From NCBI GenBank assembly GCA_945865405.1, contig CAMBDS010000001.1, forward strand, positions 124,001 through 188,000: 64,000 nucleotides of DNA, read 5' to 3'. The notes beneath the pieces are model-generated. The model searched no databases. It saw nothing but the letters and a program-made list of their open reading frames with translations, and was not told the DNA's origin. This stretch comes from Caldithrix abyssi DSM 13497 (GTDB lineage Bacteria; Electryoneota; AABM5-125-24; Hatepunaeales; Hatepunaeaceae). Both the position numbers and the translations under genes were made by a program. This document shows, one piece after another, positions 1 through 64,000 of the stretch (positions are counted from its first letter, which is position 1; each line of letters starts with the position of its first letter).

Positions 1-359
1 TTTTTGGGGCTGACGTTGGGTGGGACGGAAGTCTGCCTGATGAGTCTAAGTTGGGGATAATTTGCAACAAATTCAGCCGCGATTTCTGCCGTCCGGTCAG
101 TCGAGCGATCATCGACAACGACGATTTGGAGTGATTGTTGACTCTTGGCAAATCGTTGAGCAAGCAGGCTTTCAAGAGTTTTGCCAATCCACTCCTCTTC
201 GTTGCGAGCGGCGATGACGATGCTGATAGTTTGAGAGACTGCCACCGACGGGGCGGTGGACATCCTGCGTAATTTCTGTATCCCCCCTAACGCCTTCAGA
301 ACAAATAGGGCATAAACTATCCCGCCCGCCGAGAGGGTCATCAACCAGACGGCACTCAC
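1..359 (-). CDS. Glycosyltransferase family 2, partial (3' end beyond window)
   Basis: Manual translation from GTG at 359: VSAVWLMTLSAGGIVYALFVLKALGG..TISIVIAARNEEEWIGKTLESLLAQ..LQIVVVDDRSTDRTAEIAAEF; typical GT2 N-terminus. GTGA overlap with the upstream gene. Confidence 0.8.
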   Translation of the reverse strand, partial: MSAVWLMTLSAGGIVYALFVLKALGGIQKLRRMSTAPSVAVSQTISIVIAARNEEEWIGKTLESLLAQRFAKSQQSLQIVVVDDRSTDRTAEIAAEFVANYPQLRLIRQTSVPPNVSPK

Positions 360-1306
360 GATTCGGGTCTTTTCATGTCGCCGAGAGGCAATCTGCCGAC
401 GAAAAAGAGTCCGACCAGCGCCGGAGTGACGACATTGATGGCAAAAAGGAGGATTGAGGCGTTGAAGGCAGCCTCAGAGGTGATGCCGAACTGCCCGAAG
501 AACTTGACCGAGACAAGCTGGTCAAGACCGAGATCGCCTATGGCGATGGGTATAGCCGATTTGGTGAAGAGGATGGCGGAAGCTCCGCGGATGGAGCTTA
601 AAAAATCGAGTTTTCCGAGGGCGTTTATCAGCAGGAAGTATTGGACGAGAAAAACAGAATAGTGCGCGAGGGTGAATAGCAAGGTACGGCGAGCCTGAGG
701 TTTGCCAAAACGGTCGAGCCCGCCCATCAATTGAGCGACGCGCTGACCCTTTGGCAACATGATCTGAGCAGCGTAGATGAGACTACGGACCGGACGGGGA
801 TCGAGAGCCAGATAGAGTAAAAACCCGTTGATGACGACCAACAATCCAAGCAAAGCATAAAGGACATATCCGGTTGCAAAATTCAGCGCCCACGGCAAGG
901 TGCAGAGGGCTGGCAAGCCGACCGCTGTCGTCAAGCCGAGGTTGTAAAACTTGTCGATGACGGTCAGCCCGATCAGCCTAAGCGGCTCGGCGTTACGAAT
1001 CAGGAGCGAACGACCATATTCGCCGATTCGACCAGGAGTTACGATCCCGAACGTGTAGCCGCCCAACAGCGACCCCCACGTCTCGCCAAGGGTAGCATTG
1101 GGGTGCGAGAGCTTGACGAGGTATGCCCATTTGCGCTCCTGAATAAAGATATTGAGCGGCATAAGAAGTGCGGCGAATAGAACGAGGTCGTATTTGGCGA
1201 CAAGGAGCGCGTCCCAGATCGGGCGGGGCCTGATGGTGACGACGATCAAGCCCAGCAGGGCGACTGCGACGAGGAGTTTCAGCCAGAAGAGAAATCGGCG
1301 GGTCAT
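356..1306 (-). CDS. Flippase-like / lysylphosphatidylglycerol synthase TM-domain (UPF0104-type) membrane protein
   Basis: 316 aa, multiple TM segments, GGYTFGIVTPGRIGEYGRSLLI motif. Confidence 0.7.
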   Translation of the reverse strand: MTRRFLFWLKLLVAVALLGLIVVTIRPRPIWDALLVAKYDLVLFAALLMPLNIFIQERKWAYLVKLSHPNATLGETWGSLLGGYTFGIVTPGRIGEYGRSLLIRNAEPLRLIGLTVIDKFYNLGLTTAVGLPALCTLPWALNFATGYVLYALLGLLVVINGFLLYLALDPRPVRSLIYAAQIMLPKGQRVAQLMGGLDRFGKPQARRTLLFTLAHYSVFLVQYFLLINALGKLDFLSSIRGASAILFTKSAIPIAIGDLGLDQLVSVKFFGQFGITSEAAFNASILLFAINVVTPALVGLFFVGRLPLGDMKRPES

Positions 1307-1324
1307 AGCGAGCCAAAAAGGGCT

Positions 1325-1394
1325 GCAGGCAAACGCCCTCGTCTGCCTGCCGGAAGCTGAGTTGGGTTGACTGGCAGACGAGGGCGTCTGCCAG
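1325..1394. repeat. Two hairpins of the ACGAGGGCGT family (1325-1350 and 1371-1394)
   Basis: gcaggcaaacgccctcgtctgcctgc and ctggcagacgagggcgtctgccag: conserved core, different arms. Confidence 0.85.
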
Positions 1395-1412
1395 CGGAGA
1401 AGCGAGCGATAA

Positions 1413-2207
1413 TCACTTCACCGCCACCCAGATCTGCTCGGCGCGAGCTTTGAAAGGACTACGGTCGAAGTCGCCATAGAGGGTTTCGACCCGAAAGCCG
1501 CATAGCTCGAGCAGATGGTACATCTCCCAACGGAAGATATAGCGAACGCGCAGTTTGACGGTGGTGCTCTTCAGGATGTTGCCTTGGAAATCTTGCTCGA
1601 CGTAATTACGGACTTCTTCGATAGTCTGTTCGGTCAGGTCGTAATCCCACGTTGACCACTCCTTGACGGGGTTGCCGGTCGAGGGGTGCCGGAATTGGTT
1701 CATCAGGATCTGGTTCGACCTCATCCGCTCGTTATGATCGAGGATCTCGCGGAGATCGGGATCGAAAAAATTGATGATAAGCTTAGCGCCGTCATTCATG
1801 TGGCGATGGATGTTGCGCAGAGCTTGCTTCTGTTCTTCGACCGTCATCAGGCAGATGAAGACACGGAACGGGATTAACACCAGATCGAAGGTCCGCCCAA
1901 GGTCGAAGTCGCACATGTCGCCTTGGGCGAGGGTAATCCGGTCTGCGACTACCGAAGGCATTTCAGCGACTTTAGCCCTCGCAATTTCCAACATATCGGG
2001 GGAAATTTCGACGCCGACAATATCGATCCCAGCGTTAGCTATCGGGATCGTGATCCTGCCGGTGCCACAGCCGAGCTCCAGCACCGTTGAACCGCAGTTA
2101 GTTGCCTCCTCGACGTAAAAGGCAATGTCGCTCGGATCGTAAGTGGCGTAGTCGGAGTCGTAAAGCTCGGCGTCAAGGCCGCGATATTGTTCGACGGAGT
2201 CAGTCAA
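1413..2207 (-). CDS. Class I SAM-dependent methyltransferase
   Basis: VLELGCGTGRITIPIANAGIDIVGVEISPDML motif I/II. ORF runs to 2285 but that part encodes a repeat hairpin; TTG at 2207 (MTDSVEQYRGLD..) is the likelier start. Confidence 0.8.
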   Translation of the reverse strand: MTDSVEQYRGLDAELYDSDYATYDPSDIAFYVEEATNCGSTVLELGCGTGRITIPIANAGIDIVGVEISPDMLEIARAKVAEMPSVVADRITLAQGDMCDFDLGRTFDLVLIPFRVFICLMTVEEQKQALRNIHRHMNDGAKLIINFFDPDLREILDHNERMRSNQILMNQFRHPSTGNPVKEWSTWDYDLTEQTIEEVRNYVEQDFQGNILKSTTVKLRVRYIFRWEMYHLLELCGFRVETLYGDFDRSPFKARAEQIWVAVK

Positions 2208-2233
2208 AATTGCTATATTGCAATAATTAAGGT

Positions 2234-2259
2234 GCTGGCAGACGAGGGCGTCTGCCAGC
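2234..2259. repeat. ACGAGGGCGT-family hairpin
   Basis: gctggcagacgagggcgtctgccagc, 11-bp perfect arms. Confidence 0.85.
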
Positions 2260-2295
2260 AGGATTATGAATGGTTTGGCGGACATATTCTCTCGT

Positions 2296-3717
2296 CTAAA
2301 ACGTCAGCGCCGTCTCGATTGTCATGATCTTGGTCGCTTTGCCGTTGTGGTAGATAGACTTGTTGTCGTAAATGATGCTGACGCCCTGACCGATCTCATA
2401 GCCGACCTTATAGCCAATTACCGTTCCGTCGGAGGTGGTGCTGAAAAGCTCCTTCGCGTCGGGTTGTTGGAAGTAAGCTTCGGCTTTGGTGATTTTGGGG
2501 ATCAAGCCACCCTTCAGACCACCAGAGGCATAGACTCCCTGCGTCGATTCGCCGCCGTCATAAGACATGTTTTGGTAAGAACCGTAGATTTCGACCAATC
2601 CGAAGAATGTCATCCCCATGTCAGCCCAGATTCCATTGGCAGAGGGGAGCGAATCGAGCAACGATTCCTTGGTGCGCAAACTGTCGAGAGCCTCATCCCA
2701 GAAGACTCGGCTCGTCTCGTAGGACATATCGAAGTAGTCACCGCGGAAATGCTTACCGAAGATGCGGTACTCGGCTCCGGCATGGAAGGGGCCCATCGTG
2801 AAGACGAGTCCCGGTGCCGCGATACCCATACCGTAGTCGATTATCTGTGCCGCTTGTGCGTAAGTCCAGAGGCTGAAGATTTCCGCTTGAATTAATGGAA
2901 GTCCGACATCAAGACCGAGGACTGTTACGGGATCCTTCAAATCCTTTATCGTGGGTGGGAGGTTGAAGATATCTGGAATTGCACCGATGTCGACGAGTCT
3001 TTGGGCACCGGCGTCACCGACTTCGGCACGGATCTGTCGGGAGAATTCAATGTCGTCCTTGCCATGAAAAACGTCGTTGCGGTCGGGAATGCCGTCGTTA
3101 TCTTCGTCTTTCGCGCCAAGGTACTGGTTGCCGTCATGAGCCGCGTTGAGGCCTACGCGAAGCGGCAAAATCAGGTCGAGATCGTAGGTGACTCGTGCCG
3201 CAACAAGGCCTGGAGACTCAAGCTCACGGAAATTACCGATCACCGTCTCGACGCCGACGCTGCCGGTATGGACTTCCATCTGCATACCGACGCGCCGAAC
3301 GGAGGGCCACTCGATGGAGTTTGTGTAACGCCTCATAATAAGACCGTAGCCGAGCGTTACGGGCGAAAGGTTACCGGCGCGAATGTAAAAAGGATCGCCG
3401 GGCAGTCCCCAACGGACGTAGTAAATTTTTTCGACGATGTCGGCTGTTTGATCCCAATCCTCTTTACGGATATTACCGTCGGAGTCGAAGTAGAGCGAGA
3501 GGTCAAGGCCTATCCCGAACTTGCCGATAGAGATATCGGGGCGGAAGCTGAAAAATTGATAATTGACGCCGTTAATGACCGAAGCCCCAACGGCCCCGTT
3601 CATCGTGATGCCAAGTCCGCCGTTGGCGTTGGCGCTACCTGGAATTGCAAGAAAAATAATTAGTGCAGCCAGAATCGGAAATGCAATGTACCGGCTGAAG
3701 GCATTGCTGCTACGCAT
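2296..3717 (-). CDS. Exported outer-membrane beta-barrel-like hypothetical protein
   Basis: Signal peptide MRSSNAFSRYIAFPILAALIIFLAIPGSANA; alternating beta-strand character; DEDNDGIPDRND Ca-type motif. Confidence 0.55.
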   Translation of the reverse strand: MRSSNAFSRYIAFPILAALIIFLAIPGSANANGGLGITMNGAVGASVINGVNYQFFSFRPDISIGKFGIGLDLSLYFDSDGNIRKEDWDQTADIVEKIYYVRWGLPGDPFYIRAGNLSPVTLGYGLIMRRYTNSIEWPSVRRVGMQMEVHTGSVGVETVIGNFRELESPGLVAARVTYDLDLILPLRVGLNAAHDGNQYLGAKDEDNDGIPDRNDVFHGKDDIEFSRQIRAEVGDAGAQRLVDIGAIPDIFNLPPTIKDLKDPVTVLGLDVGLPLIQAEIFSLWTYAQAAQIIDYGMGIAAPGLVFTMGPFHAGAEYRIFGKHFRGDYFDMSYETSRVFWDEALDSLRTKESLLDSLPSANGIWADMGMTFFGLVEIYGSYQNMSYDGGESTQGVYASGGLKGGLIPKITKAEAYFQQPDAKELFSTTSDGTVIGYKVGYEIGQGVSIIYDNKSIYHNGKATKIMTIETALTF

Positions 3718-3810
3718 TGTGGTCTCCAAAAAAGTTGTTTCCCCTCCGCACACCTAAAGATAATCGGTATCTTAGCCTTTGGCAACCTAATTGACAGGTG
3801 CCGCGCTGTT

Positions 3811-3988
3811 CCGTCAGGTCTTTTGACCTGACGGCAATAATTTCCTGGAGGGCGGACACTCTTGTCCGCCCGTAACGCTGGCGTCTCGCCGGCAGGTTTC
3901 GCCGCCGTCCCGGCGGCTTCTGCCGTCAGACGCCCTCGTCTGACGGAAAACTATCGCTTGGTGCTGGCAGACGAGGGCATCTGCCAGC
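3811..3988. repeat. Cluster of at least four hairpins in a divergent intergenic region
   Basis: ccgtcaggtc-tttt-gacctgacgg (3811-3834); gggcggaca-ctct-tgtccgccc (3850-3871); ccgtcagacgccctcgtctgacgg (3923-3946); gctggcagacgagggcatctgccagc (3963-3988). Confidence 0.85.
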
Positions 3989-4174
3989 GGAAACTACGAA
4001 TATTTTAAGAGAAATGACGATGAGTGACTTTATTCGAGTTCCGCCAAGATCGGATTCAAGTATTCGAGTTTCCTGCCGATAACAGAATTGGAAGTAATCG
4101 GGCGACGGATATCCCCCGCTTGGGATGGAGGACAGGGGAATTTGTCGCAGACACAGGGAAGCGCGGATGGCCGT

Positions 4175-4543
4175 ATGAATAACATTACCGACGACCATCA
4201 GGGCAGGCTCTCTATCGGTCAGGTGGCAGCCGCGACTGGCGTAAGCCAGTCAACCCTGAGGCATTGGGAGCATGAGTTTCGGGATTTTCTCGAAACAGCC
4301 AAGGGGGCAGATGAAGATTCGCGCCGCTTTGCTCCAGACGCGATTCAAAAAATAGACCATATTCGTTCGATGGTGGAGGAGCAGGGGTTAACCTTGCGGG
4401 GCGTCAGGCTTCAGATAGAAAAATTATCTAATTCTGGAACCGGGCTCTCCCCACCGGAAGATGAAGACCCTCTTCGCCGCAAGGCGAGAGACTTGGCAGA
4501 CCGGGTTACAGACCGGCTGCTTTCAAAGATTTTCAATTCGTGA
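4175..4543 (+). CDS. MerR-family transcriptional regulator
   Basis: LSIGQVAAATGVSQSTLRHWEHEF..SRRFAPDAIQKIDHIRSMVEEQGLTLRGVRLQI. Confidence 0.85.
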   Translation: MNNITDDHQGRLSIGQVAAATGVSQSTLRHWEHEFRDFLETAKGADEDSRRFAPDAIQKIDHIRSMVEEQGLTLRGVRLQIEKLSNSGTGLSPPEDEDPLRRKARDLADRVTDRLLSKIFNS

Positions 4544-4573
4544 CTGTTTACCGATAGTCGTTACTTGAGAATT

Positions 4574-4640
4574 GGTTGAGAACAACCCGCAGGACGGCCC
4601 CGTTAAGGTTTCGTAAACCCCCTATGCGGCGGGGCCGTGG
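4574..4640 (+). ncRNA. Candidate structured RNA (nested hairpins) of unknown family
   Basis: GGTTGagaaCAACC (4574-4587), ACGGCCCCG (4594-4602) pairing with CGGGGCCGT (4630-4638), inner GGTTT-CGT-AAACC (4607-4619); followed by a terminator. Confidence 0.3.
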
Positions 4641-4651
4641 GCTTTGAAGAG

Positions 4652-4695
4652 ATGGGACGATTTGTCAAACGGCGAATCGCCCCATTTCTCTTTTT
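4652..4695 (+). terminator. Rho-independent terminator
   Basis: atgggacgatt-tgtcaaacggcg-aatcgccccat followed by ttctcttttt. Confidence 0.65.
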
Positions 4696-4713
4696 GGGGG
4701 TGAGTGCCGGGAG

Positions 4714-4742
4714 TTGACAAACAGGTTTGGATAACCTAAATT
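4714..4742 (+). promoter_or_regulatory. Putative sigma70-like promoter of the SBBP gene
   Basis: TTGACA - 17 nt - TAAATT, about 58 nt upstream of the ATG at 4801. Confidence 0.5.
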
Positions 4743-4800
4743 AGATAAAGACTTTTGAATTTATTTATTCATTTTACGCTATCAACATTGAGCTTCAAGC

Positions 4801-7701
4801 ATGAAACAATCGGACTTGACTGTATGGCTTTCAGCCTTCCCTGCGATTGCCACATACCTTCTGGCAGCCAACCTTCACGCCGCAACGCCCGCTCCAACAG
4901 CGGGGACACTGGGCCAGACGCCGCTCTACTTCACCGAGAACAAGGGACAATGGGACGAGCGTGTCCTCTACAAGGCCGATGGCGGAGCCGGGTTGACGTG
5001 GTGGTTTGAGCGCGACGGCTTGACGATTGCTGTGGCGATGCCGGATACAAGCAATCCACTGCCAGCCCGCCTCACGCAACCACTGCCAGCCCGCGGCGGC
5101 TGGCAGGATGAAAGAGGTGTCGGCTACGGCGAGCCGACACTGGATGACCCTCCCCCCCGTAAGGGCCACGCCCTCAAGCTCCGCTTCGTCCCTTCCCCGT
5201 CCCAGACACCATCCGACCTCGTCATTGCGAGCGCAGCGAAGCAATCTCTTCCTACCCAAACAGCCTCTGAGGTCATCCCGGAGGGCAAGCTTGGCTGGAA
5301 CAACAACTACTTCCTCGGCAACGACTCGTCTAAGTGGGCTCCCGATTGTGGGAACTTCACTCGGCTGACGTACCGGAATGTCTGGCCCGGCGTCGATGTC
5401 GTCTATTACGGCGAAGGCGATCACCTGAAGTACGACTACGTCGTGAAGCCCGGCGCAGATCCGGCTGACGTGCGGTTAAGGTGGCTGGGGTTGGATGAAC
5501 CGCTTGTCGTATCGCCGTCATCCTTGACGGCATCGGATTCGGGAGCCGCCAAGGATGGCGGCGGTACGGAGCTTCTCCTTGCAACCTCAGTCGGCACACT
5601 CCGCGAAGCCCTCCCGCTCGCCTACCAGCGCGACGCGTCGGGGAATCGCGTCCCGGTCGCCGTGACGATGAAGGTTTTGACTGACAACGAGTTCGGGCTG
5701 GAGGTCGTCGGGGCTTGGGATAAGGGAAAGGAGCTGGTGGTTGATCCGTTGGTCTGGAGCACGTATTTGGGGGGAAGTTACGAAGATTGTGCTTATGCGA
5801 CAGCATCATCAGAGGGGAATACCATAGTCACTGGCAGCACAGAAAGTGATGATTTTCCGGTTAATGAGGGAGCATTTGACAACTCTTTCAACGAAGGTTC
5901 TGATGCATTTGTCACAAAATTCAACCAGCTTGGTAACGAACTTATTTATTGCACATATGTTGGAGGAAGTACATGGGAAACTGCATTTGATATTATTGCC
6001 GATTTGGAAGGAGGTGCCGTTATTACAGGTCAAACCAGAAGTCGCGATTTTCCAACCACACAAGGAGTTTACAGTAGGAATTATTTAGGAGGATATGATA
6101 TTTTTGTCACAAGTCTAAATGTAGAAGGTGATGAATTGATTTACAGTACTCTGTTGGGTGGACGCAGAAACGAAGTTGCCACTACGATTGCTTTTGATGG
6201 CTCAGGTGGTGTCTATATCGCAGGTACAGCAGAGAGCGAAGAATTTCCCATTGTTGGAGGAGCATTTGATCCAACTGGAAACGGTCGTGATGATACTTTT
6301 GTTGCCAGATTTATGGATAGTGGAACCAATTTGTATTTCAGTACTTACTTGGGCGGTCGTAACGATGACGGTGCTACCGCAGTCATTATGGATGAGCAAG
6401 TTGGAGTAATTGTAACAGGAATCACTAGTTCAGGAGACTTCCCAACATCAGATGGAGCATTCAATCAAGAGCACAATGGAAATCGAGATGGTTTTGTAAC
6501 CAAATTAAATGCCGATGGCAATGAATTGATTTACAGCACCTATTTAGGTGGAAGTATTAACACACCATCGGCTCTTTCACTGTCTGGTATTGAACCTGGA
6601 GAGGTGTTTGTGGCTGGGCTAATTTACGGTGGTAGATTCCCTATGACGGATGGAGCATTCGACAGTCATGCAGATGGTTGGCAGGATGCCTATGTTGCCC
6701 GACTTAGCCGGGATGGCACGGAATTGCTTTGCGCCACATATTTGGGTGGTGACGAGTCTGAGGATGCGAAAGCTCTCACGAATGACGGCGTTGGGGGAAT
6801 CGCAGTCACGGGTTGGACAGACAGTGATGATTTTCCCGTAACAAGAGCTGGATATGATCAGTCACGAAATGGTGGACGCGATATTTTTGTCGCCAGACTA
6901 AGCGGTGATTTAAGCGAGTTAGAATATGGGACCTATTTAGGCGGCGATGGGGTTGATTGTCCATATGGATTATCGCTATCTGCAGCAGGTACGGTGGTTG
7001 TTTCCGGACAAACTTATAGTAGCAATTTCCCTACAACAAGGGGCGCTTTTGACGAGCGATGGAACAACATCAATGAATGTTTCATTACCTATATCAGTAT
7101 TTCAAACATGTGGTGGGAAGATATGCCAGACGTGATTGAAGTAGCCGAGAATGACTTCATCGAATTCACCATTCGTGGGATGAGTACAGACGAAAACGCT
7201 CGGTTGAACATTACTTACACATCAGAAAACCTACCTGACTCAGTCCACTTTATTGACAACAATAACCAAAGCTGTACCTTCTCATGGCACACCACTTTCG
7301 ACGACGCCGGCGAATACACCGCAATCTTCACTCTATCCGACAGCGAAAACGAAATCAGTGCTGAAGTCCGAATCATCGTCAACGACGTCAACTCCGTAAC
7401 TAACCCCCAATCCGCCATTCCCGCCGACTACTTCCTTGCTGACGCGTTCCCCAACCCGTTCAACTCAAGCACCACTATCCGCTACGGCTTGCCTGTTGCT
7501 GGTATGGTGAGTTTAAGCGTCTATGACTTGTCGGGAAAGAAGGTGGCGGTTCTGATGGACGGGTACGGAGACCCGTCCTCCTACGCGGCGGGCTGGCACG
7601 AGATTGTCTGGGACGCAGGAGCCGTCCCGGCGGGAGTCTATCTGGTCGAATTGAATTCGGGTAAAGCGCGAATTGTGCGCGAAGCAGTGATCGTAAAGTA
7701 G
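4801..7701 (+). CDS. SBBP (beta-propeller) repeat exported protein with T9SS/Por-like C-terminal tail
   Basis: N-terminal LYFTENKGQWDERVLYKA.., repeated STYLGGS..D.A..VTG.T.S.DFP.. units, C-terminal FPNPFNSSTTIRYGLPVAG..AGVYLVEL. Confidence 0.8.
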   Translation: MKQSDLTVWLSAFPAIATYLLAANLHAATPAPTAGTLGQTPLYFTENKGQWDERVLYKADGGAGLTWWFERDGLTIAVAMPDTSNPLPARLTQPLPARGGWQDERGVGYGEPTLDDPPPRKGHALKLRFVPSPSQTPSDLVIASAAKQSLPTQTASEVIPEGKLGWNNNYFLGNDSSKWAPDCGNFTRLTYRNVWPGVDVVYYGEGDHLKYDYVVKPGADPADVRLRWLGLDEPLVVSPSSLTASDSGAAKDGGGTELLLATSVGTLREALPLAYQRDASGNRVPVAVTMKVLTDNEFGLEVVGAWDKGKELVVDPLVWSTYLGGSYEDCAYATASSEGNTIVTGSTESDDFPVNEGAFDNSFNEGSDAFVTKFNQLGNELIYCTYVGGSTWETAFDIIADLEGGAVITGQTRSRDFPTTQGVYSRNYLGGYDIFVTSLNVEGDELIYSTLLGGRRNEVATTIAFDGSGGVYIAGTAESEEFPIVGGAFDPTGNGRDDTFVARFMDSGTNLYFSTYLGGRNDDGATAVIMDEQVGVIVTGITSSGDFPTSDGAFNQEHNGNRDGFVTKLNADGNELIYSTYLGGSINTPSALSLSGIEPGEVFVAGLIYGGRFPMTDGAFDSHADGWQDAYVARLSRDGTELLCATYLGGDESEDAKALTNDGVGGIAVTGWTDSDDFPVTRAGYDQSRNGGRDIFVARLSGDLSELEYGTYLGGDGVDCPYGLSLSAAGTVVVSGQTYSSNFPTTRGAFDERWNNINECFITYISISNMWWEDMPDVIEVAENDFIEFTIRGMSTDENARLNITYTSENLPDSVHFIDNNNQSCTFSWHTTFDDAGEYTAIFTLSDSENEISAEVRIIVNDVNSVTNPQSAIPADYFLADAFPNPFNSSTTIRYGLPVAGMVSLSVYDLSGKKVAVLMDGYGDPSSYAAGWHEIVWDAGAVPAGVYLVELNSGKARIVREAVIVK
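5117..5140. repeat. NCGGMG-loop hairpin, in frame in CDS
   Basis: gtgtcggct-acggcg-agccgacac, 9-bp arms. Confidence 0.75.
7558..7577. repeat. NCGGMG-loop hairpin, in frame in sorting-domain code
   Basis: gacgggt-acggag-acccgtc. Confidence 0.7.
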
Positions 7702-7707
7702 TGTTCA

Positions 7708-7727
7708 GGCGGACGCCCTCGTCCGCC
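7708..7727. repeat. ACGAGGGCGT-family hairpin
   Basis: ggcggacgccctcgtccgcc. Confidence 0.8.
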
Positions 7728-7740
7728 GACCAGCTATTCA

Positions 7741-10083
7741 ATGAAACCCAATGATTTTCCAATGAAACGAGCACCATTAGTCGCGCTACTATTCGCTTTG
7801 GGCTCAAGTGACGCCCGGGCGCTGGTTTACAGCACCTTCCTGGGCGGGAGCTCCGGCGAGCCATCCTACGCTCTCTGCGTGGACGGCTCCAATGGCATTG
7901 CGGTAACAGGAAGCACTTCCAGCGATAACTTCCCGACCACTCAAGGCGTTATCGACCGCGGCCTTGGCGGCAGGTCCGATATTTTTATCAGTAGGTTTTC
8001 CCCCGACGGCACCCGGCTCCTGTTCAGCACCCATCTCGGTGGCGACGAACGGGAAGTAGCCTATGATATTGGACTTGAAGCGGATGCTGGATTCGCCATA
8101 GTTGGGTATTCATTAAGCGATAACTTTCCAACGACCAACGGTGCTTATGATCGACAATTTAACGACGGAGAAACGGCAAGTCGTGATATCGTCGTAGCCA
8201 AGATCAATCTGGAAGGCAATCGCCTTCGCTTCAGCACCTACGTCGGAGGATCGGAGACCGAAACTGGTCAGGCGTTAGCTGTGACCGAAGCAGGGAACGT
8301 TGTCTTTTCCGGCAATACGTACAGCACCGATTTTCCGACTACCGAAGGAGTTGTTGCGCCGAACCACCATGGTGGCAATGACAGAATCGATCTTTTTGTG
8401 GCTTCGCTTAACGCGGATGGATCGGAGCTTGTCTATGCCACATATCTTGGCGGCAGTGAACAAGAGGAAGCGTGCGAGGTGATCCTGCATGGTGAGAACG
8501 TGGTTGTTATCGGATCGACAAACAGTCAGGATTTTCAGACCACCGAAGGCACACTCGATGGATCACCAAGCTACGATACGTTCATCACCTGTCTGAACAG
8601 CGACGCCAGCGAACTGGTGTTCGGCACCTACGTCGGCGGAGGGAATAACGGCGATTATGGCAATGCCGGTTGCATCGATGTCGAAGGGAATTTCGTCGTT
8701 TCGGGAAGGACGGAGTGTGACGATTTTCCGGTCTCCGAAGGCGTATTCGACAACCGCTATAACGGCGATTACGACATGTTCGTCGCTAAAATCAACGAAG
8801 ACGGAACGGAACGCCTCTACGCAACTTACCTCGGTGGCTCAACCGTCGATATGAGCTTTGGAATCTGCCGGGATTCCGAGTCGGGCGTGGTCATTGCCGG
8901 TGTTTCAGCGAGTAACAACTACCCGGTGACGGATGGGTCGTACGATGATTCATTCGGCGGAGTTACCGATATTGTCGTGACAAGGCTTTCGCACGACGGC
9001 GATGAATTGTTGTACAGTACTTTCGTTGGCGGCGAATACGAAGATCGGATCGAAGACATCCTGCCATATAAGGACAATATCGTTGCAATGACAGGCTATA
9101 CGTATGGCGACGATTTTCCGACGACTGACAATGCGTATGATCGGCAGTTCAATGGGGCTAACGACGCGGTAGTCATCAAAGTCGATGTTACGCCAGTTGA
9201 GTTTGTCGAGTTGCAATGGATCGACGTGCCGCCGGATACGTTCGACGTCTATGAGACCGATTACATCGAATTCAACGTTCGGGGTATTGGGCCGGAGGGT
9301 CGTGAGTTGAGGATTATCTATATGCGCAACGGGTTGCCGAATGAAGCGATCTTTATCGACCAAGGTGACGGGAGCGGGACGTTTGAATGGCAGACGGACT
9401 ATGAGGATGCTGGCTTTTACGCGCCTATTTTCAGGTTGACTGACGGACGGACTTCGGTCGATCTGCGTGTTTTCATTATCGTTCGTAATGTCAACCGTCC
9501 GCCGGAGTTCTTTCATCTGGCTGACAGCCTTTGGGTTAATGAAGGCGAGCTCCTCGAATCGGTAGTAACGGCTACTGATCCAGACGGAGATTTGGTTGAG
9601 TTGGTATTCGATCCACAACTCCCGGCAGGATGGACGTTTACGGATCACGGTGATGGGAGCGGTTTGTTTTCGTGGCAGCCTGACTTTGACGAAGCGGGGG
9701 AATATACTGCGAATGTTTATGCTTCGGACGGTCAGGTCGGGGTTGACACGACGATGATCATAACGGTCAAAGACGTGATTTTGAGTGCTCCTGGTGAGTC
9801 CGCCATGCCGACGGAATATTTCCTTGCTGACGCGTTCCCCAACCCGTTCAACTCAAGCACGACGATACGGTTCGGGTTGCCGGTGGCGGGGGAGGTGAGT
9901 TTAAGCGTCTATTACTTGTCGGGCAAGAAGGTGGCGGATTTAGTCGGGCTCGGCGGCCCGACCTACGCGGCGGGGTGGCATGAGGTTGTCTGGGAGGCGG
10001 GAAATGTTCCGGCGGGGGTTTATCTTATTGAGATGCAAACTGCTGGCGGAAAGCTCTCAAAACGAGTAGCATTGATTAAGTAA
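7741..10083 (+). CDS. SBBP repeat exported protein with T9SS/Por-like tail (paralogue of the preceding gene)
   Basis: ALVYSTFLGGSSGEPSYALCVDGSNGIAVTGSTSSDNFPTTQG.. repeats; FPNPFNSSTTIRFGLPVAGEVSLSVYYLSGKKVAD tail. Confidence 0.8.
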   Translation: MKPNDFPMKRAPLVALLFALGSSDARALVYSTFLGGSSGEPSYALCVDGSNGIAVTGSTSSDNFPTTQGVIDRGLGGRSDIFISRFSPDGTRLLFSTHLGGDEREVAYDIGLEADAGFAIVGYSLSDNFPTTNGAYDRQFNDGETASRDIVVAKINLEGNRLRFSTYVGGSETETGQALAVTEAGNVVFSGNTYSTDFPTTEGVVAPNHHGGNDRIDLFVASLNADGSELVYATYLGGSEQEEACEVILHGENVVVIGSTNSQDFQTTEGTLDGSPSYDTFITCLNSDASELVFGTYVGGGNNGDYGNAGCIDVEGNFVVSGRTECDDFPVSEGVFDNRYNGDYDMFVAKINEDGTERLYATYLGGSTVDMSFGICRDSESGVVIAGVSASNNYPVTDGSYDDSFGGVTDIVVTRLSHDGDELLYSTFVGGEYEDRIEDILPYKDNIVAMTGYTYGDDFPTTDNAYDRQFNGANDAVVIKVDVTPVEFVELQWIDVPPDTFDVYETDYIEFNVRGIGPEGRELRIIYMRNGLPNEAIFIDQGDGSGTFEWQTDYEDAGFYAPIFRLTDGRTSVDLRVFIIVRNVNRPPEFFHLADSLWVNEGELLESVVTATDPDGDLVELVFDPQLPAGWTFTDHGDGSGLFSWQPDFDEAGEYTANVYASDGQVGVDTTMIITVKDVILSAPGESAMPTEYFLADAFPNPFNSSTTIRFGLPVAGEVSLSVYYLSGKKVADLVGLGGPTYAAGWHEVVWEAGNVPAGVYLIEMQTAGGKLSKRVALIK
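9943..9962. repeat. NCGGMG-loop hairpin, in frame in sorting-domain code
   Basis: gtcgggc-tcggcg-gcccgac. Confidence 0.7.
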
Positions 10084-10097
10084 GGAAAGATGGGCCA

Positions 10098-10158
10098 GGC
10101 GGACGCCCTCGTCCGCCAACCAGCAGCAGTTCGAAGAAGCGGACGAGGGCGTCCGCTT
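10098..10158. repeat. Two ACGAGGGCGT-family hairpins
   Basis: ggcggacgccctcgtccgcc (10098-10117) and aagcggacgagggcgtccgctt (10137-10158). Confidence 0.8.
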
Positions 10159-10204
10159 GGACGGTCTCCGCTTAGTCCGTTGGCTCGCTCACTATTCTTA
10201 ATTA

Positions 10205-12823
10205 CTAATTTTTAATTTTCAATTCTGAACTCACTTCCCCCTTCACTTCCACCCATTTCAGCGTCGCCCCTACGCTGCCGTCGCCACGCCGTCGCCCCGA
10301 CGAAATCAGGTACCAGCCGACGGGTAACTCCTGAGGGCAGCTTATTTTCTCGAACGGTTCGTGCCAGCCGAAGTCCATCACATCGGTTTGGTTGCCCATC
10401 CATTTGGCGACCGCCCAGTCTTTCATGTAGAGAGGGGGCTGGTGGCTGGTGGCTGGTGACTGGTCGGAGATGGTCAGCAAGAGTTTGCCCTTTTCCTCTT
10501 TCCTCTTTCCTTTTTCCTCTATCTTTGTTTCCAAAACATTAACACTGACCCATTCTTTCCCCTCCTCCCAACGCTCAACCTGACCACTGACCGGATTGCG
10601 GCGAGCGGGGATGCCCCTGACCCGGCAAAGCCCGATGTAAAGGCGTTCGATGTCGCTTTCGGTGCCTCGGCGAAGCTCAAGACATTGCGCCGGCGTCAGC
10701 GGGGGGCCGAGGCGGTCGGGGGTGGGTTCGAGGGCGATGTTGGCGCGAAGCCATGCAAGAAGCTTTTTCTCGGATGCTATCAGGTCTGCATGACTGGGAT
10801 TTTTTATTTCATATGGGATATGGTATTGACTTCTTTCGTCATACTTAACGCGACTTTCATAATGCCAAATCGAGTAAATCTCCAAATGCTGACCGACAAA
10901 AAATTCAAATAGTTTGACTCTCCATGCTTGCGAGGGTTCGCCATCGATGCGAGGTGAGTTAAGGTATTTTGTCACAATGACGCTATCATCAACGGGGTTA
11001 TTGTAGTAGCCCACTTGCGGACTAAACTGCCAATCATAAGAAAAATCTCTAAAGTCTTTGTCGGATAGAGATTGAAACAGATTCATCCATGTACCAAATT
11101 TCTGTGGTGCTTTGAAGTGGTGTTGTGCTTTATACTGAGGATCGCTTGAGGGGGGAAATGAGGATGTAAGAGCTTTGTACACTTCTCCCCAATTTCCTCT
11201 TGCCTTCCTGAAATATTCCGCATATTCAGGCAAAGCACCCCATCCCGCAGTATCATAACCCCAAACATTCGCTTCCCTCATGCTGTCCTCCCACGCCAAT
11301 CGAGCGCCGAAGAGGGAGTCGGCGAGGGTTTTGGAGAGAGCAACCCCCCCTACCCCCCCTTCAATAGAAAGGGGGGATTGCAACGGGGGTGTCGTGATTC
11401 CTCGCGCAATCCCTTCGGCGGAGATGACTTCGGGGGCCTTGGCTATTGGTGCGACGGGAGGCGTGTAGTCCAGTTCTGTTGGCCATTTGGCGGGATTTTG
11501 CGAGTCGAGCCGAAGCGTCACCAGAGTGTCGGCAGCCTTCACATGCGCGAAAGCCATCGGGGGTACTGACTTTGGGGTCAGGAAGCTGGCGATTTTGGTA
11601 CGGACGCGTTTGGGGACGCCGGTGAACCAGAAAAGGGCGTCGTCTTCGATGGGATCAGTCTTTACACCCCCCCCTACCCCCCCCGCAAGCGAGGTGGAGG
11701 TCGAAACCCCACCCGCAGTGACAAACCAGTCGCCGATGCCGCAGACGATCCTCGCAACGCCTTTAGAGTCGGTCATAACCGATGTTGCCGGCATCAGCGT
11801 CCCGTAGTTCCAAAGGCTGAAGACAACCTTGATGTTTTTGGCGGGCCTGTTGTTTTTGTAAACGACTTTGACCACAAGTTCTTTTGTAGGGCCATAGACG
11901 GCGGTTGAGTTTATCAGCGTCGAGCGGCCAAAACGACGCAGAACTGGCTCGGACTCAACACCCCCCCCTACCCCCCCCGCAAGCGGTGGGGAATCAGAAG
12001 TAATTGCCTCGTTTGAAGGTGGAGGATTATAGTCTCCATAAGCGGTTGAAACTACCAGCATTGCTCGTTTGGCGGCGTCGGTGAACCAGGCTTGATTTAA
12101 TTCTTGAGCTGGTTCGCATGCCCCCAGATAATACCACCCATCTCCCCCCCACGCCTCCACCCACGCATGATTGTCGTCCGAATGCGCCCAGTAAGGAGTG
12201 TAGCATTGCCTTGCCGGAATACCGACTGACCTGAGGGCGCAGATCGTCAAGATCATCTCCTCTTCACAACGCCCGAATCCCGAGCGGATCGTTGTCAGCG
12301 GGTCTTGATCCCGGCCATCGGTAGGCTTGTAGGTCGCTTTCTCGTGGCACCAATGATTGATTTCGAGGATGGATTCCTTCAGAGTTAACCCCGCAATTCG
12401 AGAGGTGATCTCGTCTTTGAATTGCCTCCGCCAGTGGACGAACGGCTCCTGGGAGACCCGATGAGGCAGGATGAAGTGGAAGTAATGCTCTTGCGTCAAC
12501 GTGGCTGACCAGGGGGCTTTGGCGACAGCGTCCGAGGCAAGCTCGATGTTCTCGAAGAGGTCTTCCTTCGTCATCACGGCAAGGTCAGCGAGTGGCAGGT
12601 TGGCGAGCAGCCAGCGATAGTCAACCCAGTCGCAGAGCGGGAAGCCTTCGGTTAGCAGCGAGTCGTATTTGGCGCGATTGTCGAGCGGGTCGAAGAGGTC
12701 CTCGGCACGGACTCCGGCGCGGATGCGGTTATCGGCAAGAAGCGAGTCGATGGTGTTGGCGAAGAGGAATTGCGGGATCAGCAGGAGAAGAAGGATCGGG
12801 AACATGATAGGCCCTGTTAACAC
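10205..12823 (-). CDS. Exported transglutaminase-like domain protein
   Basis: SGFGRCEEEMILTICALRSVGIPARQCYTPYWAHSDDNHAWVEAWGGDGWYYLGACEPA (Cys-His-Asp type triad context). Confidence 0.75.
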   Translation of the reverse strand: MLTGPIMFPILLLLLIPQFLFANTIDSLLADNRIRAGVRAEDLFDPLDNRAKYDSLLTEGFPLCDWVDYRWLLANLPLADLAVMTKEDLFENIELASDAVAKAPWSATLTQEHYFHFILPHRVSQEPFVHWRRQFKDEITSRIAGLTLKESILEINHWCHEKATYKPTDGRDQDPLTTIRSGFGRCEEEMILTICALRSVGIPARQCYTPYWAHSDDNHAWVEAWGGDGWYYLGACEPAQELNQAWFTDAAKRAMLVVSTAYGDYNPPPSNEAITSDSPPLAGGVGGGVESEPVLRRFGRSTLINSTAVYGPTKELVVKVVYKNNRPAKNIKVVFSLWNYGTLMPATSVMTDSKGVARIVCGIGDWFVTAGGVSTSTSLAGGVGGGVKTDPIEDDALFWFTGVPKRVRTKIASFLTPKSVPPMAFAHVKAADTLVTLRLDSQNPAKWPTELDYTPPVAPIAKAPEVISAEGIARGITTPPLQSPLSIEGGVGGVALSKTLADSLFGARLAWEDSMREANVWGYDTAGWGALPEYAEYFRKARGNWGEVYKALTSSFPPSSDPQYKAQHHFKAPQKFGTWMNLFQSLSDKDFRDFSYDWQFSPQVGYYNNPVDDSVIVTKYLNSPRIDGEPSQAWRVKLFEFFVGQHLEIYSIWHYESRVKYDERSQYHIPYEIKNPSHADLIASEKKLLAWLRANIALEPTPDRLGPPLTPAQCLELRRGTESDIERLYIGLCRVRGIPARRNPVSGQVERWEEGKEWVSVNVLETKIEEKGKRKEEKGKLLLTISDQSPATSHQPPLYMKDWAVAKWMGNQTDVMDFGWHEPFEKISCPQELPVGWYLISSGRRRGDGSVGATLKWVEVKGEVSSELKIKN

Positions 12824-12860
12824 GAAGGGACGAAGAGACGAAAAATTGGATTGTAGTTTC

Positions 12861-12888
12861 CGCAGGCAGACGAGGGCGTCTGCCTGCG
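12861..12888. repeat. ACGAGGGCGT-family hairpin
   Basis: cgcaggcagacgagggcgtctgcctgcg. Confidence 0.85.
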
Positions 12889-12954
12889 GAGCGGAAGCGG
12901 ACAGAGCCAGCGAGACGCTGGCGGTACGTGCCGCCGGGACGACGGCGTTACGAG

Positions 12955-14148
12955 TTAGCCGACGAGCAGAAGGGTATCGCGAGCGATGACAAGCTCCTCA
13001 TTGGTCGGGATCACCATAATCCGGACGCGAGAACCGGTATCGACGAAACGTTCGTCTTTGGAAAGCACCTGATTCTTTGCAACGTCGAGAGACACCCCGA
13101 GAAATTCGAGACCCTCGGTGGACTTCTGACGGACGATGGCTGAATTTTCACCGATACCGCCGGTGAAAACGATGCCATCGAGGCCACCCATAGCCGCGGC
13201 ATAGGCTCCGATGTACTTTTTCACACGGTAGCAGAACATGTTGAGCGCCAACAGTGCCCGGTGGTGACCGCTTAATGCTTCTGCTTCGATTTCCCGCATA
13301 TCGTTGGATACGCCGGAGATGCCTTGCAGGCCAGAGTGTTTGTTGATGAGTGAGTTGGCTTCCGTGAGTCCGATCTCCTCGCGTCCCATCAGGTAAAGCA
13401 GAGCCGCAACGTCGAGATCGCCGGTGCGAGTCCCCATCAGCAAGCCTTCGACGGGGGTGAAGCCCATCGTGGTATCGACTGAGACGCCTCTGTTCACCGC
13501 AGCCGAGCTACAACCGTTGCCAAGGTGACAGGTGACAAGCTTCAGTTCGCCAATCGGCTTTCCCATAAGGTTTGCCGCTCTGTCGGCAACATAGCGGTGA
13601 GAGGTGCCGTGGAAGCCGTAGCGACGAACGGCGTACTTCTTGTAAAGGATGTACGGGAGGCCATACATATAGGCGTAATCGGGCATGTCGTGATGAAAAG
13701 CGGTGTCGAAGACGGCTACCTGAGGGACGCCTTTCATGGCGGCTTTGCAAGCCTGGATGCCTTTGATGTTAGCGGGGTTGTGGAGCGGGGCAAGCTCGAT
13801 GCAGTCGTGAAGCTGGCTCATGACTTCGGCATCGATGATAATTGAGCCGGAGAATTTTTCGCCTCCATGAACGACCCGGTGACCGACAGCCTTGATCTCC
13901 TGACGATCAGCGATGACTCCGTGGTTTGGCGAGAGAAGGATGGCGAGGATGTATTCGATTGCCGACTGGTGATCGGCGATTTCTCCGGCGAGTTTGACCT
14001 GATCGCCATCATGGCGTTGATGGATCAGAAGTGCTCCATTTGCGCCGATCCGTTCGACAACACCCCAAGCGAGGCATTTTTCGCCGTTCATTTCGAACAA
14101 TCGGTATTTGACCGACGACGACCCGCTGTTCAATACGAGAATAGTCAT
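12955..14148 (-). CDS. ackA: Acetate kinase
   Basis: MTILVLNSGSSSVKYRLF..VGHRVVHGGEKF..FDTAFHHDMPDYAYMYGLPY..RRYGFHGTSHRYV..FTGGIGENSAIVR. Confidence 0.97.
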   Translation of the reverse strand: MTILVLNSGSSSVKYRLFEMNGEKCLAWGVVERIGANGALLIHQRHDGDQVKLAGEIADHQSAIEYILAILLSPNHGVIADRQEIKAVGHRVVHGGEKFSGSIIIDAEVMSQLHDCIELAPLHNPANIKGIQACKAAMKGVPQVAVFDTAFHHDMPDYAYMYGLPYILYKKYAVRRYGFHGTSHRYVADRAANLMGKPIGELKLVTCHLGNGCSSAAVNRGVSVDTTMGFTPVEGLLMGTRTGDLDVAALLYLMGREEIGLTEANSLINKHSGLQGISGVSNDMREIEAEALSGHHRALLALNMFCYRVKKYIGAYAAAMGGLDGIVFTGGIGENSAIVRQKSTEGLEFLGVSLDVAKNQVLSKDERFVDTGSRVRIMVIPTNEELVIARDTLLLVG

Positions 14149-14158
14149 TGTAATTTTG

Positions 14159-14941
14159 CTAATTTTTTACTGATGTTGCTTCCAACCATTCCGTCAACCT
14201 CGCCCAGTCGATGTTGGGTTGAGTCGATTCGTTTTTGATTCTCCCGTGATCCATCGAGATGACCCGGTCGGTCTGCCTCCATGAATAGGCAGGGTCATGG
14301 CTGATGATCATGATGCCGATATTTTTCGTGCGGAGGCGATCAACCAACTGCATTATCATCGAAGTGCCTTCGACGTCGAGTCCAGCTTCCGGCTCATCGA
14401 AGATCAGGAACGGTGACTCGACTACGATAGTCGAAGCGATAGCTATACGCCGCTTCTCGCCGCCTGAGAGGGTCAACGGATCGCGCTCGATGAAGTTATC
14501 AGGGTCGAGCTGAACGTCGGCGAGAGCGCCCCTGACAGCCGTTGCTAAAGGCTCGCCTTTGACGCCTCGATTCGCGAGCGCGAAGCCGACTTCTTCTTCA
14601 ACCGTCGCGGCAAAAATCTGCCGTTCGGGCTGGGCATCGGTCCAGCCGACTGTTTCCAGCAGTTCGTTGGCGGTTAGAAGCCGCTCGGAGCCTCCACCGA
14701 CAAGATCAATTTGCCCCGAGATGGGGACTATCAGGCCCTTGATCAACTTTGCCAGCGTCGATTTGCCTGAGCCGGAGGGGCCGACAAGGACGACAAGCTC
14801 TCCCCTGCGCCATTCGAACGATATTTGATCGAGGGCGGAGGAGGAGTTGCCGGGGTAGGCGTATGTCAGGCCGGAAAGGCGAAGAGATTTCAGAGAAAAT
14901 TCTCCGCTGGCAGACGCCCACGTCTGCCAGCACAAAGTCAT
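14159..14941 (-). CDS. ABC/ECF-type transporter ATP-binding protein
   Basis: LVGPSGSGKSTLAKLIKGL Walker A, LSGGEKRRIAIAS signature, LIFDEPEAGLD. N-terminus (MTLCWQTWASASGEF..) is encoded by a repeat hairpin; exact start uncertain. Confidence 0.85.
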   Translation of the reverse strand: MTLCWQTWASASGEFSLKSLRLSGLTYAYPGNSSSALDQISFEWRRGELVVLVGPSGSGKSTLAKLIKGLIVPISGQIDLVGGGSERLLTANELLETVGWTDAQPERQIFAATVEEEVGFALANRGVKGEPLATAVRGALADVQLDPDNFIERDPLTLSGGEKRRIAIASTIVVESPFLIFDEPEAGLDVEGTSMIMQLVDRLRTKNIGIMIISHDPAYSWRQTDRVISMDHGRIKNESTQPNIDWARLTEWLEATSVKN

Positions 14942-14972
14942 TGGCGTTCCGTCAGACGAGGGCGTCTGACGG
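14906..14972. repeat. Two ACGAGGGCGT-family hairpins (one with loop variant CCCA)
   Basis: gctggcagacgcccacgtctgccagc (14906-14931); ccgtcagacgagggcgtctgacgg (14949-14972). Confidence 0.85.
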
Positions 14973-15016
14973 CGGGAGTAAATTTGCAAGACAACCTGAC
15001 ACTCGAATCGTGTCAG

Positions 15017-16300
15017 TTACAAACTGCGGTTAAACGGTCCCCAGATACGTGCAGAGCCGTCACCGGAGGCGCTGACGACATAGCTGCTGGCGGCGTTCCA
15101 CGCGACGGAATAGACCGAGTATGTGTGGCCATGAAGGACGCGGGTTTGCTGACCGGTTGCGACATCCCAAAGCAGAATCTTCCAGTCGGTTGTGCCGGCT
15201 GCCAACATGGTGCCGTCGGGGCTCATGGCAAAGCACGATCCGCCAAAATTATCCATTACTCGTACAACTGTCGAGTCGGACATCCGAATCATCAACGATC
15301 CGACAATTGCAAATTGGGCATCGGGCGTGATAGCGTTGAGTCTGCCTTCCAAGACAGGAATCCGTGGATTTATGTCGGTTGAATCGACATAGCGATTCAT
15401 GGTTTGAACCGCACGTAAAGTATCAGCTACTCCGTTCAGGTCGTACTTTCTGATTGGTGCTCCACCGGTGATAAGCCAGCGGCCGTCTGAGCTGAAGAAT
15501 AGCTCGGTGTCGGTGCGGGCAAGGACATGGAGCGGGTTGTAAGTTGTTGGGTCGAACAGTGTGACGGTTGTATCGACGACTGCCAACAGGAACCTTCCGT
15601 CGGGGGAATACTGCGGGCGTGTGCCGACAAACGAGTAGTTATACTGTCCGGCGTTGACATCCCAAACCACAACCTGAATATCGTCGGTGGTAACGAGGCG
15701 GCCTCCACCGGGGGAGAATTGTGAGCGGGTGACTGCTCGCTCGTGATAGAGGAATGTCCTGATCTCGGACTCGGTCGCCCAATCCCACAGCCTCACCTTG
15801 TAGTCACCTGAGCCTGTGGCGACCTTGCTTCCATCAGGGTTGAAGGCTGCACAGCGCATTGTGCCTTCCTCCAGTTCAAGCCTCGCTAGCATCGACCCGC
15901 CCTCCAGCTCGAACTTGTTGGAGAATCCTGAGTTGCCATCCGAGCTGTAGGCTCGAATTTTGTAGAAGTACTTAAGGGCGGAGTTTTTGCCTTCCAGATA
16001 GGCATTCTCAGAATTGGCGGGGGAGGTGCCGATGTTGATGAAATTGCTATCGATAGCAACAGCTTCGAAAATCTCAAAACCATCCTCACCGAGGGCGTTA
16101 TCCTGCCAATCGAGTCGGATCTGCGTAGCTGTAACAAATCTCGCGGTCAACCTTGTGGGGGGAGTGGGGCCCTGGTTGCCCTGTGCTCTGGTTGGGGGAT
16201 CATCGCTGCAACCGAGCGTCAGCAAGGCGTAGAATCCTAATCCGGTCAATGTCAAGCCAATGTTTCTGTTCATTGCTATGTTCCTTTCTGCTCTGTTCAT
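15017..16300 (-). CDS. WD40-repeat lipoprotein with FN3-like N-terminal domain
   Basis: Lipobox-like GFYALLTLGCSDD; PTRLTARFVTATQIRLDWQDNALGEDGFEIFEA (FN3); WD40 units ..VRLWDWAT.., ..ILLWDVATGQQTRVLHGHTYSVYSVAWNAASSYVVSASGDGSARIWGP. Confidence 0.8.
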   Translation of the reverse strand: MNRAERNIAMNRNIGLTLTGLGFYALLTLGCSDDPPTRAQGNQGPTPPTRLTARFVTATQIRLDWQDNALGEDGFEIFEAVAIDSNFINIGTSPANSENAYLEGKNSALKYFYKIRAYSSDGNSGFSNKFELEGGSMLARLELEEGTMRCAAFNPDGSKVATGSGDYKVRLWDWATESEIRTFLYHERAVTRSQFSPGGGRLVTTDDIQVVVWDVNAGQYNYSFVGTRPQYSPDGRFLLAVVDTTVTLFDPTTYNPLHVLARTDTELFFSSDGRWLITGGAPIRKYDLNGVADTLRAVQTMNRYVDSTDINPRIPVLEGRLNAITPDAQFAIVGSLMIRMSDSTVVRVMDNFGGSCFAMSPDGTMLAAGTTDWKILLWDVATGQQTRVLHGHTYSVYSVAWNAASSYVVSASGDGSARIWGPFNRSL

Positions 16301-16329
16301 GATTAATGTTCCTTTGTTAAACGAAATTA

Positions 16330-16989
16330 TCAACCCATTTGAGACTTGGAGGAAGGTTGGATGCTCAGCCTGCCTTCTGCCAACCGCCAAACCGCAGCGA
16401 CTCCTTCGCTGTCAACATCCCGCGTCGTAATCCAGATAACCCCGCAACGCTTCGATGCCTCGCGGGCGGCTTCCCATAACCGTTTCCGCCATTTCAGGTC
16501 GAGGTAGGCGGTCGCCTCATCGAAAATGAAGAAATCAGGCTCCATGACGCTGTTGGCAGCGAAAGCGATAAGCTGGCATTCGCCGTCGGCAAGCATTTCG
16601 GGGGGCTTATGTCTCAAGGCTGTCAAACCGAATTGCTCAAGTGCTGATTCGACGCGCCGGGCAATTTCAGCGCGGGGGACATTGAGGTTCTCCAATCCCC
16701 AGGCAATCTCCTCCTCGACTGAGGCGGTAAGAAGTTGGGACAGGGGGTCTTGCATTACAAGCGCTACGCCGTTCCAACCAGTGCCAGAGTCTCGTCTCCC
16801 CCAAATTTCCCCGGAATCTGGTTCGATCAAACCGGCTATCAACCGGCCGAGGGTGCTTTTGCCTGAACCGTTCGAGCCTGTCAGGACGAAAAGCTCGCCT
16901 GCACTGAGTGTGCAAGAAATGCTTGCCAGCAACGGTTCCGACATACCGGGATAAGCATACTCGACGCTGTGAAGCTCCAGCCGACTCAT
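16330..16989 (-). CDS. ABC/ECF-type transporter ATP-binding protein
   Basis: LTGSNGSGKSTLGRLIAGLIEPDSGEI; FFIFDEATAYLDLKWR; degenerate signature MLADGECQLIAFA. Confidence 0.8.
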   Translation of the reverse strand: MSRLELHSVEYAYPGMSEPLLASISCTLSAGELFVLTGSNGSGKSTLGRLIAGLIEPDSGEIWGRRDSGTGWNGVALVMQDPLSQLLTASVEEEIAWGLENLNVPRAEIARRVESALEQFGLTALRHKPPEMLADGECQLIAFAANSVMEPDFFIFDEATAYLDLKWRKRLWEAAREASKRCGVIWITTRDVDSEGVAAVWRLAEGRLSIQPSSKSQMG

Positions 16990-18323
16990 TTCTGTCGCAA
17001 ATAGGGTTCCAACCGCTCCAGCACCCGCGCCGTCGCCCCGGAGTTGGAGGTAACGACGTTGGAAGCAGCTTCAGCGGCTTGCAGGTAGGATGTTGGGTCG
17101 TCCATCCATTGCGTCCAAAGAGCGGCGAGAGCTTCGCTACCCGACAGGACGCTGCCGCCACCGCTATTGATCAGAAGGCCTGCTTCGTGGGAGACGTGGT
17201 AGTTGGGGCCGAAAGCGACCGGGATTCGGTATGCGGCTGGCTCGAGAACGCTGTGAACGCCAACTCCAAAGCCTCCGCCGACAACTGCCGCCCAGCCGAC
17301 GCTATAGGCGTCAGCCAAAATCCCCATGCGATCTATGAAGAGGACGTCAGCAGCGATAGGATCTCCGTTCCAGTCGCTAAAGAGCATAAACTGAAGGTCA
17401 TTCTCTGCGAATGCCTTTCGACAGCGCTCCAGTGATTGATCGCCAAGTTCATGCGGCGCAATCACTAATTTGGCGGATGGTTTGACCTTCTTCAATGATG
17501 CAAAAGCCGGAATGACGATTCTTTCTTCCGGTGGCCAGGTGCTTCCAGCGACGATTACGGGGCCTACTCCCAATGCCGATTTGAGAGCTGCGAATGTATC
17601 TTTAGCTTGCAAAGCGCGCATCAGGGTGCGGTCGTAGCGGGTATCGCCGATGACTTTCAGGGTCGCTTTTTTTTCGAGCAGGGGCTTGATGCGTGAAGCG
17701 TCGTCATCAGAGATTGTCCAGATTTCCGACACCAGTCGGAAAAAAACGCGGTTGAAGTGGCTGACCAAAAAGAAATGGCGTTTAGTGCGGGGGTGAAAGT
17801 TCGCGTTAATAATGATGTAGGGGATTTTCAGCGAAGCTGAGGCGCGGATCATGTTGGGCCAGATGTCGTGCTTGGCGACTAGTATTACAGTCGGGGCAAG
17901 TCGGGCAAGGAAGCGCAACTGTTCGCCGAGATGATCGAAAGGGAGATAGCCTGACGCCCAGAGGCCGGGATAGTTGGCGACGGTCTTTTCGACGGAGGGT
18001 GATGAGAAGCTGACGGCGAAGCGGCAATTTCCTTGTGCCAACAGTGCGTCGATTAGCGGGATGACAGCCTCGAATTCCCCTCGTGAGGCGGCATGGATGA
18101 GAACCGATGGTTTGGCGTCGATTAATTGCAACTTCCAATTGTTGACTCCGCCCGCTCTGCCCCTCATTGAAATGCCAAGTTTCTTATGAAAAAGGGCGGC
18201 GATTCTCAAAAGCCCGATCCCGATATTGACGAGAATATCGTAAATCGTCCACCAGGCTCCCCGAATATCGAGTGGCAGGCCCGAAGAGTTGGGTCTTGGA
18301 GGTGGAGGGGATTGATGCTTCAT
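16986..18323 (-). CDS. waaA: 3-deoxy-D-manno-octulosonic acid (Kdo) transferase
   Basis: VLIHAASRGEFEAVIPLIDALL, LVAKHDIWPNMIRAS, IIINANFHPRTKRHF, VVGGGFGVGVHSVLEPAAYRIPVAFGPNYHVSHEA. Confidence 0.85.
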   Translation of the reverse strand: MKHQSPPPPRPNSSGLPLDIRGAWWTIYDILVNIGIGLLRIAALFHKKLGISMRGRAGGVNNWKLQLIDAKPSVLIHAASRGEFEAVIPLIDALLAQGNCRFAVSFSSPSVEKTVANYPGLWASGYLPFDHLGEQLRFLARLAPTVILVAKHDIWPNMIRASASLKIPYIIINANFHPRTKRHFFLVSHFNRVFFRLVSEIWTISDDDASRIKPLLEKKATLKVIGDTRYDRTLMRALQAKDTFAALKSALGVGPVIVAGSTWPPEERIVIPAFASLKKVKPSAKLVIAPHELGDQSLERCRKAFAENDLQFMLFSDWNGDPIAADVLFIDRMGILADAYSVGWAAVVGGGFGVGVHSVLEPAAYRIPVAFGPNYHVSHEAGLLINSGGGSVLSGSEALAALWTQWMDDPTSYLQAAEAASNVVTSNSGATARVLERLEPYLRQK

Positions 18324-19321
18324 CGCCGGGTTCCGGGCGGTGCAGTCAGTTCAAGCGCATTTTGTAGCACCACGTCTGGCGTAATCTCAAGCATGCAACG
18401 GAAGTGACTTTTAGGGCATTTTTCGGGGCCGTGCGGGTGGCAGGGGCGGCAGTCGAGACCTAAAACTTCCACTACTCTCGCATTGGCAGTTAGTGGCGCA
18501 AAGCCGAACTCCTGTACGGTAGGCCCAAAGATCGCAACAACGGATGTGCCGACTGCGGCGGCGATGTGCATTGGCCCGGAGTCACCGCAGATCAGGAGTT
18601 TTGCCGATGCGATCAAGCCAGTCAATTGTGCGACATCGGTTTTTCCGGCAAACGTGATAACCGGATAAGGGACGCTTTTGATGATAAATTCAGCCGCAAG
18701 AACATCGGCAATGGATCCGATGATGGCGAATTGGGTGAAGCCTTTGTCATATGCCTGCTGGATTAAGGCCAGCCATTTTTCCCTTGGCCAGATCTTCGTT
18801 TTGTGACGGCCTCCAACGGCGATAAGTACCAAATTATCAGTAGTCAAACCATTCTCAACAAGCATTGACTCCGCAGAGGCGATCCATTCAGCAGGTGGCG
18901 AAAGCTTCGGGATACTGCCATCATCTGTGACGCCAAGGCTCTTCAGAATTGCCAGATATTGCCGGGCGACTGGAGCGGGAGTCTCGAGGTTCTTGCGTGA
19001 TCCCGGAAAATGGATCCGGAAAAAGCGGTTGACGCGCGGGCGATGGTAGCGGATAATTCGACCAGCATGTAATTGCCGCGTGCGGCGACGACTGCGGAGG
19101 TTATTCTGGAGGTCGATGACGACGTCGTATTCCTCGAATTGCTCATTGCCGAACGCAAACCTTCCGTCAAGTTCCGGCATAGCTTCCAATAACGGCAGAT
19201 TGGCGGCAAGGGTCACAAAGTCGATCAGCGCTTCGGGAAACCTGTCTCGTAACCGTCGTACAAGAAGCGCGGTCAGGACGACATCACCGAGGGAGCTGAG
19301 CCGTATGACGAGGATGTTCAA
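18320..19321 (-). CDS. Glycosyltransferase family 9 (heptosyltransferase-like)
   Basis: MNILVIRLSSLGDVVLTALLVRRLRDRFP; LLICGDSGPMHIAAAVGTSVVAIFGPT. Confidence 0.9.
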   Translation of the reverse strand: MNILVIRLSSLGDVVLTALLVRRLRDRFPEALIDFVTLAANLPLLEAMPELDGRFAFGNEQFEEYDVVIDLQNNLRSRRRTRQLHAGRIIRYHRPRVNRFFRIHFPGSRKNLETPAPVARQYLAILKSLGVTDDGSIPKLSPPAEWIASAESMLVENGLTTDNLVLIAVGGRHKTKIWPREKWLALIQQAYDKGFTQFAIIGSIADVLAAEFIIKSVPYPVITFAGKTDVAQLTGLIASAKLLICGDSGPMHIAAAVGTSVVAIFGPTVQEFGFAPLTANARVVEVLGLDCRPCHPHGPEKCPKSHFRCMLEITPDVVLQNALELTAPPGTRR

Positions 19322-19326
19322 AATGG

Positions 19327-19348
19327 AGGGCGGACTTTTAGTCCGCTC
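19327..19348. repeat. Hairpin (GGACTTTTAGTCC core)
   Basis: agggcggacttttagtccgctct; related copies at 48095-48117 and 61201-61225. Confidence 0.75.
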
Positions 19349-19460
19349 TCGTGTAGGATAAGCGTCCCGCTTGTCAAGAGCGGAATAAAATCACGTCGTC
19401 CAAGAGACTGCGACCCGCCCAGCACAGCTGGACGGGCTACGCGAATGATAGAATGGCATA

Positions 19461-19483
19461 AGAGCGGCTCGCAGAGCCGCTCT
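19461..19483. repeat. Hairpin agagcggctc-gca-gagccgctct
   Basis: 10-bp perfect arms; related hairpins at 33981 and 34018. Confidence 0.75.
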
Positions 19484-19499
19484 CCAAGATGACGCTCGA

Positions 19500-20504
19500 T
19501 CATTGTTTACGCACGAGACTATCTGTGACGCACTCGGAGAGGTGGGCGTCAGTTTCGCCAAGCACCATTCCGTCGGCCAGGTTAGTGTAGATCAGGTAAA
19601 CTCCGGCCGGTTGGTGATCGTAAAGCCAGTTGAAGACATTGCGCCTCCCCATGACAAAGAACGCCTCGGAATAGGCTCCGGCGACGGCAGCTTCCTCAGC
19701 CCAACCGACCGATACGATGGCGCTGTCGGAAAGTTGGCCGGTGACCGGGTCGAGCATTCTTGTGCGGTAATGGTCGTTCAGCTCGAAGCCGTTGACAGCG
19801 AGATGGTTGATAGCGATGCTGCCGTCAGGAGGGGTAATCACTTTGAACATCGAGTCACCCGGAAGCGGAGGCAGAACGATCTCCCATAGGTTTTTCGCTT
19901 CGCTTTTGGCTCCCCAGACCCGGGTCACCTGCCCCAAGGTTACCTTGCCACGAGTGATTCCTCCACCCAACAAGACCCCCGCGGCGTGATCGACTGCGCT
20001 GCCCTCCGCAAGAAGGCCGAAGTCGATGTTGCCTCTGCCGCTCAGCGACGCCTTGCCGTTTTTGACTTCAAGAACGGTCGATTGAGCATCGGCAAGGGCG
20101 GTGGTTAGTGCGGCAGATTCAGGTGGTTTCGGCTTGCGACTGTAGAGCTTCCAAAGTTCGCGGACGCCCCCCATTCGGAAATCGTACGCGCCTTCTGTTG
20201 CGTTGCGGATCGTCTCGGCGAGCGATGCGACCTGCTCGAAGTCAGCCGGTGCTGGAGCCGAGCGGTCATCGTTCAGCTTTTCGATAAGGCTACCTTGGCG
20301 GGCGGTCATCCTGTAGCGTTCTTCGAGGTTTTTCTCGGCTTGCGCGGCGAGGTCGGCGGCGACACTGGCGGTGACTCCATCATAATGGACGACGATTTCG
20401 AAAGGAGTGTCGAGGATTTCGCCTCGCCGTTCGATTGTATTGTCGGAACCACAACCGACGAACAGCATTCCGAGAGTCGAAAAAAAAACAAGTTTCCTTA
20501 GCAT
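19500..20504 (-). CDS. apbE: FAD:protein FMN transferase (ApbE-like) lipoprotein
   Basis: MLFVGCGSD lipobox; GNIDFGLLAEGSAVDHAAGVL; DHYRTRMLDPVTGQL. Confidence 0.7.
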   Translation of the reverse strand: MLRKLVFFSTLGMLFVGCGSDNTIERRGEILDTPFEIVVHYDGVTASVAADLAAQAEKNLEERYRMTARQGSLIEKLNDDRSAPAPADFEQVASLAETIRNATEGAYDFRMGGVRELWKLYSRKPKPPESAALTTALADAQSTVLEVKNGKASLSGRGNIDFGLLAEGSAVDHAAGVLLGGGITRGKVTLGQVTRVWGAKSEAKNLWEIVLPPLPGDSMFKVITPPDGSIAINHLAVNGFELNDHYRTRMLDPVTGQLSDSAIVSVGWAEEAAVAGAYSEAFFVMGRRNVFNWLYDHQPAGVYLIYTNLADGMVLGETDAHLSECVTDSLVRKQ

Positions 20505-20505
20505 G

Positions 20506-21360
20506 TTACATCCTGCGTTCTACTGCAAATGAAGTGAGTTGAATTAGGTTTTCCAGTGCCGGGCTTGTCGGGAGAAGGGCAAGCGCCTCGACCGCTTTCC
20601 GGCGGCAATTTTCCATCGTCTGGATGGCATAGGCCTCTCCCCCCAGATCACGAATCAGGGTAGTGATCTCTTTCACCTCACCGCGCTTGACGCCCCGTCT
20701 GATGCGGGCGCGGATGCGGGAGGCTTCGCGAGGAGGGACTTTAGATAATATATGAAGAAGAGGCAGCGTAAGTTTCTTTTCTTTCAGGTCTCCGCCGGTC
20801 GGTTTGCCGATTCCTCCGTCGCCGAAGATGTCGAGCAGGTCGTCCTTTATCTGAAACGCGAGCCCCAACTGTTCGCCATAGACTCCCAACGCTGCAACCT
20901 GCGCGTCCGAGAGCCCACTCGTCAATCCGCCAAGCCGACAGGCTGCTGAGAAAAGCGCGGCGGTCTTATCGCCGATCATTTTCAAGTAGTCTTCTTCGGT
21001 CATATCGACGCGCCTGGCACGAGCGGCTTGGAGGAGTTCCCCACGGGACATCCGGCGGGCTGTTTCAGCAAGTACGTCGAGCCATTTTGCCTCCCGTGAT
21101 TCGAGTGTCATTGCAAGAACTGTCGCCAGCATATAGTCACCGAACAGGACAGAGACTTTGTTCTTGAATTTGGCAGGCAGAGACGGCCAACCGCGCCGGG
21201 TATCCGACTCATCGACGACGTCGTCGTGGACGAGGGTCGCTTCGTGGAGAAGCTCGACCAACACCGCCGCCCGGATGCAGAGGTCGTCGGGGCGATGATC
21301 TCCCAGATAGCCGCAGAGGAGCGTCACGGTTGGCCGGAGGCCTTTGCCGTGCGTTCGCAC
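20506..21360 (-). CDS. Polyprenyl diphosphate synthase; true N-terminus probably extends upstream through copy 1 of the 5' repeat
   Basis: LLHEATLVHDDVVDESDTRRG (first DDxxD), LAFQIKDDLLDIFGD (second). The reading frame continues upstream as LIEPELLRFRDAYRASLISGHRTIDTVAQYLVRTHGKGLRP without ATG/GTG/TTG. Confidence 0.9.
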   Translation of the reverse strand: MRTHGKGLRPTVTLLCGYLGDHRPDDLCIRAAVLVELLHEATLVHDDVVDESDTRRGWPSLPAKFKNKVSVLFGDYMLATVLAMTLESREAKWLDVLAETARRMSRGELLQAARARRVDMTEEDYLKMIGDKTAALFSAACRLGGLTSGLSDAQVAALGVYGEQLGLAFQIKDDLLDIFGDGGIGKPTGGDLKEKKLTLPLLHILSKVPPREASRIRARIRRGVKRGEVKEITTLIRDLGGEAYAIQTMENCRRKAVEALALLPTSPALENLIQLTSFAVERRM

Positions 21361-21390
21361 GAGGTATTGGGCGACCGTGTCGATGGTTCT

Positions 21391-21470
21391 ATGCCCCGAG
21401 ATCAGGCTTGCGCGATAGGCGTCGCGGAAGCGGAGAAGTTCGGGCTCTATTAATTTTTGAGTTTGGATTT
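21391..21470 (-). repeat. Copy 1 of the polyprenyl-synthetase 5' segment
   Basis: tgccccgagatcaggcttgcgcgataggcgtcgcggaagcggagaagttcgggctctattaa.. Confidence 0.75.
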
Positions 21471-21554
21471 TGGAATTTGAATTTTGAGAAGCGTCTAAGG
21501 TGCGTCATTCCCGCGCAGGCGGGAGCCGAAGGCCGTGAAACAATCCAGACAATC

Positions 21555-21743
21555 TTACTTGATCGGCGGAATCTCCAGCTTGCGACAGATACTCTTAGCG
21601 AGATTATCGCCAATTTCCGAATGGCGCGGAACAGCTTGAGTTTTTCCGTTGATCAAATTCGTCCAGAGGGCGTGCTCTTTTCCCTCACGGCGAAGGTAAC
21701 ACCCATTGCGCCGTAAATGACGCAATAACGCTTCAGTCTTCAC
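21555..21743 (-). CDS. hicA: HicA-type toxin
   Basis: From GTG 21743: (M)KTEALLRHLRRNGCYLRREGKEHALWTNLINGKTQAVPRHSEIGDNLAKSICRKLEI. Confidence 0.85.
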   Translation of the reverse strand: MKTEALLRHLRRNGCYLRREGKEHALWTNLINGKTQAVPRHSEIGDNLAKSICRKLEIPPIK

Positions 21744-21954
21744 AGAGAGCCACGACTTCTCTGCGCGCTGTCGTTGGTAATCCGACAAGACCGCTTTCAG
21801 CGCGATCTTCCATCACCAGTTCGATAGCAGCCTCGAGATTTCGGCGACACTCTTCGACTGTGTAACCTTGGCCATTGGCTTCAGGAACTTCAAGGCAATA
21901 GCCGATAATAAATTTGCCGTCTTCTTCGAAGATGTAGTGCAAGTCAAGTTGCAT
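21733..21954 (-). CDS. hicB: HicB-type antitoxin
   Basis: MQLDLHYIFEEDGKFIIGYCLEVPEANGQGYTVEECRRNLEAAIELV; overlaps hicA. Confidence 0.85.
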   Translation of the reverse strand: MQLDLHYIFEEDGKFIIGYCLEVPEANGQGYTVEECRRNLEAAIELVMEDRAESGLVGLPTTARREVVALCED

Positions 21955-21990
21955 TTATAGTTCTCTTATTTTGCATTGGTAAAATATTTT

Positions 21991-22075
21991 TGCCCCGAGA
22001 TCGGGCTTGCGCGATAGGTGTCGCGGAAGCGGAGGAGTTCGGGGGCGATTAAGTTTGGAGTTTGGACTTTGGAGT
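21991..22075 (-). repeat. Copy 2 of the polyprenyl-synthetase 5' segment (remnant LIAPELLRFRDTYRASPIS)
   Basis: tgccccgagatcgggcttgcgcgataggtgtcgcggaagcggaggagttcgggggcgattaa.. Confidence 0.75.
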
Positions 22076-22146
22076 ATGGAATAAAAACGCGCAGGTCGGG
22101 CATCCTGCCCGACATTGCAAATCACTAATTTGATTGACTTAGGGAT

Positions 22147-22437
22147 CTAATTTGACAATTGTTCGGGCAATTTCGCTGAATGAAAAATAGTAATCACGAC
22201 GACGAATTCAGCTTCCAATCTGTAAACAATTCGATACTCTCGATAAATACGCTCTCTAATGCCTGTGCCGACATATTCCGGTACGATACGACCTGATAAT
22301 GGAAATTGTCGTAACTCATCGATAATCGCGCTGATCTCTCGGATGGTCTTTTCAGCATAATACGACGAATCTCGTCCAATGAATTCCCGAATACCTTTAA
22401 GGTCTGCGCGAGCCCCCGGTGTGATCCTGATTTTCAC
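22147..22437 (-). CDS. RelE/ParE-type toxin
   Basis: VKIRITPGARADLKGIREFIGRDSSYYAEKTIREISAIIDELRQFPLSGRIVPEYVGTGIRERIYREYRIVYRLE. Confidence 0.85.
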   Translation of the reverse strand: MKIRITPGARADLKGIREFIGRDSSYYAEKTIREISAIIDELRQFPLSGRIVPEYVGTGIRERIYREYRIVYRLEAEFVVVITIFHSAKLPEQLSN

Positions 22438-22613
22438 AGCAGACCGAGTTCCGCCTTGACTTCCTCCCAATCAAGAGTATCTCCGGCATCAGCTTCAGCG
22501 AGACCGGCATCGACTTTCATACGAAAGTAAAGTTCTTCGAGTATGTCTTTCCACTCGACATCATCGGGCATCATGCGGATCGTCTGGATAGCAGTTTCTT
22601 TCAGTTCGGACAT
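22434..22613 (-). CDS. Antitoxin partner of the RelE/ParE toxin
   Basis: 59-aa ORF MSELKETAIQTIRMMPDDVEWKDILEELYFRMKVDAGLAEADAGDTLDWEEVKAELGLL; GTGA overlap with the toxin start. Too short to be in the supplied track. Confidence 0.75.
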   Translation of the reverse strand: MSELKETAIQTIRMMPDDVEWKDILEELYFRMKVDAGLAEADAGDTLDWEEVKAELGLL

Positions 22614-22614
22614 T

Positions 22615-22743
22615 TTATGTCCTTTCTATGTTAAGGCCTTGAGCTTCCGAAATCAGGCTTGCGCGGTATGCTTCGCGGAAGCGGATGAGTTCGGGGGAGA
22701 TGAGGCTGTCATTCCCGAACAGACGGGAAGTTTGGTTAGTCAT
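22615..22743 (-). pseudogene. Copy 3 of the polyprenyl-synthetase 5' segment, as a 42-codon ORF
   Basis: MTNQTSRLFGNDSLISPELIRFREAYRASLISEAQGLNIERT*; aligns to LIEPELLRFRDAYRASLIS of the intact gene. Confidence 0.65.
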
Positions 22744-22836
22744 TCTGAACGAAGTGAAGAATCTCTGTATTGAGGTTTGCGATTTTTCTGGCCAACAGTT
22801 TAAAGAAACAGTACTTGGCTCAATGACAGTCAGAGA

Positions 22837-23847
22837 CTAATGCACTGTCATCTTCCCATTCCCATGACAAAACTTGAACTTTTTCCCGCTACCACAGTAG
22901 CATGGATCATTTCGACCTGGTTCGACATAGGGCGAGCGATTCACTAGTTTCCTTTGGAGATGAGCGGCTTCGACTGAAGGCTTCTGTTGATGAGGTGGCG
23001 CGGATACCATCGTAAATCCAAGATCAGAACCTGTCATCTCGCGTATTTGTGCTTGTGAGAATGGCGTGTACGGCATTTTGTTTAGATGCTTCAGACATAG
23101 CTCAACACATTTAATAACGACGGGTAGAGTTTCCTGAACGGCCAATGCTGCTTTTTGCGGAGTTGGGTATTCATATCGGTCGATTGAGCCCCCTTTCGGC
23201 ATAATAAGTCCGCCTCCCCCGGCTGACCGCGCAGTATAACCAACCCGAAAGCCAGAACTTGAGGTCACCTGACTGGAAAGGTTATGATGTACATAATCGC
23301 AAAGTTTCTCGTATTGGTGGGAAAGCGATTCGGATGCCTCGCTGTCAGAAACAAGCAACTTGATGCAGTGCATCACATTCAGAGGCTCAAGCGATTCCGC
23401 AGGGCATCCAGCATCTATGAGCGCTTGTCGTTTTTTCGGATCTGTGGTTGCCATCCGAGCACGAACAATTAGCTTAAAGTACGCTCGGCCTTTCCCCTTC
23501 CAGTCATTGTCGGGTTCTCCCTTTATCTTATTTAACTCAATCGAAACTCTGTAAACAAAAGCCGCGAGCTCCATGACGGACCGTGCGAAAAGATAAGGTC
23601 CGAGCGGATTTTCTGATTTTGCCACGACTTGATAACCGTCTATCAAGGAGACTAGCTTGATCTTATGGGAGATCGCAAAATTCTCTGCATGAAGTGTGCA
23701 CATCTGGTGTATGTGCGTAAACTGCCGTTCAGGACTTTCGCTACGGGACTCTAAATCCAAACGGAAGTCAGGCACCGGAAACTCGATTGGCGCGAGAATA
23801 CTGTTCCGAAGAGGGATTATTAACTCCTCAAGGTCGTCCAGTATCAT
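22837..23847 (-). CDS. Hypothetical protein with C-terminal SEC-C motif
   Basis: Ends PGRNDPCYCGSGKKFKFCHGNG, the SEC-C zinc motif. Confidence 0.75.
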   Translation of the reverse strand: MILDDLEELIIPLRNSILAPIEFPVPDFRLDLESRSESPERQFTHIHQMCTLHAENFAISHKIKLVSLIDGYQVVAKSENPLGPYLFARSVMELAAFVYRVSIELNKIKGEPDNDWKGKGRAYFKLIVRARMATTDPKKRQALIDAGCPAESLEPLNVMHCIKLLVSDSEASESLSHQYEKLCDYVHHNLSSQVTSSSGFRVGYTARSAGGGGLIMPKGGSIDRYEYPTPQKAALAVQETLPVVIKCVELCLKHLNKMPYTPFSQAQIREMTGSDLGFTMVSAPPHQQKPSVEAAHLQRKLVNRSPYVEPGRNDPCYCGSGKKFKFCHGNGKMTVH

Positions 23848-24341
23848 CTAATTGTCCTTAAGAAAGACCATGATTGTCTATCATCAAAATAGTCGGCCCC
23901 AATGTTTTTACCCTCTTTCAACCTCTGGTCGTCGAGCACGAATCCTTTGACGAGGAAGTCCTTCAGCCGCTCCGTCGCCCACCGCCGGAACTGAGTGCCG
24001 CGGTGTGATCTAACACGATAGCCCACCGAGAGAATAGCTTCAAGGTTGACATGAGCAACGTCACGATTCACCTGCCGCGAACCCTCAGAACGAACTATTC
24101 GGAAATTCCGAATAGTTCGATTTCGGTCGAGTTCACCTTCCTCGTAGATGTGTTTAAGGTGCTCGTTAATGGTGTGGACTTCTACCTGATAGAGGTCAGA
24201 AAGCCCCCTCTGCGACAGCCATACCGACTCGTCCTCGACCCGCACCTCGATGCGGCTGTGGCCGTCTTCCGATTGGTAGAAGAGGATCTGGCCGTGACCG
24301 GGCGGCTCAATGTAGGACTCCATCGTGCGCTTCTTAGTCAC
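23844..24341 (-). CDS. RhuM-family protein, apparently C-terminally truncated
   Basis: [106 protein letters not shown]. Confidence 0.75.
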
Positions 24342-25578
24342 TATCTTTGGGCGGTTTTACAGCGAAGTAATTCAATTTGCCTACTTCTATGAGGTGAACC
24401 TTTGTTAAATCATATGATTCACCATAGGGAGTAGAGCCAAATGCAGGATTTACCTTCTGACCATCAACCTTAACAGCACTTGATTCTATTAGGCGCATTG
24501 CCGCGCTTCCTGATGGAGCCGCTTGTGCCCTGAAAATCAATTTATTCAGAGGCTCGCCTTGAACTGCATACACGACAAAACCTTTTTCTATTGCCTGCTC
24601 TATTGTAGGTCTTTCCCGCTTCGAAAATCTCGCCTTGAATGTTTCAGCGGCTGAAGCCGCCGCTACCCCACCGTGATACCGCGCCGTGATAAGGCTTGCC
24701 AGATGGTGCTTGGCGGCGTAGGGATCGCCTTGGGAGGCGGCTTTGGCTTCCGCACTCGCCAACCCCGAAGCCAGCAGGTAGTACTCCTCCAGCAACCCAT
24801 CGCCGATGCTCATAGCCTTGCCGTACATGTCGTCGGCTTCGTCGGTGACGCCGATGTAGTTGCCGAGGCTCTTCGACATCTTCTGATTGCCGTCAAGGCC
24901 TTTCAGCAAAGGCATGAGGAAGAGCGTCTGCGGCATTAGGCCGTAAGCCTTCTGGATGTTCCGCGCCAGCACGAGGTTGAACTTCTGATCGGTTCCGCCA
25001 AGCTCAATATCCGCCTTCAATTCGACGGAGTCGTACGCCTGGACGAGCGGGTAGAGGAACTCAAGGATCGAGATCGGCTGGTCGGCTTGGAAGCGTTTCC
25101 AAAAGTCGTCACGCTCGATCATCCGGTGGACGGTCATGTAGCTCGATAGTTCGAGGAACTGATAGACGTCGCGCTTCGCGTGCCACTCGCTGTTAAAGCG
25201 GATCACCGTTTTAGCCGGGTCGAGGATCTTGAAGACTTGGCTCTTGTAGGTCTCCGAGTTGACCAGCACCTGCTCGCGGGTCAGGCGGGGGCGGGTCTTC
25301 GACTTGCCAGACGGGTCACCGATCATGGCGGTGAAGTCGCCGATCAGGAAGACGACGGTGTGGCCCAGATCCTGAAAGGTTTTCAGCTTCCAGATCGAGA
25401 CGGCGTGACCGATGTGCAGGTCGGGCGCGGAGGCGTCGAAGCCCTGCTTGACGATCAGCGGGCGGTTTTCGGCGCGTGACTTTTCGAGCTTCTGAAGGAG
25501 TTCCGCCTCATCGACAATCTCGATGGGCGACACGGAGTCTTTCAGGAAGGCAAGTTGTTCGGGTGCGGGTAGGAACAC
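24334..25578 (-). CDS. tyrS: Tyrosyl-tRNA synthetase
   Basis: [46 protein letters not shown]-terminal S4-like segment. Start GTG 25578 ([14 protein letters not shown]) chosen because the upstream part encodes repeat-like IRNQKS. Confidence 0.95.
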
Positions 25579-25619
25579 GGATTTTTGATTTCTAATTTTG
25601 GATTTCTGATGAATAGCTT

Positions 25620-27050
25620 CTAAAGCTTGCTCAACTGTTTGACCGCCGCCATAGCTTTCAGCGCCGATACCTGCCCCTGTCGCGCATAATCGGCGGCCTC
25701 CGCCAGTATTCGAGCCGCCTCTTGGGACGCATGGAACCCCATCGAGTTCTCCGCCGAGACGTAGTCGAGCCGCCACTGGGCTTTGCGGTGAAGCTGGCGC
25801 GCATCGGCAAGACCTGCGTCATCGACGCCCGCCAACTGTGCCTCTTTGATTGTTCCGATCAAGTCGTGGCAGGCTGTCTCGCCTCGCTTGAGCAAGTCGG
25901 CATTTTTGTCCTGAATGTTCGTCGCCCTCGCCATCAAATCGTCTTCAGACGTTCTGTGGCACGTTTGGCAGGATCGCGAAATGTTGAGTAACGGACTGCG
26001 AACATGGTGGTCGGAGACCTTGACCGCGCCAACCCGCTGGTAAGGCATGTGGCAATCGGCGCAAGAGACTCCGCTTCGGGCGTGGATGCCTTGATTCCAC
26101 ATCTCGAATTCGGGGTGCTGGGCTTTCAGCATCGGCGCACCGCTGATGGCGTGAGTCCAGTCCTTGAAGCCGACCGAATCGTAGTACGATTCAGCTTGCT
26201 CCATCTTCAGGCCGTTGTGCCACGGGTAGGTCAATAACTGGTTGGGAGGCGCAAAATGGTACTCCACATGGCACTGCCCGCAGACGAACGTCCGCATCTC
26301 CTGACGGGTTGCATCCTCGTTCGGGTCGTAAGGCTTCGACCGTTTTCCCTGCCGCCAACGTTCGATAGATGCGAGGTGAGGAGTTGGATAAGCCGACTCA
26401 GCCAACCGCGCGATACCATTCAGAAAACCGGGACGGGTGACTCGCAACTGCATCGAGTTAGGATTGTGGCAGTCTCCGCATGAAACGGGGTGCTCGACCA
26501 GCTTGGTGGCCGAGTCGTAAGGCATCTTGCAGACCTCCTCGAAACCCTTCATAATCGCCGCCTGACGGTTATCGGGGGAAGCTCCCGCTTCGACTCCCTT
26601 TTTGTAGTATGCCGGGATAATCGATGCGTGGCAATGCAGGCAAGCGCCTGGCTGTTTCTTCTTGGTGACGCGATCCGTTTCGCGCTGGTCAGTCAGCATA
26701 TAGGCGTGACCACGCTCTTCGCGGTAGTCTATCCCGAATGCGTAACCGGCGAAGAGTTCCCTCCAGACTGGAAAGGCGTCAAGTTTCTGGAATGCGTCAC
26801 TACCGCCGTGTCTGGTGCGGATGGTGTCAACGGTGCGCTTATAGGTATCATATTGCTGGGGGAAATTCTTCCCCCACTCGGCCGGATCGACTGTATCTTC
26901 AGTGATTTCAGTGACGCGAAAGACAACCTCGGTTGCTTCCGCTTTGCGCTGGTCGATGTTCTCTTTCAGGAGCATCACTCCGAAGATAGCTCCGGCGACA
27001 ACCACAACGATGATTAGATTAATAAATTGATGACGTGACATGATTGACAA
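25620..27050 (-). CDS. nrfA: Ammonia-forming cytochrome c nitrite reductase, five CxxCH haem motifs
   Basis: [30 protein letters not shown] and [16 protein letters not shown]. Confidence 0.93.
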
Positions 27051-27104
27051 GCGCCTGATTTGGTTTAGGGGATTTCTGTTTGATTCCCCCGACTCCGCCC
27101 GAGA

Positions 27105-27572
27105 CTATTTTTGAGGACCGTGACCGACTTGCGCGTGGCAGTGAAGGCACGACAAGTCTTTTTTAGAGCCGTGAGAGCTGATGTTGATATCGTTGACGAC
27201 GTCCTGATGGCAGTGCTGGCAGTTGCGTTGCAGGGGGACGACATTCGTCTGGCGGATCTGTATCGGCTCGTGAAACTGTTGGGTGGTGAATTTCAGCGAG
27301 TGCCAGAAGCCGTTTTCGCCTTTGCGCAGGTACTTCAGCAAGAGGCTGTGCGGGATATGGCAGTCGTTGCAGGTTGCCCAGTTGTGATGCGACGACTTCA
27401 CCCATCCGTCGTACTGTTCGTTCATGATGTGGCACTGGATACACGCCTTCGGGTTGTTCGACAGATAGGCGTACCCCTTGGCATAGTAGAAAGTGTACAG
27501 CCCCAAACCGATAAACGCACCGACGAAGATGAATGGCAACCGTTTCAGAAGTGTTTTAAGCATAAACGACAA
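27105..27572 (-). CDS. nrfH: Cytochrome c nitrite reductase small subunit (NapC/NirT-like)
   Basis: N-terminal TM then CIQCH, CNDCH, CQHCH, CLHCH; directly upstream of nrfA. Confidence 0.9.
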   Translation of the reverse strand: MSFMLKTLLKRLPFIFVGAFIGLGLYTFYYAKGYAYLSNNPKACIQCHIMNEQYDGWVKSSHHNWATCNDCHIPHSLLLKYLRKGENGFWHSLKFTTQQFHEPIQIRQTNVVPLQRNCQHCHQDVVNDINISSHGSKKDLSCLHCHAQVGHGPQK

Positions 27573-27606
27573 AGGCCTGATGATTATTTAGGGACGGGGA
27601 TTAGTG

Positions 27607-27694
27607 GTAGCACCGCCGTCTCCGGCGGTCATAAATTCTATCCTACCTCGGAGGGCGGTCACGAGTCCCATCCCGCCGCAGAGGGCGGGGCTAC
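27607..27694. repeat. REP-like palindrome array with GTAG heads, one side of the RAYT gene
   Basis: GTAGcaccgccgtctccggcggtc .. ggagggcggtc .. atcccgccgcagagggcggggCTAC: inverted GTAG-headed hairpins. Confidence 0.8.
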
Positions 27695-27716
27695 CATCTT
27701 TTCGGCGGTGCTGCCA

Positions 27717-28160
27717 CTATCTATAAATTTTCCCAAGTTCAGCCCATTGGTAGTCTTTTATCTCTGGCCAACGTTTGATCGGATTCCCAAGAATGTAGTT
27801 TCCTTTTTCAGTCATTTCAGCCTCATCGCGAACTATCCGGTCAAAATATTCCCGTTGCCAAATAGTTCCACTATGAGATCCGTGACGCTGAATTTCATGG
27901 GCTGAAAACGACTTCCATGAATGCACGATTTTCTCGACAGTCCATGGAACAAGCGGTGTTAGCAAGACATGAACGTGATCGTCCATCACGACATAACAGT
28001 GAATAGTATAACGAGTGCCGTCAAAAAATAGAATTGCATTAGCAACGATAGTTCGCTCATTGGGGTCAAGTGCTGATTGTTTTGGATTGAGACGCCATGT
28101 TACAAAGTAGGTAGCGCCCTCGACTCGCCAATGCGGAAGAAATCTTGAATAACCTTCCAT
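27717..28160 (-). mobile_element. REP-associated tyrosine transposase (Y1/IS200-like, RAYT)
   Basis: LPHWRVEGATYFVTWRL.., VVMDDHVHVLLTPL (HxH), WQREYFDRIVRDEAEMTEKGNYILGNPIKRW. Confidence 0.88.
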
Positions 28161-28177
28161 ATGTTCTCCAGTGAATG

Positions 28178-28235
28178 GTAGCATCGCCGTCTCCGGCGGT
28201 CACGAATCCCATCCCGCCGCAGAGGGCGGGGCTAC
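28178..28235. repeat. REP-like doublet with GTAG heads, other side of the RAYT gene
   Basis: GTAGcatcgccgtctccggcggtcacgaatcccatcccgccgcagagggcggggCTAC, near copy of 27607-27694. Confidence 0.8.
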
Positions 28236-28321
28236 CGCTTCGAATTTCTTCACCCTTTGCTCGAAAGTGCTGTCATTCCTGCGAAGATGGGAGCCGAAGG
28301 CCACGAAACAATCCAAATAGA

Positions 28322-28492
28322 CTAATTCCATACATCCTCGTGACTGATCCAAACCGGATTTGCGAGCCGTCTCTGAATTTCTTCGGCGAATTCGTCGGAA
28401 AGAAAGTCTTCTTCGTGGATTACTTTCCGAACTGCGGTTTGAATTCTTTCTTCAAGCTCCTCAATGGTGAGGTCGCTGATTAGTGTATTCAT
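28322..28492 (-). CDS. Small hypothetical protein, antitoxin-like, no obvious partner
   Basis: MNTLISDLTIEELEERIQTAVRKVIHEEDFLSDEFAEEIQRRLANPVWISHEDVWN. Confidence 0.45.
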   Translation of the reverse strand: MNTLISDLTIEELEERIQTAVRKVIHEEDFLSDEFAEEIQRRLANPVWISHEDVWN

Positions 28493-28730
28493 TGTAACTC
28501 CTAAAATGATTGATACTATAACTGGTACAGGCGACCGGAACAAGACAAGCTCGCATAGTCAATTCATCAGCCCTCTGATTAAAGTGTCGTCATTCCTGCG
28601 AAGATGGGAAGCCAGATTAATACCGAAGCAGGGTAACCTACCCCCTAATAGAGTGATAATGAATGTATCTAGACGCTCAATGCCATTGGGTGTGTTGAGT
28701 TAAGTCCGTTGAGAAATCAGAACTCGGCCC

Positions 28731-29123
28731 TCACGGGGCGGGGAATCGCGTTTCGATTAACTCCATCTGTGTCACTATCTCATTGGCCATTGTCTTATAC
28801 GACTCACCCTCCTTTTGAGCAAAGATTAGACAGAGAACTCCCGAGAGGAGAGAGCCAAGTGATACAGCCCAAGCTATAATAATGGCATTCGGATTTGATG
28901 TCGAATCTGCTGTAAGGCCCGTGAAAATGTAAATCAATGTCGAAAGGGTTATTCCAACCAAAAGTGAACCTAACGAGCGAAACAGCCAAGGCTCGAGACG
29001 AAGGGCATTAATTTTTCCTTTGAGAAACCGCCATTCATCGCAAGGTATTGGAAATGCCTTCTTTTCGATTGGAGGCAGTACTTCCAAGTCTGTGGAAATT
29101 TTAAGAGTTAGAGGACTATCCAT
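28731..29123 (-). CDS. Hypothetical membrane protein (two TM segments)
   Basis: 130 aa with two hydrophobic helices. Confidence 0.5.
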   Translation of the reverse strand: MDSPLTLKISTDLEVLPPIEKKAFPIPCDEWRFLKGKINALRLEPWLFRSLGSLLVGITLSTLIYIFTGLTADSTSNPNAIIIAWAVSLGSLLSGVLCLIFAQKEGESYKTMANEIVTQMELIETRFPAP

Positions 29124-29385
29124 TATTCTTCTCAGCAGTTTGGTTGGGATTTATTGCTCCAACTTTTATGGCGCTGACAAGTATCATGTGACCGCAATTT
29201 TCACAAGAGACAGGAATCACGGGAAAGACTGGCCCACCAATCACAAGGGATCCTTCATTGAACTCGGTTAATTGAAAGGTCTTAGGATTTATTGCCAAAG
29301 GTCCTTTTGAGCACATGGGACATGTGCGACCACCCCATTTTTCCTTTAAAAACTCAAGAACCTTACTTCCATCTACGTCGGCCAT
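29116..29385 (-). CDS. Hypothetical zinc-ribbon-like protein
   Basis: TCPMCSKGPLAI..VSCENCGHMILV, two CxxC pairs. Confidence 0.5.
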   Translation of the reverse strand: MADVDGSKVLEFLKEKWGGRTCPMCSKGPLAINPKTFQLTEFNEGSLVIGGPVFPVIPVSCENCGHMILVSAIKVGAINPNQTAEKNNG

Positions 29386-29539
29386 TAATACACTCCCTAT
29401 TTCTTAAAGATTTATAGATTTATGCATCGGTCCAATCAGACAGAATACTCTGTCTTCCCCCTCTCATGCCCCTTCTTATTCGCTGATAACTGGCGCAAAT
29501 TTCGATCATTTTGCTAATGATCTGCGACCTCGCGTTCCC

Positions 29540-30007
29540 TCACCCCGCATGCCTTGCCTTCTTGACCCGATCCATCTCGCGCTTGTTCTCGCGCTCTTTG
29601 ATCGACTGGCGCTTGTCGTACTGACGCTTGCCGACGGCGAGGGCAAGCTCCACCTTCGCCCAGCCCTTCTTGAAGTAAACCATCGTCGGGATCAGCGTCA
29701 TCCCTTTCTCGACAACCTTGAACTTCAGCTTGCGGATCTCGGATTTGTTCAGCAACAACAGCCGCTCGGCGGTCGCCTCATGACCTCCGCCGCGAGCCTT
29801 GTCGTAAGGCGCGATGTGCAATGCCCGCAGGATCACTCTGCCGCCATCGATCACCGCGTGAGCATCCTCAAAGCCGCAATGCCCGGCGCGGAGGGACTTC
29901 ACCTCGCTGCCGGTCAACGCAATGCCGCACTCGATCTTCGAGACAAGCTCGTACTTGAACGAGGCTTTCTTATTGCGGCCAACTATTTTATTTTTTTCGT
30001 CGTTCAT
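29540..30007 (-). CDS. smpB: SsrA-binding protein
   Basis: NKKASFKYELVSKIECGIALTGSEVKSLRAG.., YFKKGWAKVELALAVGKRQYDKRQSIKERENKREM. Confidence 0.97.
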   Translation of the reverse strand: MNDEKNKIVGRNKKASFKYELVSKIECGIALTGSEVKSLRAGHCGFEDAHAVIDGGRVILRALHIAPYDKARGGGHEATAERLLLLNKSEIRKLKFKVVEKGMTLIPTMVYFKKGWAKVELALAVGKRQYDKRQSIKERENKREMDRVKKARHAG

Positions 30008-30062
30008 TTCTTGTTTCTGCCGTCACTTACAGTAAGTGACGGAAAGTTCAATGTCTCCACTG

Positions 30063-30132
30063 CCGACCCGCCGTGGTCGGAAGGATGGAAGCGAATTCTC
30101 TTTTTAACTGCCAGCCGCGGCGGGCTGGCAGT
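30063..30132. repeat. Two NCGGMG-loop hairpins, opposite orientations
   Basis: ccgacc-cgccgt-ggtcgg (30063-30080) and actgccagcc-gcggcg-ggctggcagt (30107-30132). Confidence 0.8.
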
Positions 30133-30312
30133 GGGTTGAGGGCTGGCTGGCTGTGGATCGATGGCCGTCACCCGCAGGGGAGCGACGGAAGTTCCACGAG
30201 AAGCGAGATTCCCCACCCTCCATAAAAGGTAACGCCGTCTTGACGACGGCGCAAATTTTGAAGGGATATTTAACGCAAGCAGTCACAGGAGACCTATGAC
30301 TGCACAAGCATT

Positions 30313-32025
30313 TTACTTCACTAAAGCCAGCCTTTGCCAGCCAGCTTGGGCTGAACCGACCCAGTAACTGCCTGCCGGATAGCCGTTGAGATTGATCGAG
30401 TTGCCCATCAAATCACTCGCGATAAGCTTCCCGCTCATATCCCATAATTCCAATCGGTTACCGGCTATCCCAAGCCGTACAATCATCGCCCTGCCATTGG
30501 TGGGGTTGGGGAAGAGAGTGAAGAGGTTGTATGTAGAGCGTGCAGATTCTCTCTCCACTCCCATCTCTCTCGCCATCACCACTGCCGCCAGAGCGTTGGC
30601 GATGCCGTAGCCGAGCAACGTGTCGGGAGTGTTAGCCTGGCTTGCCGTCTGATGCAAAATGTCCATCACCTGATCTGACCTAAGCTCAGGATTTGCCTGA
30701 ACAATCAACGCCGCGACTCCTGCCACAGTCGGCGTGGAATAGGATGTGCCGCTTCTTGAGGCGTATGTCGTGTTATCAGAGGTGCTGACACCGTACACCG
30801 CACTCGATTGCGCAACGACGTTCGGCTTGATACGTCCGTCGTAGGTGGGGCCTTGGGAAGAGCTTGTCCAGCGGGTTGAGTCACGATTAACGCCGCCGAC
30901 CGAGATCACTCCGCGAGCATCAGCCGGAACCCCCATCTTGTTCAACGGATAGTCTTGAAAGCCAGTGTTTCCGATTGAGTTGACCAGCACCATTCCAGCG
31001 GCGAAAGCCGAGTCTGCCGCGCGGGAAGTGACCGAAGTCCGCCCGTCGTAGTCCTCGTATTCGTGCCAGTCACGATAGGATAGCGATGAACTTAGCACAT
31101 CGACACCCAGCGAATCGTGGAACCAGAGACCCTCTACCCAGATGTCTTCCTCGATGGGAGTCTCTGAAGCGGAGTTTTCCGTTTTGGTCAGCACGAACTG
31201 CGCCATCGGAGCGACTCCGATGTAGTTTCCGCTGTCAAGACCAGCAATGACCGACAGCACCCGTGTCCCGTGAGTCGCAACGCCCAGGTCGCCTTCGTCG
31301 AAAACATTCGGGTCATCATTCAGGAAGTCATAAGCGGCAACGATGTCGATATTGCGAAAAGCGATGTGACGACGAGTCTCAAAGCCAGTGTCTTGGACGC
31401 CGATCAGGACGCCTTCGCCGTGATAACCTTCGTCGTGAGCGGCGGGGATGTTCAAGAGGAGACTTTGGGTGAGAGATTCGCCGTAATCGGCATTGTCGGC
31501 AGTTTCCGGGATTGTCACAGCCGACCACGGCGGGTCGGCTGTGGAAGAATCAGACGAAGAGGCGTACGCCAATACAGGCTGAACGTCACCGACAAACGAG
31601 AGGGATCGAGAGTTGTTCAAAGCCGATTCGCTTCCCTCGACAACAACAGCGCCGACGTAACGAACGACTCGCACCACCCGGCAACCAGTCGCTTCGATAG
31701 CCTGAAGACGTTCTGAGGATGGTGGGAGGTCACAGACCCGGACGTAAGGCCATGCCAGCGTCTTGGCGCGTCTGGCAAGGGCGCGAGGCGTCATTCGGGC
31801 GGCGGCCTGTTCGAGGCGGCGGCTCAATTCGTCTTGCGAGAGTGCTTCGGGCTTCAGGTAGAGCCACGTTCGTCCGGTCGGTCGGGGTGGTGAAGAGTGA
31901 GGATTAAGACTTTCGCCTCTTGCTACTACTGCCAGCACGAGAGTCAGCAGTACACCAATGGAAAAGAGAAGCCGACGATTATCACCCTGAACACAGTGAA
32001 GGGTCTCGGTTTTGATCTTAGTCAT
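30313..32025 (-). CDS. S8 (subtilisin-like) serine peptidase with Por-like C-terminal tail
   Basis: GVQDTGFE (Asp), THGTRVLSVIAG (His), GTSYSTPTVAGVAALI (Ser); FPNPTNGRAMIVRLG..GKLIASDLM tail. Confidence 0.9.
   Translation of the reverse strand: MTKIKTETLHCVQGDNRRLLFSIGVLLTLVLAVVARGESLNPHSSPPRPTGRTWLYLKPEALSQDELSRRLEQAAARMTPRALARRAKTLAWPYVRVCDLPPSSERLQAIEATGCRVVRVVRYVGAVVVEGSESALNNSRSLSFVGDVQPVLAYASSSDSSTADPPWSAVTIPETADNADYGESLTQSLLLNIPAAHDEGYHGEGVLIGVQDTGFETRRHIAFRNIDIVAAYDFLNDDPNVFDEGDLGVATHGTRVLSVIAGLDSGNYIGVAPMAQFVLTKTENSASETPIEEDIWVEGLWFHDSLGVDVLSSSLSYRDWHEYEDYDGRTSVTSRAADSAFAAGMVLVNSIGNTGFQDYPLNKMGVPADARGVISVGGVNRDSTRWTSSSQGPTYDGRIKPNVVAQSSAVYGVSTSDNTTYASRSGTSYSTPTVAGVAALIVQANPELRSDQVMDILHQTASQANTPDTLLGYGIANALAAVVMAREMGVERESARSTYNLFTLFPNPTNGRAMIVRLGIAGNRLELWDMSGKLIASDLMGNSINLNGYPAGSYWVGSAQAGWQRLALVK
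31516..31543. repeat. NCGGMG-loop hairpin, in frame in the S8 peptidase
   Basis: cacagccgacc-acggcg-ggtcggctgtg, 11-bp arms; encodes STADPPWSAV. Confidence 0.8.
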
Positions 32026-32086
32026 CTATATTTGCAGCTCTTAATTGAGATGCTTCACTACGTTCAGCATGAATCGATTTCATATG

Positions 32087-32776
32087 TTATTTCTTAGCGT
32101 CAAGCCCTGTAATCGTTGACCTTTGGACAATCTTGACCTTGGTCATAACGACAGCCGCTGAAGCGCGGTCAGTCGGGTCGGAAGGGTCACGCTTCTGCTT
32201 GCCAATTGCGTCAACGACGTCGATACCCTTGATGACCTTGCCGAAGATGGTATATTTGTTGTCGAGGTGCGGGGTACGGCCAAGGCAGACGAAGAATTGG
32301 CTGCCAGCCGAGTTGACGTCCTGACTGCGTGCCATCGAGAGGATACCTTTTTCGTGCAATACTTCGCTGAATTCGGCTTTGACCGTGTAGCCCGGCCCGC
32401 CCATGCCGTCATTGGAGCGGTCGCTGTCCTTGCTATTGGGGTCGCCGCCTTGAATGACAAAGCCCGGGACGACACGATGAAAGGTTGTGCCGTCGTAGAA
32501 GCCGGCTTTGGTCAGTTTCTTGAAGTTAGCGACGTGCAAAGGGGCGAGTTTGGGGTAAAACTCAACAACCATTTCGCCTTTGGGAGTAGAAATGATGGCG
32601 ACTTCGTTAGTGTCGCCGACATCAGCCATGGTTGGTGGTGCATATTTGGTTGCGGCAGCTTTGGCAGGCGTACTGCGGAATTGGGCAAGCTGATCGTCGG
32701 AAGATATCACTTCGGCTCCGGAATTGATGGCTGATACCGCCAGAACAGCGGCGGTAAAAAAGGAAATTAATTTCAA
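32087..32776 (-). CDS. Cyclophilin-type peptidyl-prolyl isomerase, exported
   Basis: NFKKLTKAGFYDGTTFHRVVPGFVIQGGDP..GSQFFVCLGRTPHLDNKYTIFGKV. TTG 32776 start gives a signal peptide (LKLISFFTAAVLAVSA) and a Shine-Dalgarno. Confidence 0.92.
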   Translation of the reverse strand: MKLISFFTAAVLAVSAINSGAEVISSDDQLAQFRSTPAKAAATKYAPPTMADVGDTNEVAIISTPKGEMVVEFYPKLAPLHVANFKKLTKAGFYDGTTFHRVVPGFVIQGGDPNSKDSDRSNDGMGGPGYTVKAEFSEVLHEKGILSMARSQDVNSAGSQFFVCLGRTPHLDNKYTIFGKVIKGIDVVDAIGKQKRDPSDPTDRASAAVVMTKVKIVQRSTITGLDAKK

Positions 32777-32903
32777 AGTTGCTCCTGAAATTTCTAAGGT
32801 AGTGCAGAGACAAATCGACTGTAACGTATTATAATACACATCAGTCAATCTGTTCCCCAATATAACACCAAACTATCTGCTTTCGATAGGCAAAGAATCA
32901 AGA

Positions 32904-33452
32904 ATGAAAATTTACACCAAGACCGGCGACTCCGGTGAAACAGGTCTCTACCGCGGCGGTCGAGTAAAAAAAGATTCGGCGCGAATATCATCATACGGCA
33001 ATGTCGATGAATTGAACAGCCAGATCGGGTGGATCAGGACACTCCCCATCGGCGACGAAGCCGATCAATACCTCTATCGCATCCAGAATGACCTCTTCGT
33101 AATCGGGGCTGACCTGGCGACTCCCGAAGAGGCGGTCAAGCTCGGCGACAACGTCACCCGCATCCTGCCCGACTCGCAACTCTTCATGGAAGAGGCTATC
33201 GACCTGATGGAGACCCGCCTTGAGCCGCAGCGTGTTTTCATTCTTCCCGGCGGTTCACCAGCCGCAGCGGCAATCCACCTCGCGCGAACGATCTGCCGTC
33301 GCGCCGAGAGGGGGGTTGTCTCGTTGGCTCGTACGGAGCACATCTCGCCGCAGGTCGTGATCTACCTGAACCGACTCTCCGATTTTCTTTTTGTTCTGGC
33401 GAGAGATCAGAACAGGCTTGCCGGAGTCAACGACGTTCCGTGGCAGAAATAG
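32904..33452 (+). CDS. Cob(I)yrinic acid a,c-diamide adenosyltransferase, PduO type
   Basis: MKIYTKTGDSGETGLYRGGRVKKDSARISSYGNVDELNSQIG..FILPGGSPAAAAIHLARTICRRAER. Confidence 0.92.
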   Translation: MKIYTKTGDSGETGLYRGGRVKKDSARISSYGNVDELNSQIGWIRTLPIGDEADQYLYRIQNDLFVIGADLATPEEAVKLGDNVTRILPDSQLFMEEAIDLMETRLEPQRVFILPGGSPAAAAIHLARTICRRAERGVVSLARTEHISPQVVIYLNRLSDFLFVLARDQNRLAGVNDVPWQK

Positions 33453-33469
33453 CGTAAGCAAGCTTACGC
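33452..33469. repeat. AAGCAAGCTT-core hairpin
   Basis: gcgtaagcaagcttacgc followed by actcc. Confidence 0.75.
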
Positions 33470-33514
33470 ACTCCGACTCGAATTAAAGGTAAATTCAATT
33501 TTTCATAGAATGCA

Positions 33515-33952
33515 ATGTATAAAAAAATTGTAATCTTCACGGTGCTGGGGCTAATCGCACTCGTCGTTGTCTGGAGCGAGATGAATGCTCCCGTGCGACA
33601 AGTGCGCCCGGTCCAGAATGCCGAACCACAGGGCGCTGATTTCAGCGGGGTTGTAGATGAGATCGGTCACCTGATCGCCTGCCCGGACTCGGCGTGTATG
33701 GCTCAAGGCATTATGGTCGCCCATAGTCCGTGCGAGACATCGACCTTAATGCGGAGCCAGATCGGGCTGATGTTGCAGCGAGGTTTGACCAAAGAGGGGG
33801 TCATCTCGCACCTTAGGATGATCGGCTTAATTCCGGGAGACCCGGGCATGCCGGATGGACATCCGCCGATTGGAGCGGGGTCAGCGCCTTCGATGAGCGA
33901 CACAAGTAGTTCGCCACAACTTCCTCCGGGGCATCCGCCGATTGGGGAGTAG
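33515..33952 (+). CDS. Membrane-anchored protein with remote CcmH-like segment
   Basis: N-terminal TM; IACPDSACMAQGIMVAHSPCETSTLMRSQIGLMLQRGLTKEGVISHLRMIGLIPG; duplicated GHPPIG tail. Confidence 0.4.
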   Translation: MYKKIVIFTVLGLIALVVVWSEMNAPVRQVRPVQNAEPQGADFSGVVDEIGHLIACPDSACMAQGIMVAHSPCETSTLMRSQIGLMLQRGLTKEGVISHLRMIGLIPGDPGMPDGHPPIGAGSAPSMSDTSSSPQLPPGHPPIGE

Positions 33953-33980
33953 GGGAAGTTTCCTTAAGGAAGTAATTTGG

Positions 33981-34040
33981 AGAGCGGTTTTGTAAACCGC
34001 TCTTGCACGTTGTCGATAGAGCGGCTTGAAAAGCCGCTCT
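33981..34040. repeat. Pair of AGAGCGG hairpins
   Basis: agagcggttt-tgt-aaaccgctct (33981-34003) and agagcggctt-gaa-aagccgctct (34018-34040). Confidence 0.8.
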
Positions 34041-34067
34041 CCAAGAAATCATTAACAATTCCATCAC

Positions 34068-36026
34068 TTGTCTCTAATCAGCATCAACAGCCTCGCCATG
34101 GGATTTGGCGGCCAACGCCTTTTCGAAAACGTTACCGCCCAAGTCGTTCGCGGCGCTCACATCGGCCTCGTCGGGCCTAACGGCGTCGGCAAAACGACTC
34201 TTCTCCGCATCTTAATGGGCGAGTTCGAGGCGACCGCTGGTCACATCTCCCGCTTCCCGGGACTGCGAATTGGATATCTCCCTCAGCACCCTGTCTATCC
34301 GCCCGGACAGACGGTCGTTCAGGCTGTCCTTGAGGGGATGGGGGACGTGGTGCAGTTGGAAGAAGATATCACGCGCTACGAGGAAGAGTTGAGTAAGGGG
34401 ACTCCGAGCGCCAACCGCAACAGAAGCGCCGAGGCCAAAGAAGCTGACGACAAACGAGCCATGAAGCTTGCCCAGAAGTACGCCGATCTACTCGACCGCC
34501 ACGCTACCATCGGTGGAGCGTCGGCTCAGGTCAAAGCCAAGGAGATCCTCGGCGGGTTGGGGGTGCAGGAACGCCTTTGGGATCAACAGATGGACACGCT
34601 TTCCGGAGGTGAGCGGAACATCGTGGCACTGGCGCGAATCCTGGTTGGCGATTATGACATGATACTCCTTGACGAACCGGGCAACCATCTTGACTTTGCC
34701 GGGCTGGAGTGGCTGGAGAATTACCTCTCGGCGTCGAAGGTGGCTTTCATCGTCGTTTCGCATAACCGCTATTTGCTCGATCAGGTCTGCACATCGGTCT
34801 GGGAGCTTGAACACGGCTCGCTCGAAAACTTCACCGGCAATTACTCCGACTACCGTTCCGAACAGTTGACGCGCCGTTTAAAGCAGGAATCCGCATTCCA
34901 CCGTCAACAGCAGCAGATCGCGCGGCTTGAGTTCCAAATCGCAAGGTTGAAGTCGTGGGGGCAGGTCTATAACAACCCGGCCCTCGCTAAAAAAGCGAAG
35001 GTGATGGAGCACCGCATCGAACGGATGGACAAGGTCGAGAAGCCTCGCGCTGAACGGCGCAAGATCAAGTTTCGCTTCGGTGGAGAAGGTGCGCGAGGGA
35101 CAATCGCGCTTGAGACCAAGGATTACCGCAAAGTCTTCGACAACGGGACAGTGTTGCTTGATAACGTCTCGTTTCTGATTACGCAAGGCGAGCGAGCCGC
35201 GTTCGTTGGACGCAACGGGACGGGGAAAAGCTCGATGCTGAAAGATGTCGTTACCGAAGGCAGTTGGGAGAACCAGTCGCTGAGGGTGGGCAAATCGGTC
35301 AAGGTTGGCTACTTCTCGCAGCTTGGCGAAAACCTAAACATGAAGGCAACCCTCCACAGTGAGGCGATGCGGTTAACGGGCAAGTCACCCGGGGCGTCCG
35401 CTGACCTGCTCTATAAATTCCTCTTCACCCGCGACGACCTCGAAAAAAGCGTTCAGGTGCTGTCGGGTGGTGAGAAGGCACGATTGCAACTGGCCGCACT
35501 GATCGTTGCCGGGCTGGACATGTTGTTGCTGGACGAACCAACCAACCATCTTGACATCGACTCGCGGGAGGCTGTTGAGGACGCCCTCGAGGAGTTCGCC
35601 GGGACACTGGTCATGGTCAGCCATGACCGGTATTTCCTCGATAAGCTTGCCGACCGTGTGCTCTATTTCGAGCCGCCCTCCGTCAGTGCGTTCGAGGGGA
35701 ACTTCAGCGAGTTCTGGGATAAGTTGAAGGCGGGGGAGCTAAACTCGCGGGCTATCTCCCACCGGACTCTCGCCCCCGAAAAGAAGCTGAAAGTGAAGAA
35801 GAAGGACGAGAAGTTCGATCCGAAACGGTTCAAGGAGCTTGAAGCCGAAATCGCTCGCGTCGAAGCGACAAGACCGGCTATAGAAGAAGAGATCAAATCT
35901 TTCGCATCGAAGGGCAAGGACGCATTTGCCGAGCGACGCAAGGCAAGGCTGACCGAGCTGAACGCAAAGTTGGAAGAGCTTTACGAGGAGTGGCTGGAGT
36001 TGGGGGAAAGGAAGAAGAAATGGTGA
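34068..36026 (+). CDS. ABC-F family ATPase (Uup/EttA-like)
   Basis: Two ABC domains: GPNGVGKTTLLRIL / LSGGERNIVALARIL and GRNGTGKSSMLKDV / LSGGEKARLQLAALI; C-terminal coiled coil. Confidence 0.93.
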   Translation: MSLISINSLAMGFGGQRLFENVTAQVVRGAHIGLVGPNGVGKTTLLRILMGEFEATAGHISRFPGLRIGYLPQHPVYPPGQTVVQAVLEGMGDVVQLEEDITRYEEELSKGTPSANRNRSAEAKEADDKRAMKLAQKYADLLDRHATIGGASAQVKAKEILGGLGVQERLWDQQMDTLSGGERNIVALARILVGDYDMILLDEPGNHLDFAGLEWLENYLSASKVAFIVVSHNRYLLDQVCTSVWELEHGSLENFTGNYSDYRSEQLTRRLKQESAFHRQQQQIARLEFQIARLKSWGQVYNNPALAKKAKVMEHRIERMDKVEKPRAERRKIKFRFGGEGARGTIALETKDYRKVFDNGTVLLDNVSFLITQGERAAFVGRNGTGKSSMLKDVVTEGSWENQSLRVGKSVKVGYFSQLGENLNMKATLHSEAMRLTGKSPGASADLLYKFLFTRDDLEKSVQVLSGGEKARLQLAALIVAGLDMLLLDEPTNHLDIDSREAVEDALEEFAGTLVMVSHDRYFLDKLADRVLYFEPPSVSAFEGNFSEFWDKLKAGELNSRAISHRTLAPEKKLKVKKKDEKFDPKRFKELEAEIARVEATRPAIEEEIKSFASKGKDAFAERRKARLTELNAKLEELYEEWLELGERKKKW

Positions 36027-36042
36027 GCAGTCCAAGACAGAG

Positions 36043-36113
36043 TCATCCTGAACGAAGTGAAGCATCTCGTATTGAAGCATCTCTGGACAGATCCTTCACT
36101 TCGTTCAGGATGA
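36043..36113. repeat. Long inverted repeat (20-bp perfect arms) overlapping a start codon
   Basis: tcatcctgaacgaagtgaag (36043-36062) and cttcacttcgttcaggatga (36094-36113). Confidence 0.85.
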
Positions 36114-36943
36114 CAACGAAAGTCGCCATCGTCGGCTACGGTAGGGTCGGGAAAGTACTGCTGAAAGCGTTGCCGCTTGCCGGATGGGAAGTTGCGGCGT
36201 TAGTCACCCGGCAGGAAGTGCAAGGTACAAAGTGCTCAGTGCTCAGTTCAATCAAAGACCTGCCGGACGATGTTGGCCTCGTAATTCTCTGCCTGAGAGA
36301 CAAAGATATTGCTCAGGCTCTCCTCGATATTCAGAAATCAGAAATCAGCAATCAGAAATTTCTTTGTCATACGGCAGGGCCTCAGTCGGCAGAAACCCTC
36401 GCCCCGGCCCGCGACAAGGGTTGGCAAGTCATGTCGTGGCACCCGATGCAGACGTTCACGGGTGATGACGATGTCAGCATCCTGCAAGGCATCACCTTCG
36501 GGATCGACGGCGACGAGACGGCAGTTCTGGTCGGGGAAAGGCTTGCCCGCGACCTTGGTGGAGTCCCCTATAGAGTGCCGCCGGAGCTACGCCGCGAGTA
36601 CCACCTTGGGGCGGTGATAGCTTGCAATTTGCTGATAGGTTTGGTTGGGGAGGCGGTGGAGTTGCTGAAAAGTACCGGTATGGATGAGGCGCGAGCTTTG
36701 CAAGCCGTCACTCCCCTGATGCAGGCGACAATCGCCAACATCGCAAGGAAAGGCTTGACCGAATCGATCACGGGCCCTGTTTTGCGGGGGGATACTGCGA
36801 CTATCGAACGGCATCTTGAAACGCTGAGGCAATTTCCCGAGGCGGAGAAGCTCTATGGGTTGTTAAGTCTGGCTTTGGTTAAGAGGTTGGGGGATGATGT
36901 GGATCGGGGCGCGTTGAGGGAAATGTTGGAAAAACAACAATAA
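36110..36943 (+). CDS. DUF2520-type Rossmann-fold protein
   Basis: MTTKVAIVGYGRVGKVLLKALPLAGWEVAALVTR; VMSWHPMQTFTGDDD; C-terminal helical domain. Confidence 0.75.
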   Translation: MTTKVAIVGYGRVGKVLLKALPLAGWEVAALVTRQEVQGTKCSVLSSIKDLPDDVGLVILCLRDKDIAQALLDIQKSEISNQKFLCHTAGPQSAETLAPARDKGWQVMSWHPMQTFTGDDDVSILQGITFGIDGDETAVLVGERLARDLGGVPYRVPPELRREYHLGAVIACNLLIGLVGEAVELLKSTGMDEARALQAVTPLMQATIANIARKGLTESITGPVLRGDTATIERHLETLRQFPEAEKLYGLLSLALVKRLGDDVDRGALREMLEKQQ

Positions 36944-36956
36944 GGGAGCAGGGTTA

Positions 36957-37712
36957 ATGTTTACTCCCGAAGAACGCGCACTCTTGCGCACCGACCTCCT
37001 CAAACGCGCCACCAACGACCCACGCATTAGTGGTGTTGCCATTACTGGATCTGCGGCAGTCGAACGCGAAGACCAGTGGTCGGACATAGATCTTGCTTTT
37101 GGCATCAACGATACCGCCGAATTGTCGGAAGTCCTCTCCGATTGGACGGCGTTTATGTACAATCGGTATCTCGCCTTGCATCATCTTGACGTCGTTTCCG
37201 GGGCGTGGACTTACCGTGTTTTCCTCCTCCCCAACACTCTGCAGGTCGATCTCGCTTTCGTGTTTGCGACAGAGTTCCGAGCCTTGGCGACTACGTTCCG
37301 CCTCATTTACGGAACTGCAAATATGCCCCGGCATGCTTTGCCGTCGTCCCCATTAAACCTCATCGGCCTTGGTTGGCTTTATGCACTCCATGCACGGAAC
37401 AGCCTTGCGAGACAAAACTGGTGGCAAGCAGAATACATGATCAGTGGAATCCGCGACCATGCGCTCGCGTTAGCCTGCATTCGCCACGGTCTCCCTGCCG
37501 TCCACGGTCGCGGAATAGACTTACTGCCCAGCGAAGAGGTCGGGCATTTTGAAGGTTCACTTGTCCAAAATCTGAGCAAAACCGAACTCTTGCGGGCGTT
37601 CCAGTTCGTAACTCGAAGACTACTCAGCGAAATCCGAAGCGTGGACGAGGAACTCGCCGGACGTTTAGAGAAAGTGCTAACATTTCTGACCGAAGATGAG
37701 GTGACAGGCTGA
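36957..37712 (+). CDS. Nucleotidyltransferase-domain protein
   Basis: GVAITGSAAVEREDQWSDIDLAFGI (GSxx..DxD). Confidence 0.75.
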   Translation: MFTPEERALLRTDLLKRATNDPRISGVAITGSAAVEREDQWSDIDLAFGINDTAELSEVLSDWTAFMYNRYLALHHLDVVSGAWTYRVFLLPNTLQVDLAFVFATEFRALATTFRLIYGTANMPRHALPSSPLNLIGLGWLYALHARNSLARQNWWQAEYMISGIRDHALALACIRHGLPAVHGRGIDLLPSEEVGHFEGSLVQNLSKTELLRAFQFVTRRLLSEIRSVDEELAGRLEKVLTFLTEDEVTG

Positions 37713-37766
37713 AGTCTGTCGTACCGGAACACGCTGAAGCGGTGAACTCTGATCTGGGATGCGGCC

Positions 37767-38045
37767 CTATGTGGAAGGTACTCTTCCATCGACAAGCGGT
37801 CCAACAGCCAGATCCTCGTCGATCAATGGCCAATGGATGCCTATTCCCGCCGGTAGCAACCTCATGCGAATTCGCTCATATTGCTTGGCGACAGCCAATG
37901 ATGGCGAACACTCTGCCCAAGGGATCAAGTAACTGCCTACATTGGTCACGAGAAACAGTCCCTCCTTGCGAGGTGTCGCACGTGAGGCTCGGACATGGGG
38001 CAGTCCGGTAGTCCTGACTCTGGTTATTTGTGGTATTTGTTCCAT
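37767..38045 (-). CDS. DUF2442-type protein
   Basis: ERIRMRLLPAGIGIHWPLIDEDLAVGPLVDGR resembles the DUF2442 GIHWPxLDEDLSVxxLL motif. Confidence 0.6.
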   Translation of the reverse strand: MEQIPQITRVRTTGLPHVRASRATPRKEGLFLVTNVGSYLIPWAECSPSLAVAKQYERIRMRLLPAGIGIHWPLIDEDLAVGPLVDGRVPST

Positions 38046-38270
38046 TCGTCCTCGATAAGGTCAAAATGTTGCTAGATGATCTCTTTGACTTCGCGCTTCT
38101 GGGCAGGAGATCCTAAGATGAAAATAGACCTCCTCGATTTCTCGTCTTTCAGACCGAAGCCAATACTTTGCAACGATTTCAGCTTTCTCCGCATGAATGT
38201 GCATCGGTTCGTTGCCTTCATTAAAGAAAAAGAAAAATCGCCAGCCTTTGACTAATAGTATTGTTGGCAT
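38024..38270 (-). pseudogene. DUF4160 gene disrupted by frameshift and stop
   Basis: MPTILLVKGWRFFFFFNEGNEPMHIHAEKAEIVAKYWL.. then another frame reads GSPAQKREVKEII*QHFDLIEDEWNKYHK, the expected C-terminus, interrupted by TAG. Confidence 0.65.
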
Positions 38271-38286
38271 TGTTTGTCATCGCCCC

Positions 38287-38649
38287 CTACTTAAGGAGAC
38301 TCGCTGCGATCTTCTCCAATTCCTGGGTTACAGGATTGACCTTGAGAACCATAGACTCGAGCGCCACAACTCCGAGAATCGGTTCTGCGTTCTCCGGACC
38401 GAAGACCACTCGCCCGGCGGTGATTTTCCCCATCACTTCGATACGCACAAGCCCGTAATCGAAGACGACTTGACGCCCGTCTGCCAATTCGTAGAGCTGC
38501 TGACCGACCCGCTGAACACCCGCCTCCACAAGTTTCGACGCCGGGACGACGCAATCAATAGCCCCGGTATCAACCAAAAACTGGGCAACATAGGGCTTAT
38601 GACCGTTCTCGAATGACCGTAATGTGACTTCAGAATATGTTGTTCCCAT
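38287..38649 (-). CDS. Clan AA (retropepsin-like) aspartic protease family protein
   Basis: AQFLVDTGAIDCVVPASKLVEAG..ILGVVALESMVLKVNPVTQEL. Confidence 0.75.
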   Translation of the reverse strand: MGTTYSEVTLRSFENGHKPYVAQFLVDTGAIDCVVPASKLVEAGVQRVGQQLYELADGRQVVFDYGLVRIEVMGKITAGRVVFGPENAEPILGVVALESMVLKVNPVTQELEKIAASLLK

Positions 38650-38703
38650 TGTAGAGTTTCTTTGATAGTTTTGTTGGTGATTGTTTCCGCCCTCCAATAC
38701 CCC

Positions 38704-39951
38704 TCACACCCCATACATCTCGATAATTTCCTTCTTCCCCTTGCCGAGGATGCCGTACTTCGTGCCGACTTTGCGGAAAGCCTCACCGGCGATGTCGAGG
38801 TGGCGCTGGTCGTGAGCCGCTGAGAGTTGCGTGCGGATTCGCGCCGCGCCCTTCGGGACTACCGGGAAGAAGAAGCCGACCGCATAGACGCCTTCGGCGA
38901 AGAGATCGCGGGCGAAGTCCTGCGCCAGCTTGGCGTTATAGAACATCACCGGCACAATGGGACTCTCGCCAGCCTTGATGTCAAGCCCGATCTCAATCAT
39001 CATCTTCCGCCAGTAGTTCGCGTTCCACTCAAGCTTATCTCTCCGTTCCGTCGAACTCATCACGATCTCCATCACCTTCAAGGCTCCCGCCACTATCACC
39101 GGGGCAACTGTGTTGGAGAAAAGGTACGGCCTCGCCCGCTGGCGGCACATTTCGATGAACTCGCGCTTGCCACTGACGCATCCACCCGAAGCCCCGCCCA
39201 ACGCCTTGCCAAGCGTCGTCGTGATGATGTCCATCTTCCCAAAGACTCCGCAATGCTCATGAACACCTCGCCCGGTTTTGCCGATAAAGCCCGTCGAGTG
39301 AGACTCGTCCGAGAAGACCATTGCATCGTACTTTTCTGCCAACGCCACTATCTCGTCAATCTTCGCCAGATCGCCATCCATAGAAAAGACGCCGTCGGTG
39401 ATGATCAGGCGAAACCGCTTGTCCTGATGCTCCTGCAGTTTTTCCTCGAGGTGCCCCATGTCCGAATGCTTGAAGGTGTCCGTCATAGCTTTGCAGAGCC
39501 GCATCCCATCGACAATCGACGCGTGAACAAGCCTGTCGGCGATCATCACGTCCTGATCGTTCAGGATTGCTTCAAAGACACCCGCGTTGGCGTCCATGCA
39601 CGAGGGGAAGAGCAGGGTATCCTCTGTCCCAAGGAACTCCGTCAGCCGCTCCTCAAGCTCCCGATGGATGTCTTGCGTCCCGCAGATGAAGCGGACTGAC
39701 GACATGCCGTAGCCCCGACTGTCGAGACCGGCGTGAGCCGCGGCGATGACTTCGGGGTGACTCGATAGGCCGAGGTAGTTGTTGGCGCACATATTGATCG
39801 CTTTTCTGACGCCGGACCCGGCCGGAAACTCAACCTCTATATCAGCCGCTTGCGGCGAATGAATGGTGCGCTCTTCCTTGAACAGACCCGCCTCGCGGAT
39901 CGTTTCGATCTCACTCTGGTAGAATTGACGCGCCGCCGCGGAGAAAGCCAT
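38704..39951 (-). CDS. kbl: Alpha-oxoamine synthase, glycine C-acetyltransferase-like
   Basis: NMCANNYLGLSSHPEVIAAA..MSSVRFICGTQDIHRELEERL..DIITTTLGKALGGASGGCVSG..RPYLFSNTVAP..GFFFPVVPKGAARIRTQLSAAH. Confidence 0.85.
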   Translation of the reverse strand: MAFSAAARQFYQSEIETIREAGLFKEERTIHSPQAADIEVEFPAGSGVRKAINMCANNYLGLSSHPEVIAAAHAGLDSRGYGMSSVRFICGTQDIHRELEERLTEFLGTEDTLLFPSCMDANAGVFEAILNDQDVMIADRLVHASIVDGMRLCKAMTDTFKHSDMGHLEEKLQEHQDKRFRLIITDGVFSMDGDLAKIDEIVALAEKYDAMVFSDESHSTGFIGKTGRGVHEHCGVFGKMDIITTTLGKALGGASGGCVSGKREFIEMCRQRARPYLFSNTVAPVIVAGALKVMEIVMSSTERRDKLEWNANYWRKMMIEIGLDIKAGESPIVPVMFYNAKLAQDFARDLFAEGVYAVGFFFPVVPKGAARIRTQLSAAHDQRHLDIAGEAFRKVGTKYGILGKGKKEIIEMYGV

Positions 39952-39955
39952 CAGC

Positions 39956-40210
39956 TTACTTCTTCAATTTGTTGACAAGAGCGACGATTCCCTTGACCGT
40001 ATCGAAGGCTTCAGGTGAAGCTTCAACATCCGGGATCGTGATTCCGTTTTTCTTTTCAATGAATCGCTTAAGCGAGATCATTGAAAATGAATCGACGATA
40101 CCACCCGAAATCAGCGGCGTCGTCGCGGTCAATTCGCGGTCGTCATCTGCTTCGATGTATTCGTGTTTGATGTAGTCGATAACAGATCGTGTCAGTTCGT
40201 CCAAATTCAA
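39956..40210 (-). CDS. Acyl carrier protein
   Basis: GGIVDSFSMISLKRFIEKKNGITIPD; Ser in DSFS is the presumed phosphopantetheine site. Confidence 0.85.
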   Translation of the reverse strand: MNLDELTRSVIDYIKHEYIEADDDRELTATTPLISGGIVDSFSMISLKRFIEKKNGITIPDVEASPEAFDTVKGIVALVNKLKK

Positions 40211-40227
40211 CCCCTTATGTTGTTATC

Positions 40228-41475
40228 CTAAATACTGCCTTCTCTTTGTGTGCCAAGTGTTTCTGATTCATACGCAATCTCGCCGTGCAACGAGAGATCA
40301 AGCCCAGTCTCTTCCTCCGACTCTGAGGTGCGGACAGGAGTGACTAAATCGATACCCTTCAGCATCAACCAGGTGAACCCGAACGCATAAATAGAAGAAA
40401 CCACTACGGCTACAAGTTGAATGACGAAGAAGCTTGCGTTGCCTTTTAGTAGTCCGTCAGCTCCCGCAGCGTTAACCCCTTTGTCGGCAAGAATCCCGAG
40501 CAGGATGATGCCGATCATTCCGCCAACCCCATGAACTCCCCAGACATCCAACGCATCGTCCCAGCCGAGTTTGTTCTTCAGATTGACAGCGTAGTAGCAG
40601 ATCGCTCCAGCCAGAATGCCGATTATTGCGGCACTCGTTGGCGTTACGAATCCGGCACAGGGAGTAATTGTTGCAAGGCCTGCAACTGCTCCCGTTAAAA
40701 AGCCGAGAAATTTGGGCTTTTTCTCGCTCATCCATGCAAGGAATAACCAGGTTGGTCCGGCAAATGAAGCAGCGATGTCAGTGTTCAAAAATGCGAGCCC
40801 GGTGACGCCATCGACGGCGAGCTGGCTCCCGGCATTGAAGCCGTACCAGCCGAACCAGAGCAACCCGGTCCCCAACGCTACCAACGGGATGCTGTGAGGA
40901 ACCGCATCTCCGACGCGCCTCCGACCAACAAACAGTACCGATGCCAAGGCTGCCATTCCGGCGATATTATGGACGACAATTCCGCCTGCGAAGTCAAGAA
41001 CTCCCATCTTGGCGAGTAACCCATTTCCCCAGATCATGTGGACGAACGGGAAATAGACAAATGTCAGCCACGCCACGAGAAATATTAGATATGCAGGGAA
41101 TTTTACCCGGTTGGAGAATGCACCGGTGATGAGCGCCGGAGTGATGATGGCAAACATCATCTGATAAGCCATAAATACGAACTCCGGTATATTCCCCTGA
41201 CCAAAGGAACATACTGAATTGAGCGTGACCCCAATCAGAAAAGCTTTGTCAAGGTTTCCGATTATGCCGCCTTCACCACCACTAAAGCAGAGCGAGTAAC
41301 CGTATGCCCACCAGATAATCGTCGTGATACCCATCGAGACGAACGACTGAATCATAATCGTCAAAACGTTCTTTCGGCCAACAAGTCCGCCGTAGAAAAA
41401 GGCGAGACCTGGCGTCATCAACATCACCAGACTGGATGCGATCAGCATGAACGCTGTATTACCTGTATCGAACAC
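40228..41475 (-). CDS. amt: Ammonium transporter
   Basis: MLMTPGLAFFYGGLVGRKNVL.., TFVYFPFVHMIWG, DFAGGIVVHNIAGMAALA, DALDVWGVHGVGGMIGIILLG. Confidence 0.96.
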   Translation of the reverse strand: MFDTGNTAFMLIASSLVMLMTPGLAFFYGGLVGRKNVLTIMIQSFVSMGITTIIWWAYGYSLCFSGGEGGIIGNLDKAFLIGVTLNSVCSFGQGNIPEFVFMAYQMMFAIITPALITGAFSNRVKFPAYLIFLVAWLTFVYFPFVHMIWGNGLLAKMGVLDFAGGIVVHNIAGMAALASVLFVGRRRVGDAVPHSIPLVALGTGLLWFGWYGFNAGSQLAVDGVTGLAFLNTDIAASFAGPTWLFLAWMSEKKPKFLGFLTGAVAGLATITPCAGFVTPTSAAIIGILAGAICYYAVNLKNKLGWDDALDVWGVHGVGGMIGIILLGILADKGVNAAGADGLLKGNASFFVIQLVAVVVSSIYAFGFTWLMLKGIDLVTPVRTSESEEETGLDLSLHGEIAYESETLGTQREGSI

Positions 41476-41749
41476 TGTGAACCTCCTTTGTGATTATTGG
41501 AGTCGGGTGAGTTTCGATTGAATTATGTGGTTGCTGTGACTCTTGAGTAATTTTTCAACCTTCAATCTAACAATCAAATGTGGGTAGCGCAAATGCTATC
41601 AGATAATCTTAACGGGATGTATTGGGAGATCACCCCTCCAAAACCACTACCGCCCCGGCTGTTGCCATCTACGTCGAGATACTGGTGCTTGCCGGAATTA
41701 AGTAGCAATTTTGAGTTTGTGATCGCAAAATAAGTTTGGGCAGGATTCA

Positions 41750-42244
41750 CTATTGAGCAATTTTGTCGCTGAACTCGATGTAAGAATCGCGGCCAAAATT
41801 TAGTTTACCCTTATTCACACCAATGGGCCAATATCCAATTTTTGGTGTTGCCGGGAGACTCCAGCGTAGCACGTTAGCAATAATTGCTTTCTCCTCCAAT
41901 ACAACCTGATAGTTGCGAGTTGGATCAAAATTAACTGTCCATTGAATATTCGAGCGATTTGTGCGCTCTCCTCTCGTTCCGTCGAGAATCACAAAATCGG
42001 GTTGGTTACTTCGAATTGTCTTTCCGTCTTCACGAATTGTAACCTCTATTTTGAGCGGATTTCCGAATGTGCTGAGATTAAAGTCCTCCGCTCCAAATTG
42101 TACACGCAATAGCTTAACAACATGAATTGCTGCTATTCTTGGGCGAGTGGGATCATTTTTTTCGATTTCTTCTTTGCCATTTTTACACGCAAAGCCAAGA
42201 AACGAAAAACAGACGAGTACTAAGATTCGGAGTGCGGTTTTCAT
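41750..42244 (-). CDS. Hypothetical lipoprotein
   Basis: MKTALRILVLVCFSFLGFACKNGKEE lipobox. Confidence 0.55.
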   Translation of the reverse strand: MKTALRILVLVCFSFLGFACKNGKEEIEKNDPTRPRIAAIHVVKLLRVQFGAEDFNLSTFGNPLKIEVTIREDGKTIRSNQPDFVILDGTRGERTNRSNIQWTVNFDPTRNYQVVLEEKAIIANVLRWSLPATPKIGYWPIGVNKGKLNFGRDSYIEFSDKIAQ

Positions 42245-42303
42245 TGTATCCCCGATTTTGTTTTTGTTAAGTGATCGATTAATCGAACGATAATATACGC
42301 TTC

Positions 42304-42669
42304 TCACCCCTCCAAAATCACTACCGCCCCTGCGGTCGAGCCGGTATGCGTCAGCGAGAGATGTACCCTTGAAATACTCAACCCTCCAATGATAATAACC
42401 TCAATGCCCGTGACGCGAAGGCTCGGATTACCAGCATCATCAAGCACCACCTCGATAAGTACAAACTCGCCGGGAGTGCGTGCGCCGGTACCGATAGCCT
42501 TGAAGAACGCCTCCTTGGCGGCAAAGCGTGCGGCAAGGTGTCGCTCGGGATAACGCTTCCCGTAACAATATCTGAGCTCACTGTGTGTGAAGGGGCAACT
42601 CTTCGCACCATCCTGATAATCCCGAAATCTTTCGACTTCGATCAGGTCGATACCGACTCCGATAATCAT
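42304..42669 (-). CDS. acpS: Holo-[acyl-carrier-protein] synthase
   Basis: MIIGVGIDLIEVERFRD..ERHLAARFAAKEAFFKAIGTG..HLSLTHTGSTAGAVVILEG. Confidence 0.92.
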   Translation of the reverse strand: MIIGVGIDLIEVERFRDYQDGAKSCPFTHSELRYCYGKRYPERHLAARFAAKEAFFKAIGTGARTPGEFVLIEVVLDDAGNPSLRVTGIEVIIIGGLSISRVHLSLTHTGSTAGAVVILEG

Positions 42670-42716
42670 CTTCTCTCCTTAACGAGTTTGGCTTCGTGAT
42701 TCACGCGGCGAATCTA

Positions 42717-42908
42717 TTAGACACTCGGAACACCGCCCCGCGTGAACGCATAGTACAACACATAGAGCCAGCTAAGGATCCCGTGAAAGATCGCCCAGAG
42801 GATCGAATGCGACCGCTCCCATGAGAGGATCATCGCCAGAGCAGATCCCATCGAGATGCCGCTGGAGAAGAAACAACCGCTCCGTTTTTCCCACATAATT
42901 TTTTCCAT
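42717..42908 (-). CDS. Small hypothetical membrane protein
   Basis: 63 aa with a hydrophobic segment; in line with neighbouring genes. Confidence 0.35.
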   Translation of the reverse strand: MEKIMWEKRSGCFFSSGISMGSALAMILSWERSHSILWAIFHGILSWLYVLYYAFTRGGVPSV

Positions 42909-42928
42909 TAATTTTGTTTATCCCTGCC

Positions 42929-43636
42929 TTAAGTAGTTGATCGATCCCATTCCGATCCGGTATTCCCAGCCTTCCCGACTGCCTTCGCATCGAGAGTGCC
43001 GCTGGCTTCAAGGAGTGCGTCATGCACAAGACTACCGATTGTTTTTGCACTGCTATCTAACTCTTTGCCATCCAACGGCAGTCCGATTCCGTGGTGTTCG
43101 AGTAAGAATTGAGCCTTGGCGTAAGGCACGTTCAACCGCTTGGCAATGCGGGTAAGGTCAGCATGTTTCTTTACCGCTTCTTCAACCTGTTCACGAGTCC
43201 TGTTTACTATTTGTGCCGGTTTTATCCTAAGCGACTGGAGCCGGGCGTAGGCCGTCGCCATTCCGGTCCCCCAGATTTCGGCGGCTTCTTTAACAGTCGG
43301 TGGTTTTTCGCCGAGCATTCTCCGCCATTCCTCACGTTTGATTTCGAAATCGGTGATGATGTTGAACTCTACGGACAACTGCCGGGCGTATTCCCGCGTT
43401 ACCCCCAAGTTCTGTGCTGCTTCAGTCACTGATTTCGCGCCAGTGAAGCCTTGCACTACTTTCAACATGCGGTCAAGAGCCTTTTGGTGTTTACTGATTT
43501 TCTTGTTGATTGCGTCTAAGTTCAATTGCGATTTACTCGTGTTTCGTTTTGCTAAAAAATGTGTCCACCAGCCGCCCATCTTCATCATTGCCAACCTTGC
43601 CAACGAAGCGGGTTGACTTGCCCGGAGGCGCAACAA
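42929..43636 (-). CDS. Hypothetical protein with several helix-turn-helix-like segments
   Basis: SVTEAAQNLGVTREYARQLS; TVKEAAEIWGTGMATAYARLQ; LTRIAKRLNVPYAKAQFLLEHH. Confidence 0.45.
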   Translation of the reverse strand: MLRLRASQPASLARLAMMKMGGWWTHFLAKRNTSKSQLNLDAINKKISKHQKALDRMLKVVQGFTGAKSVTEAAQNLGVTREYARQLSVEFNIITDFEIKREEWRRMLGEKPPTVKEAAEIWGTGMATAYARLQSLRIKPAQIVNRTREQVEEAVKKHADLTRIAKRLNVPYAKAQFLLEHHGIGLPLDGKELDSSAKTIGSLVHDALLEASGTLDAKAVGKAGNTGSEWDRSTT

Positions 43637-43877
43637 ACTGGCATGCAGTCGGGACAGGGCCTCCGCCGATGGTGAGTGATTGGGCGACGTCGCCCTATTT
43701 GCCTTTGTCTGGAAAAGGCTTCAAAATTGAGAGATAGTCGGCACAACAATGCCCGAACCCGAGGATATCTTCCTTTTGAGTAACTGACATCGATCCGATT
43801 TGGGAGATTGTCCTGATCGAGATCGTGCTTCCCAGAGGTTTGAGCCAAAATTCGTTCGCTATTCGTGACCGGAAAAC

Positions 43878-43906
43878 TTGACTCTGGGCGATAATCTAAG
43901 TATAAT
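43878..43906 (+). promoter_or_regulatory. Sigma70-like promoter
   Basis: TTGACT - 17 nt - TATAAT, followed by AAGGAG at about 43942 and ATG at 43957. Confidence 0.7.
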
Positions 43907-43956
43907 ACTTTATTGCTGAAAATCCCAGAAATCTGACCATCGAAGGAGCCTCTAAA

Positions 43957-46900
43957 ATGCGCCCGCTTATTATTATCGCCACAGTTGTAACACTGGCCAC
44001 AACTCCCGCGCTGTTTGGCCGTGTGATCAATGTCCCTGATGACTTCGAGACAATTCAGGCGGCAATCGACGATGCCGCAGTGGATGAAGTCGATACAGTG
44101 ATGCTCGCAGACGGTAACTATCGCGGAGCAGGTAACACCAACCTTGCGATCAACCGCGAATTGGTGCTGACGTCCGAAAATGGCGCACTCGAGACTACTA
44201 TTGACTGTGAAGGCGCAGAAGATTCACGGACAATTTTCGCCACGACATCGGTAACAATTTCGGGATTAACACTGACTAACGCAACGATCAATGGCCTGAG
44301 AGTCGAAAACGCGCAACGAATGTTGATCGAGGACTGCCGGTTTATCGCCAATGAGGGGAGCTATGCCCAGCAATCAGGTGGTGGAATTCAGCTTCGGACA
44401 TGCGTCGGTACAATCCGAAACTGCACCTTCGAAGGCAACACAAATATCGGTTCGGGTGGAGGGATAGTCTTCAACACTTCTCAAGTTTCGGTTGAGGGCT
44501 GTTTTTTCATCGATAACCACGTCGAACGCTTCGGTGGTGCATTGTTGATTACTAATGCCAGTACTGTTGAGGTTTTTAACAGCCTTTTTGAAAGAAACAC
44601 CTCAGGAATTGATGGCGGGGCAGTGGCGCATTCGCTTGCTTCGAACAGCACAATCTCATTTTGCACCTTTATTGACAATGTTGCCACCGGTATCGGTGGT
44701 GGACTTTATAAGGGCTCAAATTCTAATCCGACAGTGATCAACTCGATATTTTGGGGAAATCAGGCAGAGCGGGGAGATCAACTTGGTGAAAACATCCCTG
44801 AGAATGGCGGGAATATCGCAATCAGTTACTGCATTGTCGAGGGTGGTCCAGATGGCGGTGACGGGAACGGCGCAGGAGCTTGGGATGGCGATGAATTGAT
44901 CGACGAAGACCCGATGCTGACTGATGGCCGTGAACCGATCTGGGGAATGAACGGTTACTATCTCGACCAGGGTGAGAGCCCGGCGGTTGACGCTGGTTCG
45001 GGCGAGGCAGATGATCTTGGGGTCGGGGGGCTGATGACCAACCCCGAATTGCGGGTCGATACTGATCGAGCTGACCTCGGCTTTCATTACTGGATCGGTT
45101 GGTACAACATTTTCGGCAGGCTCTACGGTCGTGTGCTTGACCTTGAGGATAACTCGCCACTTGAAGGCGTCCGGGTCAGCACATCCCTTAATCAGGCGAC
45201 TATCACTGACGAGGATGGCAATTGGGAGATCGCCCAGGCTCATATCGGGTTGTTCGACGTTGCCGCCAGTCTCGCATACTACCACACCTCCAGAGTCGAA
45301 GATCAGGAGTTGGCAGAAGATGACGAGCTTGAGCTGATAATACGCCTTGCCCATCCCGAATTTCGTGTCGATGCAGAACAACTTGCGGCCGAAATCGGCT
45401 TGGATGATACCGCTTATGTTTCGTTTAATCTCTACAATGACGGGAACGGGCCGGTAAGATGGAGTTCCTACACCAAACTTCGGGATGAAGATAACCTTCC
45501 GCCTTGGGACGCTCTCCAGACATATCCCGCAGGTGACGAAGTCGGGGATACGAGAATAACTGGCGTAGCGTTCGATGGGGAAAATTATTACATATCAGGA
45601 GCTGACGGGAACGCACCCAGCAAGATTTATGTGCTCGACGCGGAAGGCAACCAGACCGGCGAGTTCCTTCAGCCCGGCTCGGCGCGTTTCGGGATGAGAG
45701 ATTTGGCGTGGGATGGGGAGTTGCTGTGGGGTATTTCTGATGCTGATGTTATCGGCTTCACGACAGATGGCGATTCGATAACCTCATTTCAAGTTCCCGA
45801 AGACCCAAGCTACAACATAACCTATGACTACGACAACGAACTTTATTGGGTCAGTTCCACCACCAGGGATTTTTTCAGTTATGACCGCGATGGAAATCAA
45901 GTCTCAAGCGTCGCTCATGGCGCAATTAGAAGCTACGGACTTGCCTATCGTGCAGATGACCCGGACGGCGCAACAATTTATGTTCACGGCAATACAGCTC
46001 AAGACCCCGGGCCACAAGTCTTCAAAGTCAATCCGACTACCGGGGAAATAACCCAATTAGTTGTCTTGACTGACAAACTTCCGGCTAATGCAGGTGCAGA
46101 GGGTATTGAAATTATCGATGGACTTGACCCTTATGCATCATCCATGCTGGCAATCTACAACTGTGCTGACGGCGACTTGTTCAAGATCTGGCGCCTCAAT
46201 GTCCGGGATAGTTGGTCGCAGATAGAGCCTTCTGAGGGTGTGATCGAGGGTGGGGAGTCGGTGGAAGTCAACCTGCGGATGATTTCGAAAGGCTTCGACG
46301 AGGGTATATTCCAGGCTGAAGCGCACTTTGCCTTCGACGCAAGAGGCGACAGCCTGATAGTACCAATCGAAATGCAAGTAGTGGCTGGCGATGTTCACGC
46401 AATCAGAACAATCCAAATGCCGGGTGGCTGGAGCCTTGTTTCGACACACGTTCAGCCAGATAATGCCGACATTGAGTCGATTATGCAACCTCTGCTTGAT
46501 TCCGGTAAGTTGCTCTTTATGAAGGACACAGAAGGGCACATTTACGCGCCACGCATCGAAAATCCTTTCAATAATATCCAACCATGGGACGTTGTGAAGG
46601 CCTACTGGATCAAGCTTAACAGACCCGGAGAACTTCAGATCGAAGGCGTCACAGTACAGTCAGACTTGCCGATAGGACTAAATCGAGGTTGGAACGGAGT
46701 CGCCTACCTGCCGAGGGTTGTGATGGACCCGAGTCGGGCTGTTGGTGGGATTGCAGGGGTTCTGGAGGTCGTCAGGGATGGTATGGGTAATTTCATGTTG
46801 CCGCGCTACAACTTCAGCAATCTTCCACCCTGTCGCCACGGATCGGGATATTTGATCCGGGTCAGCGAAGCGACTGAATTGATCTGGGGAGCAGTACCAC

Positions 46901-47532
46901 AGAACGATTTCGTTCTCGCTCCAACGAGAATCGAAAGGGTTCCTGAACTCTTCGAGGTTCCTCAGCCGAGCGGATTCACCATGTCGCTTTTGATTCTTGC
47001 TGAGGGTCGGGACGGAGACGAGATTGCCGTCCTGAATGGAGGGGTAATTGTGGGCGGAGGGGAGATTGTGGACGGAATGTGTGGAATCGCGATAGTTGGC
47101 GACGATCCTTTAACTCATGAAATTGAAGGAGCTTCCAGCGGAAAACTCACTCTCGTTAAGTATGGAGCCTACACTCCAGAACTCCTTACTCCCCACATCC
47201 TTGAAGGCGATCTAACCTATTCAAACGACGGAATAACGGTAGCAGAATTACCAAAAGCTAATTTACCTGTTAATTCCTTATTGGTAAACGCATTTCCAAA
47301 CCCGTTCAACTCTACAACTTCAGTAAAAGTCTCTATCCCCACCAATGAAGTCGTTAATATTGCTATGTTTGACGTTGCCGGACGGCTGATTTCTGAGGTG
47401 TATTCTGGGAATTTGGAAGCTGGCCAGCATCAGTTTACTATCAATGGCGGTGAGTTGTCATCAGGTATTTATTTCCTGAAGTTAAAAAGCGGTTCAGCTG
47501 AGGTGACAACCCGCCTATTGCTGATGAGATAA
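43957..47532 (+). CDS. Exported parallel beta-helix repeat protein with Por-like C-terminal tail
   Basis: Signal peptide; VPDDFETIQAAIDDA; pectate-lyase-like repeats; AFPNPFNSTTSVKVSIPTNEVVNIAMFDVAGRLISEVYSG..SGIYFLKL tail. Confidence 0.8.
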   Translation: MRPLIIIATVVTLATTPALFGRVINVPDDFETIQAAIDDAAVDEVDTVMLADGNYRGAGNTNLAINRELVLTSENGALETTIDCEGAEDSRTIFATTSVTISGLTLTNATINGLRVENAQRMLIEDCRFIANEGSYAQQSGGGIQLRTCVGTIRNCTFEGNTNIGSGGGIVFNTSQVSVEGCFFIDNHVERFGGALLITNASTVEVFNSLFERNTSGIDGGAVAHSLASNSTISFCTFIDNVATGIGGGLYKGSNSNPTVINSIFWGNQAERGDQLGENIPENGGNIAISYCIVEGGPDGGDGNGAGAWDGDELIDEDPMLTDGREPIWGMNGYYLDQGESPAVDAGSGEADDLGVGGLMTNPELRVDTDRADLGFHYWIGWYNIFGRLYGRVLDLEDNSPLEGVRVSTSLNQATITDEDGNWEIAQAHIGLFDVAASLAYYHTSRVEDQELAEDDELELIIRLAHPEFRVDAEQLAAEIGLDDTAYVSFNLYNDGNGPVRWSSYTKLRDEDNLPPWDALQTYPAGDEVGDTRITGVAFDGENYYISGADGNAPSKIYVLDAEGNQTGEFLQPGSARFGMRDLAWDGELLWGISDADVIGFTTDGDSITSFQVPEDPSYNITYDYDNELYWVSSTTRDFFSYDRDGNQVSSVAHGAIRSYGLAYRADDPDGATIYVHGNTAQDPGPQVFKVNPTTGEITQLVVLTDKLPANAGAEGIEIIDGLDPYASSMLAIYNCADGDLFKIWRLNVRDSWSQIEPSEGVIEGGESVEVNLRMISKGFDEGIFQAEAHFAFDARGDSLIVPIEMQVVAGDVHAIRTIQMPGGWSLVSTHVQPDNADIESIMQPLLDSGKLLFMKDTEGHIYAPRIENPFNNIQPWDVVKAYWIKLNRPGELQIEGVTVQSDLPIGLNRGWNGVAYLPRVVMDPSRAVGGIAGVLEVVRDGMGNFMLPRYNFSNLPPCRHGSGYLIRVSEATELIWGAVPQNDFVLAPTRIERVPELFEVPQPSGFTMSLLILAEGRDGDEIAVLNGGVIVGGGEIVDGMCGIAIVGDDPLTHEIEGASSGKLTLVKYGAYTPELLTPHILEGDLTYSNDGITVAELPKANLPVNSLLVNAFPNPFNSTTSVKVSIPTNEVVNIAMFDVAGRLISEVYSGNLEAGQHQFTINGGELSSGIYFLKLKSGSAEVTTRLLLMR

Positions 47533-47555
47533 TTGATTTACTGATATTTGAGATC

Positions 47556-47583
47556 GTAGGGGTGCAACGCGATGCACCCCTAC
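47556..47583. repeat. GTAG-headed perfect hairpin, also plausible terminator
   Basis: gtaggggtgca-acgcga-tgcacccctac followed by tttttg. Confidence 0.75.
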
Positions 47584-47672
47584 TTTTTGCGTGAAAATTA
47601 CGTATATTATAATGAGTCGGTAGTAGTATCCGATTTGATTGCACTTTGCACTCTGCATTTTGTACGTCTTAT

Positions 47673-48032
47673 GGGGACGATTGGTTTCGACGGGGACAAG
47701 TCGGAATCTTGATCTGCAAGCCGGGGATTTCGGTAGCCTCGTTAAAAAAACTGAAAAATTTAAGTGCCAACGATAACTACTCGTACGCACTCGCAGCTTA
47801 ACTTAGAATAAGCTGCACGCTTTCCTGACTTTGGCTGTCGGGTCTTGAAGGCAACAACAGACGGTCGGGTCTCTGCTCAAGCTTTTGGGGCAGGGATGGG
47901 ATTAAGTAAGGCTGGGTCGTCTTCGAGCGTGCCTGTTCGCGCGGAGAAGGCCGAGAAAAAATAGATAGGATAAGCTTGTAGACGGTCTTGAGGCCGTGTT
48001 TCCGGACCCGGGTTCGATTCCCGGCGTCTCCA
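47673..48032 (+). ncRNA. ssrA: tmRNA
   Basis: 5' ggggacgattggtttcgacggggac; tag ORF gccaacgataactactcgtacgcactcgcagcttaa = ANDNYSYALAA*; 3' ggacccgggttcgattcccggcgtctcca; acceptor GGGGACG/CGTCTCC; CCA not encoded. Confidence 0.97.
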
Positions 48033-48036
48033 CAAA

Positions 48037-48083
48037 ATGCCCGTAAGTTCTTGACATTAGGACTTATGGGCATCTTCTTTTTG
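48037..48083 (+). terminator. tmRNA rho-independent terminator
   Basis: atgcccgtaagttc..gacttatgggcat then tcttcttttt. Confidence 0.75.
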
Positions 48084-48094
48084 TATTGGGATTA

Positions 48095-48117
48095 GAGCGG
48101 ACTAAAAGTCCGCCCTC
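48095..48117. repeat. Hairpin (GGACTAAAAGTCC core)
   Basis: gagcggactaaaagtccgccctc. Confidence 0.75.
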
Positions 48118-48139
48118 CGGGAGGTTGGGTCGAATTAAA

Positions 48140-48181
48140 GAAAAGCCGCCACACTGAAGAGTCAGTATGGCGGCTTTTTAT
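48140..48181. terminator. Bidirectional-type terminator hairpin
   Basis: aaaaagccgccacactg..cagtatggcggctttttatt. Confidence 0.7.
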
Positions 48182-48263
48182 TGAAGTTACAACCGGGATT
48201 GACTGTCGTTTTTGAAGCCTTGCTCCTTGCGAACAATCAGAGCAAAGCGAACAGAACTTTGCG

Positions 48264-50111
48264 CTACGGAGCGAGGAGCTCGGTGACGGCTTTAACCACA
48301 AATGGTCGAGATTCTACTACGTTAAGGAAATAGATCGGGAAGCCACAAGTGATCGTTCGCCACGGATTTAGCGGTGAGAAATTCTTCATCGCCATCCCCA
48401 TACCCGTAAACGCGTGCTCGGGACCCCACTCGGCAATCTTCTCCGTGCGGTGGGCCGGATAGATCACCCAGCAACGGTCAAGCGAGCCGCCCCACGCGGC
48501 TGGCACCTTTGTCGGATCGATTTGCACATTGTTGTAGCCAGCAAGGCCGGTCGCAAGCGAGAAGGTTCGATCCGTCGTCCGCTTGCCTCCGGTAATGCGT
48601 AGATAACGCTGTGCGAAGACGGCAGTCGAAGTGTATGTTATAGAGTCGACGTCGGCGGCGTTGAAATTGGAAAGAACGTCCCAGCCGCAAAGGAAGAGTT
48701 TGCCTCCTGCATCGAGATATTCACTTAACAGCCGCAAATTATAGGCACCGACTTTCAGATCGAAACTCGCCTTATCGTCGGAATGCCAGACGATAAGATC
48801 TTTATCGAAAACGTCTTTGGCAGAGATGTATTTGTTGGGGTCAACCGTCCGGTTGGTGTAGTCAAGCTCGGTGATACGCCAGCCTTCAGGTGAAACCAAT
48901 GCGGTCGTATCATAACCGAAGATTTCACGCCAGACCTCGTCTGCCTGAGCGTCGTCGGGAGAACCGGCGCGGCCATTGCCGTCACGAGTCTCATCGACGA
49001 TCAAAATGCGAGTCGGTGCATCGTCACTAAACGTCGGGCGGAAGATCTCGAAGTCGTAGCCTGTCACGGTGCTTATGTTGCCACTCCAGTCGCGACATTC
49101 GGTTTCGAAACGGTAGGCTCCAGGTGCGAGATCCTGCACATCGTACTCGCCAACACCCCACGCCGACCACTCGGCGGTTCCGCCAGTCGGCATCAGCCTG
49201 TTGCGGAAAGCCTGAACGCTACCGAAATAACTTTCGGCAGAGGCAGAAACGACAAAATGCGTTGTTGCAGCGTCTGAATAGAACACAGAACCGTCAGGGT
49301 AGTAGTCCTGACCTTCGTAGGTTGATGCGACATTGGTAACTGTCGGGTCAAGTGTATCGCTGACGACGATTCTTCTGGTGACCGAGTCACTGACTGCTCC
49401 ACCCCAGTCCATCACTTTGACTGTCAGTGTTCGGGGTCCTGCCTGAAGTAAATCGATGTTGACAGGCTTGACCGCACCTGAATCGACGGCATTAAGGATC
49501 GAGCTTTCGGACGTTTTGCAGAACTGGAACGATGAGCGAGAGTCCCAATCAGTTACAGCTACTCCATCGACCCAAAGGCGGAAGTAAGCACCCGAAGAAT
49601 TGGAGTCGCTCCAATTGATCGAAAATGCGATGCCCTGCCCAACGGTATTATCATTCCTGAAATCGGCGACGAATTCGCGGATCACAGGGATGTAGTTCGT
49701 GGCGCTGAAAGCTCGCGTTGCTGGCGTAGGATCTTCGAGGCCGCTGTCATCCATAGCTTTGACGCGGATGGTATGAGCAGAAGGAAGGGTCCTGCCGGGG
49801 TTGTTTGCGTCGGGGGTTGACGACTCGAATGCCATCGCTGAGTCGGTCTTCGTCATCCAGACCCAAGGCCCGCTATCGACTTGAAGGTAGTAGCCGCTGA
49901 CCTGACCATCGGGATCGCTGCCGAACCATTGTACGTTGAAGACAAGCTCAGGCGAAACGTAATGGTCGTGCATAGCGTCGTCAATGGGAGCGACGACAAT
50001 ACGGGTATCAGGAGCACGGTTGGCAATCGGTGAGCCGGGATCAGCTGGTTCACATCCCCAGAGTAGAGGAAGGATCAGAGCGCCGGTTGCGAGAAGTTTA
50101 TTGATTTTCAT
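48264..50111 (-). CDS. Hypothetical lipoprotein with Ig-like segments (last gene of the TonB receptor operon)
   Basis: MKINKLLATGALILPLLWGCEPADPG lipobox. Confidence 0.6.
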   Translation of the reverse strand: MKINKLLATGALILPLLWGCEPADPGSPIANRAPDTRIVVAPIDDAMHDHYVSPELVFNVQWFGSDPDGQVSGYYLQVDSGPWVWMTKTDSAMAFESSTPDANNPGRTLPSAHTIRVKAMDDSGLEDPTPATRAFSATNYIPVIREFVADFRNDNTVGQGIAFSINWSDSNSSGAYFRLWVDGVAVTDWDSRSSFQFCKTSESSILNAVDSGAVKPVNIDLLQAGPRTLTVKVMDWGGAVSDSVTRRIVVSDTLDPTVTNVASTYEGQDYYPDGSVFYSDAATTHFVVSASAESYFGSVQAFRNRLMPTGGTAEWSAWGVGEYDVQDLAPGAYRFETECRDWSGNISTVTGYDFEIFRPTFSDDAPTRILIVDETRDGNGRAGSPDDAQADEVWREIFGYDTTALVSPEGWRITELDYTNRTVDPNKYISAKDVFDKDLIVWHSDDKASFDLKVGAYNLRLLSEYLDAGGKLFLCGWDVLSNFNAADVDSITYTSTAVFAQRYLRITGGKRTTDRTFSLATGLAGYNNVQIDPTKVPAAWGGSLDRCWVIYPAHRTEKIAEWGPEHAFTGMGMAMKNFSPLNPWRTITCGFPIYFLNVVESRPFVVKAVTELLAP

Positions 50112-50126
50112 TGATTTTCTCGCTGG

Positions 50127-51230
50127 TTAAAAGTTAATGCCGAAGGAGAAGCGGTGCGGCGACTCCATAAAGCCGTCCGACGCTTCTGCTATCTTACCGA
50201 AGCCAAGATAGGCGTAATCAAGCATCGCAACGCGCTGATCGGCGATGGGGATCTTCAAGCCAAAACCGGTGGTGAAGCGCTCCTCATCGTAGCCAAAGCT
50301 GTTGCTGATCTTGATTTTGTAACCGCCGCGGACTGCGATCATTCCTCGATACCAGAACTCTGCGCCAAGGTTCAACCGCTCGCGGTTGTCGTTGGGGTGA
50401 CTCATCTCGAAAGCCATGATCCCGTCGAAGTCGGTGGGCTTGTTCAATTGCCAGAATTCGAAGAAATTGGCAGAGACGCCGATCCGATATATTGTCGGTG
50501 GAGGCGCGCCACTGAATTTGGTAGACTGGGGGTCGGCGCGGTTGCGACGGCCCTGATCGAGGTAGTCGTAGTAATCACCGGAATACTTGACGTCGGGCCC
50601 GAAGTTTTGCACCGAAAAGCCGAGCTTAAGGGTGCGTAGGTTTGTTTCGTAGAGTGTTCCTATGTCGGCAAGCGCGCCTGTGTAGGTTTCATCTTCAAGG
50701 CCTGAAACCACCACGCGGATATTGGCTCCAAAGATGAACCGGTCTGTCAGTCTTTGTGCCCAGGAGACACCTCCGATGACGTCATAAGCGATGAAGTTCT
50801 CGCCGGTGCCGTTGGGGTGGGAGATTGTCCTGACGGGCATATCTCCTGTGTTCATCGCCAGCAAATGAACGCCGAAAACGCCCATGTTGCCCATGTTTTT
50901 GGCGAAGGCGGCTGTGTTGAACTGCACCCCGGCAGGCATGTTGATCTGCGAGAAGGCGGCGGCATTTCCATCCACATGGATAAGACCGGCCGGGTTCCAA
51001 AAGATTGAGCCGATGTCGTCGGCAGTAGCGACGTAGGCGTCACCCATGCCGATAGCGCGGACGCTTGTCGATACCTTCAGAGTTGTCAGGCTTGCGGTGC
51101 CGACCTTTTGTACTTCACGGGCAAAGGATGGAGCAGCACTCATGAAGGCAAACGTGGTAAGCAGCAGACCGGCTGAAACAAGCTTCAGCACTCCGGTTTT
51201 GGGATTATTAAAACTTGTTTTCATCGTCAC
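50127..51230 (-). CDS. PorV/PorQ-like outer-membrane protein
   Basis: GTASLTTLKVSTSVRAIGMGDAYVATADDIGSIFWNPAGLIHVDGNAAAFSQINMPAG..; signal peptide. Confidence 0.8.
   Translation of the reverse strand: MTMKTSFNNPKTGVLKLVSAGLLLTTFAFMSAAPSFAREVQKVGTASLTTLKVSTSVRAIGMGDAYVATADDIGSIFWNPAGLIHVDGNAAAFSQINMPAGVQFNTAAFAKNMGNMGVFGVHLLAMNTGDMPVRTISHPNGTGENFIAYDVIGGVSWAQRLTDRFIFGANIRVVVSGLEDETYTGALADIGTLYETNLRTLKLGFSVQNFGPDVKYSGDYYDYLDQGRRNRADPQSTKFSGAPPPTIYRIGVSANFFEFWQLNKPTDFDGIMAFEMSHPNDNRERLNLGAEFWYRGMIAVRGGYKIKISNSFGYDEERFTTGFGLKIPIADQRVAMLDYAYLGFGKIAEASDGFMESPHRFSFGINF
51172..51189. repeat. AAGCAAGCTT-core hairpin inside the PorV-like signal peptide
   Basis: gctgaaacaagcttcagc followed by actcc. 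Confidence 0.75.
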
Positions 51231-52120
51231 CCCGCATGTTTATATACGACGTAGAGGTTGACGCTGACTTCTGACCGTACCCCTGCTTCGCCAAAGCGAA
51301 CGTGAAGGGTGTGGCTGCCGGGCGTCAACCGGGTCAACCAGTCAGTAATGGGGTAAAGCTCAGGCAGTGCGTCGGGGTTGGCGGGCCTTGCCGGTTTGCT
51401 TGAGTGCCGATAACTCGGGTCAGCGGTGAAGAAGCGCTTTAGGTCGAGAGACATCCGTCTGCCACGCATACCGGTTGAGTCGAGTGATGATGCCGAAAAG
51501 AAATTCTGCCCCCAGATTGCCGTCTCGTTTCCACCAATTTGCCCTCTTGTCGCCGCTGAATCGAGGAATATCGCACGGGGATAAAATTCAACCACGTCGT
51601 TGTCGAGCCAGATCGACACCTTGAAGCGATTGTCGAGACGTGTGTCGAGCGAGTCGCGAATAACGTTTCGAGTTGTCGTTTCGCCTTGAGTCGCCACTTT
51701 CAGACCAGAGAGGCTGTCGATGGCGACTGAGTCGGCGTGGGTCTTGTTTGCCTTCAGCGAGAGATTGAGGATCTGTCCCTCAAGACTCAACAGCCGTTGG
51801 GCGAGGGAGTCGAGTTCGAGGCCATAGCGGACGTAGTTATTCAACCCGACATCAGGCCAGAGGAAGGCGTTGATGTGGAGGTCGCCGTCGGTTAGTGTGT
51901 CATCGATCGTGAAGGTGGTCGAAAGATCCGCCCCGGATGCTGCACGGTGATCGAGCAGGCTGATCGTCTCTGTGTAAGCAGGATCGTTGGTTTGCAAGGG
52001 GGCTTTGCGCTCGTCACTGCAACCGACCAAACCTACTATTATTGTCAGTAATGCCGCCGTTCGAAGGAGGCTGGCATTCTGCATTCTACGTTTTGCGTTT
52101 TGCATTTTGTTTTGCCTCAC
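51227..52120 (-). CDS. Hypothetical lipoprotein
   Basis: LLTIIVGLVGCSDERKAP lipobox; overlaps both neighbours by 4 nt. Confidence 0.6.
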   Translation of the reverse strand: MRQNKMQNAKRRMQNASLLRTAALLTIIVGLVGCSDERKAPLQTNDPAYTETISLLDHRAASGADLSTTFTIDDTLTDGDLHINAFLWPDVGLNNYVRYGLELDSLAQRLLSLEGQILNLSLKANKTHADSVAIDSLSGLKVATQGETTTRNVIRDSLDTRLDNRFKVSIWLDNDVVEFYPRAIFLDSAATRGQIGGNETAIWGQNFFSASSLDSTGMRGRRMSLDLKRFFTADPSYRHSSKPARPANPDALPELYPITDWLTRLTPGSHTLHVRFGEAGVRSEVSVNLYVVYKHAG

Positions 52121-54498
52121 TTCAACACGACAAATTTATCGATCTTCTGTTGACCGCCAGCTTTGATTACGTAGTAGTAAACTCCACTGACGATCTCCTG
52201 TTGGTATTGATTTCGCATATCCCACATCAGTTGGTCGGTTCCATCGCCGTGCGAAAGCCCGATGATGTGGTCACCAGCGAGGGTGTAGATGTCTATTTCC
52301 GCACCACCTGTTGGTAAGCCGTAGAAAAAGAGCTTGCGAGGGTAGATCTTGGTGCCGGCTGCGTTTTCAGCGCCACCGAACTCCTGAATGTGGCCACCTT
52401 TATAAGGGTTGGGGACGACAAAGACACCATCAACCAGATTACCTCCGGCGGAAGTGCCAGGCGTGGCGTCTGTGTTGCCAGCTCTTATAGTAATTGCATT
52501 GCGGCCTATTGGCGTGATCAGCGTGCCTGCGCCGGGGATGCCTTGGTCGAAGGCGCGGAGAATGTAGTGGTATGTCCATCCGGGGATGACGTCGGTATCG
52601 TCGTACCAATAAAGGCGTGACGAGTCGCCAGCCGTCACTGACCACATCCAGCCGCTGTGGGCGAAGAGGTCGGGATTGGTGAGGGCGATGTGAGCCGTAT
52701 CGTAAGGCATTCCGAGGTTGAAGTTCTCCCGCTGGAATTCCGGATAGGGCAATGTGTTGAGAACGTCCCATTGAGCCAGTGTTGACCAACGATTGGCGTC
52801 GGAGGAGCGCTGAAGTTGATAGCCCTCAAAGTCTGCCAGCTGAGAAATTGGATCGACAGAACCTTCAGAGTTGTCTTTCCAGAAGATCCGAATTTTTTCG
52901 GGGGAAGGCTCAACCCAAAACTCGGCTTGATCGGGTGCTGCTGGGCCCTGGAAGTCGTTGTCATAGATACGCTGAGCCCACTGGGCGTTCTTTCGGAGGT
53001 CGGGAAGGTTTTTACCAGCGATGAAGGCAACCGTCACGGGCAATTCTTCACCCGGTAGCAACAACCATCCGCCTGCCTTTGGCCCGAAGCCCATCAGGAA
53101 ACGCCAGTCGTCTTGCGTCGCTGTTGGGGGGCTATTGGCTTCCTCATTCTCCGAGATCAGGTTGTACTTATCGGCATTGGTCTCAGGGTCACCGCCGGAT
53201 GAACGGTTGAAGTTCTTGAAGGCGATGTTTAGCGAGTCGAGGGGTGCCGGGGTGCGGACAACCTTCATAGCGAAGAGTCCGGGGCCAAAGCCGTCGGCGT
53301 CGGTCGAGTCGTCACCCTCTACCATCATCAGGTTTTCGCGGTCGTAGAAGTTCCAGTCATCAAGCGAGGCTGGGTCGCCCGACTCACCTTTGGCGGCGAT
53401 GTCGGGATCGGCGAAGAGGCCGAGGTAAACCTCGGTCAAAGGTAACTCGCCGACATTGCGGACGATCAGGTCAACCAGGATAAACTCGCCGGCATAAGCT
53501 TCACCCCAGGCGTAGGTTCGTTGCAGAACCATCAGGTTGAGCGGAGTGTGGCCGTCGTTGTCGGGGGATTGAACCTGAGTACGGTCGCGGTCATCGTAAA
53601 CCGTGAAGTATTCCTGAGTACCACGAGCGACGCCGTCCTCATCTGCTTTACTGTCACCATCGTCATCGAGGCTATTCGGTCTGGCGTCACCATCGAAGTC
53701 GTCATCGTCCATATCGACGGCGCCATCGAAGTCGTTATCGATGAAGTCGTTCGAGATGTCACCGGCCGGGTCTTCGTCGATGTGGAATTCAGGGTCATAG
53801 TTGCAGTTTCCGTCGCCATTGATGTCGCCAGTGGCGTCGGTATCCTCATCTGTCAACCCGTCGTTATCGTTGTCGATGTTATCGGCGAATTCTTCATCCG
53901 TTGCGCCGTCGAGATCGTCATCTTTGTGGATGATTCCCTTGCCGCCGTCGCGATTGGTCGAGGGTCTGCCGTTACCGTCAAGGTCGTAGGCAATGCTCCA
54001 GTCACCGTCGTCATCGATCTCTTTGGCTCCCATGATGTAGGGGCGTCCGGCGATAGTTGCACTCTGTTTGGAGGTTGAGATATAACTGGTCGGATAGAGG
54101 TTGATCGGAAGGGTCGGAGCGAATTCGTTCGTTCCGTTGTCACCGTCGGTGCCGGTGCTTACCAGCTTTTGCCCGCTGACAATTGCACCGACCCAGATAC
54201 CGGAGCTGAAGAGAAAGTCATTCTCCGAACCACCGGGAAACTCGAATCCGAAGTAGCCGGGCGTCAGGTCGGGGTTGCCTTGCTCACCCCAATTGGAAAG
54301 GGTCATCCTGACGTTTCCAACGTCGTGAACCATCAGCGATTTTTTGCCGACGTCGATCTGGTGTTGCGGGTCCTTCGATCTGACTGGCCCGGGTTCAGTT
54401 TGACGTGCAGCGAGCGGTGTGGCGTCGAAGACTGCGAGAGCGAGGAGAGAAGCTGAAGCAAGCTTCAGCACTCCAAGTGTTTTGTTGATGTTTTTCAT
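52117..54498 (-). CDS. Large exported protein with Asp-rich (thrombospondin type 3/EF-like) Ca-binding motifs and FlgD/Por-like C-terminus
   Basis: DDDLDGATDEEFADNIDNDNDGLTDEDTDATGDINGDG..DNDFDGAVDMDDDDFDGDARPNSLDDDGDSKADEDG; ends GVYYYVIKAGGQQKIDKFVVLK. Confidence 0.65.
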   Translation of the reverse strand: MKNINKTLGVLKLASASLLALAVFDATPLAARQTEPGPVRSKDPQHQIDVGKKSLMVHDVGNVRMTLSNWGEQGNPDLTPGYFGFEFPGGSENDFLFSSGIWVGAIVSGQKLVSTGTDGDNGTNEFAPTLPINLYPTSYISTSKQSATIAGRPYIMGAKEIDDDGDWSIAYDLDGNGRPSTNRDGGKGIIHKDDDLDGATDEEFADNIDNDNDGLTDEDTDATGDINGDGNCNYDPEFHIDEDPAGDISNDFIDNDFDGAVDMDDDDFDGDARPNSLDDDGDSKADEDGVARGTQEYFTVYDDRDRTQVQSPDNDGHTPLNLMVLQRTYAWGEAYAGEFILVDLIVRNVGELPLTEVYLGLFADPDIAAKGESGDPASLDDWNFYDRENLMMVEGDDSTDADGFGPGLFAMKVVRTPAPLDSLNIAFKNFNRSSGGDPETNADKYNLISENEEANSPPTATQDDWRFLMGFGPKAGGWLLLPGEELPVTVAFIAGKNLPDLRKNAQWAQRIYDNDFQGPAAPDQAEFWVEPSPEKIRIFWKDNSEGSVDPISQLADFEGYQLQRSSDANRWSTLAQWDVLNTLPYPEFQRENFNLGMPYDTAHIALTNPDLFAHSGWMWSVTAGDSSRLYWYDDTDVIPGWTYHYILRAFDQGIPGAGTLITPIGRNAITIRAGNTDATPGTSAGGNLVDGVFVVPNPYKGGHIQEFGGAENAAGTKIYPRKLFFYGLPTGGAEIDIYTLAGDHIIGLSHGDGTDQLMWDMRNQYQQEIVSGVYYYVIKAGGQQKIDKFVVLK
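54452..54469. repeat. AAGCAAGCTT-core hairpin inside the signal peptide of the 52117-54498 protein
   Basis: gctgaagcaagcttcagc followed by actcc. Confidence 0.8.
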
Positions 54499-57400
54499 TA
54501 AAACTCCAAACCGAGGCCAAGCCTGACAAGGCGAGGATTGTCAAACGCGTCCGGGTTGGGGCCCGCATAACGATTCTGGCTGTTGTTGGGCGAGGAGGTG
54601 TCGTTGATCCAGCCCGGCACGCCACTGTAGTCGTCGTAGGAATTGGGGGCTCCGGCGCGACCGTAGTTGTCGTCTACGTTCAGGAGATTGGTCTGATCGG
54701 TCAGGTTGAAGACTTGTAGCCAGAGCGAAGTTTTGTACTTGCCGATAGGGATATCCTTGCTGACGTTCAGGTCAGCCTGATTAGTCCAGTCGGTTCGGTG
54801 CGACATGTATTGACCTTCGACAAGTGTGCCGGAGGCATCTGTAGGCGAATAGGGTAGTCCGCTGCGAATGTTCCACAACAGGCTCAGATCCCAGCCACCC
54901 GGCATACCTTGTATGCCGAAGAGCGGCTCGTTTTCGCCGTAGGTGAGACCGTAATTGAGTACAACTGCGTGTCGTTGATCCCAACCAGCGGGAAGCGCTT
55001 GGGGTGGCTCGGTGTAGTTGCCGCGGATCCCTTGTGTTCCGATGTCGTAGGAGTTCTTAGCGTTGACCCAGCTCAAAGTGTAGGTTATGCGACCAGACAT
55101 GTTGGCACCGTACTCTTTGGAGAGGTTGAACTCAACACCGCGAGCGAACGCATAGTCCTGGTTGTCATAGATGGCGAAGTTCTGTCCGATCAACGGCTGA
55201 CCGAACTTCTCCGGGTACCAATACTTGCCTTCGCGAGCATTGATCCAGTTCTTAACGTCTTTCAAAAAGCCAGTCATGTCGATCAGATAGTCCTGATAAG
55301 GGTTCCAGGCGACGCCAACCTCGAACGAAACCGTCTTTTCCGGATCGAGGTCGGGGTTGCCGATCAACGGCGTGCCACCGGTCTGAACCTGATTGACAGC
55401 GGTGAAGAGATTGTCCCATTTCGGGCGTTGATAGAAGTGGCCGTAATGAGCATGGAGGTAAGCATCCTCAGTAATTGAGAATGAAGCGCCGACGCGTGGG
55501 GAGATTTGAGCTTTGATTTTTGCAGGCTTGTCGAACGGGACGTAGTTCGGGTTCCAATCGGCGTTTGACGAATCAAAAGCCATGACGTTCTGGACTTGAT
55601 CGCCAGGCATATAGAGGTCAAGTCTGGCGCCTACCGAGATGGTGATGTCCTTGAACTCCATCTTGTCCTGGGCGTAGAGTGCTCCGTCAGCCGGATAGAC
55701 ATGATAGATGTCGGTGTAGATACCGGCTCCGTTGTTGTCTATCGTCGGGTAAGGGACTGAGTTACTAAAGAGATCGAAGTAGTTGAAGTCGATCCCGCCG
55801 CGAAGTTGGTGATACTTGTGAAGCTGAGTGGTGACCTGGGCTTTCAAGCCATAGACGTAGGACTTTTCCTCAAGCCAGTACGGGACGGGCTGACCGACGT
55901 CGTCTTCAGTACCGTCACCGGCGAGGAGGAAACCCCTATAGGCGAAGTAGCTGTTGTTTTGGTTGCCTTTGTCCCATAAACCGTCGCCATCCGTATCGAC
56001 GAACGGCTCACCGAGGTCGTAGTTGCCATTCATTTTACCATCGGAACCGGGAAGATCTGAGAACTTCTCTGCGTATTCGCCGTATTCAGAAGGCTTCTTG
56101 TTGGCACCTTGATAAAGTCGGGAAGCCATGTACCGGGACAGCTTTACGTTATAGAAGGTGTTCTTCGAGAGGGTATGATTCCATGTCAGAAGGAACTGAT
56201 CGTCATCGATAAAACGAGTCGGGAGGTGGTCGGAGGCATTGTATTCGTATGCCTGAAGGTCTTCGTCGATGCGGCCGTCAAGGTCGTCGTCCTTGCCATT
56301 AAAAGCCTCTTCATCGACGCGGCCATCACCGTCGTCATCGGTGCCACGGACGAAGGTGTACGTCTCATCATTGCCAGTCCAGGCCTGATAAGCTTCGTCG
56401 ATCTCGTCTTGTGTGTAGTCATAGGGGAAGAAGCGCGACTGGCGGAAGAGGAAGATATTGGACCATGTCTTGTTGAAGCGGTAGGCGGCTTTCATCTTCA
56501 TCGTCGGGCTGAGTTGGTAGCTTAGCTGATAGCTGCTATTGTAGAAAGTCTGCTCACGATTGGCGTCCAACCCAAGTCCACCGCTCATGTCGTGGCGGAA
56601 CCAGTCTGAGGAGTTGATGCGCACGCCATTGGAAGATGTGTTGCGACCTGTCATATCGGCTGAAATGAAGAAGGTCATATAGCCGGGGATGTTTAGCCCC
56701 AACTTTGGCAACAGGATGCTCGTGATCGGCTCGGGGCCGCTGATCGAGCCTTCTACATAGTCATAATTCTGGTAGGAAACCGGCGGTGACCACCAGGTCG
56801 TATCGACAGGCCCGAGGTTGGTGCCCTCGAATTCCGAATTAACGTGTTGTGCGAATTTCGAATCGGGGCGGGAATTGATGTCGTCGAAGACATATTTGAT
56901 TTGACCGTGAAAATCTTTGGAGCCTTCACGGGTGACGATATTGACAACAGCAGATTGGGCATTGCCATATTCAGCGTCGAAACCACCTGTCAGAGCTACC
57001 ATTTCAGCGACAGCGGGGTTTCCAATGGAGAGCATCCGCAGGTTGCTGATGGGGTCTTTGACCTCCATGCCGTCGATCAGGTAAGCGACTTCGCCGCGTC
57101 TGCCTCCGCGGATGTGGATGTTGGTTCCGCTACCGACAGCTCCACCGATATTAGCGACAGCGCCGACGAAATTTGCCACAGGAAGATTGTAGAGTTCGTC
57201 GCCGGTTGCGATACGGGTCGAAGCAGTCACGTCGGGACGGATAACTTTCCGCTCAGCTTTGACGATGACTTCCTGGCCCTGAATGATTGTGGGATCGAGA
57301 TTGAAGGAGATGTTGGTTGTCAGGTCAGCGTAAACCATAACGTCTTGCTTGATAATCCTGATGTAACCAACAGCACTGGCGGAGACGGAATATTTTCCGG

Positions 57401-57632
57401 GAGTGACATTGAGGATGATATATTCACCATCGAGATTGGTTGCAGCGCCAAAATCGCTACCCATCATGATGATGCTAACACCGGAGACGGGTTCGCCAGT
57501 CTTGGCGTCCTTAATGACACCATTAACTTTACCAGTGACCCCTGCCTGAGACGCGCCTGAGCTGAGAAGCAAAATCGTTGCTCCCAAGACCCAGAGAAGC
57601 GTCGGTTTAAAAAGCTTGCGCAAAGAATTCAA
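54498..57632 (-). CDS. TonB-dependent receptor with carboxypeptidase-regulatory-like N-terminal domain
   Basis: GVIKDAKTGEPVSGVSIIMMGSDFGAATNLDGEYIILNVTPGKY; plug IHIRGGRRGEVAYLIDGMEVKDP..NAQSAVVNIVTREGSKDFHG; C-terminal ..DNPRLVRLGLGLEF. Confidence 0.9.
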   Translation of the reverse strand: MNSLRKLFKPTLLWVLGATILLLSSGASQAGVTGKVNGVIKDAKTGEPVSGVSIIMMGSDFGAATNLDGEYIILNVTPGKYSVSASAVGYIRIIKQDVMVYADLTTNISFNLDPTIIQGQEVIVKAERKVIRPDVTASTRIATGDELYNLPVANFVGAVANIGGAVGSGTNIHIRGGRRGEVAYLIDGMEVKDPISNLRMLSIGNPAVAEMVALTGGFDAEYGNAQSAVVNIVTREGSKDFHGQIKYVFDDINSRPDSKFAQHVNSEFEGTNLGPVDTTWWSPPVSYQNYDYVEGSISGPEPITSILLPKLGLNIPGYMTFFISADMTGRNTSSNGVRINSSDWFRHDMSGGLGLDANREQTFYNSSYQLSYQLSPTMKMKAAYRFNKTWSNIFLFRQSRFFPYDYTQDEIDEAYQAWTGNDETYTFVRGTDDDGDGRVDEEAFNGKDDDLDGRIDEDLQAYEYNASDHLPTRFIDDDQFLLTWNHTLSKNTFYNVKLSRYMASRLYQGANKKPSEYGEYAEKFSDLPGSDGKMNGNYDLGEPFVDTDGDGLWDKGNQNNSYFAYRGFLLAGDGTEDDVGQPVPYWLEEKSYVYGLKAQVTTQLHKYHQLRGGIDFNYFDLFSNSVPYPTIDNNGAGIYTDIYHVYPADGALYAQDKMEFKDITISVGARLDLYMPGDQVQNVMAFDSSNADWNPNYVPFDKPAKIKAQISPRVGASFSITEDAYLHAHYGHFYQRPKWDNLFTAVNQVQTGGTPLIGNPDLDPEKTVSFEVGVAWNPYQDYLIDMTGFLKDVKNWINAREGKYWYPEKFGQPLIGQNFAIYDNQDYAFARGVEFNLSKEYGANMSGRITYTLSWVNAKNSYDIGTQGIRGNYTEPPQALPAGWDQRHAVVLNYGLTYGENEPLFGIQGMPGGWDLSLLWNIRSGLPYSPTDASGTLVEGQYMSHRTDWTNQADLNVSKDIPIGKYKTSLWLQVFNLTDQTNLLNVDDNYGRAGAPNSYDDYSGVPGWINDTSSPNNSQNRYAGPNPDAFDNPRLVRLGLGLEF

Positions 57633-57810
57633 GGAACCTCCTCTCCGACTGCTGCGTGCGGAGGGTCATCCGCACGACTGTGAGTGCAGCCATTAGCCAG
57701 AGTGCAGACCCTAAAACGTAACGGGCTTCCTACTAAGAGAAACGCCGCGAGGGGTAGGCGGGTAAATTGCTTTGCCCATTTATACTACCCCCGAGGCGTG
57801 TCCTTTGGTA

Positions 57811-57836
57811 GTAGTGCCGATATTAATCGGCACTAC
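57811..57836. repeat. GTAG-headed perfect palindrome
   Basis: gtagtgccgat-atta-atcggcactac. Confidence 0.75.
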
Positions 57837-57853
57837 TTACCGGAAGCTATTTC

Positions 57854-59932
57854 TTAGTGAAGAAGACTCATTTTACCAGTGAAGCGCTGGCTCTTGGTCT
57901 CGAGGGTGTACATGTAAACCCCCGATGCGAGGCCATCCGTCGCCCAGGAGATTTCATGGTTGCCCGCGTGCATTCTGCCATCGACAAGGGTCGAAATCAG
58001 GCGGCCATTGGTGTCCCAGATCTGAACTTTGACTTCTTGTGAAGTGCTAAGAGCAAACGGAATAACAGTGGTGCTGTTGAACGGGTTCGGATAGTTCTGA
58101 CCAAGCTCAGTTACGTTCGGGACGATGATCGGCTCCCAGACGCCGGTGTAGCTTGTGCCAACTACGAGAAAGTTTTCCCAACCCTGCGACGAGTTGTTAA
58201 GCGGGTCCTGCGCGAAGATGAAAAACCAAACGGTATCACCATTTGCGAGGTGGTGAAAGGTCATTTCTTCACCTTCCATGCCGGAGACGACTGAATCGGG
58301 CAGGGTATAGAAATACTTGCCGTTAAAGAGTGCATCTGCGTCCTGAACTGAGTCGGCAACAGCGTATTCCCAACCGAGGCTGTCGGGTGTGCCGGTCCAA
58401 TGCCAGTTGATGTCGGTGTATGCGACTCCGTTCAAGTCTTCAAGCATACAGTCAACGATGAAGGGGCTCTCAAGGTTAATGTTCGGCAACATCGCATCGG
58501 CGATATCGGGTCCGTCGAGGTCAGTCGCGCCGACCTTGCCGCAAAGGGCGACAAAGACATAGTTATCAGCACCTGCCAACAGGTGATTTTGGGCTATGAA
58601 ACCACCGGAAAGGGCATCGTCTCCTTCGAAGATTGAATAGAGCTTATCCGGACCGGACCAAGTCGCTCCATCGTCATCCGAGTAGTTAACCTGGAAGCCT
58701 TCGGGAGTAAATTGACCCCAGACGTTCTCACCGACAACAAGCCGGTTCGAGGTCGTCCAGATACCTTGATTGGTGTAGAGGAGGTCGCGGACGCCATTGT
58801 ATTCGGTTGAGTCGAGGAAAGTGCGGCCTGTCCAGTCACCGCCATTGTAGCCAAGACCGTCGTAAGCGTACCAATTCCGATGGGGGTTGCCGACGCCACT
58901 GTTACTGAAGACCCATGGGGTCTCGTCGCCAGTGTCCAATCCCATTGAAGGATAGCGCTGAGCGCCAGGAATAACACCTGCAGACCACTGCCCGGGATCT
59001 GTCTGGAGTGCAACAGTTGTTCCTGCAAGATCAACACTACGAATGCAGAAATAGACATCGCCAGTGTTGACGTCCATCGATATCGGGTTGACTGCGCCGG
59101 TATAGTAGCTGAGATAATTTCCAGCTAAAATGCCGGTAGCGGTCGAGGTGACGTTACCGGAAAGCGAAGACGGAACGGTCAGGACGACCTGCTCGGTACC
59201 AGCTTCGGTAACGGTTTCATAAATGATATAGAAACTGCTCGCACCGACGTTGGTCGTCATGTGAGCATAAGGAAGCTCGCTCTCAGCACCACCACCGATG
59301 TTGATTTCGTCTTCGATCATGAAAGGGTTTGACCAGGCCGCGCCACCGTTGGTGGACATGGAGCCCCAGATCGAAGCGTTATCTTCGACTGCGTTCACCC
59401 AGATCACATAGATGTGACCTTGAGCGTTGACACCGCAGTCAGACCAGATGAAGTCATTACCTTCGGTCTCTTCGGCGATCAAGTTGTAGGAAACCGTGGC
59501 GCCGTCAGCGCTGCTCTTGACGTCATAGACACCATTTCGGCGGTTTAACGGGTTTAGGTTGCCAGTCAAGTATGAATCTAAAATGACACCGAAGTGAATA
59601 TTGTTGCTGCCATCGATAACCGCACCGAAATCGTATGAATCAGCACCCCAGGCAGCTGTTTGTTCGCCACCAGTGGTATCGATCATTCCGGTCATTCCGG
59701 CATCCATTATCGCGCTCCAGTTTTCGCCACCGTCTGCTGAAAACATCCAGCGGAGGGTCATTTCATCGGTGCCGTCTCTGGCTGGCGTTGTTGCACCGCG
59801 ATGCGCTGACGTTAACTGAACCACTGTCGGTTCCACGTTATTAGTTAAAGTCGGTTTGGCAACAACTCCATTGGTCGCCAAAGCAATCACAGTCAACAAT
59901 GCGATACCGGAAAAAAGTTTACTTTTGGGCAT
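57854..59932 (-). CDS. Exported protein with Por-like C-terminal sorting tail
   Basis: Signal peptide MPKSKLFSGIALLTVIALATNGVVA; NYPNPFNSTTVIPFALSTSQEVKVQIWDTNGRLISTLVDG..SGVYMYTLETKSQRFTGKMSLLH. Confidence 0.75.
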   Translation of the reverse strand: MPKSKLFSGIALLTVIALATNGVVAKPTLTNNVEPTVVQLTSAHRGATTPARDGTDEMTLRWMFSADGGENWSAIMDAGMTGMIDTTGGEQTAAWGADSYDFGAVIDGSNNIHFGVILDSYLTGNLNPLNRRNGVYDVKSSADGATVSYNLIAEETEGNDFIWSDCGVNAQGHIYVIWVNAVEDNASIWGSMSTNGGAAWSNPFMIEDEINIGGGAESELPYAHMTTNVGASSFYIIYETVTEAGTEQVVLTVPSSLSGNVTSTATGILAGNYLSYYTGAVNPISMDVNTGDVYFCIRSVDLAGTTVALQTDPGQWSAGVIPGAQRYPSMGLDTGDETPWVFSNSGVGNPHRNWYAYDGLGYNGGDWTGRTFLDSTEYNGVRDLLYTNQGIWTTSNRLVVGENVWGQFTPEGFQVNYSDDDGATWSGPDKLYSIFEGDDALSGGFIAQNHLLAGADNYVFVALCGKVGATDLDGPDIADAMLPNINLESPFIVDCMLEDLNGVAYTDINWHWTGTPDSLGWEYAVADSVQDADALFNGKYFYTLPDSVVSGMEGEEMTFHHLANGDTVWFFIFAQDPLNNSSQGWENFLVVGTSYTGVWEPIIVPNVTELGQNYPNPFNSTTVIPFALSTSQEVKVQIWDTNGRLISTLVDGRMHAGNHEISWATDGLASGVYMYTLETKSQRFTGKMSLLH

Positions 59933-60508
59933 CTCTCAGAACTCCTGATTTTGTTTTGTTTACTTTATCGGTCGATATTGTGAGGTTCAATGAGGAAAGC
60001 AAGATCGACCGGAAACTGATTCAATTCCTCACCTTGAGAAGCTGGGGAACTAAGTCTGTAATTTTTGTGAAGTAAAGGGTAGCCGAAACGATGATAAAAA
60101 CCGCCTCCGCCTGTTCAATAGCCTAACTTGGGGAAAATATAATGCATCCAATGCAGTTTGTCAAGAAGGATCGTAATAATATGCTAACACAATCTTAACC
60201 TGATGCTGACCAACATATTACTAATCAACAAAATAAAGTGATAAAAATTAATTTGTAAGTTTATGCAAATAATGCAACTACGATACAAAATTTCTTTGAG
60301 ACCATAAAATTCATACCGGTTTTCCTGAAACTCTCGCTAAGAAAACATTTCAATTAACTGAAGATTTTTTCTCATCGATAAGTAATTAAATTGAAGTTCT
60401 GCGCTGGATTGAGAAGTTATCACGAATATGGATGGCAACTAACATCTTCTGAAGTATCCTACTACCTGCTTCTTTCAGTGACCGTCTCGAATATCTATAT
60501 TATAGTAT

Positions 60509-61123
60509 ATGAATAAACAGTCACCAGCGCAAGTCATTATCCCGGCATCTGCCGCAGAACATCGCCAATCGGAAAAAGGCTCAAAGTTCCTCGGATGGGC
60601 GGCTCCGGCAGATTCGGAAGCGGTTGCGTTCGAGCTACTCGCTGTCCGGTCAAGACTGCATCACGATGCGACGCATCACTGCTGGGCGTTTCGCGCAGGG
60701 CAGCTTTTGTCACCCATTGAGCGCTCCTCAGATGCTGGCGAACCGTCCGGTACTGCTGGCAGGCCGATCCTGGGGGCGATTCACGGCTCTGGACTGACCA
60801 ATGTGCTGGTAGTCGTGACACGTTGGTTTGGAGGGACGAAGCTCGGTACTGGAGGATTGATACGGGCGTATGGCACTTGTGCGGTAGAGACGTTGAGGTT
60901 GGTCGAAAGGAAAGTTGTCATCCCAACGATTGATCTTACCGTGCTTTGCCCTTACGATTTGATTGGCTGGATCGAAAGATTGGCAAAAGGATTGGGTGGT
61001 GTAGTCAAGGATGGGGCTTTTTTGGAAGAGGCGACGCTAATGGTCAGTTTACCAGTGGAAAGAGAAGCGGCTTTCAGGAAGGCGGTTCAGGACGATGGGG
61101 GTGGGCGGGTGGTAGTTCATTAA
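60509..61123 (+). CDS. YigZ/IMPACT family (UPF0029) protein
   Basis: HRQSEKGSKFLGWAAP..DDATHHCWAFRAG-type context, SDAGEPSGTAGRPILGAIHGSGLTNVLVVVTRWFGGTKLGTGGLIRAYG. Confidence 0.92.
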   Translation: MNKQSPAQVIIPASAAEHRQSEKGSKFLGWAAPADSEAVAFELLAVRSRLHHDATHHCWAFRAGQLLSPIERSSDAGEPSGTAGRPILGAIHGSGLTNVLVVVTRWFGGTKLGTGGLIRAYGTCAVETLRLVERKVVIPTIDLTVLCPYDLIGWIERLAKGLGGVVKDGAFLEEATLMVSLPVEREAAFRKAVQDDGGGRVVVH

Positions 61124-61130
61124 ACGGAGT

Positions 61131-61177
61131 GCGCAAGCTTGCTTGCGCCAATAGTGCATGCTGAAGCAAGCTTCAGC
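61131..61177. repeat. Two AAGCAAGCTT/AAGCTTGCTT hairpins
   Basis: gcgcaagcttgcttgcgc (61131-61148) and gctgaagcaagcttcagc (61160-61177). Confidence 0.8.
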
Positions 61178-61200
61178 ACCCGAATTGTCTGTCAAAAAAA

Positions 61201-61225
61201 AGGGCGGACTAAAAGTCCGCCCTCC
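61201..61225. repeat. Hairpin (GGACTAAAAGTCC core)
   Basis: agggcggactaaaagtccgccctcc. Confidence 0.8.
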
Positions 61226-61237
61226 AAGTCGTTTCCC

Positions 61238-62488
61238 CTACGCACTCTTCCTCGCCTTCGACTCAATCATCTCGGGTTTACCTGTTTTCAGCACCACTTC
61301 CCTCGTTATCAGCACTTCCTCGATGCCGTCGAGATCGGGCAGATCGAACATCAGGTCGTTCATTACCGACTCGGTCACCGACCGCAAAGCTCGCGCCCCG
61401 GTGTCGCGTTTCAGTGCGAGTTCAACGACAGCCTCAAGAGCATCTTGAGTAAACGTCAGCTTGACGCCTTCCATCTCGAACAGCTTTGCGTATTGCTTGG
61501 TCAAGGCGTTCTTCGGGTCGGTTAGAACAGACATCATCGCTTCTGCGGAGAGCCTGTCAAGCGGTGCAACAACCGGCAACCTGCCGATAAGCTCAGGGAT
61601 CAGTCCGTAGCGAAGCAAATCCTCCGGCTCAACCTGCGCGATCATCTCGTAAAAGCCCATCTTCCGCCTGCCGCGAACCTCAGCCCCAAAGCCCATCGCG
61701 CCTTTGCCGGTGCGGCGGGAGATGATCCCGTCGATGCCTTCGAACGCACCACCACAGATAAAGAGGATATTCTTGGTGTTGATGGCAAGGAGTCGTTGCT
61801 CGGGGTGCTTGCGGCCTCCCTCCGGCGGGATGTTGGCGACGGTGCCTTCAAGGATTTTCAGCAAGGCTTGCTGGACGCCTTCGCCGGAAACGTCGCGAGT
61901 GATCGAGGTCGAGGCGTCCTTGCGGGCGATCTTGTCGATCTCGTCAATGTAGATGATGCCGATCTCGGCTTGCGCGATGTCCGCGTCGGCGGCGTGGTAG
62001 AGCCTGACCAGGACATTTTCTACATCTTCCCCGACGTATCCCGCTTCAGTGATAGTCGTCGCGTCGGCAATCGCAAAGGGAACTTCAAGGAAGCGCGCCA
62101 AAGTCTGGGCGATCAACGTCTTACCGGTCCCGGTCGGGCCGATCATCAGAATGTTTGACTTGTCAAGCTCAACTTCGCCCTCGATGGAGGCGCTGGTGAT
62201 CCGCTTGTAGTGGTTGTAGACTGCAACCGAGATGCGGCGCTTCGCTTCATCCTGCCCGATGACGTAGTCGGAGAGCTTGCCGAATATCTCGCGGGGTTTC
62301 GGAATGCCTCGCTTGAGCGTCCGTTTTTGAGCGACCGCGAGCTTGACGACCTGCGTTGCGTTGACGACACAGACGTCGCAGATGGTCGCCTTGGGACCGC
62401 GAACCATGACTTTGGTCAGGTCTATCGGACGCCCACAGAACGAGCATCGCTCCAGCGGCGGCGGGTTTGTTTCGAGTGTTGAGGACAT
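61238..62488 (-). CDS. clpX: ATP-dependent Clp protease ATP-binding subunit ClpX
   Basis: [27 protein letters not shown] zinc finger; [47 protein letters not shown] upstream of 62488 encodes repeat text ([14 protein letters not shown]). Confidence 0.97.
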
Positions 62489-62555
62489 TGGACTCAGTGA
62501 CTTGTGGACTGGGAGCTGGTGACTGGTCTTGATCCCCGCCTTCGCGGGGATGACG

Positions 62556-63221
62556 TCACTTCTTCTTGAGAGCCTTTTCAATCGACTTTTCGACAGCTTT
62601 GGCAGGAACTTTGACAACGCCTTTGCCGCCGTTGGTATCGGCACGGTGAGCGATCACCTTGTCGATGAGGCCATAAGCTTTTGCTTCGTCGGCGGTCATG
62701 ATGTAGTCGCGGTCGGTGTCTTTGGCAACTTTGGCGATTGATTGACCGGAAGCTTCGGCGAGTATCTTGTTCAGCTTGTCGCGGGTCTTCAGGATCTCGC
62801 GGGCGTGAATATCGATGTCGGACGCCTGACCCTGCATACCGCCCATCGGTTGATGGATGATGATCTTGGAGTTTGGCAGTGCCGAGCGCTTGCCCTTGGC
62901 TCCAGCAGCCAGCAACAGTGCCGCCATAGAGGCTGAGTGGCCGATAGCGATGGTGGCGACATCGGGCTTGATGTACTGCATGGTGTCGTAGATAGCCATG
63001 CCACTGGTGACGAGACCGCCCGGGCTATTGATATAGATCGAGATGTCCTTGTCGGGATCTTCGGCTTCGAGGAAGATCAACTGGGCGATGATGAGGCTGG
63101 CGACGTTATCGTCGATAGGCCCGGCGAGGAAGATGATACGTTCTTTGAGAAGGCGCGAGTAGATGTCGTAGGCGCGTTCGCCTCGACCAGTCTGCTCGAC
63201 GACCATTGGGATTAGGTTCAT
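62556..63221 (-). CDS. clpP: ATP-dependent Clp protease proteolytic subunit
   Basis: [71 protein letters not shown]. Confidence 0.97.
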
Positions 63222-63283
63222 TGGTATTGTAAGTTTAGAATTTGGAATTTGGGAATTGAATTAAATAAGTTAACGTTACAAAT

Positions 63284-64000
63284 CTATTTATATGCTTTCT
63301 TAAAAGTTACATTAAACATTGCGGGATTTGGATGTGAAACAGTTTTACCTTCTAACAATTCTTCAACGGTTAAGATTTGAATCCGAGGAAATTGAGTCTT
63401 AAACCCTTCATAGTCATAATATCCTGCTTGTTGAGCTTCGGTTCTCATTGGCTTTGTGACTTGATCGGCGAAACAGACAAAAACTCCAATTGCCGCTTTT
63501 TCATGGTCTATTACATGAACAAACTCCCTGATATTCTTCACAGTTAATGAACCGCTTTTTACTTCAATTAAAACAATATCTCTAACTTTTTCATCTCTAT
63601 AAAGAGACAAATAGCCATCGTATCCGCCATCTCCGACCTTTTTTGGATTGGATACGCCATCCATCATAAACTCAATAACCCAATCTTGAAATTTTATGCG
63701 CCCTTTCTTGGTGCCCTCTGCAAGTTCGCGTGCTGAAGCAACATCTCGCGGAAATCCGGTAATCTCAATGTTGTCTTTTATCTCCTTCATTCTTCCATTT
63801 TTCCCTCGATAAGGGTCGAGGACACGATTGTAAATTAATCGAACAGCAAGATGAGAAATGTCAACTCCAATCCATCTTCGTTTAAGGCGTTCTGCAACAG
63901 CAACAGCAGTTCCACAACCGCAGAAGAAATCTGCTACCAAATCGCCTTCATTGGAGGATGTTCCTATAATTCTCTCTAATAATGCTTCGGGTTTTTGAGT
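63284..64000 (-). CDS. Site-specific DNA methyltransferase C-terminus with nuclease-like domain, partial
   Basis: TQKPEALLERII..DLVADFFCGCGTAVAVAERLKRRWIGVDIS; downstream GYDGYL..DIVLIEVKSGSL (D..ExK-like). Confidence 0.8.
   Translation of the reverse strand, partial: TQKPEALLERIIGTSSNEGDLVADFFCGCGTAVAVAERLKRRWIGVDISHLAVRLIYNRVLDPYRGKNGRMKEIKDNIEITGFPRDVASARELAEGTKKGRIKFQDWVIEFMMDGVSNPKKVGDGGYDGYLSLYRDEKVRDIVLIEVKSGSLTVKNIREFVHVIDHEKAAIGVFVCFADQVTKPMRTEAQQAGYYDYEGFKTQFPRIQILTVEELLEGKTVSHPNPAMFNVTFKKAYK

Follow-up and report, generated by a model that had tools for sequence, protein, structure and literature searches.

How does a dispersed, non-coding palindrome come to be read as protein, and at the same place in two secreted proteins of a single operon? 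The question arises from the window, by which we mean the whole 64,000-nucleotide stretch of DNA analysed here, in which the repeat word GGAGTGCTGAAGCTTGCTTCAGC is translated as GVLKL(A/V)SA in the signal peptides of two genes of one operon, the second gene differing by one C>T change. A preliminary description had offered two origins for this arrangement, a mobile palindrome domesticated as an export signal or a spread by recombination between 5' ends, and had proposed that the hairpin could modulate translation. Here we follow the repeat through its own genome, that of an uncultured bacterium which, to judge from its closest named relative, probably belongs to the candidate phylum Electryoneota, through the orthologous operons of related genera and through the known classes of bacterial palindromes.

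Two in-frame copies of one repeat in one operon

The operon lies on the minus strand and runs from a TonB-dependent receptor-like gene (54498..57632) through an Asp-rich secreted protein gene of 793 aa without a Pfam match (52117..54498), a lipoprotein-like gene of 297 aa (51227..52120) and a PorV-like outer-membrane protein gene (50127..51221; PF19572, just below the cut-off) to a lipoprotein-like gene of 615 aa downstream (48264..50111). The start of the Asp-rich gene overlaps the stop of the receptor gene. The two repeat-bearing genes, those of the Asp-rich and PorV-like proteins, are not adjacent, being separated by the 297-aa gene within the same tight operon. The N-terminus of this intervening gene, MRQNKMQNAKRRMQNAS, is of low complexity, derives from a AAAATGCAAAACGCAAAACG-type direct repeat and is possibly another absorbed intergenic repeat. 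Elsewhere in the genome (G000 C1:283060-284451) lies a paralogue of the Asp-rich protein with 48-55% identity, possibly degraded, which carries a stop codon within one matched stretch.

Both copies sit exactly where the preliminary description had placed them, on the minus strand and in frame. In the Asp-rich gene the copy at 54452..54474 reads, on the coding strand from 54474 to 54452, GGA GTG CTG AAG CTT GCT TCA GC(T), that is GVLKLASA, codons 9-16 of the 793-aa open reading frame 54498-52117; the signal peptide (54406..54498) is MKNINKTL-GVLKLASA-SLLALAVFDATPLAA. In the PorV-like gene, whose ATG lies at 51221, the copy at 51172..51194 carries the C>T change in one arm, with the loss of one G-C pair of the hairpin, and reads from 51194 to 51172 as GGA GTG CTG AAG CTT GTT TCA GC(C), or GVLKLVSA, codons 11-18; the signal peptide (51117..51221) is MKTSFNNPKT-GVLKLVSA-GLLLTTFAFMSAAPSFA, both cleavage sites having been placed by eye. 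The repeat thus begins 8 and 10 codons (24 and 30 nt) from the respective starts. All 27 stretches of the genome able to encode GVLKL(A/V)SA are copies of the repeat; no convergent GVLKLxSA in other codons occurs in the genome, and no other signal peptide in it uses the repeat word.

A sharply bounded, dispersed palindrome

The element is 23 bp long, with 8-bp arms around a central TT (GCTGAAGC-TT-GCTTCAGC) and a 5' GGAGT head; AAGCAAGCTT is just the centre of this hairpin. With two mismatches allowed, the 23-mer GGAGTGCNNAAGCTTGCTTNNGC matches the 2.76-Mb genome 40+40 times, against 0 for the reversed control, and once overlaps are merged and a few weaker hairpins added, the palindrome occupies 81 distinct sites, which bears out its description as dispersed. 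Within the window the 18-mer palindrome is found at 3 places, which make 6 hits when both strands are read, whereas shuffles of the window lead one to expect 0.03; chance origin of the repeat is ruled out by this shuffle and by the reversed control. Two of the intergenic copies had been noted before and are real, one at 33452..33474 on the minus strand, a GT/AC arm variant (GCGTAAGC...GCTTACGC), and one at 61160..61182, also on the minus strand, with a degraded head (CGGGT); the latter forms an inverted pair with a further copy, a GC/GC arm variant, at 61126..61148 on the plus strand.

When 62 sites are aligned, conservation reaches 1.7-2 bits per base within the element, save at two variable arm positions, and is almost absent outside it, where all that recurs is a pyrimidine ahead of the GGAG and, weakly, C/T-T behind the element. 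The variable arm positions covary (TG/CA, GC/GC, GT/AC, AC/GT, TC/GA), which indicates that the hairpin is maintained. About 93% of the 81 sites lie outside genes; five lie wholly within them (the two signal peptides, gatA and two 3' tails of open reading frames) and one at a gene edge, as judged with a simple codon-model caller over stretches totalling about 311 kb, the majority selected around repeats. Between tandem genes the repeat is nearer the upstream stop in 36 of 48 pairs, with a median distance of 76.5 nt to that stop, as against 160.5 nt to the start that follows. The window genome has seven inverted pairs spaced within 200 bp, and a second genome with the family, G006, holds many, about 52 bp apart.

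The gatA copy lies in frame in a variable segment and brings no net gain in length relative to relatives, so that replacement as well as insertion can occur. The same gene (L066:1823-3310) also contains, further on, a proline-rich insert, TPPPTPPASGGEVAPP, which most relatives lack; at this site the gatA of genome G002 (L204) has a different, inverted-repeat-like insert.

Relation to REPs and to resident transposases

Repetitive extragenic palindromes (REPs) are defined in part by a 5' tetranucleotide GT(A/G)G (PMC3686654). Nearly all copies of the 23-bp family have GGAG in its place; otherwise the palindrome stands beside this head with complementary arms, is present in high copy number and almost exclusively between genes, and forms REPIN-like inverted pairs. 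By its head tetranucleotide, hairpin, copy number, intergenic bias and inverted pairs, the family resembles a REP.

A cognate RAYT flanked by the 23-bp repeat was found in none of five genomes (the window genome G000 and four others that carry the family, G006, G008, G018 and G024), whose assemblies are 86-94% complete. The window genome nevertheless gives six hits to Y1 transposases, and two of three genes tested pass the NCBIfam cut-off for REP-associated tyrosine transposases. One of these, at 27717..28184 on the minus strand, is flanked by its own, different palindromes and is a candidate member of the mobilising enzyme class. Different palindromes flank each of the six RAYT-like genes (C1, C3, C13, C30 and C36; loci L060-L065), which points to several REP families in one genome. 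L061 falls under the NCBIfam cut-off (69 against 80 bits), and the palindromes around it are GGAG-headed and, by eye, otherwise unlike the 23-bp family. Another of these reading frames (L060:760-1824; C1, about 216140-217210) holds a GCCACCATCYTGGTGGC palindrome several times over in frame; the palindrome also lies just downstream of it, and the transposase frame thus seems to have taken up its own repeat.

An unrelated palindrome in the orthologous operon of a sister genus

The preliminary description had held that orthologues with GVLKLxSA in unrelated codons would speak against an origin from the repeat. Instead, the two proteins have orthologues in the same family, and in the phylum, whose signal peptides are without these residues (for example MKKPFRTLTTVTLFLAFSLFLAGSALA), and the 23-bp repeat was found in no signal peptide at the roughly 20 loci of relatives that were inspected. 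The nearest relatives compared belong to other genera, at 60-69% identity, and at this distance no empty site was seen; in DNA alignment the 5' ends are highly divergent.

In L137, a locus of Candidatus Hatepunaea meridiana (Candidatus Electryoneota), the orthologous operon has in three of its genes a palindrome of 30 bp that is unrelated to the 23-bp repeat (4958-4987, 7381-7410 and 9440-9469). It lies in frame in the n-regions of their signal peptides, where it reads LCQVLTPDTT (MNNKFCNRGQPRALCQVLTPDTTLKS..., MKKNKSMLCQVLTPDTTVFYLMLVV...SACDED and MLANKHRSLCQVLTPDTTRKYGCLLIV...WGCEPEDP). Shine-Dalgarno words precede the upstream ATGs of all three genes. The L137 and G006 gene copies have an identical N-terminus, and the two are apparently the same organism; the orthologues in L136 are clean of the palindrome.

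This palindrome, GTTGTGTCAGGTGTTAACACCTGACACAAC, is perfect over 30 bp, and its 26-bp core occurs in 82 copies in G006 with up to three mismatches; with a 20-bp core, the window genome yielded no match, and three relatives yielded one or two. It reads in frame as L[CR]QVLTPD[TA]T in housekeeping enzymes as well as in the three signal peptides. By a mechanical open-frame criterion, under which some cases may be spurious, 30 of 56 copies examined lie in open reading frames, 29 of these in the QVLTPD frame. The palindrome is the same on both strands and has stops in two of three frames, so this frame is the only option and its sharing is no extra evidence. The frames are open and their families recognisable, those assigned being NadE, IspH, PurM, FolC, HpnC and FtsX (copies in G006 lie at L216, L225, L230, L237, L239, L256 and other loci), and in alignments to solved homologues the palindrome residues of NadE, PurM and IspH fall in an insertion or unaligned stretch. 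In-frame coding of the kind known from Rickettsia palindromic elements (RPEs) is seen for the 30-bp palindrome in several enzymes, as it is for the 23-bp repeat in two signal peptides and gatA. In this the Hatepunaea palindrome behaves as RPEs do.

In genome G005 (L172), the signal peptide of the Asp-rich orthologue, MKIKNENCKLKIAQIKRRKLPIFNLQFAIY..., is built from an inverted repeat that is AT-rich and about 18 bp long, and about a dozen similar AT-rich words occur in that genome. Different palindromes thus lie within the same gene's signal peptide in two genera, and probably in a third.

Discussion

What is observed at this locus is the dispersal of a palindrome, its sharp borders, its in-frame coding, its absence from orthologues and the recurrence of the arrangement with a different palindrome. 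The explanation that we favour, and hold with good though not complete confidence, is that a REP-like 23-bp element was inserted separately and in frame into two signal peptides, that both insertions were tolerated, and that their recurrence is a consequence of where such elements are placed. We posit that the element, probably mobilised by a Y1 tyrosine transposase, is copied into or just behind gene ends. Repeats would usually come to lie just 3' of an upstream stop, and where stop and start overlap, that spot falls in the signal peptide of the next gene. What the n-region must provide is no more than positive charge with hydrophobicity after it, and it may tolerate a few extra residues if the frame is kept; the TG/CA arm variant, read in the sense frame as GVLKLASA, would fit the boundary between n- and h-regions, and retention would be nearly neutral. 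In sister genera other palindromes are likely to have taken the same course, a recurrent outcome of element placement and signal-peptide tolerance. Signal peptides diverge freely, and length alone cannot part an insertion from a replacement; two hits in one operon are, moreover, a small number in an operon chosen for having them.

Domestication, in which selection keeps the repeat for its useful contribution to the export signal (a lysine where the n- and h-regions meet, together with hydrophobic residues), is the reading closest to the preliminary description. Both copies do share the frame and orientation that give GVLKLASA, and in both signal peptides the repeat adds a lysine at that boundary and makes the uncharged stretch longer, from 10 to 12 residues in one and from 14 to 17 in the other. 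Yet with the eight residues removed, each peptide keeps a normal h-region by a simple hydropathy calculation (on the Kyte-Doolittle scale, rather than with a trained predictor of signal peptides), the word is absent from every other signal peptide of the genome, and the insert found at the same place in Hatepunaea, LCQVLTPDTT, is not hydrophobic, is unrelated and also occurs in cytosolic enzymes. We found no evidence that export depends on the repeat, and consider domestication improbable. The other origin proposed, recombination between 5' ends or gene conversion of one gene by the other, would account for the shared operon, the shared frame and the similar distance from the start. It fares still worse, and we give it very little credence: the sequence common to both genes is the 23-bp element alone, identity stops at its borders, which suggests separate insertions rather than gene conversion, and the same 23 bp stand at dozens of unrelated sites. 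Misassigned starts, with the repeats upstream of the true start codons, deserve attention in view of the warning in PMC3733652 that this is so for many REPs at N-termini. In both genes, however, the stretch from the repeat to the hydrophobic core is free of ATG, GTG and TTG. The repeats are therefore inside the coding region, and initiation after them would leave no usable n-region; each upstream ATG, moreover, has a Shine-Dalgarno word resembling GGAG or GGGG in front of it. Misassignment is accordingly very unlikely here.

A role in RNA is less easily set aside. The hairpin at cistron junctions could tune expression or stability of the operon mRNA, with the peptide a tolerated by-product, an idea to which the covarying arms, the preference for the region after an upstream stop and the fact that the operon's junctions hold mutually unrelated palindromes in the two genera lend weight, as does the proposal that REPs act as post-transcriptional elements (PMC3733652). 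Against it, shuffled sequences fold as well as the mRNA around the two starts (z about -0.5), a result that leaves the suggested modulation of translation unsupported; the PorV copy has one G-C pair fewer, and arm covariation may equally reflect recognition of DNA hairpins by a transposase. We regard this reading as possible but rather doubtful. A broader version, about as doubtful, is that unrelated mobile palindromes land preferentially and repeatedly in the n-regions where stop and start meet in compact operons, with the hairpin kept as an inter-cistron RNA element and the peptide tolerated.

Separate, tolerated insertion has partial precedents. The REPs and REPINs mobilised by RAYTs in Pseudomonas and Stenotrophomonas (PMC3686654) are likewise palindromes of 20-40 bp with a conserved 5' tetranucleotide and high copy number, mostly intergenic, in inverted pairs and in genomes with RAYT genes. 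The 23-bp family differs from them in its GGAG head, in that no RAYT was found flanked by it, and in that two copies are translated within signal peptides. REPs within genes, N-termini included, have been surveyed (PMC3733652), and those of the GTAG and CGTC superfamilies are also read in frame, some of them N-terminally; here the head and lineage are others, the sites are the signal peptides of one operon, and the pattern recurs with other palindromes in related genera. RPEs, described by Ogata et al. in 2000 and reviewed in PMC2229807, lie in frame in Rickettsia genes and, like the Hatepunaea palindrome, are dispersed both between genes and in frame within conserved proteins. The likeness is one of behaviour: RPEs measure 105-146 bp in that review and belong to a different phylum, and the lengths of 23 and 30 bp here argue against RPEs proper. 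In Yersinia, a YPAL/RU-2 element fused to YPO1552 is a MITE that forms part of a signal peptide (PMC2229807), as the mobile element does here; there, fusion gave a putative new exported protein, whereas here existing signal peptides of conserved genes are affected, two or three per operon. We found no relevant report of REPs in signal peptides in the open-access literature searched, and a paper on Electryoneota leaves palindromes and repeats unmentioned. As far as that literature shows, what is new is that unrelated palindromes have repeatedly entered, in frame, signal peptides encoded by the same orthologous operon across genera, as are the GGAG-headed family and the 30-bp coding palindrome in this lineage.

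These findings present the start of a secreted protein as a place that absorbs mobile DNA without obvious harm, and outline a simple route from mobile non-coding repeat to protein, by way of placement after a stop, gene overlap and a signal peptide that tolerates the addition. That the same signal peptides hold distinct palindromes from one genus to another amounts to a natural experiment on signal-peptide tolerance, and coding palindromes, best known from Rickettsia, are extended to an uncultured lineage of the FCB group. They also carry a warning, that N-terminal residues common to unrelated secreted proteins can be repeat-derived.
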